Source: Pseudoclavibacter triregionum | GTDB taxonomy: Bacteria > Actinomycetota > Actinomycetes > Actinomycetales > Microbacteriaceae | NCBI GenBank assembly: GCA_910822395.1 | Contig: OU365335.1 | Location: 1,550,001 to 1,614,000 of the forward strand | DNA: 64,000 nt | Direction of reading: 5' to 3' | Shown here: one piece after another, positions 1 to 64,000 of the stretch | How the letters are laid out: each line of letters begins with the position of its first letter | Position numbering within the stretch: position 1 is the first letter of the stretch | Notes under the pieces: model-generated | What the model saw: the letters and a program-made list of their open reading frames with translations, nothing else | The model's database searches: none | What the model was told of the DNA's origin: nothing | Program-made: the position numbers and the translations under genes

Positions 1-63
1 TCGGGCGCGAACACGCCCGACGGCTACCGCACGATCGTCGAGGCCGTGAGCGGCGCGAAGTAG
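1..63 (+). CDS. 3' end of an unidentified gene
   Basis: An open frame runs in from the left edge and ends at TAG 61-63, leaving the last 20 residues (ending EAVSGAK). Codon use fits the surrounding high-GC coding style. Too little is present to name the protein. A strong hairpin follows about 50 bases downstream, consistent with a transcript end. Confidence 0.5.
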   Translation, partial: SGANTPDGYRTIVEAVSGAK

Positions 64-113
64 GCCGGACGGCTCGGGCCGCGGCGACGGCTGCGGCGCG
101 GGCCGGATGCACG

Positions 114-144
114 GGAGGGCGCGGGGCGAGGCTCCGCGCCCTCC
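114..144 (+). terminator. Hairpin after the first partial gene
   Basis: A perfect 11-bp inverted repeat (GGAGGGCGCGG 114-124 with CCGCGCCCTCC 134-144) around a 9-base loop. There is no clear T tract, which is usual in high-GC actinobacteria. It probably ends transcription of the upstream gene. Confidence 0.55.
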
Positions 145-205
145 GGCGTGCCGGGGGATGTTATCCGGCGGGAATATATGCATCTGCATAGAGGTTGACT
201 CCCGC

Positions 206-457
206 ATGAAGGCCTTCGGATTCCTCAGCTTCGGCCACTACGGCCACGGACGCGGCGCGGGCGACCCCGACGCCCGCGCGATGCTCCACGACGCGATCGA
301 CATCGCCCAGGGCGCGGACGAGCTCGGCGCGAACGGCGCCTACTTCCGCGTGCACCACTACGCGCGGCAGTCGGCCGCCCCCATGCCGCTGCTTTCGGCG
401 ACCGCCGCGCGCACCTCGCGCATCGAGGTCGGCACGGGCGTCATCGACCTCCGCTAG
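206..457 (+). pseudogene. Luciferase-like monooxygenase, N-terminal fragment
   Basis: The 83-residue frame begins MKAFGFLSFGHYG and ends GTGVIDLR followed by TAG. This is the N-terminal beta-strand and helix region of LLM-class flavin-dependent monooxygenases, which are normally about 330-370 residues and continue past GTGVIDMR with a conserved ENPLY-like segment. The frame is cut exactly there, and the following DNA is the mercury module on the other strand. No remainder of the gene is seen at the far side of the island. It is therefore a truncated, almost certainly inactive relic marking the left boundary of foreign DNA. The ATG at 206 was chosen because family homology starts there; upstream in-frame codons look non-coding. 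Confidence 0.75.
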
Positions 458-501
458 CGCATGTTCGTGTTATGGCTCTCGTTCTCTCGGTCCGCGTCCC
501 T

Positions 502-891
502 CTACAGGTACCGGCAGACCTGGTCTGGGCTGCATGTGTCGGGGTCCGGGTGCGCGGCGTCGTGCCGGAGGTCGGCGATGGTGCCGTGCAGGGCGGCGAG
601 CTGGGCGATCTGCTGCTCGATCTCGGCCAGGCGCGCGTCGAGGAGGTCTCGCACGTGCTCGCAGGGCGCGTGGCCGCTGTCGCGGATGTCGAGGATTTGG
701 CGGATCTGGGCGAGGGTGAGGCCTGCGGCCTGGCCACGGTGAACGAAGTCGATCCGGGCGACGGCGTCGGGCGCGTAGTCGCGGTACCCGGATGGCGTCC
801 GGTCGGCCGGGGGCAGCAGTCCCTGCTCTTCGTAGAACCGGAGCGTCTTCGAGGTGGTGCCCGCGCGTTCGGCGAGTTCTCCGATGCGCAT
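502..891 (-). CDS. merR: MerR-family mercury/heavy-metal regulator
   Basis: 129 residues. It has an N-terminal winged helix (MRIGELAERAG..TLRFYEEQGLL), a long dimerisation helix and a C-terminal metal-binding loop. Cysteines sit at about 77, 120 and 126, resembling the three-cysteine arrangement of mercury MerR (one in the dimer helix, two in the C-terminal loop), although the last pair is closer together than in Tn501 MerR. It is divergent from merA and shares a short intergenic region containing a MerR-type operator, so it should repress and, with metal, activate merA. Mercury rather than zinc, copper or cadmium is inferred mainly from the neighbour. ATG 891 is preceded by a GAGG ribosome-binding site. 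Confidence 0.85.
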   Translation of the reverse strand: MRIGELAERAGTTSKTLRFYEEQGLLPPADRTPSGYRDYAPDAVARIDFVHRGQAAGLTLAQIRQILDIRDSGHAPCEHVRDLLDARLAEIEQQIAQLAALHGTIADLRHDAAHPDPDTCSPDQVCRYL

Positions 892-923
892 TGCGGCCTC
901 CGATCATTCGGCAGGGGCCACGC

Positions 924-955
924 TTGACCTTCCCCTGCACTGGAAGGTCCAGTAT
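924..955 (+). promoter_or_regulatory. MerR-type operator/promoter of merA
   Basis: A perfect 8-bp dyad (GACCTTCC 926-933, GGAAGGTC 942-949) lies inside the spacer between a -35 TTGACC (924-929) and a -10-like CAGTAT (950-955). The spacer is 20 bases, in the stretched range typical of MerR-regulated promoters, which need DNA untwisting by the activator. It faces merA; merR lies on the other side. Confidence 0.85.
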
Positions 956-997
956 GGCTGAAACGGAACAGAAGTCCAAGCCTTGACGGGAGCAGCG

Positions 998-2422
998 ATG
1001 CCTACGAAGTACGATCTCGCCATCATCGGATCGGGCGGCGGAGCGTTCGCCGCCGCGATTCGCGCGACCATGCTCGGGAAGTCGGTGGTGATGATCGAGC
1101 GTGGCACGCTCGGCGGCACCTGCGTGAACACGGGCTGCGTGCCGTCGAAGGCCCTCATCGCCGCCGCCGATGCACGGCACGTCGCCGCCGACGCCGCCGA
1201 CCGGTTCCCGGGGATCGCGACGACGGCAGGCCCAGTGGACATGCCCGCGCTGATCGCCGGGAAGCAGGCGTTGGTCGAGACGATGCGGGGCGAGAAGTAC
1301 GCCGACGTCGCCGATTCATACGGGTGGCACGTCCGGCGGGGAGACGCCGGGTTCGCGGGCACCCCGGACGCGCCGGTGTTGGAGGTCACCGCCGCAGACG
1401 GAGCGGTCGAGACGATCGAGGCCGCGCACTACCTGGTCGCGACTGGCTCTCGGCCGTGGGCCCCGCCGATCGACGGCCTGGACGAGACCGGGTACCTGAC
1501 CTCGACCACGGCGATGGAGCTGACCGAACTCCCTGAGTCCCTGCTCGTGCTCGGCGGCGGCTACGTCGCCCTGGAGCAGGCGCAGCTGTTCGCCCGGCTC
1601 GGCTCCCAGGTCACCGTGCTGGCCCGGTCCCGGCTCGCGTCGAAGGAGGAGCCGGAGGTGTCCAGGACGCTGCAGGAGGTGTTCGCCGACGAGGGCATCC
1701 GGGTGGTCCGCCGCGCGCTGCCGACGCGGGTGTCCCGCGACGCCGCGACCGGGCAGGCCGTCGTCACCGCGGACGTCGCCGGCGGCCGGGAGGAGTTCCG
1801 CGCCGACCAGGTGCTCCTCGCCCTCGGACGACGACCGGCCACCGACGGGCTCGGCCTCGACGCGGTCGGGGTCAAGACCGGGGACCTCGGCGAGGTGGTC
1901 GTCTCCGACCGGATGCAGTCCTCCCACCCGCGGATCTGGGCCGCGGGCGACGTGACCGGCCACCCCGAATTCGTCTACGTCGCCGCCCAGCACGGCACCC
2001 TCGTCGCCGAGAACGCGTTCACCGACGCCGACCGGGCCGTGGACTACGCCCGGCTGCCGAGGGTCACGTTCACCGGCCCGGCGATCGGCGCGGTCGGGAT
2101 GACCGAGAAGGACGTCGTCGCCGCCGGGATCCGCTGCGACTGCCGCGTCCTGCCCCTGCACCACGTGCCCCGCGCCCTGGTCAACCGCGACACCCGCGGC
2201 TTCGTCAAGATCGTCGTGGACGCCGACACCGGGAAGATTCTCGGCATCACCGCCGTCGCCAAGGACGCCGGCGAGCTCGCCGCCGCCGGGGTCCACGTGC
2301 TCGGCAAGACGGTCGCCGAGGTCGCCGACGCCTGGGCCCCCTACCTGACCATGGCCGAGGGCATCCGGATCGCCGCCAAGGCCTTCACCACCGATCCGTC
2401 GCTCCTGTCGTGCTGCGCGTGA
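998..2422 (+). CDS. merA: Mercuric reductase, short form
   Basis: 474 residues. It is a class I flavoprotein disulfide reductase that reduces Hg(II) to Hg(0) with NADPH. The FAD-binding GSGGGAFAAA is at 11-20 and the redox pair GTCVNTGC has C42 and C47. An NADPH Rossmann motif (LGGGYVALEQAQ) and the second FAD motif (IWAAGDVT) follow. The C terminus ends SCCA, the vicinal cysteine pair that hands Hg(II) to the partner active site. The N-terminal NmerA metal-binding domain is absent, as in many actinobacterial MerA. ATG 998 is chosen over the TTG at 983 because GGGAG (988-992) is well placed for it and the protein proper starts at MPTKYDLAIIG. Confidence 0.95.
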   Translation: MPTKYDLAIIGSGGGAFAAAIRATMLGKSVVMIERGTLGGTCVNTGCVPSKALIAAADARHVAADAADRFPGIATTAGPVDMPALIAGKQALVETMRGEKYADVADSYGWHVRRGDAGFAGTPDAPVLEVTAADGAVETIEAAHYLVATGSRPWAPPIDGLDETGYLTSTTAMELTELPESLLVLGGGYVALEQAQLFARLGSQVTVLARSRLASKEEPEVSRTLQEVFADEGIRVVRRALPTRVSRDAATGQAVVTADVAGGREEFRADQVLLALGRRPATDGLGLDAVGVKTGDLGEVVVSDRMQSSHPRIWAAGDVTGHPEFVYVAAQHGTLVAENAFTDADRAVDYARLPRVTFTGPAIGAVGMTEKDVVAAGIRCDCRVLPLHHVPRALVNRDTRGFVKIVVDADTGKILGITAVAKDAGELAAAGVHVLGKTVAEVADAWAPYLTMAEGIRIAAKAFTTDPSLLSCCA

Positions 2423-2473
2423 ACGCGCACGCAGACAATCGGGGGGAACGCTCAGCTGGGAGAGGAACAGACG

Positions 2474-2776
2474 ATGAGCGGCGATAAGGGCCACGACTCG
2501 CATCGCGCGGGCGTGCTTGTCGGTGCTGGGACGGGCTTGCTCCTGTTGGCATGCTGCGCGCTTCCGCTGCTGATCTGCTGCGGCCTGCCTCTCCTCGCCG
2601 CGGGCGGAGCCCTTGCAGGTATCGGAGGTTTCCTCGGCAACCCTTGGCTCATCGGTGCCGGGATCGCAGTCGGGGTGGCCGTCACAGCGGCGATCGTCCT
2701 CCGGCGACTGCCGCGGCACCGACGTCGCTCGACCGGCGGCTGCGGCAATCGTTCGACTACTGACCGGGGTCAGTAG
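2474..2776 (+). CDS. MerF-like small membrane protein, probable mercuric ion importer
   Basis: 100 residues with two hydrophobic segments (about 13-55 and 59-76) and a basic tail. The first helix carries two cysteine pairs (LLACCALPLLICCG), and a single Cys follows near residue 89. Known MerF and MerT proteins also use a Cys-Cys pair in the first membrane helix to pass Hg(II) inward. It lies 51 bases downstream of merA on the same strand with GGGAG/AGG-rich sequence just before ATG 2474, so it is probably co-transcribed. Identity with MerF is by layout and motif only; a different metal-handling membrane protein is possible. Confidence 0.6.
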   Translation: MSGDKGHDSHRAGVLVGAGTGLLLLACCALPLLICCGLPLLAAGGALAGIGGFLGNPWLIGAGIAVGVAVTAAIVLRRLPRHRRRSTGGCGNRSTTDRGQ

Positions 2777-2791
2777 TTCGAGTGGCTCCAG

Positions 2792-3223
2792 TCATCGTCG
2801 CCAGCTCGGCCACGTCGGCATCCCGCGACCCTTCCAGGTCTCCACGAGACCAACAACCCAGCGGACGGACGCGAAGACCCCGTAGCCGGCCGCCGCGAGG
2901 CCCACGGCGATCACGAGCCAGCGCCCGATCCCGAGCCACACGCTACCGTCCACGTCCAGCGCCCACTGAGCGCCGGTGATGAGCCCGGCGATGCCCATCC
3001 AGAGCCCAGCGATGACGACCACCACCGGCAGGAGCGCGAGGCACATCGCGGCGGCGGCCGACCACAGCTGCCGGGCCTCCAGCTTCGCGGTGGCGGCGAT
3101 GATCCGTTCGGCCCGCTCGTTCGACGCGTCGAGGTTCGCCGTCATCGTGGCCGAGGCTTCCCCGGCGACCTCCTCGACGGCCTTCTCGACCCGCTCCTCG
3201 GTGCGCTTCTCGATCCGCTGCAC
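2792..3223 (-). CDS. Coiled-coil membrane protein, plasmid-type, probably 5'-truncated
   Basis: 143 residues from GTG 3223. A charged helical N-terminus (RIEKRTEERVEKAVEEV) is followed by two or three membrane segments (about 55-80, 98-120) and a basic C-terminus (GRGMPTWPSWRR). It resembles small membrane proteins encoded beside relaxases on actinobacterial mobile plasmids, but I cannot name the family securely. The open frame continues upstream of the GTG until the IS left end at 3248, so the original start was probably removed by that insertion. It converges with the merA/merF-like pair. Role in DNA mobilisation is an inference. Confidence 0.5.
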   Translation of the reverse strand: MQRIEKRTEERVEKAVEEVAGEASATMTANLDASNERAERIIAATAKLEARQLWSAAAAMCLALLPVVVVIAGLWMGIAGLITGAQWALDVDGSVWLGIGRWLVIAVGLAAAGYGVFASVRWVVGLVETWKGRGMPTWPSWRR

Positions 3224-3247
3224 CGCGCCGCCGACCTGGCTAACGAG

Positions 3248-3586
3248 TGAAGCGCCCCGGGTTCGGTGGAGGCTCTCAACTCACGGAGGATGAGAGTCAT
3301 GGCAGCACCGAAGAAGTACCCGGACGAGTTGCGTGAGCGCGCGACGCGGCTCGCGGTCGAGGCACGACAGGACCCGGCGCGGAAGACCGGTGCGCTTCAG
3401 CGCATCGGCGAGCAGCTCGGGATCAACCCGGAGACGCTACGCGGGTGGGTGAAACAGGCCGAGATCGATGCCGGGCAGGCGCCCGGGGTGACGACCGCGG
3501 AGGCGCAGCGGATCAAGGCGCTTGAGGCCGAGGTGCGGGAGCTGCGGCGAGCGAATGAGATCTTGAAGACCGCGTCGGCGTTTTTC
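3248..3586 (+). mobile_element. IS3-family element remnant (left end and orfA part)
   Basis: The left end starts about 3248 with TGAAGCGCCCCGGGTTCGG, a typical end of IS3-family elements, followed 40 bases later by orfA. The element is cut at 3586 by the ISL3 terminal repeat, so orfB (the DDE integrase part) and the right end are missing here. This is a nested insertion: ISL3 landed in an older IS3 copy. Confidence 0.7.
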
Positions 3587-3610
3587 GGCTCTTCGGAATC
3601 AAGGGTGTAG
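3299..3610 (+). pseudogene. IS3-family transposase OrfA, truncated
   Basis: 103 residues as read, with the HTH typical of IS3 OrfA: KKYPDELRERATRLAVEAR, then LGINPETLRGWVKQAE, then a leucine-zipper-like helix ending LRRANEILKTASAFF. In intact copies the protein continues a few residues and then frameshifts into orfB. Here the last residues (GSSESRV, stop at 3608-3610) are translated from the ISL3 end. GGAGG at 3285-3289 lies 9 bases before ATG 3299, which fixes this start over the ATG at 3290. Without OrfB it cannot transpose by itself. Confidence 0.8.
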
Positions 3611-5012
3611 GTGAGGTCTGAACCCTCCGGCTTCGAGCAGCGACCTGGCGATGTAGTGGGTGAGGTTGCGGAAGCCGAGCGCGGAGCCGCGGAGGTGTTC
3701 GAGGCGGCCGTTGATCGCCTCGGTCGGGCCGTTGCTGGTGCCGGGCCGGTCGAAGAACGCGAGGATGTCGGTGGCGCGTTGCTTCATGGTCCGGCCGAGC
3801 TTGCGGACCTCGACGAGCGCCGCGGGAACGCCGCTGCTGATCGCAGCGATCACCTCCTGCATCATCGCCTTCGCTTTCTTCTTGTCGGGTTCCCGGTAGG
3901 CGGCGACGATGCGCTGGTAGATGCCCCAGGTCGCCTCGACCTCGACGTGCTCCTCGCTCGCGAACACTGCGTCCAGGCGTGCCCGCTGCCGGTCGGTGAG
4001 CAGGCTCGCCCCGGTGTGGAGGGTGCGGCGGGCCTTGTAGAGCGGGTCGCCCTTCATCCCGCGGTGACCGGTGGTGTCTTGCTGGACCCGACGCCGGCAG
4101 GCATCCAGCGCGTCGCCAGCGAGACGGACGACATGGAATGGGTCCATCACCGCAACCGCGTCGGGGAGCTCTTCCGCGGCGGCGGTCTTGAACCCGCTGA
4201 ACCCGTCCATCGCGACCACCTCGATCCCGTCCCGCCACTGCTTCGGGCGGCCCGCGAGCCACTGCTTGAAGACGGACTTGGAGCGGCCTTCGATCATGTC
4301 CAGCAAGCGCGCGGGGCCGGTCTTCTCGCGGGCGGGCGTGAGGTCGATGATCACGGTGACGTACTTGTCGCCGAATCGGGTGTGTCGCAAGACGTGCTCG
4401 TCGACGCCGATCGTGGTGACCCCGTCGAACCGGGCCGGGTCGTCGATGAGGAGCCGCTTGCCTTCGGCGAGGATCGCGGTGTTCGCGGTGTGCCACGACA
4501 CCCCGAGACCGGCGGCGACGCGCGAGACGGTGAGGTGGTCGGCCACGATCGCGGTGAGTGCCCACGCGATCCCGCCGCGGGAGATCTTCGCCCGGGGCGC
4601 GGCCGCCTTCGTCGTGTCCTGCCGCCAGGTGCGGCGGCAGGACACGCACCGGTAGCGGCGCACCCGGATTAGCAGCGTCGTCGGCCGGTGCCCGAACGGT
4701 TCATGCGCCAGCGGGCGCGTCACCGTGTCCCGTGGCGCGCCCTCGGCGCCGCACTTCCGACACCACGGGTCGTCGTCGACGACGCGGCACTCAAGTACTG
4801 CCCGGTCGGGCTCGAGCAGCTGTCCGACGGCTTCGAGGCCGAGCTCGTCGAGGCGGCAGAACGTGGTGAGGTCAGGGGTCGCGAACGTAGGGTGGTGCAA
4901 GTCGGGGTCTTCCGGCGGATGGGCAGTGTAGGAACTTCCATCTTGGAAGACCTCGACGTCTATCCACGAACCAGCCGCCCACCCCCGACTACACCGTCAA
5001 CTGCGAAGAGCC
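3587..5012 (-). mobile_element. ISL3-family insertion sequence (complete)
   Basis: 1426 bp bounded by inverted ends GGCTCTTCGGA (3587-) and TGCGAAGAGCC (ending 5012), encoding one full-length transposase on the minus strand. ISL3 elements normally make 8-bp target duplications. Here the left flank 3579-3586 (CGTTTTTC) and the right flank 5013-5020 (ACGAATGC) differ, so the two flanks were not originally adjacent. Recombination between two copies, or an adjacent deletion, is implied. Confidence 0.85.
3599..4900 (-). CDS. ISL3-family DDE transposase
   Basis: 433 residues, full length for the family. An N-terminal zinc ribbon has paired cysteines (CRKCG and CVSCRR, about 47-50 and 84-88), followed by an HTH (TVSRVAAGLGVSWHTAN). 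The DDE catalytic domain has the first acidic residue in TIGVDEH (about 170), a second in VVAMDGFSGF, and the glutamate in the C-terminal TSNGPTEAINGR. The stop codon lies within 15 bases of the left terminal repeat and the start about 110 bases from the right one, a normal arrangement. No frameshift or internal stop is seen, so the element may be active. Confidence 0.92.
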   Translation of the reverse strand: MHHPTFATPDLTTFCRLDELGLEAVGQLLEPDRAVLECRVVDDDPWCRKCGAEGAPRDTVTRPLAHEPFGHRPTTLLIRVRRYRCVSCRRTWRQDTTKAAAPRAKISRGGIAWALTAIVADHLTVSRVAAGLGVSWHTANTAILAEGKRLLIDDPARFDGVTTIGVDEHVLRHTRFGDKYVTVIIDLTPAREKTGPARLLDMIEGRSKSVFKQWLAGRPKQWRDGIEVVAMDGFSGFKTAAAEELPDAVAVMDPFHVVRLAGDALDACRRRVQQDTTGHRGMKGDPLYKARRTLHTGASLLTDRQRARLDAVFASEEHVEVEATWGIYQRIVAAYREPDKKKAKAMMQEVIAAISSGVPAALVEVRKLGRTMKQRATDILAFFDRPGTSNGPTEAINGRLEHLRGSALGFRNLTHYIARSLLEAGGFRPHLHP

Positions 5013-6122
5013 ACGAATGCGCTCTTCTCGGTCGGCGGCACGAGCACGACGCTCCTCGACCGCGGCGCGGGCCAGATGGTGCCGGCCGGGTCGACCTTCG
5101 AGATCATGACCGCGATCGCGGCGTACCACGTGCTCGGGCCGGACTTCCGCATCCCGACGTACCTCTACCACGGCACGAAGCCGGGCTCCTACGTCATCTC
5201 GGGCGGCGGCGACCCGACGCTGCGCTCCGGCTGGACGAGCGTCAACCCGGGCGCCCCGACGATCATCGCCTTCTCGAACCTCGCCCGCTCGCTCGGCGCG
5301 ACGAGCGCGAGCTACGACTCGTGGCTCTACCCGGGCGCCGCGTGGCATCCGGGATGGGCGCCCGTCGAGCGCACGAACGGCTACATGGCGCCCATGGACG
5401 CCCTCATGATGGACGGCGGACGCGCCGACCCGAACGCGACGACCTCGCCCCGCTCGGCGAACCCCGCCTGGGACGCGGGCGTGCGCTTCGCGAGCCTCAC
5501 GGGCGTCCGCTTCGACCCGACCATCCGCGCCGACCCCTCGCAGGGCGTCGTCGGCATGACCGTCTCCGCGCCCGTCCGCGACCTCGTCTCGCAGATGCTC
5601 CGCGAGTCCGACGACGTGCTCGCCGAGGCGATCGCCCGCCAGGTCGCGATCAGGCTCGGCTACCAGGGCTCGTGGGATCAGGTCGCCCCCGCGATGCACG
5701 CCGTCATGTGGTCGCTCGGGATCGACCCCGCCGCGGGCGTCTACGCCTCCGACGGCTCGGGCCTGTCGAACCAGTCGAACGCCTCGCCGCGCTTCATCGA
5801 CCGCCTGCTCGAGTACATCGAGGACGGCGCCGGCGGCACGAAGGAGCTCACGATGATGCTCCCACGGAACGGGATGGCCGGATCGCTCGCGTCCCGGCTC
5901 ACGAGCCTCCCGACCGGCTCGGTCTACGCGAAGACCGGCTGGGTCGACTACGGCTACGGCCTCGCCGGCTACCTCGCGGCGGCGGACGGCACCTGGCTGC
6001 GCTTCGCGGTGTACGTGTGGAAGCCGCGATCCGGAGCCTTCGTGACGAACGCGAACCGGGACGCCCTGGACCGCATCATCGCGGCCTCCTGGCGCTGCGG
6101 GAGCTCGCTCGCGCCGAGCTAG
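5013..6122 (+). pseudogene. DacB/PBP4-type D-Ala-D-Ala carboxypeptidase relic, 5'-truncated
   Basis: The frame is coding from the ISL3 end (5013) to TAG 6120-6122; the first internal Met is at 5076. Family features are GPDFR and GGGDPTL, then DGSGLSNQSN in the SxN motif region and AKTGW (KTG motif), with C-terminal FVTNANRD. The signal peptide and the first tens of residues were removed by the ISL3 end. The first catalytic motif, normally SxxK, reads STFE here, so the general-base lysine is replaced by glutamate. Peptidoglycan peptidase activity is therefore unlikely on two grounds. The lysine loss may predate the insertion, or the gene may have been a non-catalytic paralog. Confidence 0.75.
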
Positions 6123-6235
6123 CGGGAGGCGTCGCGCGGCGGCCGCGGGCCGGATCGCCCGGCAGGCGGGACGGTCCGCGCCGCCCCGGCGGCAGGAGTA
6201 GGCTCGCTCCGCCCGTCCGCCCGAGGAGGTCCTCC

Positions 6236-6673
6236 ATGCTCCGTCCCGAGGAGATCCGGCTCGAGCAGCCGTACGCGTTCTCGCTCGTCGACATGCGCGA
6301 CGAGGCGCTCTGCACCGACTGCGGCCCCGAGTCGTACCCGTGGCCGGCGGCGGAGCTCATGGCCATCCCGCACCGCGATCGGAAGCGCCCGGACGGCCGA
6401 TGGAAGATCTACTGCCCGGACCACTTCGCCTCGCGGCCCGAGATCGACCCGGACGCCCCGCTGCCGGAGGAGCCCGCGCGCCGCGCGCCGCGCGCGACCG
6501 GAGCGAGCGCGGCTCCCGCGCGGACGGCGGGGGCGAAGGTGCCCGAGGCGGCTCCGAAGCCGCGCGACGTCAAGCCGACGATCGAGGACGAGGTGCGGCC
6601 GCTCTGCCCGAACTGCTGGGTGGCCATCCCGCTCTCGGGCGTGTGCGGGCTCTGCGGCGAGCGGCCCGAGTAG
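6236..6673 (+). CDS. Zinc-ribbon protein of unknown function (larger paralog)
   Basis: 145 residues. An N-terminal globular part contains LCTDCGP and a C within WKIYCPDHF. A Pro/Ala-rich linker (about 75-110) follows, then a C-terminal ribbon CPNCWVAIPLSGVCGLCGE, that is CxxC-(9)-CxxC. The last module is strikingly similar to the end of the protein encoded at 6795 (CPTCWVAASLTGMCSICGE). Cytoplasmic, no signal peptide. GAGGAGG lies shortly before ATG 6236. Similar short proteins occur in Microbacteriaceae, sometimes under unreliable enzyme names. Function unknown; zinc binding is inferred from the cysteine spacing. Confidence 0.75.
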   Translation: MLRPEEIRLEQPYAFSLVDMRDEALCTDCGPESYPWPAAELMAIPHRDRKRPDGRWKIYCPDHFASRPEIDPDAPLPEEPARRAPRATGASAAPARTAGAKVPEAAPKPRDVKPTIEDEVRPLCPNCWVAIPLSGVCGLCGERPE

Positions 6674-6794
6674 CGACGGTCGGCTCGAGCGGATCGCCGT
6701 CCCCGCGGCGTCGCGCGATCGTCAGCGTCCCGTCCGCGGATGCACTCGAGAACGTCAGCTTCGCGGCCGAGGATGGCCGCGGAGGGAGCGGCGA

Positions 6795-7088
6795 ATGCCC
6801 GAGACGATCCAGCGACAGGCCGAGACCAGCGTCCAGACGACCCCGACCGCCCCGACGACCCCGACCGCCCCGGCGACCCCGACCAAGGCCCCGGCCGAGC
6901 GCGCCATCCGGAAGGGCCCGGCGCCGGCGGACGCCCGCCGCATCGACCCGGCCGCGCGCGAGGCGGCCCGGCGCCGCGCCCAGCTCGAGCAGCAGATCGA
7001 GGTGACGACGCCCGTGTGCCCGACGTGCTGGGTCGCCGCCTCGCTCACGGGCATGTGCAGCATCTGCGGCGAGCCGGTGGAGGGCTAG
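6795..7088 (+). CDS. Zinc-ribbon protein of unknown function (smaller paralog)
   Basis: 97 residues. The N-terminal third is a Thr/Pro/Ala repeat (TPTAPTTPTAPATPTKAP), then a charged helix (REAARRRAQLEQQIE), then the terminal ribbon CPTCWVAASLTGMCSICGE. It shares that ribbon with the gene 121 bases upstream on the same strand, suggesting duplication of the C-terminal module with different N-terminal parts. GGAG-rich sequence (GGAGGGAGCGGCGA) precedes ATG 6795. A ~70-bp palindromic repeat follows the stop. Function unknown. Confidence 0.7.
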   Translation: MPETIQRQAETSVQTTPTAPTTPTAPATPTKAPAERAIRKGPAPADARRIDPAAREAARRRAQLEQQIEVTTPVCPTCWVAASLTGMCSICGEPVEG

Positions 7089-7125
7089 ATGCCCGCTGCG
7101 CCGGTCTGATCGGCCATCGTGCAGG

Positions 7126-7195
7126 TTCAGAATCCGCACATCCCGGGGAGATGTCCCATATGCGGGCCCATCTCCCGCTATGTGCGGATTCTGAA
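7126..7195. repeat. ~70-bp palindromic repeat, subfamily A copy 1
   Basis: Outer arms TTCAGAATCCGCACAT (7126-7141) and ATGTGCGGATTCTGAA (7180-7195) are perfectly complementary; the inner part has GGGAGATG facing CATCTCCC. It sits between two convergent genes, where it could act as a two-way terminator. A second copy with the same outer arms is at 29011-29078. Confidence 0.8.
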
Positions 7196-7222
7196 ACTGG
7201 ACGCCGAGGGCGCGGGCGTAGC

Positions 7223-7546
7223 TCAGGCGCGGGGGCCCGCCCCCCAGCCGACGGCGGGCGGGTCGACGAGCGGGAACCAGCGCTGCGCCTTCACGCGGTT
7301 CGAGTCGGTGAAGACGCGCAGGTCGACGTCACCCTCGCCCCGCTCGCGCATGGCGCGGAGGAGGTAGTCGCGCACGGCCCAGGCATCGGCCGGATCGCAG
7401 CTCGGGTCGAGCGAGATCGCGCCTTTGGCCCGGGACCGCGTGAATCCAAGGTCGCGGACGAGGTCGTCGACGGCGAGCCCGGATCGCTCGAGCAGCTCGC
7501 CGAGCTCCCGGCGAGCCAGCTCCTTCTGGTGAGAATTGAGCGTCAT
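7223..7546 (-). CDS. DUF2316 family protein
   Basis: 107 residues. N-terminal MTLNSHQKELARRELGELLERSGLAVDDLVRDLG reads as a small helix-turn-helix-like region, followed by DPADAWAVRDYLLRAMRERG and the conserved end WFPL. This layout matches DUF2316, small uncharacterised proteins of actinobacteria and firmicutes. The HTH appearance suggests DNA binding, but no function is established. ATG 7546 has AGCTTGGAG upstream on its strand. Confidence 0.7.
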   Translation of the reverse strand: MTLNSHQKELARRELGELLERSGLAVDDLVRDLGFTRSRAKGAISLDPSCDPADAWAVRDYLLRAMRERGEGDVDLRVFTDSNRVKAQRWFPLVDPPAVGWGAGPRA

Positions 7547-7656
7547 GGCTCCAAGCTATCGCCGCGTGACCGGGACCTTCCCGAGCAGGGGCCGGTCTCC
7601 GAGGTCGGATGCCCGGCGCCGCGGCGCGGCCTCGGTCCTCATCGTGCGCGGGGCTC

Positions 7657-8238
7657 CTAGACGGCGGGCTTGCGGGCCGGGTCGTACGGGTCCCAGTCGA
7701 GCTTCCAGAACGCGTCGACGCCGTGCTCGTCGATGTAGTCGCGCTCGGAGGCGTGCACGGGGTAGACCCCGAGGATGCGGATGGGGAGGTCCTCGCCGAC
7801 CTCGACGAAGGAGAACTCCTCGTCGAGCACGAGCGGGCCCGCGATGACGAAGCCGTCCATCTCGGTGCCCTCGACGATCGGGCCGTCCCAGTCGAACACC
7901 TCGCCCGGGGCGAACTCGGCCATGCCGCGCTCGCGCTCGACGAGCTCCGCGATCGCGCGCGCCCAGGCGGGGTCGTCCGTCTCGAGGCAGATCGAGAGCT
8001 CGGGGCGCGACTTCGTCCACGCCTCGTGCGAGACGAGGGAGAGGCCGTAGGTGAAGCCGAGGAGCAGGCCGTCCTCGGGGGTGTCCTCGTAGTCGATGGC
8101 GAGGACGTCCGGGACGCCCGGCGTCGTCGACTCGACCGAGTCCTCGCCCGACTCGGCCTCGCCGACGAGCTCGTCGAGGAAGTCGAGGTACTGCTCGAGG
8201 CGGCCGCCGGCCTGCTCGTCGTCGTTCGTCGCGCTCAT
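7657..8238 (-). CDS. Suppressor-of-fused (SUFU)-domain protein
   Basis: 193 residues, acidic and cytoplasmic. The middle and C-terminal parts (GLSLVSHEAWTKSRPELSIC, PGEVFDWDGPIVEG, GVYPVHASERDYI) match the bacterial SUFU-like domain, often linked to toxin immunity or left unassigned. No toxin gene is adjacent, so immunity is not supported here. The ATG at 8238 is preferred over 8247 because AGGA lies about 8 bases upstream of it. It is followed at once by unrelated genes, so it is probably monocistronic. Confidence 0.65.
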   Translation of the reverse strand: MSATNDDEQAGGRLEQYLDFLDELVGEAESGEDSVESTTPGVPDVLAIDYEDTPEDGLLLGFTYGLSLVSHEAWTKSRPELSICLETDDPAWARAIAELVERERGMAEFAPGEVFDWDGPIVEGTEMDGFVIAGPLVLDEEFSFVEVGEDLPIRILGVYPVHASERDYIDEHGVDAFWKLDWDPYDPARKPAV

Positions 8239-8307
8239 GGCGACCATCCTGGCAGGCGGGCGCGATCGGCGCGCGGGGTCGGGGCCGCGTCGAAGGCCGC
8301 CGGATGC

Positions 8308-8856
8308 CTAGAAGACCTCGCGCACCTCGCGGAAGCCGGGCGCCCGCCGCGCGAGCTCGCGCTCGAACCGCTGGTGCAGGGTGATCGTCGCGGCCGCGCA
8401 GCCTCGGCAGGTGCCGTGCATGCGCACCTCGACGACCCCGTCGCGGGCGTCCGCGAGCTCGATCGCGCCGCCGTGGAGTGCCGCGATGTCGCCGATGGGC
8501 CCCGCGATAGCCTCCTCGGCGACGGCCCGCAGGAGGGCGTCGGCGTCGAGGGCGCGGGCGTCGGGGGCCGGGGTCCAGCGATCCGGGTGGGAGAGGGCGG
8601 CGACGAGCGCGTGCCGCACGCGCGCGCCCTCCTCGCGCCAGCTGCGGCCGGCGGCGAGCGTCACGAGCAGCGAGCCCGTATGCGCCTCGACCCGCTCCAC
8701 GAGGCCCGGCTCGAGCTCGTCGAGCCCGGGCGCCGCGGCGACCTCGCCGGCGAACGGGATCTCGGTGCGCGGTGCCCGCCAGCGGAGCGTGGCCGGGTCG
8801 TCGGTCGCCTCGGGGTGGAGCGCGATCGTGCCGGCGGCGCGCGCCTCGGCGGCCAT
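8308..8856 (-). CDS. Nfu-type iron-sulfur scaffold protein
   Basis: 182 residues. The N-terminal Nfu_N-like domain (TIALHPEATDDPATLRWRAP) precedes a degenerate middle region and a C-terminal NifU-like domain with GTCRGCAAATITL. The C-x-x-C pair (C150/C153) is the [4Fe-4S] ligand in this family. The protein assembles or carries Fe-S clusters in the cytosol. It starts 2 bases after the stop of the FeoB-like gene on the same strand, so iron uptake and cluster assembly appear to share a transcript. This supports an iron-linked role even though the FeoB is incomplete. Confidence 0.85.
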   Translation of the reverse strand: MAAEARAAGTIALHPEATDDPATLRWRAPRTEIPFAGEVAAAPGLDELEPGLVERVEAHTGSLLVTLAAGRSWREEGARVRHALVAALSHPDRWTPAPDARALDADALLRAVAEEAIAGPIGDIAALHGGAIELADARDGVVEVRMHGTCRGCAAATITLHQRFERELARRAPGFREVREVF

Positions 8857-8858
8857 CC

Positions 8859-10235
8859 CTACAGCCCCGCGATCCAGCTCGCGACGGCGTGCCCGATCGC
8901 GCCGGCCGTCCACGCGAGGTCGAACATGTAGCCGAAGGCGATCGCCGGCCACTTCCAGCCGCCCGCCTCGCGGCGCATGACGGCGATCGTCGACCTGCAC
9001 TGGAGCGCGAAGGCGAAGAAGAGGAGGAGGGCCGTGAGCGTCGGTCCGGTGAAGACAGGCTGGCCCTCGTTCGGGCCGTGCGTGTAGGTCCAGGTCTGGA
9101 GCTGCTCGGAGACCTGCGTCTCGTCCTCGGGGTCGCCGGCCGAGGCGATCTGGCCGAGCGTGGAGACCGCGACCTCGCGGGCCGCGAGCGAGCCGACGAT
9201 CGCGATGTCGATGCGCCAGTCGAAGCCGAGCGGCGCGAAGACGGGCTCGATGAACTTGCCGATCGCGGCGGCCGGGGAGTGCTCGATCGTGTACGAGGCG
9301 ACGGCCGCGTCGTCCGAGGCGTCGACGCCGGCCGAGGCGAGCTCCGCCTCGCTCGGGACGGGCAGGTTCGTGAGGCCCCAGATCGCGACGGTCGCGACGA
9401 GGATGATCGTGCCCGCCTTGCGGAGGAACGCCTTCGTCGGCTCCCACATCGCGATGCCGACCGAGCGCGGCGTCGGCACGCGATACGGCGGCAGCTCCAT
9501 GTAGAAGGGCAGCACGTGGCCCGAGCGGTCGGTGATCCGCTTCACGGCCCACGCCGCGAGCATCGCCGAGACGCCGCCGAGCAGGTAGAGCAGGAACATC
9601 ACCGCGCCGCGGCCGCTGAACGGGCCCCAGGCGGCGTCCTCCGGCACGAGCATCCCGACGAGGAGGAGGTAGACGGGCAGGCGGGCCGAGCAGGTCGCGA
9701 GCGGCACGCCGAGCATCGTCGCGACCCGGTCGCGGCTCGAGGGGATCGTCCGCGTCGCCGTGATGCCCGGGATCGCGCAGGCGAACGCCGAGAGGACGGC
9801 GACGAACGCCCGACCCTCGAGCCCCGCGCGGCTCATGACCCGGTCCATGAGGAACGCGGCGCGCGCCATGTACCCGACGGAGTCGAGCACGGCGAGCAGG
9901 AGGTACATGAGGAGGATCTGCGGGAGGAAGGTGAGCACCGCGCCGACGCCGCCGATGACGCCGTCAGCGAGGAGGCTGCCCAGGAGGGCGTTCGGGATGG
10001 CGTTCCGCACGACCCACGCGAGGGCGAGGAAGCCCTCGTCGATGAGATCCTGCAGCGGCGCGGCCCAGGTGAACAGCGCCTGGAAGAAGAGGACCATGAC
10101 GCCGAAGAAGATGAGCGTGCCCCAGAGCGGGTGGAGCAGGATCGAGTCGATCCGCGCGGTCGGGGCGTCCGGCGCGGGGGAGGCGTAGCCGGCCTCCTCG
10201 AGCACGGAGTCGGCGCGTCGGCGTTCCTCGACCAC
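8859..10235 (-). CDS. FeoB-like ferrous iron permease lacking the GTPase domain
   Basis: 458 residues covering only the membrane part of FeoB: RIDSILLHPLWGTLIFFGVM, the Gate motifs CAIPGITATRTI and CSARLPVYLLL, and about ten hydrophobic helices. Full FeoB proteins start with a 160-200-residue G domain (GNPNAGKT..., DTPG...) and a helical GDI domain. None of these motifs is present between this frame and the divergent TRIC gene 105 bases away. The start used is GTG 10235 (VVEERRRADSVLEEAG, the usual linker before the first membrane helix). No feoA is nearby. It could be a 5'-deleted gene or could work with a G domain encoded elsewhere. Confidence 0.8.
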   Translation of the reverse strand: MVEERRRADSVLEEAGYASPAPDAPTARIDSILLHPLWGTLIFFGVMVLFFQALFTWAAPLQDLIDEGFLALAWVVRNAIPNALLGSLLADGVIGGVGAVLTFLPQILLMYLLLAVLDSVGYMARAAFLMDRVMSRAGLEGRAFVAVLSAFACAIPGITATRTIPSSRDRVATMLGVPLATCSARLPVYLLLVGMLVPEDAAWGPFSGRGAVMFLLYLLGGVSAMLAAWAVKRITDRSGHVLPFYMELPPYRVPTPRSVGIAMWEPTKAFLRKAGTIILVATVAIWGLTNLPVPSEAELASAGVDASDDAAVASYTIEHSPAAAIGKFIEPVFAPLGFDWRIDIAIVGSLAAREVAVSTLGQIASAGDPEDETQVSEQLQTWTYTHGPNEGQPVFTGPTLTALLLFFAFALQCRSTIAVMRREAGGWKWPAIAFGYMFDLAWTAGAIGHAVASWIAGL

Positions 10236-10340
10236 GAGTCGATCGAGTGGACGCGTCGGCTCGGATCGGCGCGGGTCCAGTAGCCGCGTGCGGATGATCG
10301 GCCGGCGCGCGCCGGTGAGCGGGCCTGCGGAGGCGGCCTC

Positions 10341-11252
10341 GTGAGCGAGCCCGTCGACGTCTCGCTCCTCTCGCTCCTCTCGCGCATCCTCGACCTCTCC
10401 GGGGCGGGCCTCAGCGCCCTCCTCGGCGGGCTCGCGGCGCGGGAGGAGCGGCTCGACCCGATCGGCTTCGCGACGATCGCGATCGCGGCGGGGCTCGGCG
10501 GCGGCATCGTCCGCGACACGCTCATGCAGCGGGGGACGCCCATCGCCCTGACCGACTGGGCGTTCCTCGTGGCCGCGATCGTCGGCACCGCGATCGCCTT
10601 CCTCCTCCCGAGGGGCGGGCGGCGCTGGGAGGCGATCTCACCGTGGCTCGACGCGCTCGTGCTGGGACTCTGGGCGGCCGCGGGCGCCGATCGCGCCCTC
10701 GCGCACGGGCTGGGATGGCTGCCGGCCATCCTGCTCGGCATGATGACGGGCGTCGGCGGCGGGGTCGTCCGCGACCTGCTCCTCGCCCGGATGCCCGCGA
10801 TCTTCCGCGGCGGCACCCTCTACGCGACCTCCGCGCTCGCGTCGACGACGACGCTCGTCGGGCTCAACTCGCTCGGCCTGCCGAACATCGCGCTGCTCGC
10901 CGCGACGACGGTCGGCACCGGACTCACCCTCCTCGCGCGCTGGCGCGGCTGGAGCCTGCCCGACTCGACGCAGGCCGCGGCGCACATGCCCGAGCCGCTG
11001 CTCGAGGCGGTCGGCGCCGACGTCGAGGGCATCCATGAGGATCTCGAGCGGGATCGGCGCACGGCGCAGCGCAAGGCCGAGCGCGAGGCGAAGGAGGCCC
11101 GGGCGCACCGCTACGAGCAGGGTGCCCCGGATGGCCGCGCCCCCGCCTCCGCGAGCGAGACGGCCCCGATCGCCGACCCGCCGCGGGAGGCGCGCTCGGG
11201 GCCCGAGCAGGGGCGGCCGCCGTCGGCCGGGGAGGAGCCCTCGGGACGTTAG
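10341..11252 (+). CDS. TRIC (UPF0126) family cation channel protein
   Basis: 303 residues. Two repeats of three membrane helices each contain the signature GGGIVRD (about 54-60) and GGGVVRD (about 139-145), the kink motif of bacterial TRIC channels. Helices span roughly 10-220. The C-terminal 90 residues are charged and low-complexity (REAKEARAHRYEQG...) and are an unusual cytoplasmic extension. GTG 10341 follows GGAGGCGGCCTC. The stop TAG overlaps the TAA of the convergent DUF1905 gene by two bases (GTTAG), so the two genes have no space between them. Confidence 0.85.
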   Translation: MSEPVDVSLLSLLSRILDLSGAGLSALLGGLAAREERLDPIGFATIAIAAGLGGGIVRDTLMQRGTPIALTDWAFLVAAIVGTAIAFLLPRGGRRWEAISPWLDALVLGLWAAAGADRALAHGLGWLPAILLGMMTGVGGGVVRDLLLARMPAIFRGGTLYATSALASTTTLVGLNSLGLPNIALLAATTVGTGLTLLARWRGWSLPDSTQAAAHMPEPLLEAVGADVEGIHEDLERDRRTAQRKAEREAKEARAHRYEQGAPDGRAPASASETAPIADPPREARSGPEQGRPPSAGEEPSGR

Positions 11253-11575
11253 CGCGCCCGGGGCGGGGGGAGCACGAGCTCGAGGTCGACGGCGTCCCCG
11301 AACTCGATCCTCTCGGCCGTGCGGAGGGCCTTCTTGAGCGGCACGAGGTAGCCGCCGTCCTTCGGCATGAGCGCGGTCGTCATCTCGGTCGATCCGGCCA
11401 CGACGCGGCAGGGGATGCAGCCCCAGCCGTAGGAGAGCTCCGAGACGAGCTCGCGGAGCAGCTCCGCCTCGTCGTCGCCGACGCGCACGAAGACGTGCGG
11501 CGCGGGGCCGCGCCACTCGAAGGCCTCGCCCCGGACGGGGAGGCGGAGGCCGTCGCCGGCGCGGTCGTCGCTCAT
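11249..11575 (-). CDS. DUF1905 family protein
   Basis: 108 residues. The pattern SYGWGCIPCRVVAGSTEMTTALMPKDGGYLVPLKKALRTAERIEFGDAVDLELVL follows DUF1905 (a beta-barrel fold, often fused to YdeI/OmpD-like domains) and is nearly the whole protein. Two cysteines (GCIPC) replace residues usually not Cys. Function unknown. The 3' end overlaps the convergent TRIC gene. Confidence 0.7.
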   Translation of the reverse strand: MSDDRAGDGLRLPVRGEAFEWRGPAPHVFVRVGDDEAELLRELVSELSYGWGCIPCRVVAGSTEMTTALMPKDGGYLVPLKKALRTAERIEFGDAVDLELVLPPPRAR

Positions 11576-11664
11576 GGGGCGAGGGTAGCCCGCCGGGCCG
11601 GGGCTTCGGCGCGGGCGCTGTCCGCCCGCGAGGCGCGTTCACCGTCCGGTGCGACCCTGGTGGC

Positions 11665-12282
11665 ATGACCGCAGCGCTGCGCGACGCCCAGTTCCAGCTC
11701 CTCCTCGACGTGCTCGAGCAGGTCGACGGTACGGCCCCGACGCTCTGCGAGGGGTGGGATGCCCAGGAGCTCGCAATCCACCTCTGGCAGCTCCACCGTG
11801 ATCCGATCGCGTGGATCGGCACCTCGGTGCGGGCGTCCGGCGGCATCACGAAGCGCCGGGCCGCCGAGACGCGGGCTCGCTGGTCGTACGCGGAGCTGCT
11901 CGGGCGGCTGAGGGAGCTGCCGGCGACCATCCCGTGCATGCCGGACGACCGCTTCGAGGACTGCCGGCACGCGCTCGGCGAGTACTGGATCCACACGCAG
12001 GACGTCGCGCGGCCGAACGGCGTCGAGCAGCCGGAGCCGAGCTTCGAGCTCGAGTGCGCGCTGTGGAAGCGGGCGTCGGTCGCGGGGCTCGCCCTCCACG
12101 CGCTCCGCACGCCCGGACTCGTCATCGCGTGGCCGGGCGTCTCGGCGCGGCAGATCACGCCGGGCCGCACGCCGCGCGTGCGCGTCGAGGGGCGCCCCGG
12201 CGAGGTCATGCTCTGGCTCTACGGTCGCACCTCGGCCGCCGACGTCCGCGTCGTCGACGCCTCCGAGCCGCTGCTCGTCTGA
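11665..12282 (+). CDS. TIGR03085-type, DinB/mycothiol-dependent enzyme-like protein
   Basis: 205 residues. CEGWDAQELAIHLWQLHRDP and YWIHTQDVARP supply the His residues that bind the metal in the MDMPI/DinB fold; these proteins include mycothiol-dependent maleylpyruvate isomerases and the uncharacterised TIGR03085 group, which this matches best. The C-terminal half (VRVEGRPGEVMLWLYGR) is the usual SCP2-like extension. Substrate unknown. ATG 11665 lies 6 bases after GACCCT, so a leaderless transcript is possible. Confidence 0.75.
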   Translation: MTAALRDAQFQLLLDVLEQVDGTAPTLCEGWDAQELAIHLWQLHRDPIAWIGTSVRASGGITKRRAAETRARWSYAELLGRLRELPATIPCMPDDRFEDCRHALGEYWIHTQDVARPNGVEQPEPSFELECALWKRASVAGLALHALRTPGLVIAWPGVSARQITPGRTPRVRVEGRPGEVMLWLYGRTSAADVRVVDASEPLLV

Positions 12283-12286
12283 GGCC

Positions 12287-12377
12287 GGTGGTTTCGACCC
12301 GCCCGCGGCGCTCCTCAACCACCTGGGGTGCACTGAGGTGGTTGAGGAGCGGCCGCACGCCGCGTCTCGACATCACC
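12287..12377. repeat. GGTGGTTTCGA-type repeat, inverted pair (locus 1)
   Basis: Two facing copies of a ~40-bp unit running GGTGGTTTCGA...CTCCTCAACCACC and its reverse (GAGGTGGTTGAGGAGCGGCCGC...). It lies between two same-strand genes. The same unit recurs at 55865, 58567 and 59799. Confidence 0.8.
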
Positions 12378-12439
12378 GACCCACCTGCCCGCACGACAAG
12401 CCGCGGGCGGCTCCCAGGCGCAGGGAGTGGGATGTCTCC

Positions 12440-12919
12440 ATGACCGAGACGGACTCCACCGCCCGCATCGTCGCCGCCTCCCGCGAGATCCACGCGCCCG
12501 CCGCCGAGATCTTCGAGCTCATTGCCGATCCCTCCCGCCAGCCCGAGTGGGACGGCAACGACAACCTCGCGTCCTCGTCGAGCCCGCGCGTGCGCGGCGT
12601 CGGCGACGTCTTCGAGATGACGCTCACGAAGGACGGTGCCCGGAGGGAGAACCACGTCGTCGAGTTCGAGGAGGGGAAGCGGATCGCCTGGCTGCCCTCG
12701 CCCGTCGGCGAGCAGCCTCGCGGCCACCTCTGGCGCTGGGAGCTCGAGGCGATCGACGACGGCCTCACGCGCGTCACCCACACCTACGACTGGACGAACC
12801 TCACCGATGAGACCAGCTTCGCGAAGGCGCTCTCGACGACCGAGGCCTCGCTCGACGCCTCGATCGCGAACCTCCAGCAGCTCGCCGAGACCGGCCCGGC
12901 CGGCGGCTCGGACGCGTAG
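12440..12919 (+). CDS. SRPBCC (START-like) family protein
   Basis: 159 residues. The fold signature is SREIHAPAAEIFELIADPSRQPEWDG at the N-terminus, a central VVEFEEGKRIAW, and RVTHTYDWTNL near the end, as in polyketide-cyclase/dehydratase-like lipid- or ligand-binding proteins. Cytoplasmic and monodomain; the ligand cannot be predicted. ATG 12440 has GGGAGTGGGATG upstream. A long hairpin downstream separates it from the convergent transporter. Confidence 0.75.
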   Translation: MTETDSTARIVAASREIHAPAAEIFELIADPSRQPEWDGNDNLASSSSPRVRGVGDVFEMTLTKDGARRENHVVEFEEGKRIAWLPSPVGEQPRGHLWRWELEAIDDGLTRVTHTYDWTNLTDETSFAKALSTTEASLDASIANLQQLAETGPAGGSDA

Positions 12920-12961
12920 CCGGCGACGTCGCCCGCTGAGCGAGAGGCCGGATATCCCTTC

Positions 12962-13025
12962 CAACTGCGCGAATTCCGGGGGCTCGAGGGGGTATCCACC
13001 TCCGACCCCCGGGATTCGCGCAGTT
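12962..13025. terminator. Bidirectional terminator-like hairpin
   Basis: Arms 12962-12982 and 13005-13025 pair over 21 bp with one mismatch (CAACTGCGCGAATTCCGGGG and its complement). It lies between the convergent SRPBCC and MHS-transporter genes, so a shared terminator is likely. Confidence 0.7.
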
Positions 13026-13070
13026 GCGGGACGCCACCCGACCCCTCGCGCGCGGCCCGCGCTCGGCCGG

Positions 13071-14483
13071 CTAGCGAGCTGCGCGCTCGGCGGCGGCCGT
13101 CGGGTTCGCGCCGGTCGGATCCGTGCCGTGCGGGTCGACGATCCGCGGCGCCGTCTCGCGCATCGTGAGGACGACCGGGACGACGACGATCGCGACGATC
13201 GCGATCATCCAGCCCGGCACGAGCGGGTTGCCGGTCGACTCGGTGAGGGTCTGCGCGAGGAGCGGAGCGAGGCCGCCGAAGACCGCCGTCGCCGCCGTGA
13301 CGCCGAAGGCGAGGCCCGAGACGCGTCCCTCGCCGGGGAACTGCTCGGCCGTCGCCGAGGCCGCGACCGCGCTCACGCCGCCGCCGAGGAAGGCGAGCGC
13401 CGTGACGCCCGCGACGATGAGCGCGCCGTGCACGGCCCCCATCGCCCAGAAGGTGAGCAGCGGCAGGATGACGCCCGCGATCGCGAGGCCGACGATGACG
13501 GGCTTGCGGCCCACGCGATCCGAGAGCCAGCCGATGAGCGGCGTGATCGCGATGACGGCGAAGGCGGCGAGCGTCGAGACCCAGAGCGAGTCGGCCTCGG
13601 CCATGCCCGTCACCTCGTGGAGGTAGGTCGGCACGTAGGTGATGCCGACGTAGTAGGTGATCGAGCCGAGGGCCGAGATCGCGAAGGTGCGGAGGATCGC
13701 GGGGAACGACGTCCGCAGCGTGTGCATCGCCGGGGAGGTGGGGATCGTGCCCTCGTCGCGCTGGCGCTCGAACTCGGGCGACTCGTCCATGCTCGAGCGC
13801 GAGATCCAGACGCCGGCGGCGAGCGCGGCGCCTATGAAGAACGGGATGCGCCAGCCCCAGTCGTCGAGCGAGGCCTGCGGCAGCATCGCGACGGTGATCG
13901 CGGCGGCGGCCGCGGCCAGCAGGCCCCCGATCTCGCTCGAGGCGGCCGCGAGGGACGCGATGAAGCCGCGGCGGCGGGCGTTCGAGCCCTCGGTGAGGTA
14001 GGCGACGACGCCGGTGTACTCGCCGCCGACCGAGAACGCCATGATGAGGCGGAGGAGGAGCAGCAGCCATCCGGCGAGCCCGCCGATCGCGGCGGAGGTC
14101 GGAAGGAGGGCCGTCGCGAGCATCGCGAGGGTCATGATCGCCATCGACCAGAGCATCATGCGCTTGCGGCCGAAGCGGTCGCCGATGTGGCCGAACACGA
14201 TCGCGCCGATGGGCCGCATGAGGTAGGCGACCGCGAAGGTGAGCAGCGCCATCGCGACAGAGCCCGCGCCGTCGCCATAGAAGACGCGCGCGAGCACGGT
14301 CGTCATGTAGAGGTAGAGCGTGAAGTCGTACCACTCGACGACGGTCGAGAAGGCGGCGATCGCGAGGCTGGCGCGGGAGACGTTCGGGCGGTCGACGTGG
14401 GCGCTCGGGCTCGCCCCGTCGGCTCCGGAGGCGCCGGAGGGCGATGCGGGCGCGGCGCTCGCGGCGGGATCGCTGGCGGCCAT
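13071..14483 (-). CDS. MHS-family (metabolite:H+ symporter) MFS transporter
   Basis: 470 residues with 12 predicted helices. The MHS subgroup marks are FSTVVEWYDFTLYLYMT in helix 1, the loop GHIGDRFGRKRMM, and GGEYTGVVAYLTE in helix 5. Close functional relatives move organic acids (citrate, alpha-ketoglutarate, shikimate) or proline/betaine with protons; the substrate here is unknown. The N-terminal 35 residues are Ala/Ser/Pro-rich and outside the membrane. ATG 14483 is preceded by GGAGGAGCACC. It lies 115 bases downstream of an aminotransferase gene on the same strand. Confidence 0.85.
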   Translation of the reverse strand: MAASDPAASAAPASPSGASGADGASPSAHVDRPNVSRASLAIAAFSTVVEWYDFTLYLYMTTVLARVFYGDGAGSVAMALLTFAVAYLMRPIGAIVFGHIGDRFGRKRMMLWSMAIMTLAMLATALLPTSAAIGGLAGWLLLLLRLIMAFSVGGEYTGVVAYLTEGSNARRRGFIASLAAASSEIGGLLAAAAAAITVAMLPQASLDDWGWRIPFFIGAALAAGVWISRSSMDESPEFERQRDEGTIPTSPAMHTLRTSFPAILRTFAISALGSITYYVGITYVPTYLHEVTGMAEADSLWVSTLAAFAVIAITPLIGWLSDRVGRKPVIVGLAIAGVILPLLTFWAMGAVHGALIVAGVTALAFLGGGVSAVAASATAEQFPGEGRVSGLAFGVTAATAVFGGLAPLLAQTLTESTGNPLVPGWMIAIVAIVVVPVVLTMRETAPRIVDPHGTDPTGANPTAAAERAAR

Positions 14484-14598
14484 GGTGCTCCTCCGAACCG
14501 GCCCGGGATGTCGGGCCGAGTCGAGGCTAGCGAGCGAAGCGCCGATCAGGCGGGCAATGCGCTGACAGCGGATCCGGGACCCGAAGGCGCGGACGCCG

Positions 14599-15756
14599 CT
14601 AGGCGAAGGCGCGCGCGAGCCGCTCGGCGGCCTCGGCGACGATCTCCGGCCGCTTGCAGAACGCGAAGCGCACGAGCGTCTCGGCGCCGGACGCGTCGCT
14701 GTAGAACACGCGCATCGGGATCGCCGCGACCCCGGCTCTCGCCGGCAGCTCGCGGCAGAACTCGAGCGAGTCCGTCGCGCCGAGCGGGGCGACGTCGGCG
14801 ACGACGAAGTAGGTCGCCTCGGACTCGTGCACGGCCATGCCCGCCGCGGCGAGGGCCGGCGAGAGGAGGTCGCGCTGGGCCTGCAGGCGGTCGCGGATGG
14901 CGTCGTACTCGGCATCCGGCATCCCGAGCCCCTCGGCGATCGCGTACTGGAACGGGTGCCCGTTCGCGAAGGTGAGGAACTGCTTCACCGTGCCGGCGGC
15001 CTCGACGAGCTCGCGCGGGCCGGTCATCCAGCCGATCTTCCAGCCGGTCGTCGAGAAGGTCTTGCCGGCCGACGAGAGCGTGAGCGTGCGCTCGGCCATG
15101 CCGGGGAGCGTCGCGATCGGGGTGTGGCGGCGCCCGTCGAAGGCGAGGTGCTCGTAGACCTCGTCGGTGATGACGAGGAGGCCGCGCTCGATCGCGAGGT
15201 CGGCGACGGTCTGCAGCTCCTCCGTCGAGAGGAGGTGCCCGGTCGGGTTGTGCGGGGTGTTGAGGAGGATCGCCTTGGTGCGCGGCGACACGGCGGCGCG
15301 CAGGCGATCCGGGTCGAGGCGGAAGTCGGTCGCGTCCAGGCGGACGGGCACGAGCACGCCCTGCGCGAGCTCGATCGCGGCGGGGTACACGTCGTAGTAG
15401 GGCTCGAGGACGATGACCTCGTCGGCGGGCTCGACGAGGGCGAGGATGGCGGCGGCGAGGCCCTCGGTCGCGCCGGCCGTGGCCTGGATCTGCGTGTCGG
15501 GGTCGAGCTCGATGCCGTAGAAGCGGCGCTGGTGCTCGGCGACGGCCTCGCGGAGGGCTGGGATGCCGCGGTCCTGCGGGTACTGGTTGCAGCCCGAGTC
15601 GATGGCGCGCTTCGCGGCCTCGAGCACGAAGCGGGGGCCATCCGTGTCGGGGGCGCCCTGGCCGAGGTTGATCGCGTCGTGCCGGCGCGCGATGTCCGTG
15701 ATCTCGGTGAAGATCGTCGTTCCGAAGCGCCGCATGCGCTGTACGAGCTCAGCCAT
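14599..15756 (-). CDS. Class I/II pyridoxal-phosphate aminotransferase
   Basis: 385 residues, full length. Fold-type I features: NLGQGAPD near the N-terminus, TPHNPTGH (substrate loop), ITDEVYEHLAF, and the PLP lysine in SSAGKTFSTTGWKIGW. Such sequences cluster with kynurenine/methionine/glutamine aminotransferases; the amino donor cannot be fixed from sequence alone. It is distinct from the DapC-type enzyme at 50864. Cytosolic. The start ATG 15756 gives MAELVQRMRRFGTTIF, the normal family beginning. Confidence 0.85.
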   Translation of the reverse strand: MAELVQRMRRFGTTIFTEITDIARRHDAINLGQGAPDTDGPRFVLEAAKRAIDSGCNQYPQDRGIPALREAVAEHQRRFYGIELDPDTQIQATAGATEGLAAAILALVEPADEVIVLEPYYDVYPAAIELAQGVLVPVRLDATDFRLDPDRLRAAVSPRTKAILLNTPHNPTGHLLSTEELQTVADLAIERGLLVITDEVYEHLAFDGRRHTPIATLPGMAERTLTLSSAGKTFSTTGWKIGWMTGPRELVEAAGTVKQFLTFANGHPFQYAIAEGLGMPDAEYDAIRDRLQAQRDLLSPALAAAGMAVHESEATYFVVADVAPLGATDSLEFCRELPARAGVAAIPMRVFYSDASGAETLVRFAFCKRPEIVAEAAERLARAFA

Positions 15757-15826
15757 CCGCCGATTCTCCCACGCGGGCCCTGGCGTGGGCCGGTGCGAGG
15801 TCGGTGCGCCAGCCGTGCGCGGGCCA

Positions 15827-16795
15827 TCAGGACGCCGGGAGGCCGAGGAACTCCCGCCAGGCCGGCAGCTCGCGCTTGGCCTGCGCGAGGCCGAGGGCGT
15901 GGGCGGCGGCGAGCTTCGCGACGTTGCGTTCGCCGTTGCTCACTGGCATCCGGTCGGGGGCGAAGACGTACGCCTTGCCCTCGCGCTCGAGCTCCCAGAG
16001 CTGCTCGCGGGTCTCGTTGTAGCGGGTCCAGCGCTGCTCGAGGGCGTCGGCGACGGCCGGATGGCTGCGGAAGTAGCGGCGGTAGAAGGCGGGGAAGCGC
16101 TCGGGCTTCTTGCGGTAGTCGCGTTCGCGGGTGAGGACGACGAAGAGCTTGTCGAAGCCGTCGCGCTGGGCGATGTCGATCGCGATGCCGCCGGAGGGGC
16201 CGAGCGCGCCGTCGACGTAGGTGCGGCCGTCGATGAGCACGGGCGGCATGAGGACGGGCATCGTCGAGGAGGCGCGGACGCGGACCATGAGGTCGGCCAT
16301 CTCGGGGCAGTCGTCCTTCGACCACCACACCTGCTCGCCGGACTCGGCGTCGAAGGCGCCGATGCGCATCGTGGCGGGATTCGCCCGGAACGTGGCCCAG
16401 TCGAAGGGGAGGGCCTGGTCGGGCAGGCCCGTCTCCTCGTAGATGTACTTCGCGTTGAAGAGGCCGTCGCCGCGCGCCCAGCTCCGAAGATTGCCGAAGT
16501 TCGGGTCGGCCGCGAACTCGACGAAGGATCGGCGGGCGCGCTCGGGCTGGCGGGCGAGGTAGTTGCCGGTGTTGCTCGAGCCCGCGGAGATGCCGGCGAC
16601 GTAGTCGATGTGGATGCCGGCCTCGAGCAGCGTCGCGACGACGGCGCTCGTGAGGCTCGCCCGCATGCCGCCGCCCTCGAAGACGAGCGCGGTGTCGGTG
16701 ACGTTGCTCCGGATGGGCTGGGCTGCGGCGCCGGAGTCGGCGGGGACGTCGGAGGGGGTGTCGGCGGGGTTGTCGGCGGGGGTCGCGTCGGGCAT
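15827..16795 (-). CDS. Patatin-like phospholipase/lipid acyl hydrolase
   Basis: 322 residues. The oxyanion motif FEGGGMRAS, nucleophile elbow GISAGSSN and catalytic Asp motif VDGALG are all present, so an active Ser-Asp dyad is expected. The C-terminal third (RDYRKKPERFPAFYRRYF...) is the extension seen in bacterial patatins of the YjjU kind. There is no signal peptide; the N-terminal 30 residues are Asp/Pro-rich and disordered. Probably a cytosolic or membrane-associated esterase. The upstream region holds short tandem repeats. Confidence 0.85.
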   Translation of the reverse strand: MPDATPADNPADTPSDVPADSGAAAQPIRSNVTDTALVFEGGGMRASLTSAVVATLLEAGIHIDYVAGISAGSSNTGNYLARQPERARRSFVEFAADPNFGNLRSWARGDGLFNAKYIYEETGLPDQALPFDWATFRANPATMRIGAFDAESGEQVWWSKDDCPEMADLMVRVRASSTMPVLMPPVLIDGRTYVDGALGPSGGIAIDIAQRDGFDKLFVVLTRERDYRKKPERFPAFYRRYFRSHPAVADALEQRWTRYNETREQLWELEREGKAYVFAPDRMPVSNGERNVAKLAAAHALGLAQAKRELPAWREFLGLPAS

Positions 16796-16861
16796 GGGGG
16801 CATTCTCCCGCGGCGGGGTGGGCGGGAGGTGACGGGGCGTGAGCTGGATGGGGCGCGGGCG

Positions 16862-16947
16862 GGCGAGCCTCGTCGGGGGACGAGCGGTGAGCCTCGACGG
16901 GGCGAGCTGCGAGTCTCGACGGGGCGAGCTGCGAGTCTCGACGGGGG
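16862..16947. repeat. 22-bp tandem repeat tract
   Basis: Two exact 22-bp copies (GGGGCGAGCTGCGAGTCTCG AC, 16899-16920 and 16921-16942) follow one degraded copy. They lie between the patatin gene and a divergent gene and end about 18 bases before the -10 box of the latter. Confidence 0.75.
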
Positions 16948-16959
16948 GATGAGCGGGCG

Positions 16960-16965
16960 TAGCCT
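16960..16965 (+). promoter_or_regulatory. -10 box TAGCCT, probable leaderless start
   Basis: TAGCCT ends 6 bases before GTG 16972, and no ribosome-binding site lies between. Transcription would start at or next to the start codon. Confidence 0.55.
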
Positions 16966-16971
16966 CGTGGG

Positions 16972-17475
16972 GTGACGACCGCCGCCGAGCTGCCCGCCCT
17001 CCTCGAGGAGCTGCGGGCGCGTCTGTCCGCCGCGGACGCGCGCCTGGAGGCCCTCGCGGAATGGGTGCCGGAGCGGAAGATGCTCCGCGTGATCCGCCGC
17101 GGCCCGACGCTGCGGCGCGCGGGGGAGGCGTGGCCGCTCGGGGTGCTCCTGCTCTCGACGGATGGCCGGCTCCTCGGCCTCGGGACGGCCACGCGCGCCC
17201 GCCCGGCGTCGCGGGTCGGCTACGTCGCGGAGTCGGCGCGCGAGCGCGATGAGCTGCGGATGCTCGCGGCGAAGGCGGGGTTCGAGCCGGGCGAGGCGCT
17301 CCACATCGACCCGGTGCCGCTCGAGGTGGCGGCGCTCGCGGCGGGGTCGCCGTCGGGCCCGGTGCTGCCGGGGCCGGATGGCATGCTGCTCGTGCGCTGG
17401 TCGCCGGCGGGCGGCGTCGAGCCGCGGGATCTCGCGGGGTACCTGGCGGAGCGGGTCGAGCTGCTGGGGGCGTAG
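16972..17475 (+). CDS. Conserved hypothetical actinobacterial protein
   Basis: 167 residues, no membrane segment. An N-terminal helix (PALLEELRARLSAADARLEALAEW) precedes an alpha/beta part with RVGYVAESARERDELRMLAAKAGF and MLLVRWSP. I recall similar proteins in Microbacteriaceae carrying an unreliable 'glutaminase' label; no catalytic motif is visible, so no function is assigned. The GTG start is supported by the -10 box directly upstream. The neighbouring convergent gene ends 7 bases away. Confidence 0.6.
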   Translation: MTTAAELPALLEELRARLSAADARLEALAEWVPERKMLRVIRRGPTLRRAGEAWPLGVLLLSTDGRLLGLGTATRARPASRVGYVAESARERDELRMLAAKAGFEPGEALHIDPVPLEVAALAAGSPSGPVLPGPDGMLLVRWSPAGGVEPRDLAGYLAERVELLGA

Positions 17476-17482
17476 GGCCCTG

Positions 17483-18298
17483 CTAGCAGCCGGGGCCGTG
17501 CGGGTCGACGAGGCAGTCGGCGGCGACGAGGGCCCGGTGGGATTCGACGACGCGGACGGGCGCGGACGTGGCCGGAGCCGCGACGAGGCCGGTGACGGGG
17601 ATCGTGCGGCCCTGCCCGGTCACCGTCGCCGAGTAGCGGACGGTGAGGGAGACCTGCACGTCGCCGCGGGACTCGTAGACGTGGCTCGTCTCCGTAGGCG
17701 ACCAGTCGGGGAGGCCGAGCTCCCCCCAGGATGCGCCGCCGGTCGTGGTCGTGAGGGTCGTGCCGTCGCCCCAGCTCCAGACGTACTCGGCCGGGACGAA
17801 GGTGATCGTGACGGGGATCGTCGCGATCGTGCCCTGGATGGTCTGCGTCGTCGCGCTCGCGTAGGCGTTGAGGTGGCCGCCCTTGATCGCCCACCAGGAT
17901 GGCTCGAGCGTGAAGTTCGTCCTGCCGGGGGAGAAGCGCTGGACGTCGGCATAGGTGATCGTCGTGGGGAGGACGGGAGCGGCCACGGCTGGCGCTGCCG
18001 CGGGGCCCGCAGGGCCGGCCTTCTGCATCGGGTCGCCGACCTGGCGGATGTAGTCGGGGGCTGCGGCATATCCCGAAGGGTCGGAGGCAACCTCCCCGCC
18101 AGATTGCGCGTAGTCGCCGGGGTCATTGCCTCCGGAGGAGAACTCGAATGTTCCCCCGACCTCTACACCTTCGCCATTCCCGACCGACACAGGCGCACAC
18201 GAGTCATCGTCCCAAATCGAGCAACGCAGGTGAGGCAAGTCCACCGAAACGAGCGGAATGGATACGAGCGTCATCAACAGGACAAGTCGCGCGACCAA
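17483..18298 (-). CDS. Secreted PKD-domain protein
   Basis: 271 residues. A hydrophobic N-terminus (LVLLMTLVSIPLVSV) acts as a signal or anchor, then a Gly/Ser/Pro-rich stretch, then a PKD-like beta-sandwich (VPAEYVWSWGDGTTLTTTTGG ... ETSHVYESRGDVQVSLTVRY). The C-terminus has two cysteines (ADCLVDPHGPGC). PKD domains usually mediate extracellular protein or glycan contacts. Its 5' end overlaps the lipoprotein gene by 25 bp, so the two are one transcription unit. The first third is AT-richer than the rest of the window. Confidence 0.75.
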   Translation of the reverse strand: MVARLVLLMTLVSIPLVSVDLPHLRCSIWDDDSCAPVSVGNGEGVEVGGTFEFSSGGNDPGDYAQSGGEVASDPSGYAAAPDYIRQVGDPMQKAGPAGPAAAPAVAAPVLPTTITYADVQRFSPGRTNFTLEPSWWAIKGGHLNAYASATTQTIQGTIATIPVTITFVPAEYVWSWGDGTTLTTTTGGASWGELGLPDWSPTETSHVYESRGDVQVSLTVRYSATVTGQGRTIPVTGLVAAPATSAPVRVVESHRALVAADCLVDPHGPGC

Positions 18299-18882
18299 AT
18301 CTCGAGCCTCTCGATCCTAAGCGTGCTTGGTGCGGGTCCCGACGCAGTAGCCACCATATACAAACGTGGTTGCGATGCCGCCGGCGATGTGTTTCCAGTC
18401 GCATCAACCTTTTGTGCACTCGATGCGTCCACGCACGTGTAGAAGGTGACGTTGACTCCCTCACTCGTCGAGATTGCTTGCTGCAACTCAATTGGCGTTG
18501 CGAGCATCGTTCCTTCGGCATGCACTCCCTGCGCGCGCATCTTTTCGCCCGCAGCAATCAGATCCTGCAAGTACTGGCCTTCAGCGACTGACGATAGCGA
18601 CGCTAGATCGCCGTTAGAACGGGACACCTCGATTTCCATGTCCAATGCGGCCTGCAGCGCAGCAACCCCAGCCGCAAGCGCCTCCTCGTCCGACGCGAAG
18701 CTCGGCGCGGGCGCGGCGCTCGCGGTCTCGATCGCTCCCGTCACCGGCTCCGTCGCGGGCGGCGCCGGCTCGGCCTGGCATCCCGTCAACGCGAGCATCC
18801 CGGCGACGGCGATCGCCCCGAGCCTCCCCACGCGAGCCGCACCCATCGGCGCGGCATCCCCCATGTCACGCATGGCCAGCAA
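18274..18882 (-). CDS. Lipoprotein of unknown function
   Basis: 202 residues. Signal peptide with lipobox ALTGC (GMLALTGCQAEP), then an Ala/Pro/Thr-rich spacer, then a globular domain (about 60-200) with one internal Cys in TFYTCVDAS and a C-terminal Cys. Several in-frame ATGs exist (18882, 18873, 18864, 18846); the lipobox position favours one of the later ones, but the longest is listed. It overlaps the PKD gene downstream; together they look like a small secreted pair. Part of the gene has lower GC than its neighbours, a possible sign of transfer. Confidence 0.7.
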   Translation of the reverse strand: MLAMRDMGDAAPMGAARVGRLGAIAVAGMLALTGCQAEPAPPATEPVTGAIETASAAPAPSFASDEEALAAGVAALQAALDMEIEVSRSNGDLASLSSVAEGQYLQDLIAAGEKMRAQGVHAEGTMLATPIELQQAISTSEGVNVTFYTCVDASSAQKVDATGNTSPAASQPRLYMVATASGPAPSTLRIERLEIWSRDLSC

Positions 18883-18912
18883 GATAGCGAAGCCGGGCGA
18901 CGCCGGGGCGAG

Positions 18913-18921
18913 TTATCCACA
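18913..18921 (+). promoter_or_regulatory. Single perfect DnaA-box-like 9-mer
   Basis: TTATCCACA matches the consensus DnaA box exactly in a very GC-rich background. It lies between the lipoprotein and GH13 genes. No second box or AT-rich region is seen, so this is not an origin; it could be chance or a DnaA titration or regulatory site. Confidence 0.35.
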
Positions 18922-18994
18922 GGGCATCCGGGCGTCGCCCCAGCTTCTGTCCGAGGCCGGGTCTAGCGTAAGAGCACCCGTCGGAAGGAGCCCG

Positions 18995-20269
18995 ATGTCC
19001 TGGCACGAGCACGCGATCTGGTGGCACGTCTACCCGCTCGGATTCTGCGGCGCGCCCATCCGCGAGCCCGACGCCGAGCTCGCCGACGCCGCCCGGCGCG
19101 ACGGCCCCGGCGCCGTCGTGCACCGCCTCGGCCGGATCATTCCGTGGCTCGACCACCTCGTCGAGCTCGGCGCGAACGGCCTCGCCCTCGGCCCGATCTT
19201 CGCCTCCGAGACCCACGGCTACGACACGACCGACCACTTCCGCACCGACCCGCGCCTCGGCGACGACGCCGACTTTGACGCCCTCGTCGCGGCCTGCCGC
19301 GAGCGGGGCATCCGCGTGCTCCTCGACGGCGTCTTCAACCACGTCGGCGCCGGCCACCCCGCCTACCTCGCCGCTGTCGAGCACGGTCCCGACAGCCCCG
19401 AGGCGGCCCTCTTCCGCATCGACTGGTCCGACCCCGCGGCGCCGCTCGCCGCGAACTTCGAGGGCCACGACGCGCTCGTCGCGCTCGACCACGCCCGCCC
19501 CGAGGCCGCCGAGCTCGTCGCCGAGGTCATGCTTCACTGGCTCCGCCGCGGCGCCGACGGCTGGCGTCTCGACGCCGCCTACGCTGTCGACCCGGCGTTC
19601 TGGTCTCGCGTGCTGCCGAAGGTCCGCGAGGGGTTCCCCGACGCCTGGTTCGTCGGCGAGGTCATCCACGGCGACTACGCCGCCATCGCCCGCGAAGGGC
19701 AGCTCGACTCCGTCACCCAGTACGAGCTGTGGAAGGCGATCTGGTCGAGCCTCGCAGACGCGAACTTCTTCGAGCTCGCCTGGGCCCTCGAGCGCCACGG
19801 CGAATGGCTCGACGGCTTCCTCCCGCTCACCTTCGTCGGCAACCACGACGTCACCCGCATCGCGACGACCGTCGGCGAGGCGAAGGCCGTGCTCGCGCTC
19901 GTCATCCTCATGACCGTCGGCGGCGTCCCCGCGATCTACGCGGGCGACGAGTACGCCTATCAGGGCGAGAAGCGCGAGGCGATCGGCGGCGACGACGACG
20001 TGCGGCCGCCCTTCCCGGAGACGCCCGAGGGCATCGCGCTGGGGGAGTGGATGCTCCGCGAGCACCAGCGGCTCATCGCCATCCGCCGCCGGCACCCCTG
20101 GCTCACGCGAGCGCGCGTCGAGCAGCTCGAGCTCGAGAACGAGCGCTTCGTGTATCGCGCGACCGACCCGCAGGGCGAGGGATCGCTCACCGTCGAGCTC
20201 TCGGTCGCCGGCGATCCGCGCGCGATCATCGCGGGGTCGGACGGCTCCGAGCTCTACCGCTTCGGCTAG
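18995..20269 (+). CDS. GH13 alpha-amylase-family glycosidase
   Basis: 424 residues with a (beta/alpha)8 barrel. Conserved regions in order: GVFNHVG, the nucleophile Asp in GWRLDAAYAV, the acid Glu in WFVGEVIHGD, and the transition-state Asp in FVGNHDVTRI. An unusual N-terminus, MSWHEHAIWWHVYPLGFCGAP, is typical of a small actinobacterial GH13 group acting on short alpha-glucans or sucrose/trehalose-like sugars; specificity is not certain. There is no signal peptide, so it is intracellular. GGAAGGAG (18983-18990) precedes ATG 18995, which decides the start. It stands alone rather than in a glycogen operon. Confidence 0.85.
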   Translation: MSWHEHAIWWHVYPLGFCGAPIREPDAELADAARRDGPGAVVHRLGRIIPWLDHLVELGANGLALGPIFASETHGYDTTDHFRTDPRLGDDADFDALVAACRERGIRVLLDGVFNHVGAGHPAYLAAVEHGPDSPEAALFRIDWSDPAAPLAANFEGHDALVALDHARPEAAELVAEVMLHWLRRGADGWRLDAAYAVDPAFWSRVLPKVREGFPDAWFVGEVIHGDYAAIAREGQLDSVTQYELWKAIWSSLADANFFELAWALERHGEWLDGFLPLTFVGNHDVTRIATTVGEAKAVLALVILMTVGGVPAIYAGDEYAYQGEKREAIGGDDDVRPPFPETPEGIALGEWMLREHQRLIAIRRRHPWLTRARVEQLELENERFVYRATDPQGEGSLTVELSVAGDPRAIIAGSDGSELYRFG

Positions 20270-20296
20270 CGGCCGCCCGGGGTCGCCACGAGACCG

Positions 20297-21385
20297 CTAG
20301 GCCGGCCGCCGCGAGGCGATCCTCACCGGCAGGCGCCGCCCGTCGAAGCCACCGGGCCGCCAGTCGTCCGTCCAGACGCCCGGAATCGCCCTCCCGCACG
20401 CCGAGCACCGGCCGCCCGGCGCCATCCTCCACTCGACGATCCGGTGCCAGTCGCGCACGATGAGCGCGGCGCCGCACCCGGGGCAGCGCGTCGTCCCGCC
20501 CTCGCGGTCGTGGACGTTGCCCGTGTAGACGTAGCGCTCGCCGGCCTCCATGGCGATCCGCCGCGCCCGCGCGAGCGTCTCGGGCGGGGTGCGGGGCAGG
20601 TCGCGCATCTTGAAGTCGGGGTGGAACGCCGAGAAGTGGTGGGGCACGTCGACGCCGAGCTCCTCGACGATCCACTCCGCCATCGCCCGCAGCTCCTCGT
20701 CCGAGTCGTTCTTCGTCGGGATGAGGAGCGTCGTGATCTCCGTCCACACGGACGTCTCGCGCACGAGGTAGCGGAGCGTGTCCTGCACGACCGCGAGCTG
20801 CGCGCCCGTCACCTGCCGGTAGAACTCGGGTGTGAACGCCTTGAGGTCGATGTTCGCGGCGTCCATCGGGGCGAAGAACTCCGCGCGCGCGGCCTCGGAG
20901 ATGTAGCCCGCCGACACGGCGATCGTGCGGACGCCCCGCTCCCGGCACGCGTGGGCGACGTCGATCGCGTACTCGGCGAAGATGATCGGGTCGTTGTAGG
21001 TGAAGGCCACCGACTCGGCGCCCATCCGCACGGCCGCGTCGGCGATCGCCTCGGGGGAGGCCTGGTCGGCGAGCGTGTCGATCTCGCGCGACTTCGAGAT
21101 GTCCCAGTTCTGGCAGAACTTGCAGCCGAGATTGCAGCCGGCCGTGCCGAAGGAGAGCGCGGACGAGCCGGGCAGGAAGTGCCAGAGCGGCTTCTTCTCG
21201 ACCGGGTCGACGCAGAAGCCGGACGAGCGGCCGTAGGTGTCGAGCACCATGCCGTCGCCCTCGCGCTGGCGGACGAAGCAGAAGCCGCGCTGCCCGTCGC
21301 GGAGCCGGCACTCGCGCGGGCAGAGGTCGCACTGGAGGCGGCCGTCGTCGAGCGCGTGCCACCAGCGGGCGGGATGGCCGGTCAT
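20297..21385 (-). CDS. AmmeMemoRadiSam system radical SAM enzyme
   Basis: 362 residues. The radical-SAM cluster motif is CNLGCKFCQNW (CxxxCxxC, about 76-83), preceded by a cysteine-rich N-terminus (CDLCPRECRLRDGQRGFC) and followed by a C-terminal zinc ribbon with two pairs (CPGC and CSAC). This matches the radical SAM partner of AMMECR1 and Memo proteins. Its ATG overlaps the TGA of the fused Memo-AMMECR1 gene (ATGA at 21382-21385), so they are translationally coupled. The reaction catalysed is unknown; a peptide or nucleic-acid target has not been established for the family. Confidence 0.9.
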   Translation of the reverse strand: MTGHPARWWHALDDGRLQCDLCPRECRLRDGQRGFCFVRQREGDGMVLDTYGRSSGFCVDPVEKKPLWHFLPGSSALSFGTAGCNLGCKFCQNWDISKSREIDTLADQASPEAIADAAVRMGAESVAFTYNDPIIFAEYAIDVAHACRERGVRTIAVSAGYISEAARAEFFAPMDAANIDLKAFTPEFYRQVTGAQLAVVQDTLRYLVRETSVWTEITTLLIPTKNDSDEELRAMAEWIVEELGVDVPHHFSAFHPDFKMRDLPRTPPETLARARRIAMEAGERYVYTGNVHDREGGTTRCPGCGAALIVRDWHRIVEWRMAPGGRCSACGRAIPGVWTDDWRPGGFDGRRLPVRIASRRPA

Positions 21386-22857
21386 CGCAGGTCGCCCTGG
21401 CTCGTGGCGGCGTCCGGCGCCGGCTCCTCGAACTCGGCGACGCGGTAGCGCGAGAGCACGAGGCGGTCGTCCCACCAGTCCTCCGGCAGCCCGGCCTTGC
21501 GCTTGAGGTGGCGGAGGAAGTCGCGCGCATCGGGCAGCTGCTCCCACACCGAGGGCAGGAAGGTGCCGCGGCGCGGGCCGAACTCGAGGAGCACGCCGTC
21601 CTCGCCCGGCACGAGGCGGCGGATGGCGTCCTCCTCGGACTCGACGGGGAACGGCGCGAGCTCGCCGAGCACCGAGACCGAGATGCGGGTGCGCGCGAGC
21701 TCCGCGGGGGAGAGCGGCGGGAAGCGGGGGTCGCCGGTCGCGGCGCGGACGGCGTTCTCGCGGACGTCGACGCCGAGGGAGCGGCGGGGCTCGAGCGAGC
21801 CGATGCAGCCGCGGAGCTGGCCGCCGATGGTGAGGGTGACGAAGGCGGCGCCGGAGCGCTCGAGGGCGGGGTCGGTGGGAGCCGGTTCGGACGCCGTGCC
21901 CACTTCGCCGGCCGCGCCCGCGCGGCTGGGCCCGGTGCTGCCCGCCGGCACGCCGAGCTCGGCCTCGATCGCGCGGCGGGCGAGCGCCGTGAGCGGGGCG
22001 CCGTCGAGCTGGGGCGCGACCGGCTCCCGCACGGCCCCGGCATCCGCCGCCTCGAGGAAGGCGACGGCCGCGTAGCCGACGACCCGGCGCGGGTCGCCGA
22101 TCTCCGGGGCATCCGCCGAGGTCGCGTAGCCGATCGGCTCCGGGCGCAGCCCGCGCCGCCGAGCGAGGGCGAGCAGGCCGTCGACCGGGAAGCGCCCGCA
22201 CGCCGAGCGCGGCGGGAGCGGGAACGCGAGGCGGCGGATGCGCCGGACCGTGTCGCCGTCGATCGCGTGCGCGGTCGGCTCGTCCTCGTAGTGGCTGAGG
22301 TCGCTCGAGACGACGACCGCCGTCTCCGGGCCGCCCCACACGCGCTCGAGGACGTCGGCCATCTGCTCCGGCGGGGTCGGCCCGACCGCGATCGGCAGCA
22401 GCGTGAACTCGCCGAGGCGCCGCTGGAGGAAGGGCAGGATGACCTCGAGCGAGTGCTCGGGCGCGTGCGGCGCGGCGTCCGCGGCGACGCCGGGCATGCC
22501 GGCCACGGCCGCGACGAGCTCGGCGTCGACGGGGATCTCGCCGAGCGGCGTCGCGAAAGCGTCCGCGGCGGGCAGCGCCATCCCCTCGAACGGGACGTGG
22601 TGGATCGGGCCCAGCAGCACGACTCGGCGCACGACGGACGGCTCGAGCACGTCGATCGCGCGGGCCGCGATGAGCCCCGAGTAGCGGTGCCCGGCGTGCG
22701 GGGAGATGACGGCCTTCGCGCCGACGAGCGCGTCGAGCTCGAGATCGCGCACGGCCTCGAGCCTCGCGTCGACCTCCGCGGCGAGGACGGCGGGATCTGC
22801 CGGGTAGAAGGCGCCCGCGACGGCGGGCGGTCGGATGACGCGGCGCTCGACGTCCAT
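21382..22857 (-). CDS. Fused Memo + AMMECR1 protein (AmmeMemoRadiSam A/B)
   Basis: 491 residues. The first part (about 1-265) is a Memo-like domain related to class III extradiol dioxygenases: VAGAFYPADPAVLAAEV, ISPHAGHRYSG, HHVPFEG, EHSLEVILPFL and SSDLSHY supply the His/Asp/Glu metal-site region. A variable linker (about 300-330) leads to an AMMECR1 domain with FVTLTIGGQLRGCIGSLEP. Both domains are also known as separate genes; here one protein joins them, next to the radical SAM partner. GGAGGTGAGC precedes ATG 22857. Human MEMO1 binds copper or iron, but the bacterial role is unknown. Confidence 0.9.
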   Translation of the reverse strand: MDVERRVIRPPAVAGAFYPADPAVLAAEVDARLEAVRDLELDALVGAKAVISPHAGHRYSGLIAARAIDVLEPSVVRRVVLLGPIHHVPFEGMALPAADAFATPLGEIPVDAELVAAVAGMPGVAADAAPHAPEHSLEVILPFLQRRLGEFTLLPIAVGPTPPEQMADVLERVWGGPETAVVVSSDLSHYEDEPTAHAIDGDTVRRIRRLAFPLPPRSACGRFPVDGLLALARRRGLRPEPIGYATSADAPEIGDPRRVVGYAAVAFLEAADAGAVREPVAPQLDGAPLTALARRAIEAELGVPAGSTGPSRAGAAGEVGTASEPAPTDPALERSGAAFVTLTIGGQLRGCIGSLEPRRSLGVDVRENAVRAATGDPRFPPLSPAELARTRISVSVLGELAPFPVESEEDAIRRLVPGEDGVLLEFGPRRGTFLPSVWEQLPDARDFLRHLKRKAGLPEDWWDDRLVLSRYRVAEFEEPAPDAATSQGDLR

Positions 22858-22956
22858 GCTCACCTCCGGCGCGGCCGCGCGGCGGCTCCGGCGACGGCGC
22901 TCGCCCCGAGCGTACGCGCGCCGCCTCACGCCGTGCCCAGCCCGCAGACTTGGCGA

Positions 22957-22991
22957 AAGCTGCGGTTCGGGAGCCTCCCGAACCGCAACTT
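22957..22991. repeat. Long hairpin upstream of the Memo-AMMECR1 gene
   Basis: AAGCTGCGGTTCGGGAG pairs with CTCCCGAACCGCAACTT with one mismatch and almost no loop. It lies in the 340-bp divergent region 22858-23197, which holds this hairpin, the palindrome at 23038 and the ychJ promoter but no gene. Function unknown. Confidence 0.6.
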
Positions 22992-23037
22992 CGGCCCCGT
23001 TCGGTCGCGGAGGCGGCGCGACCGATCTTGGCCCGCC

Positions 23038-23108
23038 TCCCAGATCTTCGGATATGTGATCGCCGACGCGCATGGGAGCTCGGCGATCACATATGCGTCA
23101 ATCTGGGA
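23038..23108. repeat. ~70-bp palindromic repeat, subfamily B copy 1
   Basis: Starts TCCCAGATCTTCGGATATG and ends in the complementary ATCTGGGA; the inner arms CGATCACATAT/ATATGTGATCG pair around a GCATGGGAG centre. It lies between divergent genes, so it is not simply a terminator. Further copies are at 53543 and 54666. Confidence 0.8.
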
Positions 23109-23185
23109 GGGGAGCAGCACGCACGACCCCGCTCGCTGGACCCCGGAGGGCGTCCGGCTCGAGACGCCAGCGCACAGACCACCGG

Positions 23186-23191
23186 TACGAT
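23186..23191 (+). promoter_or_regulatory. -10 box TACGAT, probable leaderless start
   Basis: TACGAT ends 6 bases before GTG 23198 with no ribosome-binding site between, which sets the start of the YchJ-family gene. Confidence 0.55.
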
Positions 23192-23197
23192 CGCCGC

Positions 23198-23587
23198 GTG
23201 ATCTCCGCTGTCGCGCCCTGCCCGTGCGGCTCGGGCGAGCGCTACGGCGCCTGCTGCGGGCCCCTCCACGACGGGGAGTCGGCGCCCACGGCCGAGCGGC
23301 TCATGCGCTCCCGATTCAGCGCCTACGCGCTCGACCTCGGCGGCTACGTCTTCCGCACCTGGCACCCGCGCACGCGGCCCGCCGACGTCCCGACGGACGG
23401 CGTGACCTGGCGCTCCCTCGAGATCCTCGCGACCGAGGACGGCGGCCCCGGCGACGAGACCGGGATCGTCGAGTTCCTCGCCCGCGGCGAGACGACCGAC
23501 GGCCCCTTCGCCATGCGCGAGCGCTCCCGCTTCGCCCGCCGCGGCGGTCGCTGGGTCTACGTCGACGGGGAGGTCGACGAGAGATAG
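23198..23587 (+). CDS. YchJ-family (UPF0225) SEC-C motif protein
   Basis: 129 residues. The N-terminus PCPCGSGERYGACCGPLH is the SEC-C zinc-binding motif, followed by AERLMRSRFSAYALGDLG-like YchJ sequence (here ALDLGGYVFRTWHPRTRP) and an NTF2-like C-terminus ending RWVYVDGEV. Small cytoplasmic family with unknown function. The GTG start is supported by the close -10 box and because homology begins there. Confidence 0.85.
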   Translation: MISAVAPCPCGSGERYGACCGPLHDGESAPTAERLMRSRFSAYALDLGGYVFRTWHPRTRPADVPTDGVTWRSLEILATEDGGPGDETGIVEFLARGETTDGPFAMRERSRFARRGGRWVYVDGEVDER

Positions 23588-23840
23588 ACGAGGTCGAACG
23601 CGGAGCCCGGCGCCAGCAGGCCGGCACACTTCGCAGGAGATTCCCTCGTCGCGCCACCGGGCCGGCCATGCGATCCGCGTCACCATGCGGCTCGCCGGGA
23701 GCACGTCGCGCTGGCCGGCGCGAATCCACTGCAGACTGTGCCGCTCCGGCGTGCGCAGGCTCGGGCGGAGCCCACCCGCGCGCCGCGGAGCCGCCGAGGT
23801 CGCCGCTGCGGAGCCGCCGTGGGTCTCGCGGCCGAGCCGC
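23588..23840. other. Intergenic region between convergent genes, no gene seen
   Basis: About 250 bases between the YchJ gene and the flavoprotein gene. It contains imprecise GCGGAGCCGCCG repeats near 23790-23840 but no convincing coding frame or strong perfect hairpin. Confidence 0.4.
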
Positions 23841-25091
23841 CTAGGACGCCTCCGCCGAGCCGCCCTCGTCCTCGCCGCCCTCGACGTCCTCCGCCGGGCC
23901 CGGCCACTTCCCGCGCACGGCGTCCGCGAAGGTCACCGAGCCGAGGTGCTCCAAGGCCCGCTCGTACGCCCCGTCGTCGTTGTACGTGAGCGCGCCCGCG
24001 AGCTGCCCGCCGCGCCCGTACCAGACGACGAAGCCGCCGGCCTTCTCCTGCACCTCCGACTCGTCCCACCCGTCGCCCCACGCGACGAGCTTGAGCTCGT
24101 GGTCGCCGATGACGGTCCAGAAGCCGGGAGGCGTGTCCCACACGGCCGCCTCCTCGCCCTCGGCGTCCGGGTTCGCGGCGTCGCGCCCCGCGATCTCGCC
24201 CATCGTCTCGGCGTCGCCCCAGTGCTCGACCGAGAGCGCGCGGCCGGCGACGGCGTGGTGCGCCCGAGCGAGGTCGCCCGCGACGCGGATCGTCCCCTCG
24301 TCGTCGGCGCGCATCCGCTCGTCGACGACGACCCGGCCCTCGTGCATCTGCAGGCCCGCGCCCTCGAGCAGCTCGCCCGCCGGCTCGACGCCGAGCGCCG
24401 CGAGGATGAGGTCGGCGCGGATCGTCTCGCCGTTCGAGAGGTGCGCCTCGCGGGTCGCCTCGAGGCCGGTGATCTCGACGCCCGTGATGACGCGGACGCC
24501 GAGCTCCTCGAGCCATCCGCGGATCGTCGACGAGGCGTGCTCGCCGAGCCGCTCGAGCTGGATGCCGTACTCGCGCGTCGCGAGCGTCACCTCGAGCCCG
24601 CGCTTCGCGAGCGAGGCGGCCGCCTCCGAGCCGATGAAGCCCGAGCCGAGGACGAGCGCCGTGCGGGCGTGCTCCGCCGCCTCGACGAGCCGCTGCGCGT
24701 CGTCGAGCGAGCGGAGCGTGCGGATCGGCGCGTCGGCCTCGGCGCCCTCGAGCTCGACCGGCCGCGAGCCCGTCGCGACGATGAGCTGCCGGTAGCCGAT
24801 CGCGTCGTCGCCGAGCCGGACGACCTTCGCGTCGGGGTCGATGCCGGTCACGCGCGCCCCGAGCCGCAGCTCGATGTCGCGCAGCTCCTTCGGCTTCGCG
24901 ATGGGCGCGCCCTCGGCCGGCCGGTTGCCGCGGAGCACCTCCTTCGTGAGCGGGGGCCGCTCATAGGGCTCGTCGACGTCGGCCGAGAGCACGACGACGG
25001 ATCCCTTGCCCTTCGCCTTCCGGTAGGCCGTCGCGGCGGCCATTCCGGCGGGGCCCGATCCGAGCACGAGCAGGTCGGCGATCTCGGTCAT
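23841..25091 (-). CDS. FAD-dependent NAD(P)H oxidoreductase (ferredoxin/rubredoxin reductase-like)
   Basis: 416 residues. FAD motif LVLGSGPAGMAAATAYRK at the N-terminus, PPLTKE, second dinucleotide motif VLGSGFIGSEAAASLAKRG, and TIRVAGDLARAHH near the flavin end. A C-terminal reductase-like domain (WTVIGDHELKLVAWG) is followed by an acidic tail. This is the layout of NADH:ferredoxin/rubredoxin/putidaredoxin reductases. No ferredoxin or oxygenase gene is adjacent, so the electron acceptor is unknown. The start ATG 25091 fits the family. Confidence 0.8.
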   Translation of the reverse strand: MTEIADLLVLGSGPAGMAAATAYRKAKGKGSVVVLSADVDEPYERPPLTKEVLRGNRPAEGAPIAKPKELRDIELRLGARVTGIDPDAKVVRLGDDAIGYRQLIVATGSRPVELEGAEADAPIRTLRSLDDAQRLVEAAEHARTALVLGSGFIGSEAAASLAKRGLEVTLATREYGIQLERLGEHASSTIRGWLEELGVRVITGVEITGLEATREAHLSNGETIRADLILAALGVEPAGELLEGAGLQMHEGRVVVDERMRADDEGTIRVAGDLARAHHAVAGRALSVEHWGDAETMGEIAGRDAANPDAEGEEAAVWDTPPGFWTVIGDHELKLVAWGDGWDESEVQEKAGGFVVWYGRGGQLAGALTYNDDGAYERALEHLGSVTFADAVRGKWPGPAEDVEGGEDEGGSAEAS

Positions 25092-25245
25092 GGCGATCTC
25101 CCATCTCGCGGCGTCGACGCCGCGTCGTGGGAATGGAGGCTACGAGGCGCAGATCGGCGAACCCGGATGGCCGTCCAGGCCGGTCACAGGGGATGCCAGG
25201 ATCCGCGCGGGGGAGCGCCCGCCTCAGAGCCGCCTCAGCGCCGGC

Positions 25246-27108
25246 TCAGAGCCGCATCTCGTCGGCCGGCTCGTCCGTCTCCCGGAATACGGGCCGCGCG
25301 GCCGCCGGATCGCGGCCGTCGATGACCTCGACGCCCCGTTCGACCGGCGCCTCGGCCTCCTCCTCGACGGCATCCGCGGCATGTGCGCCATCCCCATCGC
25401 CGTCGGCCCCGGCCTCGGCATCCGCGCCGCCCCCGACGTCATCCCCGTCGATCCACCCGTGCGCCGCCTCGCCCGGCTCCGGCGCGGTCGGGAGCGCGCC
25501 GGTCGGCGTCGGGTCCTCGAGCTCGTCGTCGGCGCGCAGGGTGCGCACGGCGTGGTCGGCGAGCTCGATGCCCGCGCCCTCGTAGAGGTGGAGGATCTGG
25601 CTCGCCCCGCGCTCCTGCATGGCCGCCGCGTCCTCGTCGCGCTGCACGACGACGGCCGTGCGGCCCTCGAATCCGGCCTTCACGAGGTGCTCGAAGGCGT
25701 ACTCGTTCGAGTGGTGGTGCGGCATGGCGAGGAGGGCCATCTCGACCGTGTGAGCCGAGCGCACCCGCGCCCAGAACTCGGCGTCCGATCCATCGCCCTC
25801 GAGCACCTTGTAGCCGGCCGCGGTGAGCTCCTCGACGCGGGCATGGTTGTTCTCGATGCCGAGGACGCGCCATCCGTACTCGTCGGAGAGGCGGTCGTAG
25901 GCGGCGCGGCCGATGCGGCCCATGCCGATGACGATCGCGTTCGCGCGCCCCACGTCGACGAGCCGGTCGCGGGGCGAGAGCCGCTCCGGCGGCTGCTTCG
26001 GGATGCGCGGCACGATGCGGTCGACGAGCGTCATGTCGGGCCGGTTGAGGAAGGTCGCGATGACGAAGCTCATCGCGACCGCGAGCGAGAGCACGGTCAC
26101 CCAGCGGTGCTCGAGGAAGCCCTGCTTCGCCCCGAGGGCCGCGACGATGATCGCGAACTCGGAGAAGTTGCCGAGGATGAGCGCCGCGAGGACCGAGGTG
26201 CGGTTGCGGAGGCGGAAGGCGCGGAGCACGACGGCGTAGAGGACGATCTGCGGCGGGGTGAGCACGACGACGATGAGCGCCGCGATGGCGAGGTCCTCGA
26301 GGGTCGGCAGCCCGGCCGCGCCGATCGAGACGAAGAAGCCGACGAGGAAGAGCTCCTTCACGCCGAAGAGCGACTTCGACATCGCCGCCGACTTCGGGTG
26401 CGAGGCGAGGAGCATGCCCATGACGAGCGCGCCCAGGTCGCCCATGAGGCCGACGGCCTCGAAGGCCCAGTAGCCCGCGATGACGGCGAGCCCCATGCCG
26501 AGCAGCACGACGAGCTCCGGCTGGTCGAGCCGGTCCATGACCTTGCGCACGAGCCACGCGAGGGGGAGGACGCCGAGGAGCGCGAAGGCCCACGGGCTCG
26601 GCGGCTCGCCGTGCGCGAGCGTCATGAAGAGCACGGCCGCGAGGTCCTGGATGACGAGGATGCCGATCGCCGTCTGCCCGTAGAGCGCGCCGAGGTCGTT
26701 GCGCTCCTCGAGCACCTTGATGCAGACGACCGTGCTCGAGAAGGAGAGCGCGAAGCCCAAGACGGCCATCGTCGCGAGGTCGCCGGTGTGGAAGAGCGCG
26801 ACGCCCGCCATGGCGAGGAGCGAGAAGAGGCCGAAGGAGATGATCGTCGAGATCGCGATGTGCGAGAGGCCCGCGCTCCACACCTCGCGTCGCAGGAGGG
26901 TGCGGACGTCGAACTTCAGGCCGATCGTGAAGAGCATGAGGGTCACGCCGAGGTCGGCGATCTCGTCGAGCCCCTCGAAGCTCGGGACTCCCAGCGCCGC
27001 GAGGGCGAAGCCGGCGCCGAGGAAGCCGATGAGGGCCGGGAGCCGGAGCAGATGCGCGAGGAGGCCGCCGAGGAGCGTGACGCCGAGATACGGGATGAAC
27101 GTCTCCAT
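25246..27108 (-). CDS. KefB/C-type K+/H+ antiporter with TrkA-N domain
   Basis: 620 residues. CPA2 family: about 12 helices (1-385) with the motif SFSSTVVCIKVLEE and the discontinuous-helix region MFTIGLKFD. These are followed by an RCK/TrkA-N domain (VIGMGRIGRAAYDRL, nucleotide binding) and an acidic, disordered tail of about 90 residues (GDGDGAHAADAVEEEAEAP). It exports K+ or Na+ in exchange for protons, gated by nucleotide. The ATG at 27108 gives METFIPYLGVTLLGG with GAGGAACCCCTG upstream. Glutathione gating as in E. coli Kef is not expected in a mycothiol-using actinobacterium. Confidence 0.85.
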   Translation of the reverse strand: METFIPYLGVTLLGGLLAHLLRLPALIGFLGAGFALAALGVPSFEGLDEIADLGVTLMLFTIGLKFDVRTLLRREVWSAGLSHIAISTIISFGLFSLLAMAGVALFHTGDLATMAVLGFALSFSSTVVCIKVLEERNDLGALYGQTAIGILVIQDLAAVLFMTLAHGEPPSPWAFALLGVLPLAWLVRKVMDRLDQPELVVLLGMGLAVIAGYWAFEAVGLMGDLGALVMGMLLASHPKSAAMSKSLFGVKELFLVGFFVSIGAAGLPTLEDLAIAALIVVVLTPPQIVLYAVVLRAFRLRNRTSVLAALILGNFSEFAIIVAALGAKQGFLEHRWVTVLSLAVAMSFVIATFLNRPDMTLVDRIVPRIPKQPPERLSPRDRLVDVGRANAIVIGMGRIGRAAYDRLSDEYGWRVLGIENNHARVEELTAAGYKVLEGDGSDAEFWARVRSAHTVEMALLAMPHHHSNEYAFEHLVKAGFEGRTAVVVQRDEDAAAMQERGASQILHLYEGAGIELADHAVRTLRADDELEDPTPTGALPTAPEPGEAAHGWIDGDDVGGGADAEAGADGDGDGAHAADAVEEEAEAPVERGVEVIDGRDPAAARPVFRETDEPADEMRL

Positions 27109-27289
27109 CAGGGGTTCCTCCGCTCGCCGTGCGCCGCCCGACGTCGAGGCCGGATGCCCAATCGTATCGGCGTGGAGGAACCTCGGAGGCTTTACCCGGC
27201 CGTTACCAAGAGGGATTTCACTCGCTCCGATCGCCGTTCCCTGCGGCGACGTGTGCTTCGCCCCCCCCTCACCACCAGGAGACGATCCC

Positions 27290-28897
27290 ATGACCGCTCG
27301 GCGCACGCCGATCCTCGCCCTCGGCGCCCTCGCGGCCGCCGCGGCGTTCCCGCTCATCCCTGCCGCCCCGGCCCTCGCGGCCTCGACCGACATCGTGTTC
27401 AACGAGGTCGAGTCGAACGGCGACCCCGTCGGCGACTGGGCCGAGGTCACGAACACGGGCGCGGCGCCCGTCGACCTCTCGGGCTGGACCTTCAAGGACA
27501 ACGACGACACGCACGCCTACGTCATCCCGGCCGGCACGGTCGTCGCGCCCGGCGCGTTCCTCACGCTCTCGGAGGCGCAGTTCGGCTTCGGCCTCGGCGG
27601 CAACGACGCCGTCCGCCTCTTCGACGCGAGCGGCGCGCTCGTCGCCGACTACGCGTGGACGACCCACGCCACGACGACCTACGGCCGCTGCCCCGACGGC
27701 GCCGGCGCGTGGACGACGACGCTCTCCTCGACGAACGGCGCCGCGAACGCGTGCCCGGTCACGACCCCGACCGCCACGGCCACGCCGACCGCGACGCCGA
27801 CGCCCACGGCCCCGGCCCGCACGGTCCTCCCGTGGATCGGCACGCCCGTCACGCCGGTCGACGCCGCGAACACCTTCGACGGCGACTTCTCGTCGCTCGA
27901 CTTCGACCCGGGCTCGGGCATGTACTACGGCACGCACAACGGCGACGGCCTCCTCTACCGCCTGATGTGGGACGGCGCGCAGATGAACGTCGTCTCGACG
28001 ACGACGCTCAAGTACCCCGACGGCACCGGACGTCCGGACGCCGAGGGCGTCACGGTCGCCGGCGGCCTCCTCCTCGTGGGCACCGAGCGCAACAACGAGG
28101 ACAACAAGGTGAGCTTCAACGAGATCCTCGCCTACGACGCGAACGCCGCCGTCGACGGCGCCACGATCTCGGCCGTCCAGCAGTGGAACCTCACGAGCCT
28201 CCTCCCGGCGACGGGCGCGAACCTCGGCATCGAGGCCGTCGAGTTCGTCCACGACACGGAGCTCACGGGCCTCGCCGGCTACAACCCGGCCGACTACCCG
28301 CTCCACGGCGAGGGCCTCGCCTTCGTCGGCGTCGAGGGCACCGGCGAGGTCTACGCCGTCGCGCTGAACTCGGACGGCTCGGCGCAGCTCGTCGCGACCT
28401 TCACGCCCGGCTTCCCCGGCGTCATGGCGCTCGACTTCGACGCGAACATGGGCGGCCTGTGGGTGCACTGCGACGACGGCTGCTCGGGCGAGTCGGCGCT
28501 CCTCGACCTCTCGACCGGCGCGTTCACGTACTACGCGGCGCCGGCCGGCCTCGAGCTGCTCAACTCGGAGGGCATGACGAGCACGCTCGGATGCCTCAAC
28601 GGCCAGCACCCGTACTTCTTCTCGGACGACAACAACACGGACGGCCACTCGCTCTACGTCTCGTACGTGCCGTGCGCGGTGCCGACGGAGACGCCGGCCG
28701 TGACGGAGACCCCGACCGCCGAGCCGACCGACACCGCCGCCGCGACGACCGCGCCGACCTCCACGTCGACGCCGGGTGCCAAGCCGGGCGCGGGCCTCGC
28801 GAACACGGGCGCCGAGCCGGCCCCGGCGATCGCGCTCGGCCTCGGCGCGCTCGCCCTCGGCGCGCTCGCCGCGCTCCGCCGCCGCGCCCGCGCCTAG
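27290..28897 (+). CDS. Cell-surface lamin-tail-domain protein with LAxTG anchor
   Basis: 535 residues. Signal peptide (RTPILALGALAAAAAFPLIPAAPALA), a lamin-tail domain (IVFNEVESNGDPVGDWAEV ... AYAWTT), a Thr/Pro linker (TATATPTATPTPTAP), a large beta-propeller-like domain (LDFDPGSGMYYGTHNG, HGEGLAFVGVEG), a second Thr/Pro linker, then LANTG, a hydrophobic helix and RRRARA. LAxTG is the class E sortase signal of actinobacteria, so covalent attachment to peptidoglycan is likely. The first domain may bind DNA or glycans; the second resembles phytase/esterase-like propellers. ATG 27290 follows AGGAGACG. Confidence 0.8.
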   Translation: MTARRTPILALGALAAAAAFPLIPAAPALAASTDIVFNEVESNGDPVGDWAEVTNTGAAPVDLSGWTFKDNDDTHAYVIPAGTVVAPGAFLTLSEAQFGFGLGGNDAVRLFDASGALVADYAWTTHATTTYGRCPDGAGAWTTTLSSTNGAANACPVTTPTATATPTATPTPTAPARTVLPWIGTPVTPVDAANTFDGDFSSLDFDPGSGMYYGTHNGDGLLYRLMWDGAQMNVVSTTTLKYPDGTGRPDAEGVTVAGGLLLVGTERNNEDNKVSFNEILAYDANAAVDGATISAVQQWNLTSLLPATGANLGIEAVEFVHDTELTGLAGYNPADYPLHGEGLAFVGVEGTGEVYAVALNSDGSAQLVATFTPGFPGVMALDFDANMGGLWVHCDDGCSGESALLDLSTGAFTYYAAPAGLELLNSEGMTSTLGCLNGQHPYFFSDDNNTDGHSLYVSYVPCAVPTETPAVTETPTAEPTDTAAATTAPTSTSTPGAKPGAGLANTGAEPAPAIALGLGALALGALAALRRRARA

Positions 28898-28920
28898 CGC
28901 GCCCGCGCACCGCGCACCCG

Positions 28921-28952
28921 AAGGGCCCCGCCGCACCCGCGGCGGGGCCCTT
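28921..28952 (+). terminator. Rho-independent-type terminator after the surface protein
   Basis: A perfect 14-bp stem (AAGGGCCCCGCCGC, 28921-28934, with 28939-28952) and a 4-base loop, 24 bases after the stop codon. Confidence 0.85.
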
Positions 28953-29010
28953 CCGCATCCCTGCCCGACCCAAACGGGGACGTCCCTCCTTCGGAGACCT
29001 CAAGTGCCCC

Positions 29011-29078
29011 TTCAGAATCCGCAGATCGGGGAGGGATGGCGCGTATACGGGGTCATCTCGCGGTATGTGCGGATTCTG
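29011..29078. repeat. ~70-bp palindromic repeat, subfamily A copy 2
   Basis: TTCAGAATCCGCAGAT at 29011 faces TATGTGCGGATTCTG ending 29078, with inner GGGGAGGGATGG/CATCTCGCGG. Same outer arms as the copy at 7126 and the same context (between convergent genes). Confidence 0.8.
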
Positions 29079-29115
29079 CGCGTGCTCAGCGCGCAGGTGC
29101 CCCCTCCCGGGAACG

Positions 29116-29152
29116 CCGAAGGGCCGGCTCCGCGGGGGAGCCGGCCCTTCGG
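29116..29152 (-). terminator. Terminator hairpin of the isocitrate dehydrogenase gene
   Basis: A 15-bp perfect stem (CCGAAGGGCCGGCTC 29116-29130 with GAGCCGGCCCTTCGG 29138-29152), 7-base loop, 43 bases beyond the stop of the minus-strand gene. Confidence 0.8.
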
Positions 29153-29194
29153 GCTGGGCGCTGCGAGGCGCGGGCGCGCCCCGCAGCCCGCGCG

Positions 29195-31417
<2,223 letters not shown>

Positions 31418-31596
31418 GCGGCAGGCTCCCTCGGAGATGGGGGTCGCGAGTCGCGGGTCCGGGCGCGCGCCATGTCGCCCGGCGGAGCACGCTCGCGCGG
31501 TCAGTCCGAGGGTATCGGACGAGGGCGAGCGGCCGCCGCCGGGCGCCGAGGCGATGGGCCGGGGCTGGTCTGTCGGCCCGGTGGGCCGAACCGGGG

Positions 31597-32136
31597 CTAG
31601 CGGTCGTGCTCGCCCTCGGCCATCTCCTCGACGAGCTTCGCGTCGAAGGCGGGGAGGTCGTCGGGCGTGCGGCTCGAGACGATCCCGCGGTCGCAGACGA
31701 CCTCCTCGTCGACCCAGTTCGCGCCCGCGTTGCGGAGGTCGGTCTTCAGCGAGGGGTAGCTCGTGATCGTCAGCCCGTCGACGGCGCCGGCCTCGATGAG
31801 GATCCACGCGCCGTGGCAGATGACGCCGATGGGCTTGCCGGCGTCGACGAAGCCCTTCACGAAGGCGACGGCGTCCTCATCCATGCGGAGGTGGTCGGCG
31901 TTCACGACGCCGCCGGGGAGGACGAGGCCGTCGAAGTCGTCCGCCCTCGCGTCGGCGAGGGCGAGGTCGACCTGCTGCGCGCCGCCTTTCTTCCCCTTCA
32001 CCGTGCCCTGGACGGAGGAGACGAGGCGCGCGTTCGCGCCCTCGGCCTCGAGCGCCCGCCAGGGGCTCGTGAGCTCGGAGTCCTCGTAGCCGTCCACGAG
32101 GAGGAAGGCGATGTCGCGTCCGTCGAGCTTGGCCAT
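31597..32136 (-). CDS. DJ-1/PfpI family class I amidotransferase-like protein
   Basis: 179 residues. Flavodoxin-like fold beginning [33 protein letters not shown], and the nucleophile elbow [14 protein letters not shown] with catalytic Cys and the following His. PfpI/YhbO/DJ-1 proteins act as peptidase-, glyoxalase- or deglycase-like stress factors. AAAGGACG sits 7 bases before ATG 32136 and fixes the start. Monocistronic by position, though same-strand neighbours are close on both sides. Confidence 0.88.
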
Positions 32137-32203
32137 GGTGCGTCCTTTCGTCGGATGCCGTGCCTCGGTCGGCCCGGCGCTCGGCCGGGGAATCCGGCCC
32201 GGA

Positions 32204-32970
32204 TCAGGCTTGCACCGCCGCCTGGGCATCCCTCGAGCCGACGGCCGCGGCCGCCTCGTCATCCCCCCGCGCCCGCCGCAGGCGCTTCACCGCGAGCGCC
32301 GCCTGGTCCGCCGCGATGACGGCCCCGAGCCAGCCGAGCCCGAGGATCCACCCGGTGAGGACGTCGGTGAGCCAGTGGTGGCCGAGGTAGACGCGCGAGA
32401 GCCCCATGAGGAGCGCGTAGACGGCGGCGATGGAGATGATCGCGATCCGCCAGCCGCGCGAGCGGAGGTGGCGGCAGAGGAGGTACGCGATGACGCCGCC
32501 GATGACGACCGAGTTGAGGGAGTGCCCGCTCGGGAAGGACGGCGACCACTCGTAGGGCGCGACGGCGTACTCGTGCGGCGGGCGCACGCGGTCGAGGTAG
32601 TTCTTGCCGACGATCGTCACGGCGAGCGAGCCGGCGGTCGCGGCCACCATGAGCGTGATCGGCAGCCAGGATCGCCAGATGAGCGCGAGCACGATGACCG
32701 TGACGGCGGCGACGATGGGGGCGATGAGCGGGCCGCCGATCGTCGTGAAGGCGGTGACGGCGGAGTCGAGCCATCCGTCGCGGATCGACGTGGCCGAGAA
32801 GGCTCGACATGGCCGAGAAGAGGGCCGGGCGGTCGAGGGAAGCGAGGTCGTCCTGCGCGAGCACCGACTCGGTGATCTCGCCCGCGGCCCAGGTGAGGAG
32901 GGCGAGGAGCCCGACCCCGTGCACGGCGGGCATGAGGATGGCGAGATGCTCGGCGAGCCGGGGGAGTCGG
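32204..32970 (-). pseudogene. PAP2-family phosphatase, frameshifted and without a start
   Basis: The C-terminal frame has all three phosphatase motifs: KNYLDRVRPP, FPSGHS and SRVYLGHHWLTD. The N-terminal membrane part (LAILMPAVHGVGLLALLTW ... SLDRPALFSAM) is in another frame. The shift is caused by a 19-bp tandem duplication at 32783-32820; removing one copy joins FSA to TSIRDGWLDSAVTAF in one frame. No ATG, GTG or TTG is found upstream of the first membrane helix before unrelated sequence begins near 32970, so the 5' end is also lost. Ancestrally an undecaprenyl- or lipid-phosphate phosphatase; now probably inactive unless the shift is a sequencing or assembly error. Confidence 0.75.
32783..32820. 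repeat. 19-bp tandem duplication inside the PAP2 gene
   Basis: Two adjacent 19-mers, 32783-32801 and 32802-32820, match at 17 of 19 positions (both contain GGCCGAGAAG). 19 is not a multiple of three, so the reading frame is broken. Confidence 0.85.
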
Positions 32971-34069
32971 CTCGGCGCGAGGCGCTCGACGGCGCGCCCC
33001 GGGGCGTCGAGACGGATCGCGAGGAGCTCGGCGGCTTCGAGGCGCGGGCGGCCGCCGTCATCGTCGCCTCCGGCGGCATCGGCGCGAACCTCGAGCTCGT
33101 CCGCGGCGCGTGGCCCGAGCGGCTCGGCCCCGCCCCGGAGCGCATCATCTCCGGCGTCCCCGCCCACGTCGACGGCCGGATGCTCGGGATCGCCGAGTCG
33201 GCCGGCGCGCGGATCGTGAACGGCGACCGCATGTGGCACTGCACGGAGGGCATCCGCAACTGGGATCCGATCTGGGCCTCCCACGGCATCCGCATCCTGC
33301 CCGGCCCCTCGGCGCTCTGGCTCGACGCCGACGGTCGACGCTTCGAGGCGCCGAACTTCCCCGGCTTCGACACCCCCGGCACGCTCGCGGCGATCCGCGC
33401 CCGCGGCCACGACTACTCGTGGTTCGTCATGACGCGCACGATGGCCGAGAAGGAGATCGCGCTCTCCGGGTCCGAGCAGAACCCCGACCTCACCGGCCGC
33501 GACTGGGGGAAGGTGCTCGAGCGCGTGCGGCCGGGGGCGCCCGCGCCCGTGCAGGCGTTCATCGACTGGGGCGCCGACTTCGTCGAAGCCGCGACGCCGC
33601 GCGAGCTCGCGGCGCGCATGTCCGCGATCGCCGACGACGACCGCCCGATCGACGCGGACGCCCTCGAGCAGGCGATCCGTGAGCGCGACCTCCAGCTCGG
33701 CAACCCCTTCGGGAAGGACGCCCAGCTCGCGGCCATCCGGGGCGCCCGCCGCTCGCTGCCCGACCGGCTCGTGCGCGTCGCACCGTCGCACCGCCGCACC
33801 GCATGCTCGACCCGAAGCACGGGCCGCTCCTCGCCATCGGGCTCAACCTCCTCACGCGGAAGACGCTCGGCGGCATCGAGACGGATCTCGAGGGCCGCGC
33901 GCTCGGCGCCGACGGCGCGCCGGTGCCGGGGCTGTGGGCCGCGGGCGAGGCCTCGGGCTTCGGCGGGGGAGGCATGCACGGCTACCGGGCGCTCGAGGGC
34001 ACGTTCCTCGGAGGCTGCCTCCTCTCCGGCCGCGTCGCCGGTCGCTCCGCGGCGGCGGAGATCGCCTGA
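32971..34069 (+). pseudogene. FAD-binding dehydrogenase (KstD/fumarate-reductase-like), 5'-deleted and frameshifted
   Basis: The first visible part is the middle of the protein (FEARAAAVIVASGGIGANLELV, then HVDGRMLGIAESAGAR, ILPGPSALWLDA, ALSGSEQNPDLTGRDW) up to RLVRVAPSHRR. The C-terminal part (MLDPKHGPLLAIGLNLLTRKTLGG ... GLWAAGEASGFGGGGMHGY) is in another frame from 33803. An 8-bp tandem duplication at 33776-33791 causes the shift; deleting one unit gives RVAPPHRMLDPKHGP in a single frame. The N-terminal FAD motif (about 180-200 residues) is missing and PAP2 sequence lies in its place. Inactive as it stands. Confidence 0.75.
33776..33791. repeat. 8-bp tandem duplication inside the FAD dehydrogenase
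   Basis: CGTCGCAC is repeated exactly (33776-33783, 33784-33791) and followed by the near copy CGCCGCAC. The extra unit shifts the reading frame by two. Confidence 0.85.
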
Positions 34070-34170
34070 TCGGGACGGGTTCGCGCGTCTGCTCGCGCCG
34101 CGAGGTGAATGCCGGATGACCTGGGGATGAAGCCCCCGCGACGGCCCCCGCCCGCGCCCGGCCGCGGCCC

Positions 34171-34176
34171 TAGCCT
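34171..34176 (+). promoter_or_regulatory. -10 box TAGCCT before the 34186 gene
   Basis: TAGCCT ends 9 bases before ATG 34186; no ribosome-binding site is visible, so a very short leader or a leaderless transcript is likely. Confidence 0.45.
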
Positions 34177-34185
34177 GGTCGCACC

Positions 34186-35751
34186 ATGGCCGATCGACGA
34201 CCGCTCAGCCGCGCGCCGGCCGTCGCCGCCGCGGCCATCCTCCTCGCCCTCGCCGCGCTCTGCTCGCCCGCCGGGGCGGCCGCGCCCGCCCACGCCGCCG
34301 AGCCGATGCTCCGCGTGACCGTCTTCGACGACCGCGTCGTCGACGGCGTCTTCTCCGGCTCGACGCCGAACCGGGCCGGCGCCGTCGACGTGAAGCGCAC
34401 GGCCGGCTTCGCCTATCTCCGCGACGGCGCGGGCGAGTGGTGGGCGGGCTCCGCCGACGCGGCCGGCGACTTCGTCTTCCCGAGCGCGGCGCCGGGACCC
34501 GCGACCCTCTACTTCGCCGTCGACGGTCCCGCGGCCTCGAGCGCGGCGCGCGACGCGGCGACCGGCGCGATCCTCGCCCAGCGCACCGACGTCGGCTTCG
34601 ACGCCGGCACCTACGTCGATCCCGGCGGGGCGTCCTCGCCCGTCTCGCTCGTGCCGGGGGAGCGCTTCGCGGAGGCCGCTGTGCAGCTCGGCGCCGGCGC
34701 GACCGTGGCCTTCGCGCTCACCGCGCTGCAGGCGACGGCGGTCGTCGAGCTCGAGCGCTCGGGAGGCCTGCCCGCCCCGGAGCTCGCGACGGTCGAGCTC
34801 CTCTCGAACGGCGCGGGTGTGCCGACCTCGGTGGACGGCGCGGGCACGTACCGCACGCCGGCGGAGTGGTTCTTCCCGGCGAGCTCGATGGGCGTTCGGG
34901 TCACGCCGGCGCCGGGCTACCGGATCGTCGAGATCACGGCCTCCATCCCGAACGGGAAGCTCTCGGTGCGGCGCCAGGGGAGCGACGCGACGATCTCGAC
35001 CATCGAGCTGCCGTTCTCGACCGGCCTCGTCGCGTTCCGGATCGTCGTCGCCGCGGGGGAGACCGCGACGCCGACGCCGTCCGCGAGCTCGACCTCGACC
35101 GCCGCGGCGGCCGGCGTGAACGCGACGCCGGACGACGCCGCGACCGCGACGGCTGCGCCCGCGGGCTCGGACGACGGATGGCGGCCCGCGCTCGCGATCG
35201 CCGCCGGCGTCCTGCTCGCCGGCGCCGCCGCGTGGCTCGTCGTCCGGCGGCGGGCCGCCGCGCGTCGCCGCCGCGAGGAGGAGGCGGCGCTCGCGGCGGT
35301 GCCGGACGTCACGCGCTTCGCGCCGGAGGGGTGGGCGCAGGGCGGACCGGATGGCGAGGGCGCGACGACGTCCGCCGCTTCCGCGGCGCCCGCGGCCGCG
35401 GCGTCGGCGCCCGTGGCGGGGAGCGCTGGGCCGTGGAAGGCCCCGTCGTCGGTCCCGGTCGGCGAGCGGGGGATGCCGTGGACGGCGAGCCCGTCCTCGG
35501 CAGGGCCCTCGTCGGCCGCGCCGTCGTCGGGCGCGCCGTCGTCGGGCGCGCCGTCGTCGACCCGGCAGTCGGCGGCCGTCCCGGCCTCCCGTGAGGCCCC
35601 GTCCTCCAGCCCCCAGTCGTCCTCCAGCCCCCAGTCGTCCCCCAGCCCTCAGTCGTCCCCGAGCCCGGCCCCGTCGACGCCGCCGCCCGTCCCGCGCTTC
35701 GGCCGCCGCGGCGAGCTCCGCGGTCGGCTCGGGGAGCACGCCGACGAGTAG
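34186..35751 (+). CDS. Signal-peptide membrane protein with Cna-B-like repeats and long repetitive tail
   Basis: 521 residues. Signal peptide (AVAAAAILLALAALCSPAGAAAPAHA), an extracellular part of about 270 residues that looks like SdrD/Cna-B-type beta domains (GAGEWWAGSADAAGDFVFP; VELLSNGAGVPTSVDGAGTYRTP), a Thr/Ser-rich neck, one membrane helix (about 340-362), a basic stop (RRRAAARRRR) and a 150-residue cytoplasmic tail rich in Ala, Pro and Ser with repeats (PSSGAPSSGAPSS; SSPQSSSSPQSSPSPQSSP). No sorting motif; anchoring is by the helix. Function unknown. Confidence 0.65.
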   Translation: MADRRPLSRAPAVAAAAILLALAALCSPAGAAAPAHAAEPMLRVTVFDDRVVDGVFSGSTPNRAGAVDVKRTAGFAYLRDGAGEWWAGSADAAGDFVFPSAAPGPATLYFAVDGPAASSAARDAATGAILAQRTDVGFDAGTYVDPGGASSPVSLVPGERFAEAAVQLGAGATVAFALTALQATAVVELERSGGLPAPELATVELLSNGAGVPTSVDGAGTYRTPAEWFFPASSMGVRVTPAPGYRIVEITASIPNGKLSVRRQGSDATISTIELPFSTGLVAFRIVVAAGETATPTPSASSTSTAAAAGVNATPDDAATATAAPAGSDDGWRPALAIAAGVLLAGAAAWLVVRRRAAARRRREEEAALAAVPDVTRFAPEGWAQGGPDGEGATTSAASAAPAAAASAPVAGSAGPWKAPSSVPVGERGMPWTASPSSAGPSSAAPSSGAPSSGAPSSTRQSAAVPASREAPSSSPQSSSSPQSSPSPQSSPSPAPSTPPPVPRFGRRGELRGRLGEHADE

Positions 35752-35818
35752 CCGCTCGGCCTCTCGGACATCCGCCATCGCTCGCCCCGCCCTCGGGGAT
35801 CCCGCGACCGCCCCGCAG

Positions 35819-35824
35819 TACCCT
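35819..35824 (+). promoter_or_regulatory. -10 box TACCCT, probable leaderless start
   Basis: TACCCT ends 6 bases before ATG 35831 of the Rieske lipoprotein, with no ribosome-binding site between. Confidence 0.5.
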
Positions 35825-35830
35825 GGCGCC

Positions 35831-36283
35831 ATGGCTGAGATGCTCCCCTCCGACGGCGCCCGCTCACTCGACCGACGCAGCGTCCTCCGCGGGGCGGCCG
35901 CCGCCGGCGGCACGCTCGCCGTGGGCGGCCTCCTCGCCGCCTGCGCGCCCCAGGGCGGCACTCCGATCAACGGCTCGCCGACGCCCCCGAAGGTCTCCGG
36001 GAGCGTCGAGGCCTCCAAGGTGCCCGTCGGCGGCGGCATCGTCCTCCCCGGCGAGAACGTCGTCATCACGCAGCCCGAGGCCGGCACCTATCGCGCCTTC
36101 TCGGCGATCTGCACCCACCAGGGATGCCCGGTCTCGGCCGTCGAGAAGCAGGGCATCAAGTGCCCGTGCCACTCGAGCTACTTCGACATCTCGACCGGCA
36201 CGCCGGTGGCGGGCCCCGCGAAGCTCGAGCTCCCGACGATCCCGTGCCGCCTCGACGGCGAGCTCGTCGTCTTCGGCCAGTAG
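35831..36283 (+). CDS. TAT-exported Rieske [2Fe-2S] lipoprotein
   Basis: 150 residues. The twin-arginine signal DRRSVLRGAAAAGG ends in a lipobox LLAAC, so the mature protein should be a lipid-anchored, folded export product. The Rieske cluster ligands are in CTHQGC and CPCHSSYF, with a further GTPVAGPAKLELPTIPC stretch that completes the fold. It is a single-domain Rieske protein, not a bc1 subunit, as no cytochrome gene is near. It may shuttle electrons at the outer membrane face of the cell. A Tat component (tatB) is encoded at 60655. Confidence 0.88.
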   Translation: MAEMLPSDGARSLDRRSVLRGAAAAGGTLAVGGLLAACAPQGGTPINGSPTPPKVSGSVEASKVPVGGGIVLPGENVVITQPEAGTYRAFSAICTHQGCPVSAVEKQGIKCPCHSSYFDISTGTPVAGPAKLELPTIPCRLDGELVVFGQ

Positions 36284-36329
36284 CGCGCACGGCCAGCAGC
36301 GCGCTCGGCCACCAGCGCGCACGGCCAGC
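36282..36329. repeat. 16-bp tandem repeat downstream of the Rieske gene
   Basis: Three 16-mers in a row: AGCGCGCACGGCCAGC, AGCGCGCTCGGCCACC, AGCGCGCACGGCCAGC. The first overlaps the Rieske stop codon. The core CGGCCAGC returns several times after malQ (38640-38715). Confidence 0.75.
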
Positions 36330-36394
36330 AGCGCCGGCGGCCCCCGGCGCGCCGCCCTCCCGATCGCGGCCAGATTCCCGTTCCCCGCCGCCCC

Positions 36395-36400
36395 TACACT
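36395..36400 (+). promoter_or_regulatory. -10 box TACACT, probable leaderless start
   Basis: TACACT ends 7 bases before GTG 36408 of malQ, with no ribosome-binding site between. Confidence 0.55.
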
Positions 36401-36407
36401 GGCGCCC

Positions 36408-38540
36408 GTGATCGACGCGCCCGCATCCCCAGCCCTCGCCGAGCTCGCCGCCCGCTGCGGCGTGAGCACCGAGTTCACCGACTGGAAGGGCGACCGCCGC
36501 GAGATCGGCGCCGACACCCTCCGCGCCGTGCTCGCGGCCCTCGACGTCGATGCCTCGACCGAGGAGGCCGTGCAGGCCGCGCTCCTCGACACCGAGCTCG
36601 ACCCGTGGCGCCGCACCCTCCCCGCCTCGGTCGTGCAGCGCGCCGGCGAGCCGAAGCTCGTGAGCGTCCACGTGCCGCACGGCGCGCAGGTCGTCGTCGA
36701 CGCGCGCCTCGAGGACGGCTCCGTCCGCAGCATCCCGCAGATCGAGTTCTGGGTCGACCCGCGCGAGGTCGACGGCATCCTCACCGGCCGCGCCACCTTC
36801 GAGCTGCCCGGCGATCTCCCCAAGGGATGGCACACGCTCGAGGCGCGCGTCCGCCATGGCGAGGAGCTCGGCGCCGCGGAGGGCACGCTCATCGTCGCCC
36901 CCTCGCGTCTCGAGGCGCAGGCCGCGCTCGACCCGACCCCGCGCATGGGCCTCATGGCGCAGGCGTACCAGCTCCGCTCGGCCGCCTCGTGGGGCATCGG
37001 CGACCTCCACGACGTCGCGACGCTCGCGCACTGGGGCGCCGCGCAGGGGGCCGACTTCCTCCTCGTGAACCCGATCCACGCGCCCGTCCCGGTGCCGCCG
37101 ATCGAGCCCTCGCCGTACCTGCCGACGACCCGCCGCTTCTCCGACCCGATGCTCCTGCGCATCGAGGACATCCCGGGCGCGCGCCTGCTCGGCGAGGAGG
37201 AGTCGCGCCGCCTCGCCCAGCTCGCGGGCGACATCCGCGCGCAGAACCAGGCCGACCGCATCGACCGCGACGCCGTCTGGCTCGCGAAGCGCGAGGCCCT
37301 CGCGCTCGTCTTCCCCGCCGACCTCTCCGACGACGAGCGCCGCCGCGCCTTCGGCGAGTTCTGCGAGCGCGAAGGCCAGAGCCTCGTCGACTTCGCGACC
37401 TTCTGCGCGATCGCGGGCGTCCACGGCCCGATCTGGACGGGATGGCCGGAGGAGCTGCGCCACCCCGAGTCGGAGGCCGTCGCGGCCTTCCGCGACGAGC
37501 ACGACGTCGAGGTCGACTTCTTTCGCTGGCTGCAGTGGGTGCTCGAGGAACAGCTCGTCGAGACGCAGCGCCGCGCGGTCGAGTCGGGCATGGCGCTCGG
37601 GCTCGTCCACGACCTCGCCGTCGGCGTCCACCCCTCGGGCGCCGACAGCTGGGCGCTGCCGACTGCGCTCGCCCGCGGCGTCTCGGTGGGCGCGCCGCCG
37701 GACATGTTCAACCAGCTCGGCCAGAACTGGTCGCAGCCGCCGCTGCGCCCGGATCGCCTCGCCGAGCTCGGCTACGCCCCGTACCGCGAGATGCTCCGCG
37801 CCGCGTTCAAGGCGGCGGGCGGGCTGCGAATCGACCACATCCTCGGCTTCTTCCGCCTCTGGTGGATCCCGCAGGGCGCCTCGCCCGACCAGGGCGCGTA
37901 CGTGCAGTGCGACCATGAGGCGCTGCTCGGCATCCTCGCCCTCGAGGCGGAGCGCGCGAACGCCGTCGTCATCGGCGAGGACATGGGCGTCGTCGCGCCG
38001 CACGTGCGCTCGACGCTGCTCGAGCGCGGCATCGACGGCACCTCGGTGCTCTGGTTCGAGTGGGGGCAGGATGACTCGCCGCTCGCGCCCGAGGCGTACC
38101 GCGAGCGCTGCCTCGCCTCGGTGACCACGCACGATCTGCCGCCGACGGCCGGCTACCTCGCGCTCGAGCACGTCGACCTTCGGGCGCGGCTGGGGCTCCT
38201 CACGATCTCTGTCGAGCAGGAGCAGGCGCGCGAGCGGGCCGTCATCGACCGCGTCGTCCAGGCGCTCGTCGACCGCGGGCTCGCCGCGCCGGATGCCGGG
38301 GAGCGCGAGCTCGTCCTGGGCCTGCACCGCTACCTCGCCCAGTCGTCCGCCCGCTTCTTCGGCGTCTCGGTCGCCGACCTCGCGGGCGACCGCCGCAGCG
38401 TGAACCAGCCGGGCACGTACCGCGAGTACCCGAACTGGTCGGTGCCGCTCTCGGACGAGCAGGGCCGCCTCGTGCTCCTCGGCGACCTCGTCCGCTCCGA
38501 GTGGGCCCGCGAGCTCGCCGCCGCCTCCAAGCGCGGCTAG
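36408..38540 (+). CDS. malQ: 4-alpha-glucanotransferase (amylomaltase), GH77
   Basis: 710 residues. The N-terminal actinobacterial extension (1-180) contains beta-sandwich sequence; the GH77 barrel follows with MGLMAQAYQLRSAASWGIGDL, the catalytic Asp in LRIDHILGFFRLWWIP, Glu in VIGEDMGVV and Asp in TTHDLPPTAGYL. It transfers maltodextrin segments between glucans in the cytosol, consistent with glycogen/maltodextrin metabolism; a GH13 enzyme is encoded at 18995 but not in an operon with it. The GTG start is supported by the -10 box directly upstream. Confidence 0.93.
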   Translation: MIDAPASPALAELAARCGVSTEFTDWKGDRREIGADTLRAVLAALDVDASTEEAVQAALLDTELDPWRRTLPASVVQRAGEPKLVSVHVPHGAQVVVDARLEDGSVRSIPQIEFWVDPREVDGILTGRATFELPGDLPKGWHTLEARVRHGEELGAAEGTLIVAPSRLEAQAALDPTPRMGLMAQAYQLRSAASWGIGDLHDVATLAHWGAAQGADFLLVNPIHAPVPVPPIEPSPYLPTTRRFSDPMLLRIEDIPGARLLGEEESRRLAQLAGDIRAQNQADRIDRDAVWLAKREALALVFPADLSDDERRRAFGEFCEREGQSLVDFATFCAIAGVHGPIWTGWPEELRHPESEAVAAFRDEHDVEVDFFRWLQWVLEEQLVETQRRAVESGMALGLVHDLAVGVHPSGADSWALPTALARGVSVGAPPDMFNQLGQNWSQPPLRPDRLAELGYAPYREMLRAAFKAAGGLRIDHILGFFRLWWIPQGASPDQGAYVQCDHEALLGILALEAERANAVVIGEDMGVVAPHVRSTLLERGIDGTSVLWFEWGQDDSPLAPEAYRERCLASVTTHDLPPTAGYLALEHVDLRARLGLLTISVEQEQARERAVIDRVVQALVDRGLAAPDAGERELVLGLHRYLAQSSARFFGVSVADLAGDRRSVNQPGTYREYPNWSVPLSDEQGRLVLLGDLVRSEWARELAAASKRG

Positions 38541-38544
38541 CCGG

Positions 38545-38715
38545 CGATCGCAGGCGGTCGAGGAGCGAGCGCAGCGAGCGCAGCACGCTCCTGGACCTCT
38601 GCGCTGGGCGAACGCTCATCCGCTGGCGAAGGTCGGCCAGCGAGTGAGCGATCGGCCAGCGGATGCCTTGCCGCGCGAGCGGTCGGCCAGCCGACGAACG
38701 ATCGGCCAGCTGCGT
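38545..38715. repeat. CGGCCAGC-containing direct repeats downstream of malQ
   Basis: The 186-bp gap between malQ and the CPBP gene holds at least four copies of (G/A)TCGGCCAGC separated by GAGTGAGCGATC- or GACGAACGATC-like spacers, plus a GGAGCG...CGCTCC hairpin near 38555-38590. No gene is seen. Confidence 0.6.
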
Positions 38716-38726
38716 GGGGAACGCCC

Positions 38727-39560
38727 CTACAGCAGCCCCGGCCACCAGCTCGCCGCGAGCGCGTAGCCGAGGAACGACACCGCGTCGAGGATGAAGTGCG
38801 CGACGACGAGCGGCCCGACGCGCCCCGTCCGCCGGAACCAGATCGCGCAGAGCAGCCCCATCGCGACGTTCCCGAGCGCCATCGGCACGCCCTGGTAGAG
38901 GTGGTACGAGCCGCGCAGGAGCGCGCTCGCGAGGATGATCCGCCACGGCGTCCACCCGAGGTCGCGCAGTCTCGTCATGAGGTAGCCCACGACGATGACC
39001 TCCTCGACGAGCGCGGCGCGCAGGGCCGCGAGCAGGAGCACGATCGCGGTGGAGACGGCGATCCCGTCGGCGTTCGTCTCGACGTGCGGCGCGAAGCCGG
39101 CCGCGCGCGCCCCGACGTAGAGGCCGAGGCCCGGGATGCCGATGCACGCCGCGAGCCCGAATCCCCAGCCCAGGTCGCGCCCCGGCCGCCGCAGATCGAG
39201 CCCGAGCCGACGCCCGCCCGAGGCGCGCGGCGTCGTGAGCAGCCACAGCGCGAGCACGACGACGACCATGCCCGCGAGCATCCCGATCGAGCGGTACAGG
39301 AGATCGAAGACCCAGCGGTCCGAGACGGACGAGTTGAGCGTCGTCGTCTGCTCGCCGAGCGCCGCCTCGCGCGTGAGGCGGTCGACGATCGCGACGATCG
39401 CCGTGAGGGCGGACGGCAGGAGCGAGAGCCCGAGGACGATCCAGATCTCCTGCACTGCCCGCGGGCGGGAGCCGGGGAGGAACGCGGCCGTCGCGCCGCC
39501 GCTCGCGAGCACGCCGGGGCCCGGTCCGCGCGCCGGCCCGGGGGAGGGGAGCGCCGTCAC
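38727..39560 (-). CDS. CPBP-family intramembrane metalloprotease-like protein
   Basis: 277 residues with about seven or eight membrane helices. The CPBP motifs are recognisable: VEEVIVVGYL (motif 1), RGSYHLYQG (motif 2, His) and VVAHFILDAV (motif 3, His/Asp). Motif 1 normally reads EExxxRG; here the Arg position is Val, so activity is uncertain. The GTG start at 39560 overlaps the TGA of the upstream DCC1 gene (GTGA), indicating translational coupling. The family includes CAAX-type proteases and bacteriocin self-protection proteins; no bacteriocin genes are near. Confidence 0.75.
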   Translation of the reverse strand: MTALPSPGPARGPGPGVLASGGATAAFLPGSRPRAVQEIWIVLGLSLLPSALTAIVAIVDRLTREAALGEQTTTLNSSVSDRWVFDLLYRSIGMLAGMVVVVLALWLLTTPRASGGRRLGLDLRRPGRDLGWGFGLAACIGIPGLGLYVGARAAGFAPHVETNADGIAVSTAIVLLLAALRAALVEEVIVVGYLMTRLRDLGWTPWRIILASALLRGSYHLYQGVPMALGNVAMGLLCAIWFRRTGRVGPLVVAHFILDAVSFLGYALAASWWPGLL

Positions 39561-40003
39561 CGCAGCTCGCACGCCGCCGTGCCGTGCGGCAGGCGGTGCC
39601 GGTTGCGCGCGACGAGGTCGTACGCCTCGTGCCCCGCGAGCTTCACGCCGGGGATGACCATGAGGTTGCCGAGCAGCCGGTGCGGCCACGAGGGCTGGCG
39701 GCGCAGCAGCTCCGCGAGCCCCTCGATGCCGCCGTGGTGGATGGCCGTGCCCGTCGCCTCGTCGACCTCGAGCAGCCACGACGAGTACTCCACGTCGTCG
39801 TCCTCGAGCCCGAGCGAGGCGAGGTCGGCTGTTCGGCCGTCGACGGCGGGCGGGACGACGGGAACCAGCTGGCGGAGCCGGTCGAGCGTCCAGCGGCAGA
39901 AGCCGCACGAGCCGTCGAAGACGAGGAGGTAGCGGCGATCCGCCGCGGCACGGCCTGCGGAGAAGCCGTCCCGGGGCGCCGTCGGCGCGCTGGCATCGAG
40001 CAT
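39557..40003 (-). CDS. DCC1-like (DUF393) thiol-disulfide oxidoreductase family protein
   Basis: 148 residues. The signature LVFDGSCGFCRWTLDRL holds the DxxCxxC thioredoxin-like motif, followed by a membrane-less alpha/beta domain ending ELLRRQPSWPHRLLGNLMVIPGV. Predicted disulfide-related role; substrate unknown. It is coupled by a 4-base overlap to the CPBP gene, a pairing that hints at a shared membrane-related function. ATG 40003 is the only good start. Confidence 0.82.
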   Translation of the reverse strand: MLDASAPTAPRDGFSAGRAAADRRYLLVFDGSCGFCRWTLDRLRQLVPVVPPAVDGRTADLASLGLEDDDVEYSSWLLEVDEATGTAIHHGGIEGLAELLRRQPSWPHRLLGNLMVIPGVKLAGHEAYDLVARNRHRLPHGTAACELR

Positions 40004-40174
40004 GGCGGGAGTCTAGAGCCGACAGGCGCTCCGCGAATGGGGTGCCTCCCCATGTGGGGATCCACCGCCTTGGTAACGATCAGGTCACTCGCCCATCGTG
40101 TTTGCCCAGCGTTCACTAAGTTCCTAGTCAGCCAACCCCCTGGCTGGCATGCGCCGGCCGGGGTCCCCACGATC

Positions 40175-40181
40175 AAGGAGG
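40175..40181 (+). promoter_or_regulatory. Ribosome-binding site AAGGAGG deciding a TTG start
   Basis: AAGGAGG (40175-40181) lies 5 bases before TTG 40187. It is the strongest Shine-Dalgarno in the region and shows that oppA starts at this TTG (MKTNRLVAAG) and not at any upstream start codon. Confidence 0.85.
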
Positions 40182-40186
40182 ATCCC

Positions 40187-42061
40187 TTGAAGACCAACCG
40201 CCTCGTCGCGGCAGGTGCGCTCGTCGGCCTCGGAGCAATGGCGCTCTCCGGCTGCTCGGCGCCCAACCGCGAGCCCGAGATCGTCGCAGGCTCGTCGATC
40301 ACGGTCGCCTGGAACGACCCGTTCTTCTCGTACAACTCGAACACCACCGAGACGAACGCGACCGCGAACGCGAACATCATCCACGTCGCCAACATCGGCT
40401 TCGTGAGCTACGACCCGACGCCGGCCCTCGTGCACAACACGCAGTTCGGCAAGGTCGAGAAGATCTCGGACAGCCCCCTCACCGTCAAGTACACGGTGAA
40501 CGAGGGCGTCACCTGGTCGGACGGCGCGCCCGTCGACGCCGCCGACATGCTCCTCGCCTGGGCGGCGACGACGACGCACCGCAGCCAGGGCGAGGTGCCC
40601 GAGGCGGAGTACGACGACGAGGGCAACATCACGAACCAGGCCGCCATCGACGCGGCCGCCGACAAGGGCGTGTACTGGGGCTCGGGCGCGACCGCCGGCC
40701 GCGGCCTCGACCTCGTCTCGCAGGTCCCGACGATCGGCGACAACGGCCGCTCGGCGACCTTCGTCTTCGACAAGCCCTACGTCGACTGGGAGACCCTCTT
40801 CGACGCGGACGACATGAACATCTCCGCGCACGGCACCTACCAGCTCGCCTTCCCCGAGGTCACCGACGCCAAGCAGGCGAAGGAGAAGCTCATCGAGGCG
40901 ATCACGAACAACGACGCCGCCGTCCTCGGCAAGGTCGCCACGCAGTGGCGCACCGGCTACAACTTCACGGACATGCCGTCGAAGCCGCAGCAGACGCTCT
41001 CGAACGGCCCGTACGTCATCTCCGACCTCGTCGCCGACCAGTACGTGACGCTCACGGCCCGCGAGGACTTCAACTGGGGCACGAAGCCGCACTACGAGAC
41101 GATCACCATCCGCTTCATCCCGGACCCGCAGGCGCAGATCCAGGCCCTCCAGAACGGCGAGGTCCAGATCGTCGAGGCCCAGCCGACGCCTGACCTCCTC
41201 CAGCAGCTCCAGGGCACCTCGGGCATCAAGTGGGAGTCGTCGCTCCAGGGCACGTACGAGCACGTCGACCTCCAGACCTCGAACGGCGGCGTGTTCGACC
41301 CGGCCACCTACGGCGGCGACGCCGAGAAGGCCCGCAAGATCCGCGAGGCGTTCCTCCTCACGATCCCGCGCCAGGAGATCGTCGACAAGCTCATCAAGCC
41401 GCTCCAGCCGGACGCCGAGCTGCGCAACTCGAACATCTTCCTCCCGGGCGCCGAGGGCTACGACACGGCCGTCCAGCAGTCAGGCATCAGCAACTACCTG
41501 CAGGTGAACATCGACAAGGCGAGGTCGCTCCTCGCCGAGGCCGGCGTCACCAACCCGACGGTCCGCTTCCTCACGGCGCAGACGAATCCGCGCCGCCAGT
41601 CGGAGCTCCAGCTCATCACCGCCTCGGCTCAGCAGGCCGGCTTCACGGTCGTCGACACGAGCCAGAAGGACTGGTCGACGTTCCTCACGACGCAGACCAG
41701 CCAGTACGACGCGGCCCTCTTCGGATGGAAGTCGACGGGCCTCGGCATCTCGGAGTCCGGCGCGAACTACGTCGACGGCGGCACGAACAACTACTACGGC
41801 TGGCACAACGACCGCATCAACCAGATCTTCCAGGAGCTCGACACGACGATCGACCCCGCGAAGCAGCAGGAGCTGCTCATCGAGGCCGAGCAGATCATCT
41901 ACAAGGAGGCGTGGTCGCTCCCGATCTTCCAGTTCCCGGGCGTCGTCGCCTGGAGCGACAAGGTCGAGAACGTGAAGCCCGGCTTCCTCTCGCCGAACTA
42001 CTTCTGGAACGCCGCGGAGTGGACCCCGGCGGGCTCGGGCTCGGCCTCGCCGACCCCGTAG
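40187..42061 (+). CDS. oppA: Oligopeptide/dipeptide ABC transporter substrate-binding lipoprotein
   Basis: 624 residues. Lipoprotein signal (NRLVAAGALVGLGAMALSGCS) with Cys at about 23, then the SBP_bac_5 (cluster C) fold: VNEGVTWSDGAPVDAADML is the family hallmark, and DYDAALFGW-like and NNYYGWHND segments follow. It captures oligopeptides outside the membrane and delivers them to OppBC. It starts with TTG behind a very strong ribosome-binding site, so high translation is expected. It is first in an oppA-B-C set on this strand, with the fused OppDF gene after an intervening antisense gene. Confidence 0.93.
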   Translation: MKTNRLVAAGALVGLGAMALSGCSAPNREPEIVAGSSITVAWNDPFFSYNSNTTETNATANANIIHVANIGFVSYDPTPALVHNTQFGKVEKISDSPLTVKYTVNEGVTWSDGAPVDAADMLLAWAATTTHRSQGEVPEAEYDDEGNITNQAAIDAAADKGVYWGSGATAGRGLDLVSQVPTIGDNGRSATFVFDKPYVDWETLFDADDMNISAHGTYQLAFPEVTDAKQAKEKLIEAITNNDAAVLGKVATQWRTGYNFTDMPSKPQQTLSNGPYVISDLVADQYVTLTAREDFNWGTKPHYETITIRFIPDPQAQIQALQNGEVQIVEAQPTPDLLQQLQGTSGIKWESSLQGTYEHVDLQTSNGGVFDPATYGGDAEKARKIREAFLLTIPRQEIVDKLIKPLQPDAELRNSNIFLPGAEGYDTAVQQSGISNYLQVNIDKARSLLAEAGVTNPTVRFLTAQTNPRRQSELQLITASAQQAGFTVVDTSQKDWSTFLTTQTSQYDAALFGWKSTGLGISESGANYVDGGTNNYYGWHNDRINQIFQELDTTIDPAKQQELLIEAEQIIYKEAWSLPIFQFPGVVAWSDKVENVKPGFLSPNYFWNAAEWTPAGSGSASPTP

Positions 42062-42072
42062 CACGCCAGGTC

Positions 42073-42156
42073 GTCGGGCGGCGCGAGCCCCGGCGCCGCC
42101 GCCCGACCCCGGCACCTGGGGGCGCCGCGATCCGCGAACCGGATCTCGGCGCCCCC
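42073..42156 (+). terminator. Two stem-loops between oppA and oppB, possible partial terminators
   Basis: Stem 1: GTCGGGCGGCG 42073-42083 with 42097-42107. Stem 2: GGGGGCGCCG 42118-42127 with 42147-42156, with inner GATCC/GGATC pairing. Their position suggests attenuation that gives more binding protein than permease, or 3' protection of oppA mRNA. Confidence 0.6.
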
Positions 42157-42233
42157 GTTCCGGGTCCAGCCGAGACGGCGGCGCGCAGACCGCGCGCTAC
42201 GCTGTCCTCCCGCCTGCAGAACAGGATGCTCAA

Positions 42234-43856
42234 GTGCTGAGATTCATCGCTCGACGACTCATCGTCTCGATCTTCATCCTCCTCGGGGCCCTCTTCATCG
42301 TCTACAACCTCACGGCGATCTCGAAGAACCCGCTCGAGGACCTCCTGGAGTCCACGGCTCCGAACAAGCAGGAGCTCATCGCGGCGCGCACGCAGCTTCT
42401 CGATCTCGACGTGCCGCCGCCGGCCCGCTTCTTCCTCTGGCTCACCGGCATCCTCGGCATCTTCATCCCCCGCTTCTTCCTCTGGCTCACCGGCATCCTC
42501 GGCATCTTCATCCCCCGCTTCGACGACCCGAACGGCCTCTTCGGCTTCCTCGGCTCGCACATCAGCTGGGGTGTGAACATGAACAACCAGGACGTCGGCC
42601 CGATCCTCGGCAACGCCGTCGGCCAGACGCTCCAGCTCGTCACGGCCGCGACCGTCCTCGCCATCATCATCGGCGTCGCGATCGGCATCACGACTGCCCT
42701 GCGCCAGTACTCCGGCTACGACTACACCGTGACGTTCCTCGCGTTCCTCACGTACTCGCTGCCGATCTTCTTCATCGCGGTGCTGCTCAAGCAGTACGTC
42801 GCGATCGGCTTCAACGACTTCCTCTCGAAGCCGGAGATCCCGATCCCGGTCCTGCTGCTCATCGGCGTCCTCTCGGGCTTCATCTTCATGTCGATCGCGG
42901 GCGGTCCCCTGAAGACGCGGCTGCTCACCTTCGCCGGCTTCGGCCTCGGCACGATCGCGATCCTCGCGCTCATGCAGGCGTTCGACTGGTTCCGCCACCC
43001 GGGCCTCGGCACGGCGCTCATCATCGTCATCGGGCTCATCGTCGCGCTCGTGACGGCCGCGCTCACCGTGGGCCTGCGCCATCGCCGGAACCTCCTCATC
43101 ACCTGCGGCGTCGCGATCGTCGGGGGCGCGCTGTGGTTCCCCATGCAGTTCGCGATGACGAACACCGTCGGCGCCTGGTTCCCGTGGGTCCTCCTCATCG
43201 GCTTCACCCTGATCGGCTGGGCCACGGGCCGCCTCCTCGGCGGCACGGACGCGCGGACCATCGCCACGAACGGCGCCATCGTCGGCTTCTCGGTCGCAGT
43301 GCTGCTCATCGTCGACCGCGTCATGCAGGTCTTCAACGGCTACTACCAGCAGACCGGCGGACGCCCGATCTCCACGGTCGGCGCGCAGAGCCCGCAGGTC
43401 GGCGCGAACGCCTCCATCTGGCTGCAGATGCTCGACGGCTTCTCGCACCTCCTCCTGCCGACGATCTCGATCATGCTCATCTCGATCGCCTCGTACTCCC
43501 GGTACACGCGCTCGAGCCTGCTCGAGGTCATGAACCAGGACTACATCCGCACGGCGCGCGCGAAGGGCCTCCCGGAGCGCACGGTCGTCATGCGGCACGC
43601 GCTGCGGAACGCGCTCATCCCGGTCACGACGATCGTCGCGGCCGACGTGGGCGCGATCATCGGCGGCGCGATCGTCACCGAGGAGATCTTCGCCTGGCGC
43701 GCGATGGGAACGCTCTTCTCAGAATCGCTCGGACACGTCGACCTCAACCCGCTCATGGGCTACATCCTCGTGACGGCCGCCATCACGGTGCTCTTCAACC
43801 TCGTGGCGGACATCCTGTACTCGATCCTCGACCCGCGCATCCGGCTGGGGGCCTGA
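42234..43856 (+). CDS. oppB: Oligopeptide ABC transporter permease with internal 15-residue duplication
   Basis: 540 residues. N-terminal helix MLRFIARRLIVSIFILLGALF is the OppB start; the BPD_transp_1 domain has EAA loop sequence NQDYIRTARAKGLPERTVV followed by HALRNALIPV. The extra middle helices (about 190-340) are common in actinobacterial OppB. Residues 65-79 and 80-94 are the same 15 residues (RFFLWLTGILGIFIP) twice, encoded by an exact 45-bp tandem duplication; the frame is kept, but a hydrophobic stretch is doubled. Whether the protein still folds is uncertain. The stop is 2 bases before oppC. Confidence 0.9.
   Translation: MLRFIARRLIVSIFILLGALFIVYNLTAISKNPLEDLLESTAPNKQELIAARTQLLDLDVPPPARFFLWLTGILGIFIPRFFLWLTGILGIFIPRFDDPNGLFGFLGSHISWGVNMNNQDVGPILGNAVGQTLQLVTAATVLAIIIGVAIGITTALRQYSGYDYTVTFLAFLTYSLPIFFIAVLLKQYVAIGFNDFLSKPEIPIPVLLLIGVLSGFIFMSIAGGPLKTRLLTFAGFGLGTIAILALMQAFDWFRHPGLGTALIIVIGLIVALVTAALTVGLRHRRNLLITCGVAIVGGALWFPMQFAMTNTVGAWFPWVLLIGFTLIGWATGRLLGGTDARTIATNGAIVGFSVAVLLIVDRVMQVFNGYYQQTGGRPISTVGAQSPQVGANASIWLQMLDGFSHLLLPTISIMLISIASYSRYTRSSLLEVMNQDYIRTARAKGLPERTVVMRHALRNALIPVTTIVAADVGAIIGGAIVTEEIFAWRAMGTLFSESLGHVDLNPLMGYILVTAAITVLFNLVADILYSILDPRIRLGA
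42426..42515 (+). repeat. Exact 45-bp tandem duplication within oppB
   Basis: Copy 1 is 42426-42470 and copy 2 is 42471-42515, identical base for base. A 45-bp unit keeps frame and adds 15 residues. The lack of any difference says the event is recent, or is an assembly artefact. Confidence 0.9.
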
Positions 43857-43858
43857 TC

Positions 43859-45184
43859 ATGACGACACCCAATCTCACCGAGGTCGCGGCGGCCCAGGAC
43901 ACCTCCTCCAACTCCGAGCTCACGCTCGAGCAGAAGGAGGTCGAGGGCCTCAGCCAGGGCCAGATCGTCCGCTCGCGGTTCTTTCGCCACAAGGGCGCCA
44001 TGACCGCGCTCGTGTGCCTCTCGCTCATCGTCCTCCTCGTCTTCACCTCGGTCGGCGTGCTCGTGCCGTTCCCGAAGTGGGACGCCGACGGCTTCGGCTT
44101 CGGCGAGTGGCGCATCCCGGGCTGGTGGCCTTACGACTGGAACTCGATCGCGCCGATCGTGAACGGCGGCCAGCCGACGTTCCAGGGCATCTTCAGCTGG
44201 GGCGAGCACCCCTTCGGCCAGGACGACGTGGGGCGCGACATCTTCGCCCGCGTCATGCGCGGCACGCAGCAGTCGCTCACCGTCATGGTCATCTACGGCG
44301 CGCTCGCCACGGCCATCGGCGTGACGATCGGCGGCATCGCGGGCTTCTTCCGCGGCTGGGTCGACAACGTGCTCATGCGCTTCACCGACCTCATCATCGT
44401 CATCCCGGTGCTCGTGTTCGCTGCGGTCATCGGCCAGCTCGCGGGCCAGAACGAGTTCTTCCGCGCGTTCGGTGCCGTCTCGCTCGCGATCCTCCTCGGC
44501 CTCGTCGGCTGGACGAGCATGGCGCGCCTGGTGCGCGGCGAGTTCCTCACGCTCCGCGAGCGCGAGTTCGTCGACGCCGCCCGCGTCGCCGGCGCCTCGA
44601 GCTGGCGGATCATCTTCCGCCACATCCTCCCGAACGCGCTCGGCGTCGTGATCGTCGCGGCCACGCTCCTCATGGCGGCCGCGATCATCCTCGAGGCCGT
44701 GCTCTCGTTCATCGGCTTCGGCATCCAGCCGCCGGACGTCTCGCTCGGCCAGATCGTCAACGAGTACCGCGGCGCCTTCGCCACGCGCCCGTGGCTGTTC
44801 TGGTTCCCGGCCGCGTTCGTCGTCGCCATCGCCCTGTGCATCAACTTCATCGGCGACGGCCTCCGCGACGCCTTCGACCCGCGCCAGCGCCGGATGCCCG
44901 GCCGCGGCTCGATCCTGTCGAAGATGCTCGGCCGCGACGGCAAGGGCGTCCCCGCCCCGGCCGCCGCCGGCGCCGTCGGCGCCGTGACGGGCGCGACGGT
45001 CGAGACGGCCGCCGACCACGGGTCGCTCACCGACCCGGCCATCCGCTCGGAGGGCGACGTCGTCGCCGGCACCGCCTGGCCCATCGCGACCGCCGAGGAC
45101 GTGGCCGGCGACGGCCCCGCCACCTCGGACGGCGGCGAGGGCGTCTCCGATGCGCCCCAGGCCGACGACGACACCCGCGCCTGA
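43859..45184 (+). CDS. oppC: Oligopeptide ABC transporter permease
   Basis: 441 residues. The OppC_N helix (MTALVCLSLIVLLVFTSVG) is followed by a periplasmic-side loop containing HPFGQDDVGRDIFARV, the signature of OppC/DppC, then the transport domain with EREFVDAARVAGASSWRII and HILPNALG. A C-terminal tail of about 100 residues (PAPAAAGAVGAVTGATVETA..., acidic) is not part of the normal permease and is probably a disordered cytoplasmic extension. It starts 2 bases after the oppB stop, so it is in the same operon. Confidence 0.92.
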   Translation: MTTPNLTEVAAAQDTSSNSELTLEQKEVEGLSQGQIVRSRFFRHKGAMTALVCLSLIVLLVFTSVGVLVPFPKWDADGFGFGEWRIPGWWPYDWNSIAPIVNGGQPTFQGIFSWGEHPFGQDDVGRDIFARVMRGTQQSLTVMVIYGALATAIGVTIGGIAGFFRGWVDNVLMRFTDLIIVIPVLVFAAVIGQLAGQNEFFRAFGAVSLAILLGLVGWTSMARLVRGEFLTLREREFVDAARVAGASSWRIIFRHILPNALGVVIVAATLLMAAAIILEAVLSFIGFGIQPPDVSLGQIVNEYRGAFATRPWLFWFPAAFVVAIALCINFIGDGLRDAFDPRQRRMPGRGSILSKMLGRDGKGVPAPAAAGAVGAVTGATVETAADHGSLTDPAIRSEGDVVAGTAWPIATAEDVAGDGPATSDGGEGVSDAPQADDDTRA

Positions 45185-45237
45185 TGCTCCTCGCTCCCAG
45201 CCCGCGGCGCGCGCTGCGCTCGGCCGGCACCTCCGGG

Positions 45238-45852
45238 CTAGCCGGGCAGCAGCGCCGCCGCGAGCGCGGCGAGCGGCGAGGCGATCGCGAGCGCGACGTT
45301 CGGCCAGATCCAGCTGCGCTCGATCGCGCGGCGCGGCTCGGCCTCGGCGGCGTCGAGGTGCCCGTGATGGCGGGCGCTCATCGCGGCGTCGCCGGAGAGC
45401 GTGCCGGGCGCCGAGCTCGTGCGCAGGCCGCCGTCGAGCTCGCGGTGCACGCGGGGATCCTTCATGAGGCTCTCCGCCCCGCGGGAGCCCGCGATGCGGA
45501 CCGCGTCGAGGCGGCTGGGGGAGGGCGCCGCCCAGGCGTCGATCTTCCCCTCGTCGGTCACGACGCGGAAGCCGCGGTGGGTCTCGATGCCCTCGACGCG
45601 GCCCCGCGGCACGCGGACGCGACGCAGCGGGTTGTCGATCGTGATGGCCTCGTCGTCCATCGTCACCTTCGGGGCGACGAGCAGCACCCAGCCGAGCCCG
45701 AGGCAGAGAATCGGCAGCACGAGGATCGCGCCGGCGCGCCGGAGCGGATCCTCGGCGAACAGGAGCGAACCGATCGCGATCGCGGACATGGCCGCGACCG
45801 CGCACCAGAGGCCCACGCCGAACATGGGACGGATGACCGTGGGCTTCGACAT
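45238..45852 (-). CDS. PH-domain membrane protein interrupting the opp cluster
   Basis: 204 residues. Two N-terminal membrane helices (VGLWCAVAAMSAIAIGSLLF; AILVLPILCLGLGWVLL), then a bacterial PH-like (bPH) domain: KVTMDDEAITIDNPLRRVRVPRGRVEGIETHRGFRVV. A third helix is at the C-terminus (NVALAIASPLAALAAALLPG). It is antisense between oppC and the OppDF ATPase gene, unlike typical opp operons. ATG 45852 is preferred over an upstream one at 45915 because membrane topology starts there. Function unknown, likely membrane-associated. Confidence 0.75.
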   Translation of the reverse strand: MSKPTVIRPMFGVGLWCAVAAMSAIAIGSLLFAEDPLRRAGAILVLPILCLGLGWVLLVAPKVTMDDEAITIDNPLRRVRVPRGRVEGIETHRGFRVVTDEGKIDAWAAPSPSRLDAVRIAGSRGAESLMKDPRVHRELDGGLRTSSAPGTLSGDAAMSARHHGHLDAAEAEPRRAIERSWIWPNVALAIASPLAALAAALLPG

Positions 45853-45974
45853 GCCAGCATCATCCCAAACCGGACGGCGGCCGATCGCCCCGTCCCAGGC
45901 GGACGGCGCGCCCACCGGGCGCCGGACGCGCAGACCACCGGGGCCGGAAGGGCCCCCACGATGGAGAAGGACGC

Positions 45975-47723
45975 ATGAAGTCGACGCAGCGCAAGGATGA
46001 GACCCCCATCCTCGACGTCCAGGATCTCAAGGTCGAGTTCTGGGTCGGCGGCGAGTGGGTCACCGCCGCCGAGGACATCAGCTACAAGGTCATGCCGGGC
46101 GAGGTGCTCGCCATCGTCGGCGAGTCGGGCTCGGGCAAGTCGGTCTCGTCGATGACCCTCCTCGGGCTCCTCCCGAAGAACGGCCGCACCTCGGGCTCGG
46201 CGAAGCTCAACGGCACCGAGATGATCGGCGCCTCCGAGGCGACGCTCCGCCACGCGCGAGGCAACGACATCGCCGTGATCTTCCAGGAGCCGATGACGGC
46301 CCTCAACCCCGTCCTCACGATCGGCTTCCAGATCGTCGAGGCGCTCCGGGTGCACAACCCCTCGATGCTGCCCTCCGCGGCGCGCGAGCGGGCCCTCGAG
46401 CTCCTCGAGCTCGTCGAGATGCCCGACCCGAAGAAGGCCTTCGACTCCTACCCGCACCAGCTCTCGGGCGGCCAGCGCCAGCGCGCCATGATCGCCCAGT
46501 CGCTCTCCTGCGACCCGGAGATGCTCATCGCGGACGAGCCGACGACGGCCCTCGACGTGACGATCCAGGCCGAGATCCTCGAGCTCATGCGCTCGCTCCA
46601 CGCGCGCCTGAACTCCGCGATCGTCCTCATCACGCACGATATGGGCGTCGTCGCCGACCTCGCGACGAACGTCATCGTCATGAAGCAGGGTCGGATCGTC
46701 GAGCGCGGCCCGGTGCGCGAGATCTTCCACAACCCGCAGCGCGAGTACACGAAGAAGCTCCTCGACTCGGTGCCGCACCTCGGCCGCGGCGAGGCGACCG
46801 GCCTCGACGCGAAGCACTACGAGGGCGAGCCGATGCTCTCGCTCGAGCACGTCGACATCGAGTACCCGAAGCACGGCCGCGTCGCCGCGTTCAAGGCCGT
46901 CGAGGACGCCTCCTTCGACATCTACCCGGGCGAGATCGTCGGCGTCGTCGGAGAGTCGGGCTCGGGCAAGACGACGATCGCGCGCGCCGCGGTCGGCCTC
47001 CTCCCGGTCGCCGCCGGCTCGATGAAGCTCAACGGCAAGGAGCTCAAGGGCATCGACCGCGACGACCTGCGGGAGCTGCGACAGGACATCGGCATCGTCT
47101 TCCAGGACCCGGGCTCCTCGCTCAACCCGCGCTGGCCCATCGGCCAGTCGATCGCGGAGCCGCTCGAGCTCTCGGGCCGCTTCTCGAAGGCCGAGATCTC
47201 GCACCGCGTCGAGGAGCTCCTCGACCAGGTCGAGCTGCCGCGCTCCTTCCGCAACCGCTACCCGAACGAGCTCTCCGGCGGCCAGCGCCAGCGCGTCGGC
47301 ATCGCCCGCGCCCTCGCGCTCGAGCCGAAGCTCCTCGTCGCCGACGAGCCGACCTCGGCCCTCGACGTCTCGGTGCAGAAGCGCGTGCTCGAGCTCCTCG
47401 TCGAGATCCAGCAGCGCCTGCAGTTCGCGGTGCTCTTCGTCACGCACGACCTCGCCGTCGTCGATCTGCTCGCGAACCGCGTCGTCGTCATGAACCACGG
47501 CCGCATCGTCGAGCAGGGCCCGACCGACCAGATCCTCCGCAGCCCGGTCGACCCGTACACGAAGCGACTCGTCATGGCCGTCCCGGTGCCCGACCCGGAC
47601 GAGCAGGCCTCGCGCCGCCACACGCGCACCGAGCGCATCCGCCTCGAGGAGATCGAGAAGGAGATGCGCGCGAAGGACGCCCCGGACGCCGCCGTCGGCG
47701 CCCACCCGGCCGAGCGCCCGTAG
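45975..47723 (+). CDS. oppD: Fused oligopeptide ABC transporter ATPase (OppD-OppF)
   Basis: 582 residues holding two complete ABC domains. Domain 1: Walker A GESGSGKS, signature LSGGQRQR, Walker B MLIADEPTTALD, His switch ITHDMG. Domain 2: Walker A GESGSGKTT, signature LSGGQRQRVGIARALA, Walker B LLVADEPTSALD, FVTHDLAV. Each has the oligopeptide ATPase C-terminal cap (YTKKLLDSVPHLG; YTKRLVMAVPVPDP). It powers the upstream OppABC transporter. The 790 bp separating it from oppC carry an antisense gene, so it likely has its own promoter. A hairpin follows the stop. Confidence 0.93.
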   Translation: MKSTQRKDETPILDVQDLKVEFWVGGEWVTAAEDISYKVMPGEVLAIVGESGSGKSVSSMTLLGLLPKNGRTSGSAKLNGTEMIGASEATLRHARGNDIAVIFQEPMTALNPVLTIGFQIVEALRVHNPSMLPSAARERALELLELVEMPDPKKAFDSYPHQLSGGQRQRAMIAQSLSCDPEMLIADEPTTALDVTIQAEILELMRSLHARLNSAIVLITHDMGVVADLATNVIVMKQGRIVERGPVREIFHNPQREYTKKLLDSVPHLGRGEATGLDAKHYEGEPMLSLEHVDIEYPKHGRVAAFKAVEDASFDIYPGEIVGVVGESGSGKTTIARAAVGLLPVAAGSMKLNGKELKGIDRDDLRELRQDIGIVFQDPGSSLNPRWPIGQSIAEPLELSGRFSKAEISHRVEELLDQVELPRSFRNRYPNELSGGQRQRVGIARALALEPKLLVADEPTSALDVSVQKRVLELLVEIQQRLQFAVLFVTHDLAVVDLLANRVVVMNHGRIVEQGPTDQILRSPVDPYTKRLVMAVPVPDPDEQASRRHTRTERIRLEEIEKEMRAKDAPDAAVGAHPAERP

Positions 47724-47749
47724 CGTCTCGCCCGCCACGCGCGGATCAT

Positions 47750-47788
47750 CCGCCCGCGATCAGGCCCTTCCGGCCAGGTCGCGGGCGG
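47750..47788 (+). terminator. Terminator after the OppDF gene
   Basis: CCGCCCGCGA (47750-47759) pairs perfectly with TCGCGGGCGG (47779-47788); a GGCC/GGCC inner pairing sits in the loop. It lies about 27 bases after the stop. Confidence 0.7.
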
Positions 47789-47831
47789 CATCCGTTTCGC
47801 GCCGACCCTGGGCGCGTCGCACCCCGCGGGA

Positions 47832-47837
47832 TAGGGT
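47832..47837 (+). promoter_or_regulatory. -10 box TAGGGT of typA
   Basis: TAGGGT at 47832-47837 would start RNA near 47844. This excludes the GTG at 47841 as a start codon and leaves a ~40-base leader before GTG 47883. Confidence 0.55.
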
Positions 47838-47882
47838 GGAGTGTTCGCCGCCGCGGACGCATCGCAGAACGAAAGCGCCTTC

Positions 47883-49802
47883 GTGACCTCCAGCACGCTC
47901 GCCCACCGCTCGGACCTCCGCAACGTCGCCATCGTGGCGCACGTCGACCACGGCAAGACGACCCTCGTCGACGCCATGCTCCGCCAGACGAACTCGTTCG
48001 GCGACCACTCCTCGCACGACGACGAGGTCCGGGTCATGGACTCGAACGACCTCGAGCGCGAGAAGGGCATCACGATCCTCGCGAAGAACACCGCGATCCG
48101 GTATGAGGGCAAGCACGCCGTCGACGGCCCCATCACGATCAACGTCATCGACACCCCCGGCCACGCCGATTTCGGCGGCGAGGTCGAGCGCGGCCTCTCG
48201 ATGGTCGACGGCGTCGTCCTCCTCGTCGATGCCTCGGAGGGCCCGCTGCCGCAGACCCGCTTCGTGCTGCGCAAGGCGCTCGCCGCGAAGCTCCCCGTCA
48301 TCCTCGCGGTGAACAAGACCGACCGCCCGGACGCCCGCATCGAGGAGGTCGTCGCCGAGGCGCACGACCTGCTCCTCGGCCTCGCCTCGGACCTCTCCGA
48401 CGAGGTGCCCGAGCTCGACGTCGACGCCGTCCTCGACCTGCCCGTGCTCTACGCCTCCGGCCGCGCCGGCGCCGCGTCGACGAACCGCCCCGAGAATGGC
48501 GAGCTGCCCGACAACGACGACCTTGAGCCGCTCTTCGAGGCGATCCTCACGCACATCCCGGCCCCCGCCTACGACGAGTCGGCGCCGCTCCAGGCCCACG
48601 TCACGAACCTCGACGCCTCGCCGTTCCTCGGCCGCCTCGCGCTCCTGCGCGTCTTCAACGGCACGCTGAAGAAGGGCCAGAACGTGGCCTGGGTGCGCAA
48701 CGACGGCGAGATCCACAACGTCCGCATCACCGAGCTGCTCGAGACGAAGGCGCTCGACCGCGTGCCGACCGAGTCGGCCGGCCCCGGCGACATCGTCGCG
48801 GTCGCGGGCATCCCGGAGATCATGATCGGCGACACGATCGCCGACCCCGAGGACGTCCGCCCGCTGCCCGCGATCACCGTCGACGAGCCCGCCATCTCGA
48901 TGACGATCGGCACGAACACCTCGCCCCTCATGGGCAAGGTGAAGGGCCACAAGCTCACCGCGCGCATGGTGAAGGACCGCCTCGACCGCGAGCTCGTCGG
49001 CAACGTGTCGATCCGCGTCGTCGACATCGGCCGCCCGGACGCGTGGGAGGTGCAGGGCCGCGGCGAGCTCGCGCTCTCGGTGCTCATCGAGAACATGCGC
49101 CGCGAGGGCTTCGAGCTCACGGCTGGCAAGCCGCAGGTCGTCACGAAGATCATCGACGGCCACAAGCACGAGCCCTTCGAGCACCTCACGATCGACGCCC
49201 CCGAGGAGCACCTCGGCGCGATCACGCAGCTGCTCGCCGCCCGCAAGGGCCGCCTCGAGACGATGACGAACCACGGCACCGGCTGGGTGCGCATGGAGTT
49301 CGTCGTGCCCTCGCGCGGCCTCATCGGCTTCCGCTCGGAGTTCATGACCATCACGCGCGGCACGGGCATCGCGAACGCGATCTCGCACGGCTACGGCCCC
49401 TGGGCCGGCGCGATCCAGACCCGCATCACGGGCTCGATCGTCGCCGACCGCGCGGGCGTCGCGACGCCGTTCGCGATGATGGCGCTCCAGGAGCGCATGA
49501 CGTTCTTCGTCCAGCCGACCGACGAGGTCTACGAGGGCATGGTCGTCGGCGAGAACTCGCGCGCGGACGACATGGACGTGAACATCACCAAGGAGAAGAA
49601 GCTCACGAACATGCGGTCCTCGACCGCGGACGAGCTCGAGCGCCTCACCCCGCCCCGCCAGCTCACGCTCGAGGAGTGCCTCGAGTTCGCGCGCGAGGAC
49701 GAGTGCGTCGAGGTGACGCCCGAGAAGATCCGCATCCGCAAGGTCGAGCTCGACGCGACGGCCCGCGCGCGCAGCGCCTCGCGCGCCAAGCGCGACGGCT
49801 AG
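47883..49802 (+). CDS. typA: Ribosome-associated GTPase BipA/TypA
   Basis: 639 residues. GTPase motifs in order: AHVDHGKTTL (G1), DLEREKGITI (G2 region), DTPGHADFGGEVER (G3) and VNKTDRPDA (G4). Domains II, III and V and the BipA-specific C-terminal domain follow (QLTLEECLEFAREDECVEVTPEKIRIRK). It acts on ribosomes under stress and in 50S assembly. A GTG start at 47883 (VTSSTLAHRSDLRNVAIVAH) agrees with the family and with the promoter position. It is followed within 8 bases by a membrane protein gene. Confidence 0.93.
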   Translation: MTSSTLAHRSDLRNVAIVAHVDHGKTTLVDAMLRQTNSFGDHSSHDDEVRVMDSNDLEREKGITILAKNTAIRYEGKHAVDGPITINVIDTPGHADFGGEVERGLSMVDGVVLLVDASEGPLPQTRFVLRKALAAKLPVILAVNKTDRPDARIEEVVAEAHDLLLGLASDLSDEVPELDVDAVLDLPVLYASGRAGAASTNRPENGELPDNDDLEPLFEAILTHIPAPAYDESAPLQAHVTNLDASPFLGRLALLRVFNGTLKKGQNVAWVRNDGEIHNVRITELLETKALDRVPTESAGPGDIVAVAGIPEIMIGDTIADPEDVRPLPAITVDEPAISMTIGTNTSPLMGKVKGHKLTARMVKDRLDRELVGNVSIRVVDIGRPDAWEVQGRGELALSVLIENMRREGFELTAGKPQVVTKIIDGHKHEPFEHLTIDAPEEHLGAITQLLAARKGRLETMTNHGTGWVRMEFVVPSRGLIGFRSEFMTITRGTGIANAISHGYGPWAGAIQTRITGSIVADRAGVATPFAMMALQERMTFFVQPTDEVYEGMVVGENSRADDMDVNITKEKKLTNMRSSTADELERLTPPRQLTLEECLEFAREDECVEVTPEKIRIRKVELDATARARSASRAKRDG

Positions 49803-49809
49803 GGGAGCG

Positions 49810-50544
49810 ATGGCGGTCGAGGGCGGGGCGCCGGAGGCGCCGTTCGGTCGGCTCGAGGGGGCGGATGCCGCGGCTGCGGCGCCCGGGACCCCCGGGGTCG
49901 GCGGCGCCGGGGAGGGCCCGTCCGCGCCGGTCTTCGGCGCCCACGCCTCGGGCCTCGGCCTCGATCCGCCCTCGCCCGCCGAGGCATCCGCTCCCGCGCC
50001 CGGCCTCACCGTCGCGAGCACGGTCCCTGCGCGCGAGGGCCTCGTCGAGCGCCTCGCCGTCGCCGGCTCCATGCTCCTCGCGGGCCTGCTCGTCGGCGTC
50101 ATGACGACCTTCCTCCACCGCGCCCGCCTCGGCCTCGGCGGCGCCCCGATCTGGCTCGGGATCGTCGTCGGACTCGCGATCATCGCCGTCATCGCCGTGG
50201 GCCTGCGCCTCTACCTCCGCGAGCGCGCCGGCGCGATCGCCTTCGCCTCGGGCGTCGTCATCGCCATCACGGTGCTCGCGACCTGGAGCGCCGGCCACTC
50301 GGTCATCGTCGTCGGCGACCTCATCGGCACCATCTGGATCAGCGCCGCGCCGATCCTCGTCTGGGCGATCGCGCTCTGGCCGGAGGTGCGCCGTCGGCCT
50401 CAGGCCGCCCAGACCGGCGCCGAGCCGCAGACCGCCGTCTCCTCGGCATCCGCCGCCCCGTCGACGGCCGCGCCGAGCGCGGCCGGGGGAGCGGCGCACT
50501 ACGCTGGTGCATCGAACATCGCCCCCGAGGAGCCGCTGCCGTGA
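49810..50544 (+). CDS. Polytopic membrane protein of unknown function, first in fdxA-dapC unit
   Basis: 244 residues. A Gly/Ala/Pro-rich N-terminus of about 80 residues is followed by four hydrophobic helices (about 85-200: MLLAGLLVGVMTTFLHRARL, IWLGIVVGLAIIAVIAVGL, AGAIAFASGVVIAITVLATW, and ILVWAIALW) and an Ala/Ser tail. It resembles the small DUF6113-type membrane proteins next to fdxA in actinobacteria. It ends in a GTGA overlap with fdxA, so it is co-translated; its role is unknown. Gap to typA is 7 bases. Confidence 0.65.
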   Translation: MAVEGGAPEAPFGRLEGADAAAAAPGTPGVGGAGEGPSAPVFGAHASGLGLDPPSPAEASAPAPGLTVASTVPAREGLVERLAVAGSMLLAGLLVGVMTTFLHRARLGLGGAPIWLGIVVGLAIIAVIAVGLRLYLRERAGAIAFASGVVIAITVLATWSAGHSVIVVGDLIGTIWISAAPILVWAIALWPEVRRRPQAAQTGAEPQTAVSSASAAPSTAAPSAAGGAAHYAGASNIAPEEPLP

Positions 50545-50867
50545 CCTATGTGATCGCCCTTCCCTGCGTCGACGTCAAGGACCGCGCCTGCGTCGACGAG
50601 TGCCCGGTCGACTGCATCTACGAGGGCGAGCGCAGCCTCTACATCCACCCCGACGAGTGCGTCGACTGCGGCGCCTGCGAGCCCGTGTGCCCCGTCGAGG
50701 CGATCTACTACGAGGACGACCTCCCCGAGCAGTGGGCCGACTACACGACCGCGAACGCCGAGTTCTTCGACGAGATCGGCTCGCCCGGCGGCGCCGCGAA
50801 GATCGGCGTCATCGCGCACGACCACCCGCTCATCGCCGCCCTCCCGCCGCAGGGAGAGGGCGCGTGA
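50541..50867 (+). CDS. fdxA: 7Fe ferredoxin
   Basis: 108 residues. The N-terminal 7Fe cluster set is CVDECPVDCIYEGE with the first cysteine in IALPCVDVKDRAC, followed by the second 4Fe ligand set CVDCGACEPVCP. The C-terminal helix (EFFDEIGSPGGAAK) is typical of actinobacterial FdxA, a soluble electron carrier. The start GTG overlaps the preceding gene's TGA, and the stop TGA overlaps the GTG of dapC. The three-gene overlap chain suggests tight co-expression. Confidence 0.92.
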   Translation: MTYVIALPCVDVKDRACVDECPVDCIYEGERSLYIHPDECVDCGACEPVCPVEAIYYEDDLPEQWADYTTANAEFFDEIGSPGGAAKIGVIAHDHPLIAALPPQGEGA

Positions 50868-51970
50868 CCCTCGGGCCCCTGCCCGAGTACCCGTGGGACG
50901 AGCTCGCCCCGATCATCGCGCGCGCGAAGGCCCACCCCGCCGGCGCCGTCGACCTCTCGATCGGATCGCCCGTCGACCCCACGCCCGAGGTCGTCCGCCG
51001 CGCCCTCGCCGACGCCGCCGAGGCGCACGCCTACCCGACGACCCTCGGCACGCTCGAGGCGCGCGAGGCGATCGCCGAGTGGTTCGGCCGCCGCCGAGGC
51101 GTGCCGGGACTCACCGCCGAGCACGCGATGCTCTCGGTCGGCTCGAAGGAGTTCATCGCCTTCGCCGCCTTCTTCCTCGGCATCGGCGAGGGCGACGTCA
51201 TCGTCCAGCCCTCGGTCGCGTACCCGACCTACGCCATGGGGGCCGCGTTCTGCGGCGCGGAGATCCTCTCCGAGGACGATCCCGCGAAGTGGCCCGCGAA
51301 CACCAGGCTCGTCTGGCTCAACAGCCCCGGCAACCCGGACGGCCGCGTCCTCGACCAGGACGCCCTCCGCGCCGCCGTCGCCCGGGCGCGCGAGCTCGGC
51401 GCCGTCCTCATCGGCGACGAGTGCTACGCGGAGCTCGGCTGGGGCGAGTGGGAGGAGCGCCGCGTGCCCTCCGTGCTCGACCCGGCGGTGACCGGCGGCG
51501 ACGTCACGGGCGTCCTCGCCGTCTACTCGCTCTCGAAGCAGTCGAACCTCGCCGGCTACCGCGCCTCCTTCGCGGCCGGCGACCCGGCGCTGCTCAAGAC
51601 CCTCCTGCGCGGGCGGAAGCACGCGGGGCTCATGGTGCCGGGGCCGATCCAGGCCATCCTGCCCGTCGCCCTCCGCGACGAGGCCCACGTGCGCGCCCAG
51701 AAGGACCTCTACCGGGCGCGCCGCGAGCAGCTCCTGCCCGCCCTCGAGGCGTGGGGGCTGCGGATCGACGAGTCCCGCGCGGGCCTCTACCTCTGGGGCA
51801 CCCGCGGCGAGGCCGCCATCGACACCGTCTCGGCCCTCGCCGAGCTCGGCATCATCTCGGGCCCCGGGCACTTCTACGGCGAGGCCGGCGCCCGCCACGT
51901 GCGCCTGTCGATGACCGCCTCCGACGAGGCGATCGCGGCCGCGGCGCAGCGCCTCCGCGACGCGGCGTAG
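50864..51970 (+). CDS. dapC: Succinyldiaminopimelate aminotransferase
   Basis: 368 residues. Actinobacterial DapC layout: LPEYPWDELAPIIARAKAHPAGAVDLSIGSPVD at the start, SVGSKEFIAF (SKE motif), NSPGNPDGRVL, and the PLP lysine in VYSLSKQSNLAGYR. It transaminates N-succinyl-2-amino-6-ketopimelate in the diaminopimelate/lysine pathway. It overlaps fdxA by 4 bases, a pairing conserved in many actinobacteria. The next steps' genes, dapD and dapE, lie 3-5 kb away in this window but in opposite orientation to each other. Confidence 0.92.
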   Translation: MTLGPLPEYPWDELAPIIARAKAHPAGAVDLSIGSPVDPTPEVVRRALADAAEAHAYPTTLGTLEAREAIAEWFGRRRGVPGLTAEHAMLSVGSKEFIAFAAFFLGIGEGDVIVQPSVAYPTYAMGAAFCGAEILSEDDPAKWPANTRLVWLNSPGNPDGRVLDQDALRAAVARARELGAVLIGDECYAELGWGEWEERRVPSVLDPAVTGGDVTGVLAVYSLSKQSNLAGYRASFAAGDPALLKTLLRGRKHAGLMVPGPIQAILPVALRDEAHVRAQKDLYRARREQLLPALEAWGLRIDESRAGLYLWGTRGEAAIDTVSALAELGIISGPGHFYGEAGARHVRLSMTASDEAIAAAAQRLRDAA

Positions 51971-52068
51971 ACTGCGGATCCTGCGCGGGCGACCAGGTCC
52001 GCGCACCCTGCTCCGCCCGGCCGCATGGGCCGTCCTCGGGCGCTCCGCATCGCGAAGCCCTGGGGCAC

Positions 52069-52106
52069 TAGGCTGGGGGAGCCCTGCCGGGCCACTGTCC
52101 GGCAGG
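52069..52106 (+). promoter_or_regulatory. -10 box and 5' hairpin of the citrate synthase gene
   Basis: TAGGCT (52069-52074) would start RNA near 52081, directly at a perfect 8-bp hairpin (CCTGCCGG 52083-52090 with 52099-52106). A hairpin at the very 5' end could stabilise the mRNA or regulate it. GGAGG (52122-52126) then leads to GTG 52131. Confidence 0.5.
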
Positions 52107-52130
52107 CGCGCGCAGAAGAGTGGAGGCCAC

Positions 52131-53453
52131 GTGACCGAGCAGCAGTCCTCGACGCCGGAGAACCCCGACGTCGCCACCCTGACCTTCCCCGGCGGAACGG
52201 CCGAGCTGCCCATCCTCCGCTCGACCGCGGGCCCCGACGCCCTCGACGGCTCGACCCTCATGAAGCAGTCGGGTCTCTCGCTCCTCGACAACGGCTTCGT
52301 GAACACGGCGTCGACGAAGTCGAAGATCACCTTCATCGACGGCGGCAACGGCATCCTCCGCTACCGGGGCTACCCGATCGAGGAGCTCGCCGAGCGCTCG
52401 ACCTTCCTCGAGGTCGCCTACCTCCTCATCTACGGCGAGCTGCCCTCGACCTCGGAGTACGAGAACTTCGCCGAGCGCATCCGCCGCCACACGCTCATCC
52501 ACGAGGACCTCAAGCGCTTCTTCAACGCGCTGCCCTCGCACGCGCACCCGATGTCGGTCCTCTCGAGCGCCGTGAACGCGCTCTCGACGTACTACGAGGA
52601 TTCGCTCGATGTGAACGACCCGGAGATGGTCGAGCTCAACACGATCCGCCTCCTCGCGAAGATCCCGGTGCTCGCGGCCTACGCGCACAAGAAGTCGGTC
52701 GGCCAGGCCTTCCTCTACCCGGACAACTCGCTCGACTTCGTCGAGAACTTCCTCAAGCTCAACTTCGGCGTGCTCGCCGAGCCGTACGAGGTGAACCCCG
52801 TCCTCGCGAAGGCGCTCGACCGCCTGCTCATCCTCCACGCCGACCACGAGCAGAACGCCTCGACCTCGACGGTGCGCCTCGTCGGCTCGACCGAGGCGAA
52901 CATCTACGCCTCGATCTCGGCCGGCATCTCGGCCCTCTACGGCCCGCTCCACGGCGGCGCGAATGAGGCCGTCCTCAAGATGCTCCAGCAGATCCAGGAG
53001 TCGGGCGAGGGCGTCGACCGCTTCGTGCAGCGCGTGAAGAACAAGGAGGACGGCGTCCGCCTCATGGGCTTCGGCCACCGCGTGTACAAGTCGTACGACC
53101 CGCGCGCGAAGCTCGTGAAGCAGTCGGCCGACGAGGTGCTCAAGGACCTCGGCGTCGACGACCCGATGCTCGACATCGCGATGGAGCTCGAGCAGCACGC
53201 GCTCAACGACGACTACTTCAAGGAGCGCCGCCTCTACCCGAACGTCGACTTCTACACGGGCATCATCTACAAGGCGATGGGCTTCCCCACGCGCATGTTC
53301 ACGGTGCTCTTCGCGATCGGCCGCCTCCCCGGCTGGCTCGCGCACTGGCGGGAGGCGAACGCCGACCCGAAGACCAAGATCGGCCGCCCGCAGCAGCTCT
53401 ACATCGGCGAGACCGAGCGCCACTACCCGGAGGACCGCCACTTCCGCGCGTAG
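52131..53453 (+). CDS. gltA: Citrate synthase
   Basis: 440 residues, the longer type II-like size. Catalytic motifs: HADHEQNAST (first His), GFGHRVYK (second His), and DFYTGIIYKAMG (Asp). The N-terminal part (FLDGGNGILRYRGYPIEELAE; written here as seen FIDGGNGILRYRGYP) is the family start. It makes citrate from oxaloacetate and acetyl-CoA for the TCA cycle. GTG 52131 has GGAGG 4 bases upstream, so the start is firm. It is monocistronic with its own terminator. Confidence 0.95.
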   Translation: MTEQQSSTPENPDVATLTFPGGTAELPILRSTAGPDALDGSTLMKQSGLSLLDNGFVNTASTKSKITFIDGGNGILRYRGYPIEELAERSTFLEVAYLLIYGELPSTSEYENFAERIRRHTLIHEDLKRFFNALPSHAHPMSVLSSAVNALSTYYEDSLDVNDPEMVELNTIRLLAKIPVLAAYAHKKSVGQAFLYPDNSLDFVENFLKLNFGVLAEPYEVNPVLAKALDRLLILHADHEQNASTSTVRLVGSTEANIYASISAGISALYGPLHGGANEAVLKMLQQIQESGEGVDRFVQRVKNKEDGVRLMGFGHRVYKSYDPRAKLVKQSADEVLKDLGVDDPMLDIAMELEQHALNDDYFKERRLYPNVDFYTGIIYKAMGFPTRMFTVLFAIGRLPGWLAHWREANADPKTKIGRPQQLYIGETERHYPEDRHFRA

Positions 53454-53470
53454 TCCCCGCGTCGCTGTAT

Positions 53471-53503
53471 CGAGGGCCCCGCCCCAGCGGGACGGGGCCC
53501 TCG
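53471..53503 (+). terminator. Terminator of gltA
   Basis: 15-bp stem with one mismatch (CGAGGGCCCCGCCCC 53471-53485; 53489-53503) and a 3-base loop, 17 bases after the stop codon. Confidence 0.85.
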
Positions 53504-53542
53504 GCGTTCCCGGGGCGCGCCTGGCCCTGCCCGGCGCCGAGC

Positions 53543-53612
53543 TCCCAGATCTTCGGATATGTGATCGCCGACTCGTATGGAGGACCCGCGATCACATATC
53601 CGTTTTTCTGGA
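53543..53612. repeat. ~70-bp palindromic repeat, subfamily B copy 2
   Basis: Begins TCCCAGATCTTCGGATATG like the copy at 23038 and ends CACATATCCGTTTTTCTGGA; the last part has drifted. It lies between two same-strand genes. Confidence 0.8.
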
Positions 53613-53716
53613 GGCGCGTCCCGCCCCCCGTGGTCTGAGGCCTTCCTCGATCCTTCCGCTGGGCGGGCGTCGGGGCTCGCCGCCGCCTGCGCGCCGCGGA
53701 GTCGTCGGCAGGGCGC

Positions 53717-53722
53717 TACCGT
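53717..53722 (+). promoter_or_regulatory. -10 box TACCGT, probable leaderless start
   Basis: TACCGT ends 6 bases before ATG 53729 of the hydrolase gene, with no ribosome-binding site between. Confidence 0.5.
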
Positions 53723-53728
53723 GACGGG

Positions 53729-54553
53729 ATGCCCGAGCAGTCCCAGCCCCTCGCGCCCGCCGCCGCGGGCGCCGTGCCCACCGCGGACGGCGGGTCCCTC
53801 GAATGGGAGGCGCACGGCGACGCCGACGACGAGCGCGCGCCGCTCCTGCTCGTCGCCGGGCAGGCCGTCACGCGCCGCTCCTGGGACGCCCTCGTGCCCG
53901 CGCTCGCGGCCGGACGGAGGACGATCCTCGTCGACCACCGCGGCATCGGCGGCTCCCTCGAGGGGGAGCGGCCGCCGCGCACGACCGCGGGCTTCGCCGA
54001 CGACCTCGCGACGCTCCTCGACGGCCGCGGGATCGCCCGCGCCCACGTCGTCGGGCACTCGATGGGCGGCCGCGTCGGGCAGCGGCTCGGGATCGGGCAT
54101 CCGGATCGGGTCGCCTCGCTCGTGCTCGTCGCGACGACCGGCGGCGACGCGCGCGGCGCGAAGCGCAGCCCCCAGGCGACGCGCGATCTCGCGAGCGGCG
54201 ATCCGGCGCGGCTCGGGCCGCGCTTCTTCACGGAGGCCTACCTCGCGGCGCATCCCGAGGCGATCGGCCTCTTCGTGCGGTCGGAGGGCACGATCTCCAC
54301 GCGGCGCCGCCACTTCGAGGCGAGCTCGACGCACGACGCCTGGGACGAGCTGCTGTCGATCGCCGCGCCGACGCTCGTGGTCCACGGCGCCGCCGACTCG
54401 ATCACGCTCGCCGAGAACGGCCGCCGCATCGCCGAGCTCGTGCCGGATGCCGCCTACCTGGAGCTGCCGGGCCTCCGGCACGCGCCGCAACTCGAGGACG
54501 CCGGCTTCGCCGCGCGCGTCCTCGCGCACGCGGAGGCCGCCGAGGGTCGCTGA
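53729..54553 (+). CDS. Alpha/beta-fold hydrolase
   Basis: 274 residues. The fold motifs are LLLVAGQAVTRRSWDAL (oxyanion region), VDHRGIGGS, and the nucleophile elbow VVGHSMGGRVG, with the acid in PTLVVHGAADSITL and the catalytic His in LPGLRHAPQLE. It belongs to the broad esterase/haloperoxidase-like group; the substrate cannot be named. It starts at ATG 53729, supported by the TACCGT box. Cytosolic, no signal peptide. Confidence 0.82.
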   Translation: MPEQSQPLAPAAAGAVPTADGGSLEWEAHGDADDERAPLLLVAGQAVTRRSWDALVPALAAGRRTILVDHRGIGGSLEGERPPRTTAGFADDLATLLDGRGIARAHVVGHSMGGRVGQRLGIGHPDRVASLVLVATTGGDARGAKRSPQATRDLASGDPARLGPRFFTEAYLAAHPEAIGLFVRSEGTISTRRRHFEASSTHDAWDELLSIAAPTLVVHGAADSITLAENGRRIAELVPDAAYLELPGLRHAPQLEDAGFAARVLAHAEAAEGR

Positions 54554-54665
54554 GCAGGGACGCCTGACGGCCCACGGAGGCGCTCGCTGGCGACTTCAGA
54601 GGCGTCTGAAAGCCCGCCGGCCGGGGCCCTGAGCCGGTCCGGGGTGCGACTTCTCCTCGGTCGCG

Positions 54666-54735
54666 CCCAGATTGACGGATATGTGAACGCCGACGCGTAT
54701 GGAGGCTCGGTGATCACATAGCCGTCGATCTGGGA
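54666..54735. repeat. ~70-bp palindromic repeat, subfamily B copy 3
   Basis: CCCAGATTGACGGATATGTG (54666-) pairs with GATCACATAGCCGTCGATCT ending GGGA at 54735. It lies between the convergent hydrolase and dapD genes. The rest of the 290-bp gap (54554-54843) holds no gene; GGGCCCTCCG-like dyads near 54770-54810 may be a dapD terminator. Confidence 0.8.
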
Positions 54736-54767
54736 GCCGGGACGGGGAGCGAGGCGGCTCGAGACGC

Positions 54768-54810
54768 CGGAGGGCCCCGTCGGCGCGCTGCCGAGGGGCC
54801 CTCCGGGGAG
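54768..54810 (-). terminator. Possible dapD terminator
   Basis: GCCGGAGGGCCCCGTCGGC and CCGAGGGGCCCTCCGG face each other across a short loop, about 35 bases beyond the dapD stop on the minus strand. The pairing is imperfect. Confidence 0.5.
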
Positions 54811-54843
54811 GGATCGCCGGTCGTCCGGCTTCCCAGCCGCTGC

Positions 54844-55833
54844 CTAGCCGTGGAGCATGGCGTTGAGCTCGACGCCGTGGCCCTCGCGCGCGACGACCTC
54901 GACGGCGCCCGTGACCGAGTTGCGGCGGAAGAGGAGGTTCGGGACGCCCGAGAGCTCGAGCGCCTTCACCGTCATCGGCTCGCCGAGCTCGCCGTCCGCG
55001 TTCGCGTGGCCGACGAGCTGCACCTTCGTGCCCGCGGTGACGTAGAGGCCCGCCTCGACGATCGAGTCGTCGCCGAGCGAGATGCCGATGCCCGAGTTCG
55101 CGCCGAGCAGCGAGCGCTCGCCGATCTCGACGCGCTGCGTACCGCCGCCGGAGAGCGTGCCCATGATCGAGGCGCCACCGCCGATGTCCGAGCCGTCGCC
55201 GACGACGACGCCCTGCGAGATGCGGCCCTCGACCATCGAGGCGCCGAGCGTGCCGGCGTTGAAGTTCACGAAGCCCTCGTGCATGACGACCGTGCCGGGC
55301 GCGAGGTGCGCGCCGAGGCGCACGCGGCCGCCGTCGGCGATGCGCACGCGGTCCGGCACGACGTAATCGAGCAGGCGCGGGAACTTGTCGATCGCGTAGA
55401 CCTGGATGCCGGCGCGGACGAGCGCGGGGCGGTGCGCCGCCGCGAACTCGGGCGTCGTGGGGCCGACGTTCGTCCACGCGTTCGTGGGGAGGTTCGAGAA
55501 GATGCCCTCGAGGCTGATCTCGTTCGGCTTCACGAGCAGGTGGCTGAGCAGGTGCAGGCGGAGGTAGGCGTCCGAGACCGAGGAGACGGGCTCGTCGAGC
55601 TTCGCCTCGATCGTGACGGGGACCTGCTTCACGTTGCGCCGGCGGTCGGTGTACGCCTGCTCCTCGAGCTCGGCCGGCACGAGGTGCGGGTCGCGGCCCT
55701 CGGGGATGGGGCCGAGCTTCGGCGCGGGGAACCACGTGTCGAGCACCTGGCCGTCCACCGTGATCGTGGCGAGGCCCTCGCCCCAGGCGCGAGTCTGGGC
55801 GGAGTCGGGCGTCGTCGAGGTCGAGTCAGTCAT
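54844..55833 (-). CDS. dapD: Tetrahydrodipicolinate N-succinyltransferase (actinobacterial type)
   Basis: 329 residues. The N-terminal alpha/beta domain ([19 protein letters not shown]) leads to a left-handed beta-helix of hexapeptide repeats ([51 protein letters not shown]) and the C-terminal strand pair. It succinylates tetrahydrodipicolinate with succinyl-CoA in lysine/DAP synthesis. It is divergent from dapE, and the 183-bp space between them carries an inverted repeat pair and the dapE promoter. ATG 55833 begins [18 protein letters not shown]. Confidence 0.93.
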
Positions 55834-55864
55834 AGCGACCAGGCTACCGGGGCGAGGGCGCGCT

Positions 55865-55969
55865 GAGGTGGTCGAGGAGCGGCCGCAGGCCGCGTCTCGA
55901 AACCACCGGAGTTGCGTGGGGCCGATGGTTTCGAGACGCCCGCTGCGCTCGCTCCTCGACCATCTGGGG
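55865..55969. repeat. GGTGGTTTCGA-type repeat, inverted pair (locus 2)
   Basis: GAGGTGGTCGAGGAGCGGCC...CTCGAAACCACC (55865-55907) is followed by an opposing unit GATGGTTTCGAGACG...GCTCCTCGACCATC (55925-55965). It lies between the divergent dapD and dapE genes. Confidence 0.8.
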
Positions 55970-56003
55970 CGCGCGTGGTCGGGGCGAGGGCGCCTCGGCT
56001 CCG

Positions 56004-56009
56004 TAGACT
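56004..56009 (+). promoter_or_regulatory. -10 box TAGACT, probable leaderless start of dapE
   Basis: TAGACT ends 7 bases before ATG 56017. This supports that start over the in-frame ATG at 56041. Confidence 0.6.
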
Positions 56010-56016
56010 GCCGGGT

Positions 56017-57228
56017 ATGCGCGACGACCACGACGAGGCCATGACGACCCCGCCCGGAGCCCTCGACCTCGCCGCCGACGTCGTCGAGCTCACGCGGACG
56101 CTCTGCGATCTGCCGTCCGAGTCGGGCCGCGAATCCCGCATCGCGGACGCCGTCGAGGCCGCCCTCTCCGAGCACGCGCACCTCGAGGTCCTCCGGCTCG
56201 GCAACACCGTCGTCGCCCGCACCGAGCTCAGCCGCCCGCAGCGCGTCGCGATCGCCGGCCACCTCGACACCGTCCCGATCAACGGCAACGTGCCGACGCG
56301 CTTCGAGACCGTCACCCCCGAGCAGGCCGCCGCCGACGTCCCCGGCACGAAGGCGGGGGAGTACCTCTGGGGGCGCGGCACGGTCGACATGAAGGCCGGC
56401 GTCGCCGTCGCGCTCAAGCTCGCCGCCGAGCTCGCCGAGCCCGCCGTCGACGTGACCTGGATCTTCTACGACAACGAGGAGGTCGAGGCCGAGAAGAACG
56501 GCCTCGGCAAGCTCGCGGCGCTGCGGCCGGATCTCATGGAGGCCGACTTCGCGATCCTCGGCGAGCCGACGGCCGCGCTCGTCGAGGGCGGCTGCAACGG
56601 CTCGCTCCGCGCGGACGTCCGCACCCGCGGCCGCCGGGCCCACTCGGCCCGCGCCTGGGCGGGGGAGAACGCCATCCACAAGGCCGCGCCGATCCTCGAG
56701 CGCCTCGCCGCCTACGAGCCCGCCACGGTCGCCGTCGACGGCCTCGAGTACCGCGAGGGCCTCAACGCGACGCGCATCTCCGGCGGCGTCGCGGGCAACG
56801 TCATCCCCGACGAGTGCGTCGTCCACGTGAACTACCGCTTCGCGCCCGACAAGACGCTCGAGCAGGCCGAGGCGGACCTGCGCGAGGTGCTCGACGGCTT
56901 CGAGCTCGAGGTCGTCGACCGCTCGCCGGGCGCCCGCCCCGGCCTCGACGCGCCGATCGCGCAGGGCTTCCTCGCGGCGGTCGGCGGCGACCCCCGCCCG
57001 AAGTACGGATGGACCGACGTTGCGCGCTTCTCCGCCCTCGGCGTGCCCGCCGTGAACTACGGCCCGGGCGACGCGCAGAAGGCCCACGCCGACGACGAGC
57101 GGGTGCTCATCGCCGAGATCCGCGCGTGCGAGCGGGGCCTGCGGGCCTGGCTCTCGGCCGGGCCCGCGCAGGAGGCCGAAGGCCAGGCCGCCGCCCGCCA
57201 TGACGCCCGCCAGGAGGCCGCCCGATGA
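56017..57228 (+). CDS. dapE: Succinyl-diaminopimelate desuccinylase
   Basis: 403 residues. M20 metallopeptidase motifs: [10 protein letters not shown] (His and Asp), [11 protein letters not shown] (bridging Asp), YDNEEVEAE (general base Glu and metal Glu), [14 protein letters not shown], and C-terminal [15 protein letters not shown] (His). It removes succinate to give LL-DAP. The actinobacterial DapE subgroup is favoured by this motif set. The last 35 residues are Ala/Gln/Arg-rich. The start ATG 56017 is chosen from the leaderless promoter; 56041 is the alternative. It overlaps the next gene by ATGA. Confidence 0.9.
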
Positions 57229-58556
57229 CCGCCCTCGGCACCCTCATCGACCGCGCCGGCCGCCTCCTCGACGCCGAGCCCCGCCGCGAACCCTTCGAGA
57301 TCACCCGCCGCGTCGGCGGCCCGCTCCGCGACCTCTGGACGAGCATCCCCGTCTGGGCCCGCATCCTCGTCATCTACCTCGTCTCGCGCCTCTTCACGAC
57401 GGCGATGATGGTCGCCTTCGCGAACAACGAGGGCCAGACCTGGCAGACGAGCGCGAAGCCCGGCTACCTCGAGTTCGCGAACATCTGGGACGCCAAGTGG
57501 TACTCCCGCATCGCGAGCGGCGGCTACCCGAGCGAGCTGCCGGTGAGCCCCGAGGGCCACATCACGGAGTCGGCCTGGGCGTTCATGCCGGTGTACCCCA
57601 TGCTCGTCCGGCTCATCATGGCGGCGACGACGCTCCCGTTCGAGCCCGTCGCGGTCGCCGTCTCGCTCCTCGCGGGCCTCGGCTGCGCGTACGCCGTGCA
57701 CCGCCTCTTCCGCCGCCTCGTCGACCCGGATGCCGCGATGTTCGGCGTCCTGCTCGTGTGCATCATGCCGACGAGCGTCGTCTTCCAGGTCGGCTACGCG
57801 GACGGCCTCCACGCCTTCCTCCTCGCCGTGCTCCTCGTGCTCCTCGTCGAGCGGCGCTGGATGCTCATGGTGCCGTTCGTCCTCATCGCCTCGTTCACGC
57901 GCCCGACGGGCCTCGCCTGGGCCCTCACGCTCGTGCTCGTCTTCCTCTGGCGCTGGCACCGCGACCGCCGCGAGATCGAGCCCTTCACGCGATCCGAGCG
58001 GATCGACGTCGGCATCGTCACGGCGATCTCGATCGTCTCCGGCTTCGGATGGCTCATCATCGCCGGCATCGTGACGGGCATCCCGAGCGCCTACCTCGAC
58101 ACCGAGTTCGCCTGGCGCTCGCGCTACACGGGCTGGGACGTCTACCACGGGCCCTTCTCCGGGTGGATCCAGGGCGCCCACTTCTGGATCGACTACGCGA
58201 CCGGCCGCTCGCTGCCGGAGCCGTGGCGCGACCTCATCACCTGGGGCGGCGGCACGCTCCTCGTCATCCTCTTCTTCGGCGCCTGCACGTGGCTGCTGCT
58301 CGGCCCCATCGGACGCCGCCTCGGCGCCGAGGTGCGGCTGTGGGCGCTGAGCTACCTCGTCTACATCCTCGCCGTCTTCTTCCCGCAGTCGTCGACGTTC
58401 CGCCTCCTCATGCCGCTCTTCCCGACGCTCGCCGTCGTGGCCGTGCCGAAGTCGCCGCTCTACCGCGTGCTCATGGTCATCGGCTCGCTCGTCGGCCAGG
58501 TCGTCTGGTTCCTCTACTGCTGGTACGTCATGGACGGCGACTGGTCCCCGCCGTAG
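57225..58556 (+). CDS. PIG-V-like mannosyltransferase, polytopic
   Basis: 443 residues with about ten helices. The N-terminal loop has [20 protein letters not shown], the WD..WY..IA..GYP pattern of PIG-V/GPI mannosyltransferases (GT-C fold) with the catalytic Asp, followed by [11 protein letters not shown] and [10 protein letters not shown]. In actinobacteria such enzymes use polyprenyl-phosphate mannose in lipoglycan or glycoprotein synthesis. The acceptor is unknown. It is translationally coupled to dapE by ATGA at 57225-57228, although the two functions have no obvious link. Confidence 0.82.
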
Positions 58557-58566
58557 ACCGACACTC

Positions 58567-58606
58567 GAGGTGGTTGAGGAGGCCGAGCGGCCGTCTCGAA
58601 ATCACC
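58567..58606. repeat. GGTGGTTTCGA-type repeat, single unit (locus 3)
   Basis: GAGGTGGTTGAGGAGGCCGA...CTCGAAATCACC, one unit only, 11 bases after the mannosyltransferase stop. Confidence 0.75.
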
Positions 58607-58624
58607 GGCGCCCCGCGCCGCCAA

Positions 58625-58666
58625 CGAGGAAGGGCCCCGGATCCAGCGATCCGGGGCCCTTCCTCG
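58625..58666. terminator. Strong bidirectional terminator
   Basis: A perfect 19-bp stem (CGAGGAAGGGCCCCGGATC 58625-58643 with 58648-58666) and a 4-base loop, between the convergent mannosyltransferase and sodA genes. Read from sodA it is followed by CGTTGGCG. Confidence 0.9.
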
Positions 58667-58686
58667 TGCCGTCGAGGCGAGGAGGC

Positions 58687-59286
58687 CTACGCCTGCTTCG
58701 CCGCGTCGATGCGCTCGGCGACGTTCTGCCAGTTCACGATGTTCCAGAACGCCTTGACGTAGTCGGCCTTCACGTTGACGTAGTCGAGGTAGAAGGCGTG
58801 CTCCCACATGTCGAGCATGAGGAGGGGCGTGACGCCGAAGGGGATGTTTCCCTGCTGGTCGTAGACCTGGAAGGTCGAGACGGCGCCGGTGCCGTTGTCG
58901 CGGCCGAGGACGGCCCAGCCCGAGCCCTGGATGTTGAGGGCCGCGGCGGTGAACTGCGCCTGGAACTTCTCGAGGCCGCCGAACTCGGTCTCGAGGAGCT
59001 CCTTCGCCGAGCCGGCCGGCTCCGCGTAGTCGGGCGTGAGGTTCGTCCAGAAGATCGAGTGGTTGTTCGCGCCGCCGGCGTTGAAGGCGAGGTCCTTCTC
59101 GAGCTTCGCGATGTTCGCGAAGTCGCCCTTGTCGCGCGCCTCGGCGAGCTGCTCGAGGGCCGTGTTCGCGCCCTTCACGTAGGTCGCGTGGTGCTTGTCG
59201 TGGTGGAGCTCCATGATGCGAGCCGAGATGTGCGGCTCGAGGGCGGCGTAGTCGTACGGGAGGTCGGGAAGCGTGAACTCGGCCAT
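58687..59286 (-). CDS. sodA: Manganese/iron superoxide dismutase
   Basis: 199 residues, normal length. Metal ligands: His in MELHHDKHHATYV (about 27), His in NNHSIFW (about 75), and Asp and His in MLDMWEHAFYLDY. GANTALEQL and the C-terminal VNWQNVAERI complete the family. It removes superoxide in the cytosol (or is exported without signal as in some actinobacteria). Mn is likelier than Fe by family but not decided here. The start ATG 59286 gives MAEFTLPDLPYDY, with GAAAGGACGCCC upstream. Confidence 0.95.
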   Translation of the reverse strand: MAEFTLPDLPYDYAALEPHISARIMELHHDKHHATYVKGANTALEQLAEARDKGDFANIAKLEKDLAFNAGGANNHSIFWTNLTPDYAEPAGSAKELLETEFGGLEKFQAQFTAAALNIQGSGWAVLGRDNGTGAVSTFQVYDQQGNIPFGVTPLLMLDMWEHAFYLDYVNVKADYVKAFWNIVNWQNVAERIDAAKQA

Positions 59287-59420
59287 GGGCGTCCTTTCGT
59301 CGATGCCGCGGCGAGCGGGGGTGCGAGGTCGCCGCGAGGAACGCTCCGACCGTACACCTGGCCGCCGACACGTCGCTCAGCGTGAGGCGGCGGATGGCCG
59401 GTGCCCGCGCCCTTCGTTCG

Positions 59421-59455
59421 CGGACAGCGTTCCCTGGGCGACGGGAACGCGTCCG
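59421..59455. promoter_or_regulatory. Dyad in the sodA / DUF3117 divergent region
   Basis: CGGACAGCGTTCCC and GGGAACGCGTCCG pair over 13 bp with one bulged base, spacer TGGGCGAC. It lies between sodA and the -10 of the divergent DUF3117 gene and could be a regulator site (for example oxidative stress or metal) or a hairpin. Confidence 0.45.
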
Positions 59456-59484
59456 CGGCCGGGGATTCCCAGGGAGATCGCCGC

Positions 59485-59490
59485 TAAAAT
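59485..59490 (+). promoter_or_regulatory. Strong -10 box TAAAAT of the DUF3117 gene
   Basis: TAAAAT is the most consensus-like -10 in this area, 36 bases before ATG 59527, with a clear AGGAGG (59513-59519) between. Confidence 0.65.
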
Positions 59491-59526
59491 GGGCGGGTAC
59501 TCAGTCCGAGCGTAGGAGGAACCAAT

Positions 59527-59694
59527 ATGGCCGCGATGAAGCCGCGTACCGGCGATGGCCCCATGGAGGCCGTCCGGGAGGGACGCCTCATCATCGTCCG
59601 CGTGCCCCTCGAGGGAGGCGGCCGTCTCGTCGTGTCCGTCAACGACGACGAGGCGAAGGAGCTTCGCGACGCGCTCGACGCGGCCGTCGCGTAG
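59527..59694 (+). CDS. DUF3117 small protein
   Basis: 55 residues, MAAMKPRTGDGPMEAVREGRLIIVRVP in two parts, then LEGGGRLVVSVNDDEAKELRDALDAAV. This is the actinobacterial DUF3117 family, very short, conserved and uncharacterised. A strong promoter and an excellent Shine-Dalgarno (AGGAGG 8 bases upstream) suggest high expression. A hairpin follows. The neighbour pair O-methyltransferase/tatB is typical for its location in actinobacteria. Confidence 0.9.
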   Translation: MAAMKPRTGDGPMEAVREGRLIIVRVPLEGGGRLVVSVNDDEAKELRDALDAAVA

Positions 59695-59721
59695 CGTCCG
59701 GAGCACGACCAGCACCTTCCC

Positions 59722-59756
59722 AGCGCGCCGTCCCCAATCAGTCGGGGCGGCGCGCT
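59722..59756 (+). terminator. Terminator of the DUF3117 gene
   Basis: AGCGCGCCG-T-CCCC pairs with GGGG-CGGCGCGCT (one bulged T), 8-base loop, 27 bases after the stop. Confidence 0.7.
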
Positions 59757-59798
59757 TCGGCGTTCCCGGGGGAAGGGCGAGGCGGGATGGCATGTGGC

Positions 59799-59897
59799 GG
59801 TGGTTTCGAGACGGCGCCTGCGGCGCCTCCTCAACCACCTCGGCGGTCGTGCGCTGCAGGTGGTTGAGGAGGCCGAAGGCCGCGTCTCGAAACCACC
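59799..59897. repeat. GGTGGTTTCGA-type repeat, inverted pair (locus 4)
   Basis: A forward unit GGTGGTTTCGAGACGGCGCC...CTCCTCAACCACC is followed about 18 bases later by an inverted unit AGGTGGTTGAGGAGGCCGAA...CTCGAAACCACC. This is the most perfect of the four loci. Confidence 0.85.
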
Positions 59898-59911
59898 GAC
59901 CTCCCGGCGCG

Positions 59912-60541
59912 CTACCGGAGCTTGGCGATCTCGAGGATGCCGCGCTCGATGGGGAGCACCGAGGCGACGAAGTCGGGGTGGGTCTCGAGCTCGTCGATGA
60001 TGAGGCGCATGCCGGCGGTGAGCGGATCGCGGCGGGCGGGGTTCGCGAGCATCGAGCCGCGCATCGCGCCGAGGGCGAGGATCGTCCCGCCCGGCTTCGC
60101 GAGCCGCAGCGCGTGCTGCAGCCGCGCGGGGAAGCGGGGCGCGTCGTCGGCGATGACGACGAGGTCGTAGGCGGCGTCGCTCATGCGGGCGAGCACCTCG
60201 GCCTCGCTGCCGGCGATGAAGCGGAGCGCGCCGGGGCGGGCGCCGTCGGCGAGGAGCGCGCGGCGGGCGATGCCGCTCCACTCGCCCTGCTCCTCGAGCA
60301 CGGTGAGCTCGGCGGAGGGCGCGCCGCGGCGCAGCCAGAGGGTCGCGGTGCCGATGCCGCCGCCGATCTCGAGGATCCGCCCGGCCCGCACGGCCGCGGT
60401 CACGGTCGAGAGGTGGGCGCCGGCGAGCGGGGAGATGGGACGCAGGCCGAGCTCGAGGGCGAGGACGCGCGCCTCGCGCTGCGCCTCGGACTCCTCGACG
60501 CGCTCGTCGAGGTAGCGGGCGTTGCGCTCGAGGTCGGACAT
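59912..60541 (-). CDS. SAM-dependent O-methyltransferase (class I)
   Basis: 209 residues. Motif I LEIGGGIGTATLWL, acid in TVLEEQGEW, DLVVIADDAPRFP (motif region III) and GGTILALGAMRG resemble the bacterial catechol/caffeoyl-CoA-type O-methyltransferases; the Mg2+-site Asp set is only partly visible. The substrate is unknown. In many actinobacteria it sits beside sigE, anti-sigma and tatB genes; the sigma part is absent here. The start ATG 60541 yields MSDLERNARYLDERVEES. Confidence 0.82.
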   Translation of the reverse strand: MSDLERNARYLDERVEESEAQREARVLALELGLRPISPLAGAHLSTVTAAVRAGRILEIGGGIGTATLWLRRGAPSAELTVLEEQGEWSGIARRALLADGARPGALRFIAGSEAEVLARMSDAAYDLVVIADDAPRFPARLQHALRLAKPGGTILALGAMRGSMLANPARRDPLTAGMRLIIDELETHPDFVASVLPIERGILEIAKLR

Positions 60542-60641
60542 CCCGCCAGCCTAGCGGGGAGGGCTCCGGTGGGCCCCGCGGCGGCGTCGGTGCGGGCTGC
60601 CGGACGCGGCCTGTGACGGATCGTCGAGCCAGCCGGGCGCG

Positions 60642-60647
60642 TATCCT
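60642..60647 (+). promoter_or_regulatory. -10 box TATCCT before tatB
   Basis: TATCCT ends 7 bases before ATG 60655; the intervening GAGGGGC could also be a ribosome-binding site of a slightly longer leader. Confidence 0.5.
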
Positions 60648-60654
60648 GAGGGGC

Positions 60655-61209
60655 ATGTTCGGCCTCACCTTCGAGAAGCTCCTCATCATCGGGGTGATCG
60701 CCGCGTTCATCATCGGGCCGGAGCGGCTGCCGGCCGCCGCGGACAAGCTCGCCCAGGGCGTGCGCTGGTTCCGCGGCCAGGCCACGGACGCCCGCGAGCG
60801 CCTCCGCGACGAGATGGGCGAGGAGTTCGACGAGGTCGACTGGCGCAAGCTCGACCCCCGCCAGTACGACCCCCGCCGGATCATCCGCGACGCGCTCCTC
60901 GAGGACCTCACGCCGGCCGAGCGGGAGGCCGCCCGCCGCGCGGCCTCGATGAAGCCGGGGGATGCCCTGGCGGGCGCGCTCGTGGTGCCGGGCGCCGCGG
61001 GCGCCTCGGCCTCGACGGGGGCTTCGTCCGCAGCATCCGTCTCGGCCGCGGGATCGTCGACGCCGGGCGCCTCGGCCGCCGCAGGATCCGCCTCGCGTCC
61101 GAACTGGGCCGCCACGGGCGACCCGCTGCCCGGCGCCACGGCGGCCGCGGCCTCCACGGCCGCCCTGGCCCAGCCCGCGGGCGCGCCCTTCGACCTCGAA
61201 GCGACCTAA
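60655..61209 (+). CDS. tatB: Sec-independent (Tat) translocase protein TatB
   Basis: 184 residues. MFGLTFEKLLIIGVIAAFIIGPERLPAAADKLAQ is the TatA/B membrane helix plus hinge; the Glu in the first turn and the GPERLP hinge are the family marks. It is followed by an amphipathic helix (about 25-65) and a long Ala/Ser-rich tail. Size and the helix start favour TatB over TatA. It works with TatA/TatC (not in this window) to export folded proteins such as the TAT Rieske lipoprotein. Confidence 0.88.
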   Translation: MFGLTFEKLLIIGVIAAFIIGPERLPAAADKLAQGVRWFRGQATDARERLRDEMGEEFDEVDWRKLDPRQYDPRRIIRDALLEDLTPAEREAARRAASMKPGDALAGALVVPGAAGASASTGASSAASVSAAGSSTPGASAAAGSASRPNWAATGDPLPGATAAAASTAALAQPAGAPFDLEAT

Positions 61210-61234
61210 GTCCCAGACGAGCCGCGCGGCGTCG

Positions 61235-61852
61235 CTAGAACGACACCCGCCGCCGCAGCGGCCGCAGCGTCTCGTCGAAGAGCATCGCGCGGTGCATCGG
61301 CGCGAAGCGCTCGCCCGTGAGCTCCACGGTGCCGACCGGCTGCCAGCGGCCGGCATCGTCGCGCCACGACACGGTCATGACGAGCACCGGCCGAGAGCTG
61401 CCCTGGTAGCTGCGGAGCATGATGCGGCCGGCGCCATCGGGCCGGCGAGGGGGGAGCGCGGCGGGATCGCCCGCCTCGAGCGCCGCGACCCACGCCTCCG
61501 CGTCGGCGCGGGAGCCGTCCAGGAAGAGCGCGTGGTCCTGCAGCGCGGCGCCCGTCTGCCGGTGGGCCTTCCCGAGCAGCGCTGTGGCGGCGAAGGCGAC
61601 CCCCAAGAGCCCGAACGCGACCGCCGCGGTGATGACGAGGCGCGGGTCGCGCCCGCGGCCGTCCCCGCCGCCCTGCGCGCTGATCGCGTCGAGGACGGCC
61701 TGGGGGTCGGGCTGGGCGACGGGGTAGGCGGCCGCCCCGAATCCCGCGAGCATGAGCAGGAGGGCGGGCGCCATCCGGAGGGCGCTCGTGCGCCGGACGA
61801 CGGGCGCGTCGGCTCGGGAGAGGTTCGGATCCTGGTGGCGCACCATGCCCAC
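61235..61852 (-). CDS. Membrane protein, paralog of the next gene
   Basis: 205 residues. Two helices (LRMAPALLLMLAGFGAAAY and LVITAAVAFGLLGVAFAATAL) are followed by a C-terminal domain with RIMLRSYQGSSRPVLVMTVSW and GTVELTGERF. The same pattern (RTYRSDEDRTAVVTMVDV, GMVELTG) is in the upstream gene, so the two are paralogs in a head-to-tail pair. The start may be ATG 61846 instead of 61852. Function unknown. Confidence 0.65.
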   Translation of the reverse strand: MGMVRHQDPNLSRADAPVVRRTSALRMAPALLLMLAGFGAAAYPVAQPDPQAVLDAISAQGGGDGRGRDPRLVITAAVAFGLLGVAFAATALLGKAHRQTGAALQDHALFLDGSRADAEAWVAALEAGDPAALPPRRPDGAGRIMLRSYQGSSRPVLVMTVSWRDDAGRWQPVGTVELTGERFAPMHRAMLFDETLRPLRRRVSF

Positions 61853-61885
61853 AGGCTAGGCGAGCCCATGGGCCTGAATGCGCGC

Positions 61886-61924
61886 GGCCCCGCACCGGAG
61901 CGGTGTCGATCCCGGTGCGGGGCC
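61886..61924 (-). terminator. Terminator between the paralogous membrane genes
   Basis: GGCCCCGCACCGG (61886-61898) pairs perfectly with CCGGTGCGGGGCC (61912-61924), 13-base loop, 16 bases beyond the stop of the upstream minus-strand gene. Confidence 0.8.
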
Positions 61925-61939
61925 GATGTCGCGCCCGAG

Positions 61940-62518
61940 CTAGCCGGCCAGGCCGATCGGCATCGTGAGCTTGCGCGACGACACCTGCGAGTTCGCGGCG
62001 AAGGCGTCGTGGGCCGGGCCCGTGAGCTCGACCATGCCGCTGGGCTTCGCGCCGTTCGTCACGTCGACCATCGTCACGACGGCCGTGCGGTCCTCGTCCG
62101 AGCGGTAGGTGCGGATGAGCAGGGGCGCCTTGTCCTTGCCCTTGCGGCGCTCCTGCCATCCCAGCGGGGCGCCCGCGAGGTAGGCGGCGAGGATGGCGCG
62201 GCCCTCGGCGTTCGGATCGGCCGAGGCGACGCGCGAGGTGCGGCGAGCGAGCGCGCGGCCGGAGGAGCGGAGCTTCCGGAGCTGGGTGCGGCAGAGGAGG
62301 CCCTCGCCGCAGCAGAGCGCGAAGGCGGCGCCGGCCGCGAGGTAGATGATCAGGAGGAAGTCGGCGACGGCGCGGCCGCGGCGCGAGTTGGCGTCGTGGG
62401 CGGCCTCGATGATGCCGTCCCAGTCCATGATCGCGTAGGCGACGAGGGCGAGGCCGGCGAGGATGCCGAGGACGCAGCAGACGATGAGGAGCCAGCGGCG
62501 ACCGGGCGTTCGCGCGCA
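61940..62518 (-). CDS. Membrane protein, start codon missing or frameshifted
   Basis: About 190 residues are clearly coding: two helices (LLIVCCVLGILAGLALVAYAI; ADFLLIIYLAAGAAFALCC, with CCGEGLLC) and a C-terminal domain parallel to the neighbouring paralog. In this frame there is no ATG, GTG or TTG between the first helix and the mrp reading frame upstream; the only near ATG (62519) is one base out of frame (MRANARSP...). A one-base change near 62500 would join MRANAR to PGRRWLLIVCC. The upstream end given here is where I stop, not a proven start. Confidence 0.55.
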   Translation of the reverse strand, partial: CARTPGRRWLLIVCCVLGILAGLALVAYAIMDWDGIIEAAHDANSRRGRAVADFLLIIYLAAGAAFALCCGEGLLCRTQLRKLRSSGRALARRTSRVASADPNAEGRAILAAYLAGAPLGWQERRKGKDKAPLLIRTYRSDEDRTAVVTMVDVTNGAKPSGMVELTGPAHDAFAANSQVSSRKLTMPIGLAG

Positions 62519-62585
62519 TCGCGCGCGGCGGGACGCTGCGAGCCGTCGGTGAATCGAGGGTGAAGAATCTTCGACTGAGTGTCCG

Positions 62586-63788
62586 TCAGCGCGGGGAGAG
62601 GCCGAGGGAACGGCCCGCGAGGCCTCGGGGGCGCGCGGCGAGGGCGCGCGCGGCGGCGGCGAGCGCGATCGCCGCGGGGGAGTCGGGGTGCGCGAGGACG
62701 TGCGGCGTCCCCGCGTCCCCATCCGCGCGGAGGAGCTCGTCGACGGGCACCTCCGCGAGCACCGGCACGGCCTCCACGTCGGATCCATCCGCCGCGCCTG
62801 AGCCGCCGTCCGAGAGCCGCTCGGCCACGAGGCGTCCGCCGCCCTCGCCGAAGAGCGCGAAGCGCGAGCCGTCCGGCATCGTCGCGGGCGACATGGTCTC
62901 GATGACGCCGACGACGCGCTGGCCGGTCTTCCGGGCGAGCGCGCCCGAGCGCCAGGCGACCTCGGCGGCGGCCGGCTGCGGGGTCGTCACGACCACGACC
63001 TCCGCGCCGGGCAGGAGCTGCCCCATCGAGATCGCGATGTCGCCGGTCCCCGGCGGCAGGTCGAGCAGGAGCACGTCGAGATCGCCGAAGTGGACGTCGC
63101 GGAGGAACTGCTCGAGGGTGCGGTGGAGCATGGGTCCGCGCCAGGCGACGATGCCGGCGTGCTCGGGGTCCTCCTCGGCGCCGCCGAGGAACATGCCGAT
63201 CGAGATGACCTTCACGCCGTGGATGACCGGGGGCAGGATGAGCTCGCCCACGCGCGTCGGCCGGGCCGAGCCCGTCTCCGAGCGCTCGTCGGCGCCCTCG
63301 CCCGCGAGCCCCATGAGGCCGGGGATCGAGAAGCCGTGGACGTCCGCGTCGACGAGCCCGACGCGGAGGCCGTCGGCCGCCATCCGGGCCGAGAGGTTCG
63401 CGGCGACCGTCGACTTGCCGACGCCGCCCTTGCCGCTCGTCACGGCGATGACGCGCGTGAGCGAGTCGCGGCCGAAGGGGTGCGCCGAGGGGCGCGAGCC
63501 GCGCAGCCGCTCGGTGAGGGCCGTCCGCTGCTCGGGGGTCATGACGCCGAGCTCCAGCTCCCAGCCGTTCCGGCCGATCGCGCCGGCGACGGCCTCGCGG
63601 ACGTCCCGCTCGATGCGCGAGGCCGCGGGGCAGCCGACGATGGTGAGCCGCACCTCGATGCGGACGATCCCGTCCTCGCCCTCCTCGACGCGCTCGACCA
63701 TGCCGAGCTCGTCGATCGGGCGCCGCAGCTCCGGGTCGACGACCGCGCCGAGGGCCCGCCGGGCCGCCTCGGCGCGCGAGCCGGTCAG
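62586..63788 (-). CDS. mrp: Mrp/ApbC-family P-loop ATPase, with a probable CTG start
   Basis: 400 residues. N-terminal MIP18/DUF59-like domain (SRAEAARRALGAVVDPELRRPIDELG), then the deviant Walker A VTSGKGGVGKSTVAANL, LVDADVHGFSIPGLMG and the DLPPGTGDIAISMGQ motif. It is an iron-sulfur cluster carrier of the cytosol. The CxxC pair near the C-terminus of many ApbC proteins is replaced (ETMSPATMPDGSRFALFG). The usual family start lies before VVDPEL, and the only codon there that follows a Shine-Dalgarno (GAGGAGCGG) is CTG 63788, overlapping the upstream TGA as CTGA. An ATG at 63701 would cut off the conserved N-terminus. Confidence 0.85.
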   Translation of the reverse strand: MTGSRAEAARRALGAVVDPELRRPIDELGMVERVEEGEDGIVRIEVRLTIVGCPAASRIERDVREAVAGAIGRNGWELELGVMTPEQRTALTERLRGSRPSAHPFGRDSLTRVIAVTSGKGGVGKSTVAANLSARMAADGLRVGLVDADVHGFSIPGLMGLAGEGADERSETGSARPTRVGELILPPVIHGVKVISIGMFLGGAEEDPEHAGIVAWRGPMLHRTLEQFLRDVHFGDLDVLLLDLPPGTGDIAISMGQLLPGAEVVVVTTPQPAAAEVAWRSGALARKTGQRVVGVIETMSPATMPDGSRFALFGEGGGRLVAERLSDGGSGAADGSDVEAVPVLAEVPVDELLRADGDAGTPHVLAHPDSPAAIALAAAARALAARPRGLAGRSLGLSPR

Positions 63789-64000
63789 CGCCGCTCCTCG
63801 CCGCGGGCGCGCTCCTGGCGCTCGCGGATCGCGGCCGCGCGAGGGCGCGAGGCAGGGCGCTCGGCGTCGTCGTCGAGCACGGGGATGCCGCGCTCCTTGT
63901 CCTCGTCGAGCTCCTCGATGTCCTCGAGGAGGGCGCGGAGCTCGGCGCGGATGAAGTCCTTCGTCGCCATGTCCTTCACGAGGATGCGCAGGGCGACGAT
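63785..64000 (-). CDS. C-terminal part of a DUF1003-like protein
   Basis: Runs in from the right edge; 71 residues visible. VALRILVKDMATKDFIRAELRALLEDIEEL resembles the C-terminal helical end of actinobacterial DUF1003 membrane proteins, then an acidic tail (LDEDKERGIPVLDDDAERP) and Arg/Glu-rich end RERQERARGEERR. Its TGA overlaps the presumed CTG of mrp, a pairing (DUF1003-mrp) common in actinobacteria. Identity is a guess from this short fragment. Confidence 0.55.
   Translation of the reverse strand: MVALRILVKDMATKDFIRAELRALLEDIEELDEDKERGIPVLDDDAERPASRPRAAAIRERQERARGEERR

Follow-up and report, generated by a model that had tools for sequence, protein, structure and literature searches.

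An intact AmmeMemoRadiSam locus with a fused Memo-AMMECR1 gene in Pseudoclavibacter triregionum

The window, which is the whole stretch of 64,000 nucleotides of Pseudoclavibacter triregionum DNA that was analysed, carries two overlapping genes on its minus strand (Table 1). The first gene encodes a protein in which a Memo domain and an AMMECR1 domain are joined in a single open frame, beginning with an ATG at 22857, and the second encodes a radical SAM enzyme (RS). The overlap suggests that the two genes are co-transcribed. The sequence-only reading of this DNA had described a coupled two-gene pair joined by ATGA, and this description is borne out, with exact coordinates and with all three protein families scoring over their cut-offs.

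Table 1. Features of the Memo-AMMECR1 and radical SAM gene pair (positions in the window)
Feature	Position	Strand	Basis
RS gene, radical SAM enzyme of AmmeMemoRadiSam type, 362 aa, 1089 bp	20297..21385	-	TIGR04337; closest structure 3cb8
Memo-AMMECR1 fusion gene, 491 aa, 1476 bp	21382..22857	-	TIGR04336 and TIGR04335; predicted structure
ATGA, RS start overlapping the fusion stop	21382..21385	-	sequence
GGAGG, putative ribosome-binding site 5 nt ahead of the fusion start	22863..22867	-	sequence; role inferred
Memo domain (aa 9-267); metal ligands H54, H86 and C220 conserved	22057..22833	-	TIGR04336; profile alignment to human MEMO1
AMMECR1 domain, HMM match aa 326-476; LRGCxG aa 348-353, KAG aa 454-456	21430..21882	-	TIGR04335, PF01871
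CX3CX2C motif of RS, C84-C88-C91, SAM-binding 4Fe-4S cluster	21113..21136	-	invariant in 35 of 35 aligned rows
N-terminal cysteine motif of RS, C19-C22-C26-C36	21278..21331	-	alignment; metal or cluster binding inferred
C-terminal zinc ribbon of RS, C301-C304-C327-C330	20396..20485	-	within TIGR04337; 28 of 35 aligned rows

The locus almost certainly belongs, in intact form, to the known AmmeMemoRadiSam set, whose components A, B and RS are described in NCBIfam by TIGR04335, TIGR04336 and TIGR04337. RS covers the whole TIGR04337 model (positions 1-349 of 349) with 600 bits at a cut-off of 220. The Memo domain of the fusion spans the whole of TIGR04336 (positions 1-270 of 270; 221 bits, cut-off 26), and the AMMECR1 domain, which also matches PF01871, aligns with positions 24-175 of 175 in TIGR04335 (182 bits, cut-off 99). 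Membership in the set depends on the three families being encoded together, and here they are encoded by overlapping genes. NCBIfam lists the families under the kind 'hypoth_equivalog' and assigns them no reaction, in agreement with the sequence-only reading. Its further suggestion of an undescribed biochemical system does not hold, because the families are already named in NCBIfam and the trio appears in a 2020 paper (PMC7159879), in which Burroughs et al. 2019, J Biol Chem, is the reference for 'recently-described Memo-Ammecr1 systems' that include a related radical SAM domain. Judging by titles, no functional study of the bacterial trio was found in the literature. The locus is an ordinary, well-formed example of a named, biochemically unsolved enzyme set, and not a new system.

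The fusion protein was modelled with AlphaFold2 at a mean pLDDT of 88.6 and a pTM of 0.69, with pLDDT under 50 at aa 273-279, 313-325 and 485-491, and a Foldseek search of the PDB matched the model to human MEMO1 and to archaeal AMMECR1 proteins. In a profile of 20 fusions, the window's included, H54, H86 and C220 align with H49, H81 and C244 of human MEMO1, and these three residues are invariant across the 20, as are the LRGCxG and KAG motifs. H49, H81 and C244 are the reported iron and copper ligands of human MEMO1, a protein without dioxygenase activity on the standard substrates tried in that study (PMC11081632). The His-His-Glu site of the LigB-type extradiol dioxygenases is not found in the fusion, where the third ligand position is occupied by C220, as in MEMO1. 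The LigB domain (PF02900) has no match in the fusion protein at E 0.001 and none in the window's genome at E 1e-15.

The radical SAM enzyme was predicted with higher scores (mean pLDDT 90.0, pTM 0.91), and the PDB structure closest to the model in Foldseek is the pyruvate formate-lyase (PFL) activating enzyme 3cb8. The role of the CX3CX2C motif in cluster binding is established for the radical SAM superfamily. Of the additional N-terminal cysteines, C22, C26 and C36 are nearly invariant in the 35-row alignment and C19 is less so. At the position of the GGE-type motif of other families, the window's RS has TYNDP. The C-terminal zinc ribbon, previously regarded as extra, is ordinary for the subfamily, because it sits inside the family model and is visible in 28 of the 35 rows, the window's row counted. 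The seven rows from which it is missing each come from a locus with an adjoining LigB-AMMECR1 fusion, and the two ribbon-less proteins tested still score over the TIGR04337 cut-off. The presence of the ribbon and the type of partner do not appear to be strictly tied, since two further loci (L137 and L138) combine a ribbon-bearing RS with an adjoining separate LigB-type gene.

The fusion of Memo and AMMECR1 is a recurring arrangement in other bacteria. Among the best 80 relatives, whose loci hold 82 RS-labelled genes and in some cases end at contig ends, 15 carry the fusion and 51 have separate Memo and AMMECR1 genes. In a further 8 Memo is present but AMMECR1 is not, and in the last 6 the stretch read contains RS alone. 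All three families thus occur together in 66 of the 80 loci, and in 61 of these 66 the order is Memo-AMMECR1-RS on one strand. An assembly accident, named by the sequence-only reading as one of two findings that would undo its proposal, is unlikely and was rejected, because the 15 fusions lie on contigs of other organisms and both domains of the window's protein fold confidently. On the RS tree of 95 rows, which comprises the RS genes scoring >250 bits against the window's RS, the fused state requires 6-7 changes, 2 of them forced by well-supported branches. Both fused and split forms are present in Thiobacillus; L077 is clearly split, and the Thiobacillus locus L072, counted as split, has Memo and AMMECR1 in overlapping frames, possibly through a frameshift. 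An apparent RS-Memo fusion (L154) was dropped as a second fusion type and taken for a draft-genome frameshift, because its residues after about aa 274 read, by eye, as an out-of-frame ribbon region.

The gene pair was probably acquired horizontally. No protein over the TIGR04337 cut-off was found among 9 genomes of the same genus and 15 of the same family, and most of the nearest RS relatives found come from proteobacteria, with up to 70% identity, in a search from which genomes very near the window's may be absent. In the empty-site comparison of the flanks at E 1e-60 in 24 relatives, the neighbouring reductase gene is missing from all 24, whereas 8 have the amylase-like gene. The GC content of the locus is native, with no foreign signal, and the window's RS has no firm placement on the 95-row tree. 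In the search for a co-occurring fourth gene, proposed as a check, an alpha/beta hydrolase gene was seen after 24 of the 79 RS genes for which a following gene was called, and no match to it was found in the window's genome in a search without a positive control. The hydrolase was dropped as a fourth gene on this account.

The distribution of the three families was profiled in 296 genomes of the window's phylum, with the caveat that genes may be missing from draft assemblies. At a threshold of E 1e-60, RS is present in 109 genomes, all scoring over the cut-off; at E 0.001, AMMECR1 is present in 105, likewise all over the cut-off, and Memo in 63, 61 of them over it. All three families are present in 45 genomes, the window's included. 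Partial sets comprise RS with AMMECR1 (48), RS with Memo (10), RS only (6), Memo with AMMECR1 (7), AMMECR1 only (5) and Memo only (1), and the remaining 174 genomes have none. For RS and AMMECR1 as a pair, 93 genomes have both, 16 only RS, 12 only AMMECR1 and 175 neither (Fisher p about 1e-45, with kinship ignored). Of 14 other genomes with a ribbon-type RS (12 full-length and 2 partial matches), 11 have a Memo match, in some cases weak or broken, and 3 have AMMECR1. Four control genomes have the full trio (Thermotoga maritima, Methanocaldococcus jannaschii, Sulfolobus acidocaldarius and Methanosarcina acetivorans). Haloferax volcanii lacks Memo and RS but has AMMECR1, and Thermus composti has Memo without AMMECR1, with a weak RS-model match under the cut-off. 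Given the partial sets in the phylum profile, the three families show a strong but not invariable tendency to occur together.

In many genomes without Memo, a LigB-type domain adjoins AMMECR1, and among the matches listed a LigB or Memo domain lies within 1.5 kb of AMMECR1 in 100 of 105 genomes: the neighbour is LigB in 70, Memo in 30 and neither in 5. This count used 43 better-scoring Memo places, and two LigB genes with a weak Memo match at the same place (in G097 and G320) were counted as LigB. In five AMMECR1 proteins that were tested, LigB is fused to AMMECR1, and tests of four separately encoded neighbours identified these as LigB too. Such adjacency supports the metal domain and AMMECR1 as a functional unit. 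The sequence-only reading had gone further and taken the fusion to show that Memo and AMMECR1 act as one complex on what RS produces. The unit of metal domain and AMMECR1 is supported; the rest was overstated, as RS occurs with Memo and without AMMECR1 in 10 of the 296 genomes and alone in 6, and LigB takes the place of Memo in 70 of the 105 genomes, among the matches listed.

The reading preferred here, to which we give a probability of about one half, is that SAM-radical chemistry and a His-His-Cys metal centre serve one shared substrate. In this mechanism, RS would cleave SAM to a 5'-deoxyadenosyl radical, which would take a hydrogen from the substrate. The Memo-AMMECR1 protein would be a two-domain redox enzyme, composed of a His-His-Cys iron or copper site in Memo and the LRGCxG loop of AMMECR1, and may act on the RS substrate before or after the radical step. 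The points counted in favour are the family scores over the cut-offs, the conserved MEMO1 ligands, the fold and CX3CX2C motif of RS, its co-occurrence with AMMECR1, the complete set in 66 of 80 loci, the adjacency in 100 of 105 genomes (among the matches listed) and the lack of a Gly_radical domain in all 10 searched genomes that have a full-length ribbon-type RS. Those counted against it are the 16 of 109 RS genomes that lack AMMECR1, 6 of which lack Memo as well, AMMECR1 in only 3 of the 14 ribbon-type genomes, Memo and/or AMMECR1 without RS, at the threshold used, in 13 of 296, the controls H. volcanii and T. composti, and MEMO1 without dioxygenase activity on the standard substrates tried.

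An alternative, which we regard as unlikely, is that RS is a maturase, modifying a residue or building a cofactor in the Memo or the AMMECR1 protein, as the PFL activating enzyme does with its target, so that the fusion is the working enzyme. The closest structure, 3cb8, is that of the PFL activating enzyme with a peptide substrate, and the ribbon is missing just in the seven rows with an adjoining LigB-AMMECR1 fusion, as if it read the partner. However, L137 and L138 keep the ribbon beside a separate LigB-type gene, RS occurs without its supposed targets (both of them in 6 of 296 genomes, AMMECR1 in 16 of 109), and Memo and/or AMMECR1 do without RS in 13 genomes. It is rather unlikely, too, that nothing but a common ecology or inherited gene order connects the three families and that their substrates differ. 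The families are indeed found apart in several genomes, controls included, but the adjacency of AMMECR1 to Memo or LigB (100 of 105, among the matches listed), the repeated fusion and the gene overlap in the window argue for a closer connection.

As to the substrate shared under the preferred reading, the best single guess is a prenylated or nucleobase-type compound, and even this guess is improbable. A hint seen in relatives concerns miaA, a gene of tRNA prenylation, which lies at most 446 bp from AMMECR1 in 45 of the 84 genomes for which the places of both genes are listed, across 17 family codes; the 84 omit 21 of the 105 AMMECR1 genomes, which have no listed miaA place, and in many of the 39 'far' genomes the genes are on different contigs. 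Of the 45 AMMECR1 genes near miaA, 42 are LigB-type and 3 unassigned. Where miaA is listed, it is near 42 of 57 AMMECR1 genes of the LigB type and 0 of 23 of the Memo type. Two of the omitted genomes were viewed directly: in L156 (G288) miaA is directly beside AMMECR1, and in L151 (G276), the sole Memo-type locus in the same block, it is 4.3 kb away, with an opposite-strand gene between them. The typical order in the loci examined is miaB - metal domain - AMMECR1 - miaA. The miaA of L156 was confirmed by Pfam IPPT and the MiaB of L144 by TIGR01574; the other genes so labelled are presumably miaA and miaB, in part by similarity to these two.

The window's protein, in turn, is Memo-type, and its genome has miaA 0.78 Mb from the fusion gene. 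A tblastn search with positive controls, run over all 1.06 Mb of the 80 related loci, gave neither miaA nor miaB, and of the four controls with the full trio only T. maritima gave a miaA hit. For these reasons the miaA hint belongs to the LigB-type relatives and is of little weight for the window. In 10 of the 80 loci, ispD is within two genes of the trio, on the opposite strand, which is a weak association.

Two specific proposals follow this hint. The first is that the metal domain and AMMECR1 form a modular enzyme with an exchangeable metal half, either LigB or Memo. Together with RS, it would introduce or take away a modification, so far unrecognised, on an isoprenoid or a prenylated nucleobase, the latter being i6A37/ms2i6A37 in genomes with miaA. 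This proposal is quite improbable, and was rated down from merely unlikely because miaA, where listed, was never close to an AMMECR1 gene of the Memo type. Burroughs and colleagues are said to treat nucleotide base and isoprenoid modification in the abstract of their 2019 article; if so, such gene contexts may be published already. The second is that the metal domain and AMMECR1, with RS, act on tRNA after MiaA and MiaB, modifying i6A37/ms2i6A37 at its prenyl group or its base. The proximity of AMMECR1 to miaA, the gene order with miaB and the nearby ispD genes speak for this second proposal. It is highly improbable, given the distances in L151 and in the window's genome, the Memo-type genes away from miaA, the related loci and controls without it, and the miaA loci shown, in which no RS gene is labelled; moreover, inherited gene order may explain much of the proximity, because the block holds other genes.

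That RS is an ordinary glycyl-radical-enzyme activase merely lying beside Memo-AMMECR1 is scarcely credible and was rejected: its PFL activating enzyme fold and its weak hits on activase models, PFLA among them, all below their cut-offs, are outweighed by the absence of the Gly_radical domain (PF01228) from 10 of 10 searched genomes, the window's among them, in which the ribbon-type RS is full-length. These 10 were chosen from 15 in a search of 11 genomes, which a divergent enzyme could escape. The window's genome, 90% complete, gave no PF01228 match; the sole genome of the 11 with the domain (G176) has an RS cut short at the locus.

The interest of the set comes from its open function and from the partner swap in the relatives, not from the window itself. 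Its two non-radical domains also occur in people, as MEMO1 and AMMECR1. The exchange of LigB and Memo, together with the miaA neighbourhood of the LigB type, provides a concrete handle on function, and a positive outcome would bear on the role of MEMO1 and AMMECR1. If the prenylated-nucleobase or isoprenoid proposal were true, MEMO1 and AMMECR1, the human ones included, would gain their first shared substrate class.

Compared with known systems, the window's RS has the radical SAM core fold in common with the PFL activating enzyme (3cb8, 3c8f) and differs from it in its extra cysteine motifs. The AMMECR1 domain has the fold of the archaeal proteins 1wsc, 1zq7 and 1vaj, and LRGCIG is aligned in 1wsc; those are single-domain proteins of 207-230 aa, whereas the window's fusion has a low-confidence loop at aa 313-325. 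The Memo domain has the same fold as human MEMO1 (PDB 7kq8; Foldseek E 6.7e-22) and keeps its three iron ligands, but MEMO1 is a single-domain protein with 27% identity. To our knowledge, human MEMO1 has no radical SAM partner. The LigB-AMMECR1 fusion loci (L129-L132, L135, L136 and L158) resemble the window in having a metal domain and AMMECR1 adjoining RS; unlike the window, they carry LigB (PF02900) in the place of Memo, and their RS has no ribbon. The Memo-Ammecr1 systems of Burroughs et al. 2019 have the same three domains as the window, going by the citing passage (PMC7159879). With the AmmeMemoRadiSam system itself, the window's gene pair agrees in all three families, with the ribbon within the RS model, and in the gene order of 61 of the 66 related loci with the full set. 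It differs in the joining of A and B into a single protein, an arrangement found in 15 of the 80 relatives.

The intergenic region next to the gene of the Memo-AMMECR1 fusion carries a palindromic element, whose three copies in the window look like an interspersed hairpin repeat family. The first copy is composed of 36-nt arms, which are 83% complementary and separated by a 13-nt loop, and the other two copies are 83–84% identical to it over 70 nt. Two 75-nt copies at 79% identity make up another repeat family in the window, and its ends are palindromic. The window also contains a perfect tandem duplication of a 45-nt unit.

Coordinates of the repeats in the window and of two genes in related loci
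Feature	Sequence	Position	Remark
Palindromic element, copy 1	window	23031-23115	between fusion gene and divergent YchJ-like gene
Palindromic element, copy 2	window	53542-53611	
Palindromic element, copy 3	window	54664-54733	
Second repeat family, copy 1	window	7119-7193	
Second repeat family, copy 2	window	29004-29078	
Tandem duplication	window	42424-42513	
Alpha/beta hydrolase gene	locus L025	9065-9688	
Radical SAM gene, shortened	locus L148	7583-8062	ends early, at cluster motif

A gene of a small alpha/beta hydrolase comes immediately after the radical SAM gene, on the same strand, at 24 of 80 related loci. An example is locus L025, where the top Pfam match of the product is dienelactone hydrolase (E 1.4e-6). 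A genome search, performed without a positive control, gave no match to a hydrolase of this kind in the genome of the window.

At L148, from a genome of the same order (G176), the shortened radical SAM gene adjoins AMMECR1 and Memo genes whose frames stay open, and the Memo match lacks the first 31 model positions. Locus L120, from a genome of the same class (G187), carries a radical SAM enzyme with the C-terminal zinc ribbon, and this enzyme may work alone, because the genome, rated 100% complete, has neither a Memo nor an AMMECR1 match.

At seven loci (L129-L132, L135, L136 and L158), a radical SAM gene without the ribbon adjoins a fusion of AMMECR1 with the metal domain LigB. The ribbon-less enzymes of such loci fall within TIGR04337, the NCBIfam model of the AmmeMemoRadiSam radical SAM protein, as both of the two proteins scored exceeded its cut-off. 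The LigB-AMMECR1 fusion and its ribbon-less partner are a parallel form of the AmmeMemoRadiSam system, built with a different metal domain.
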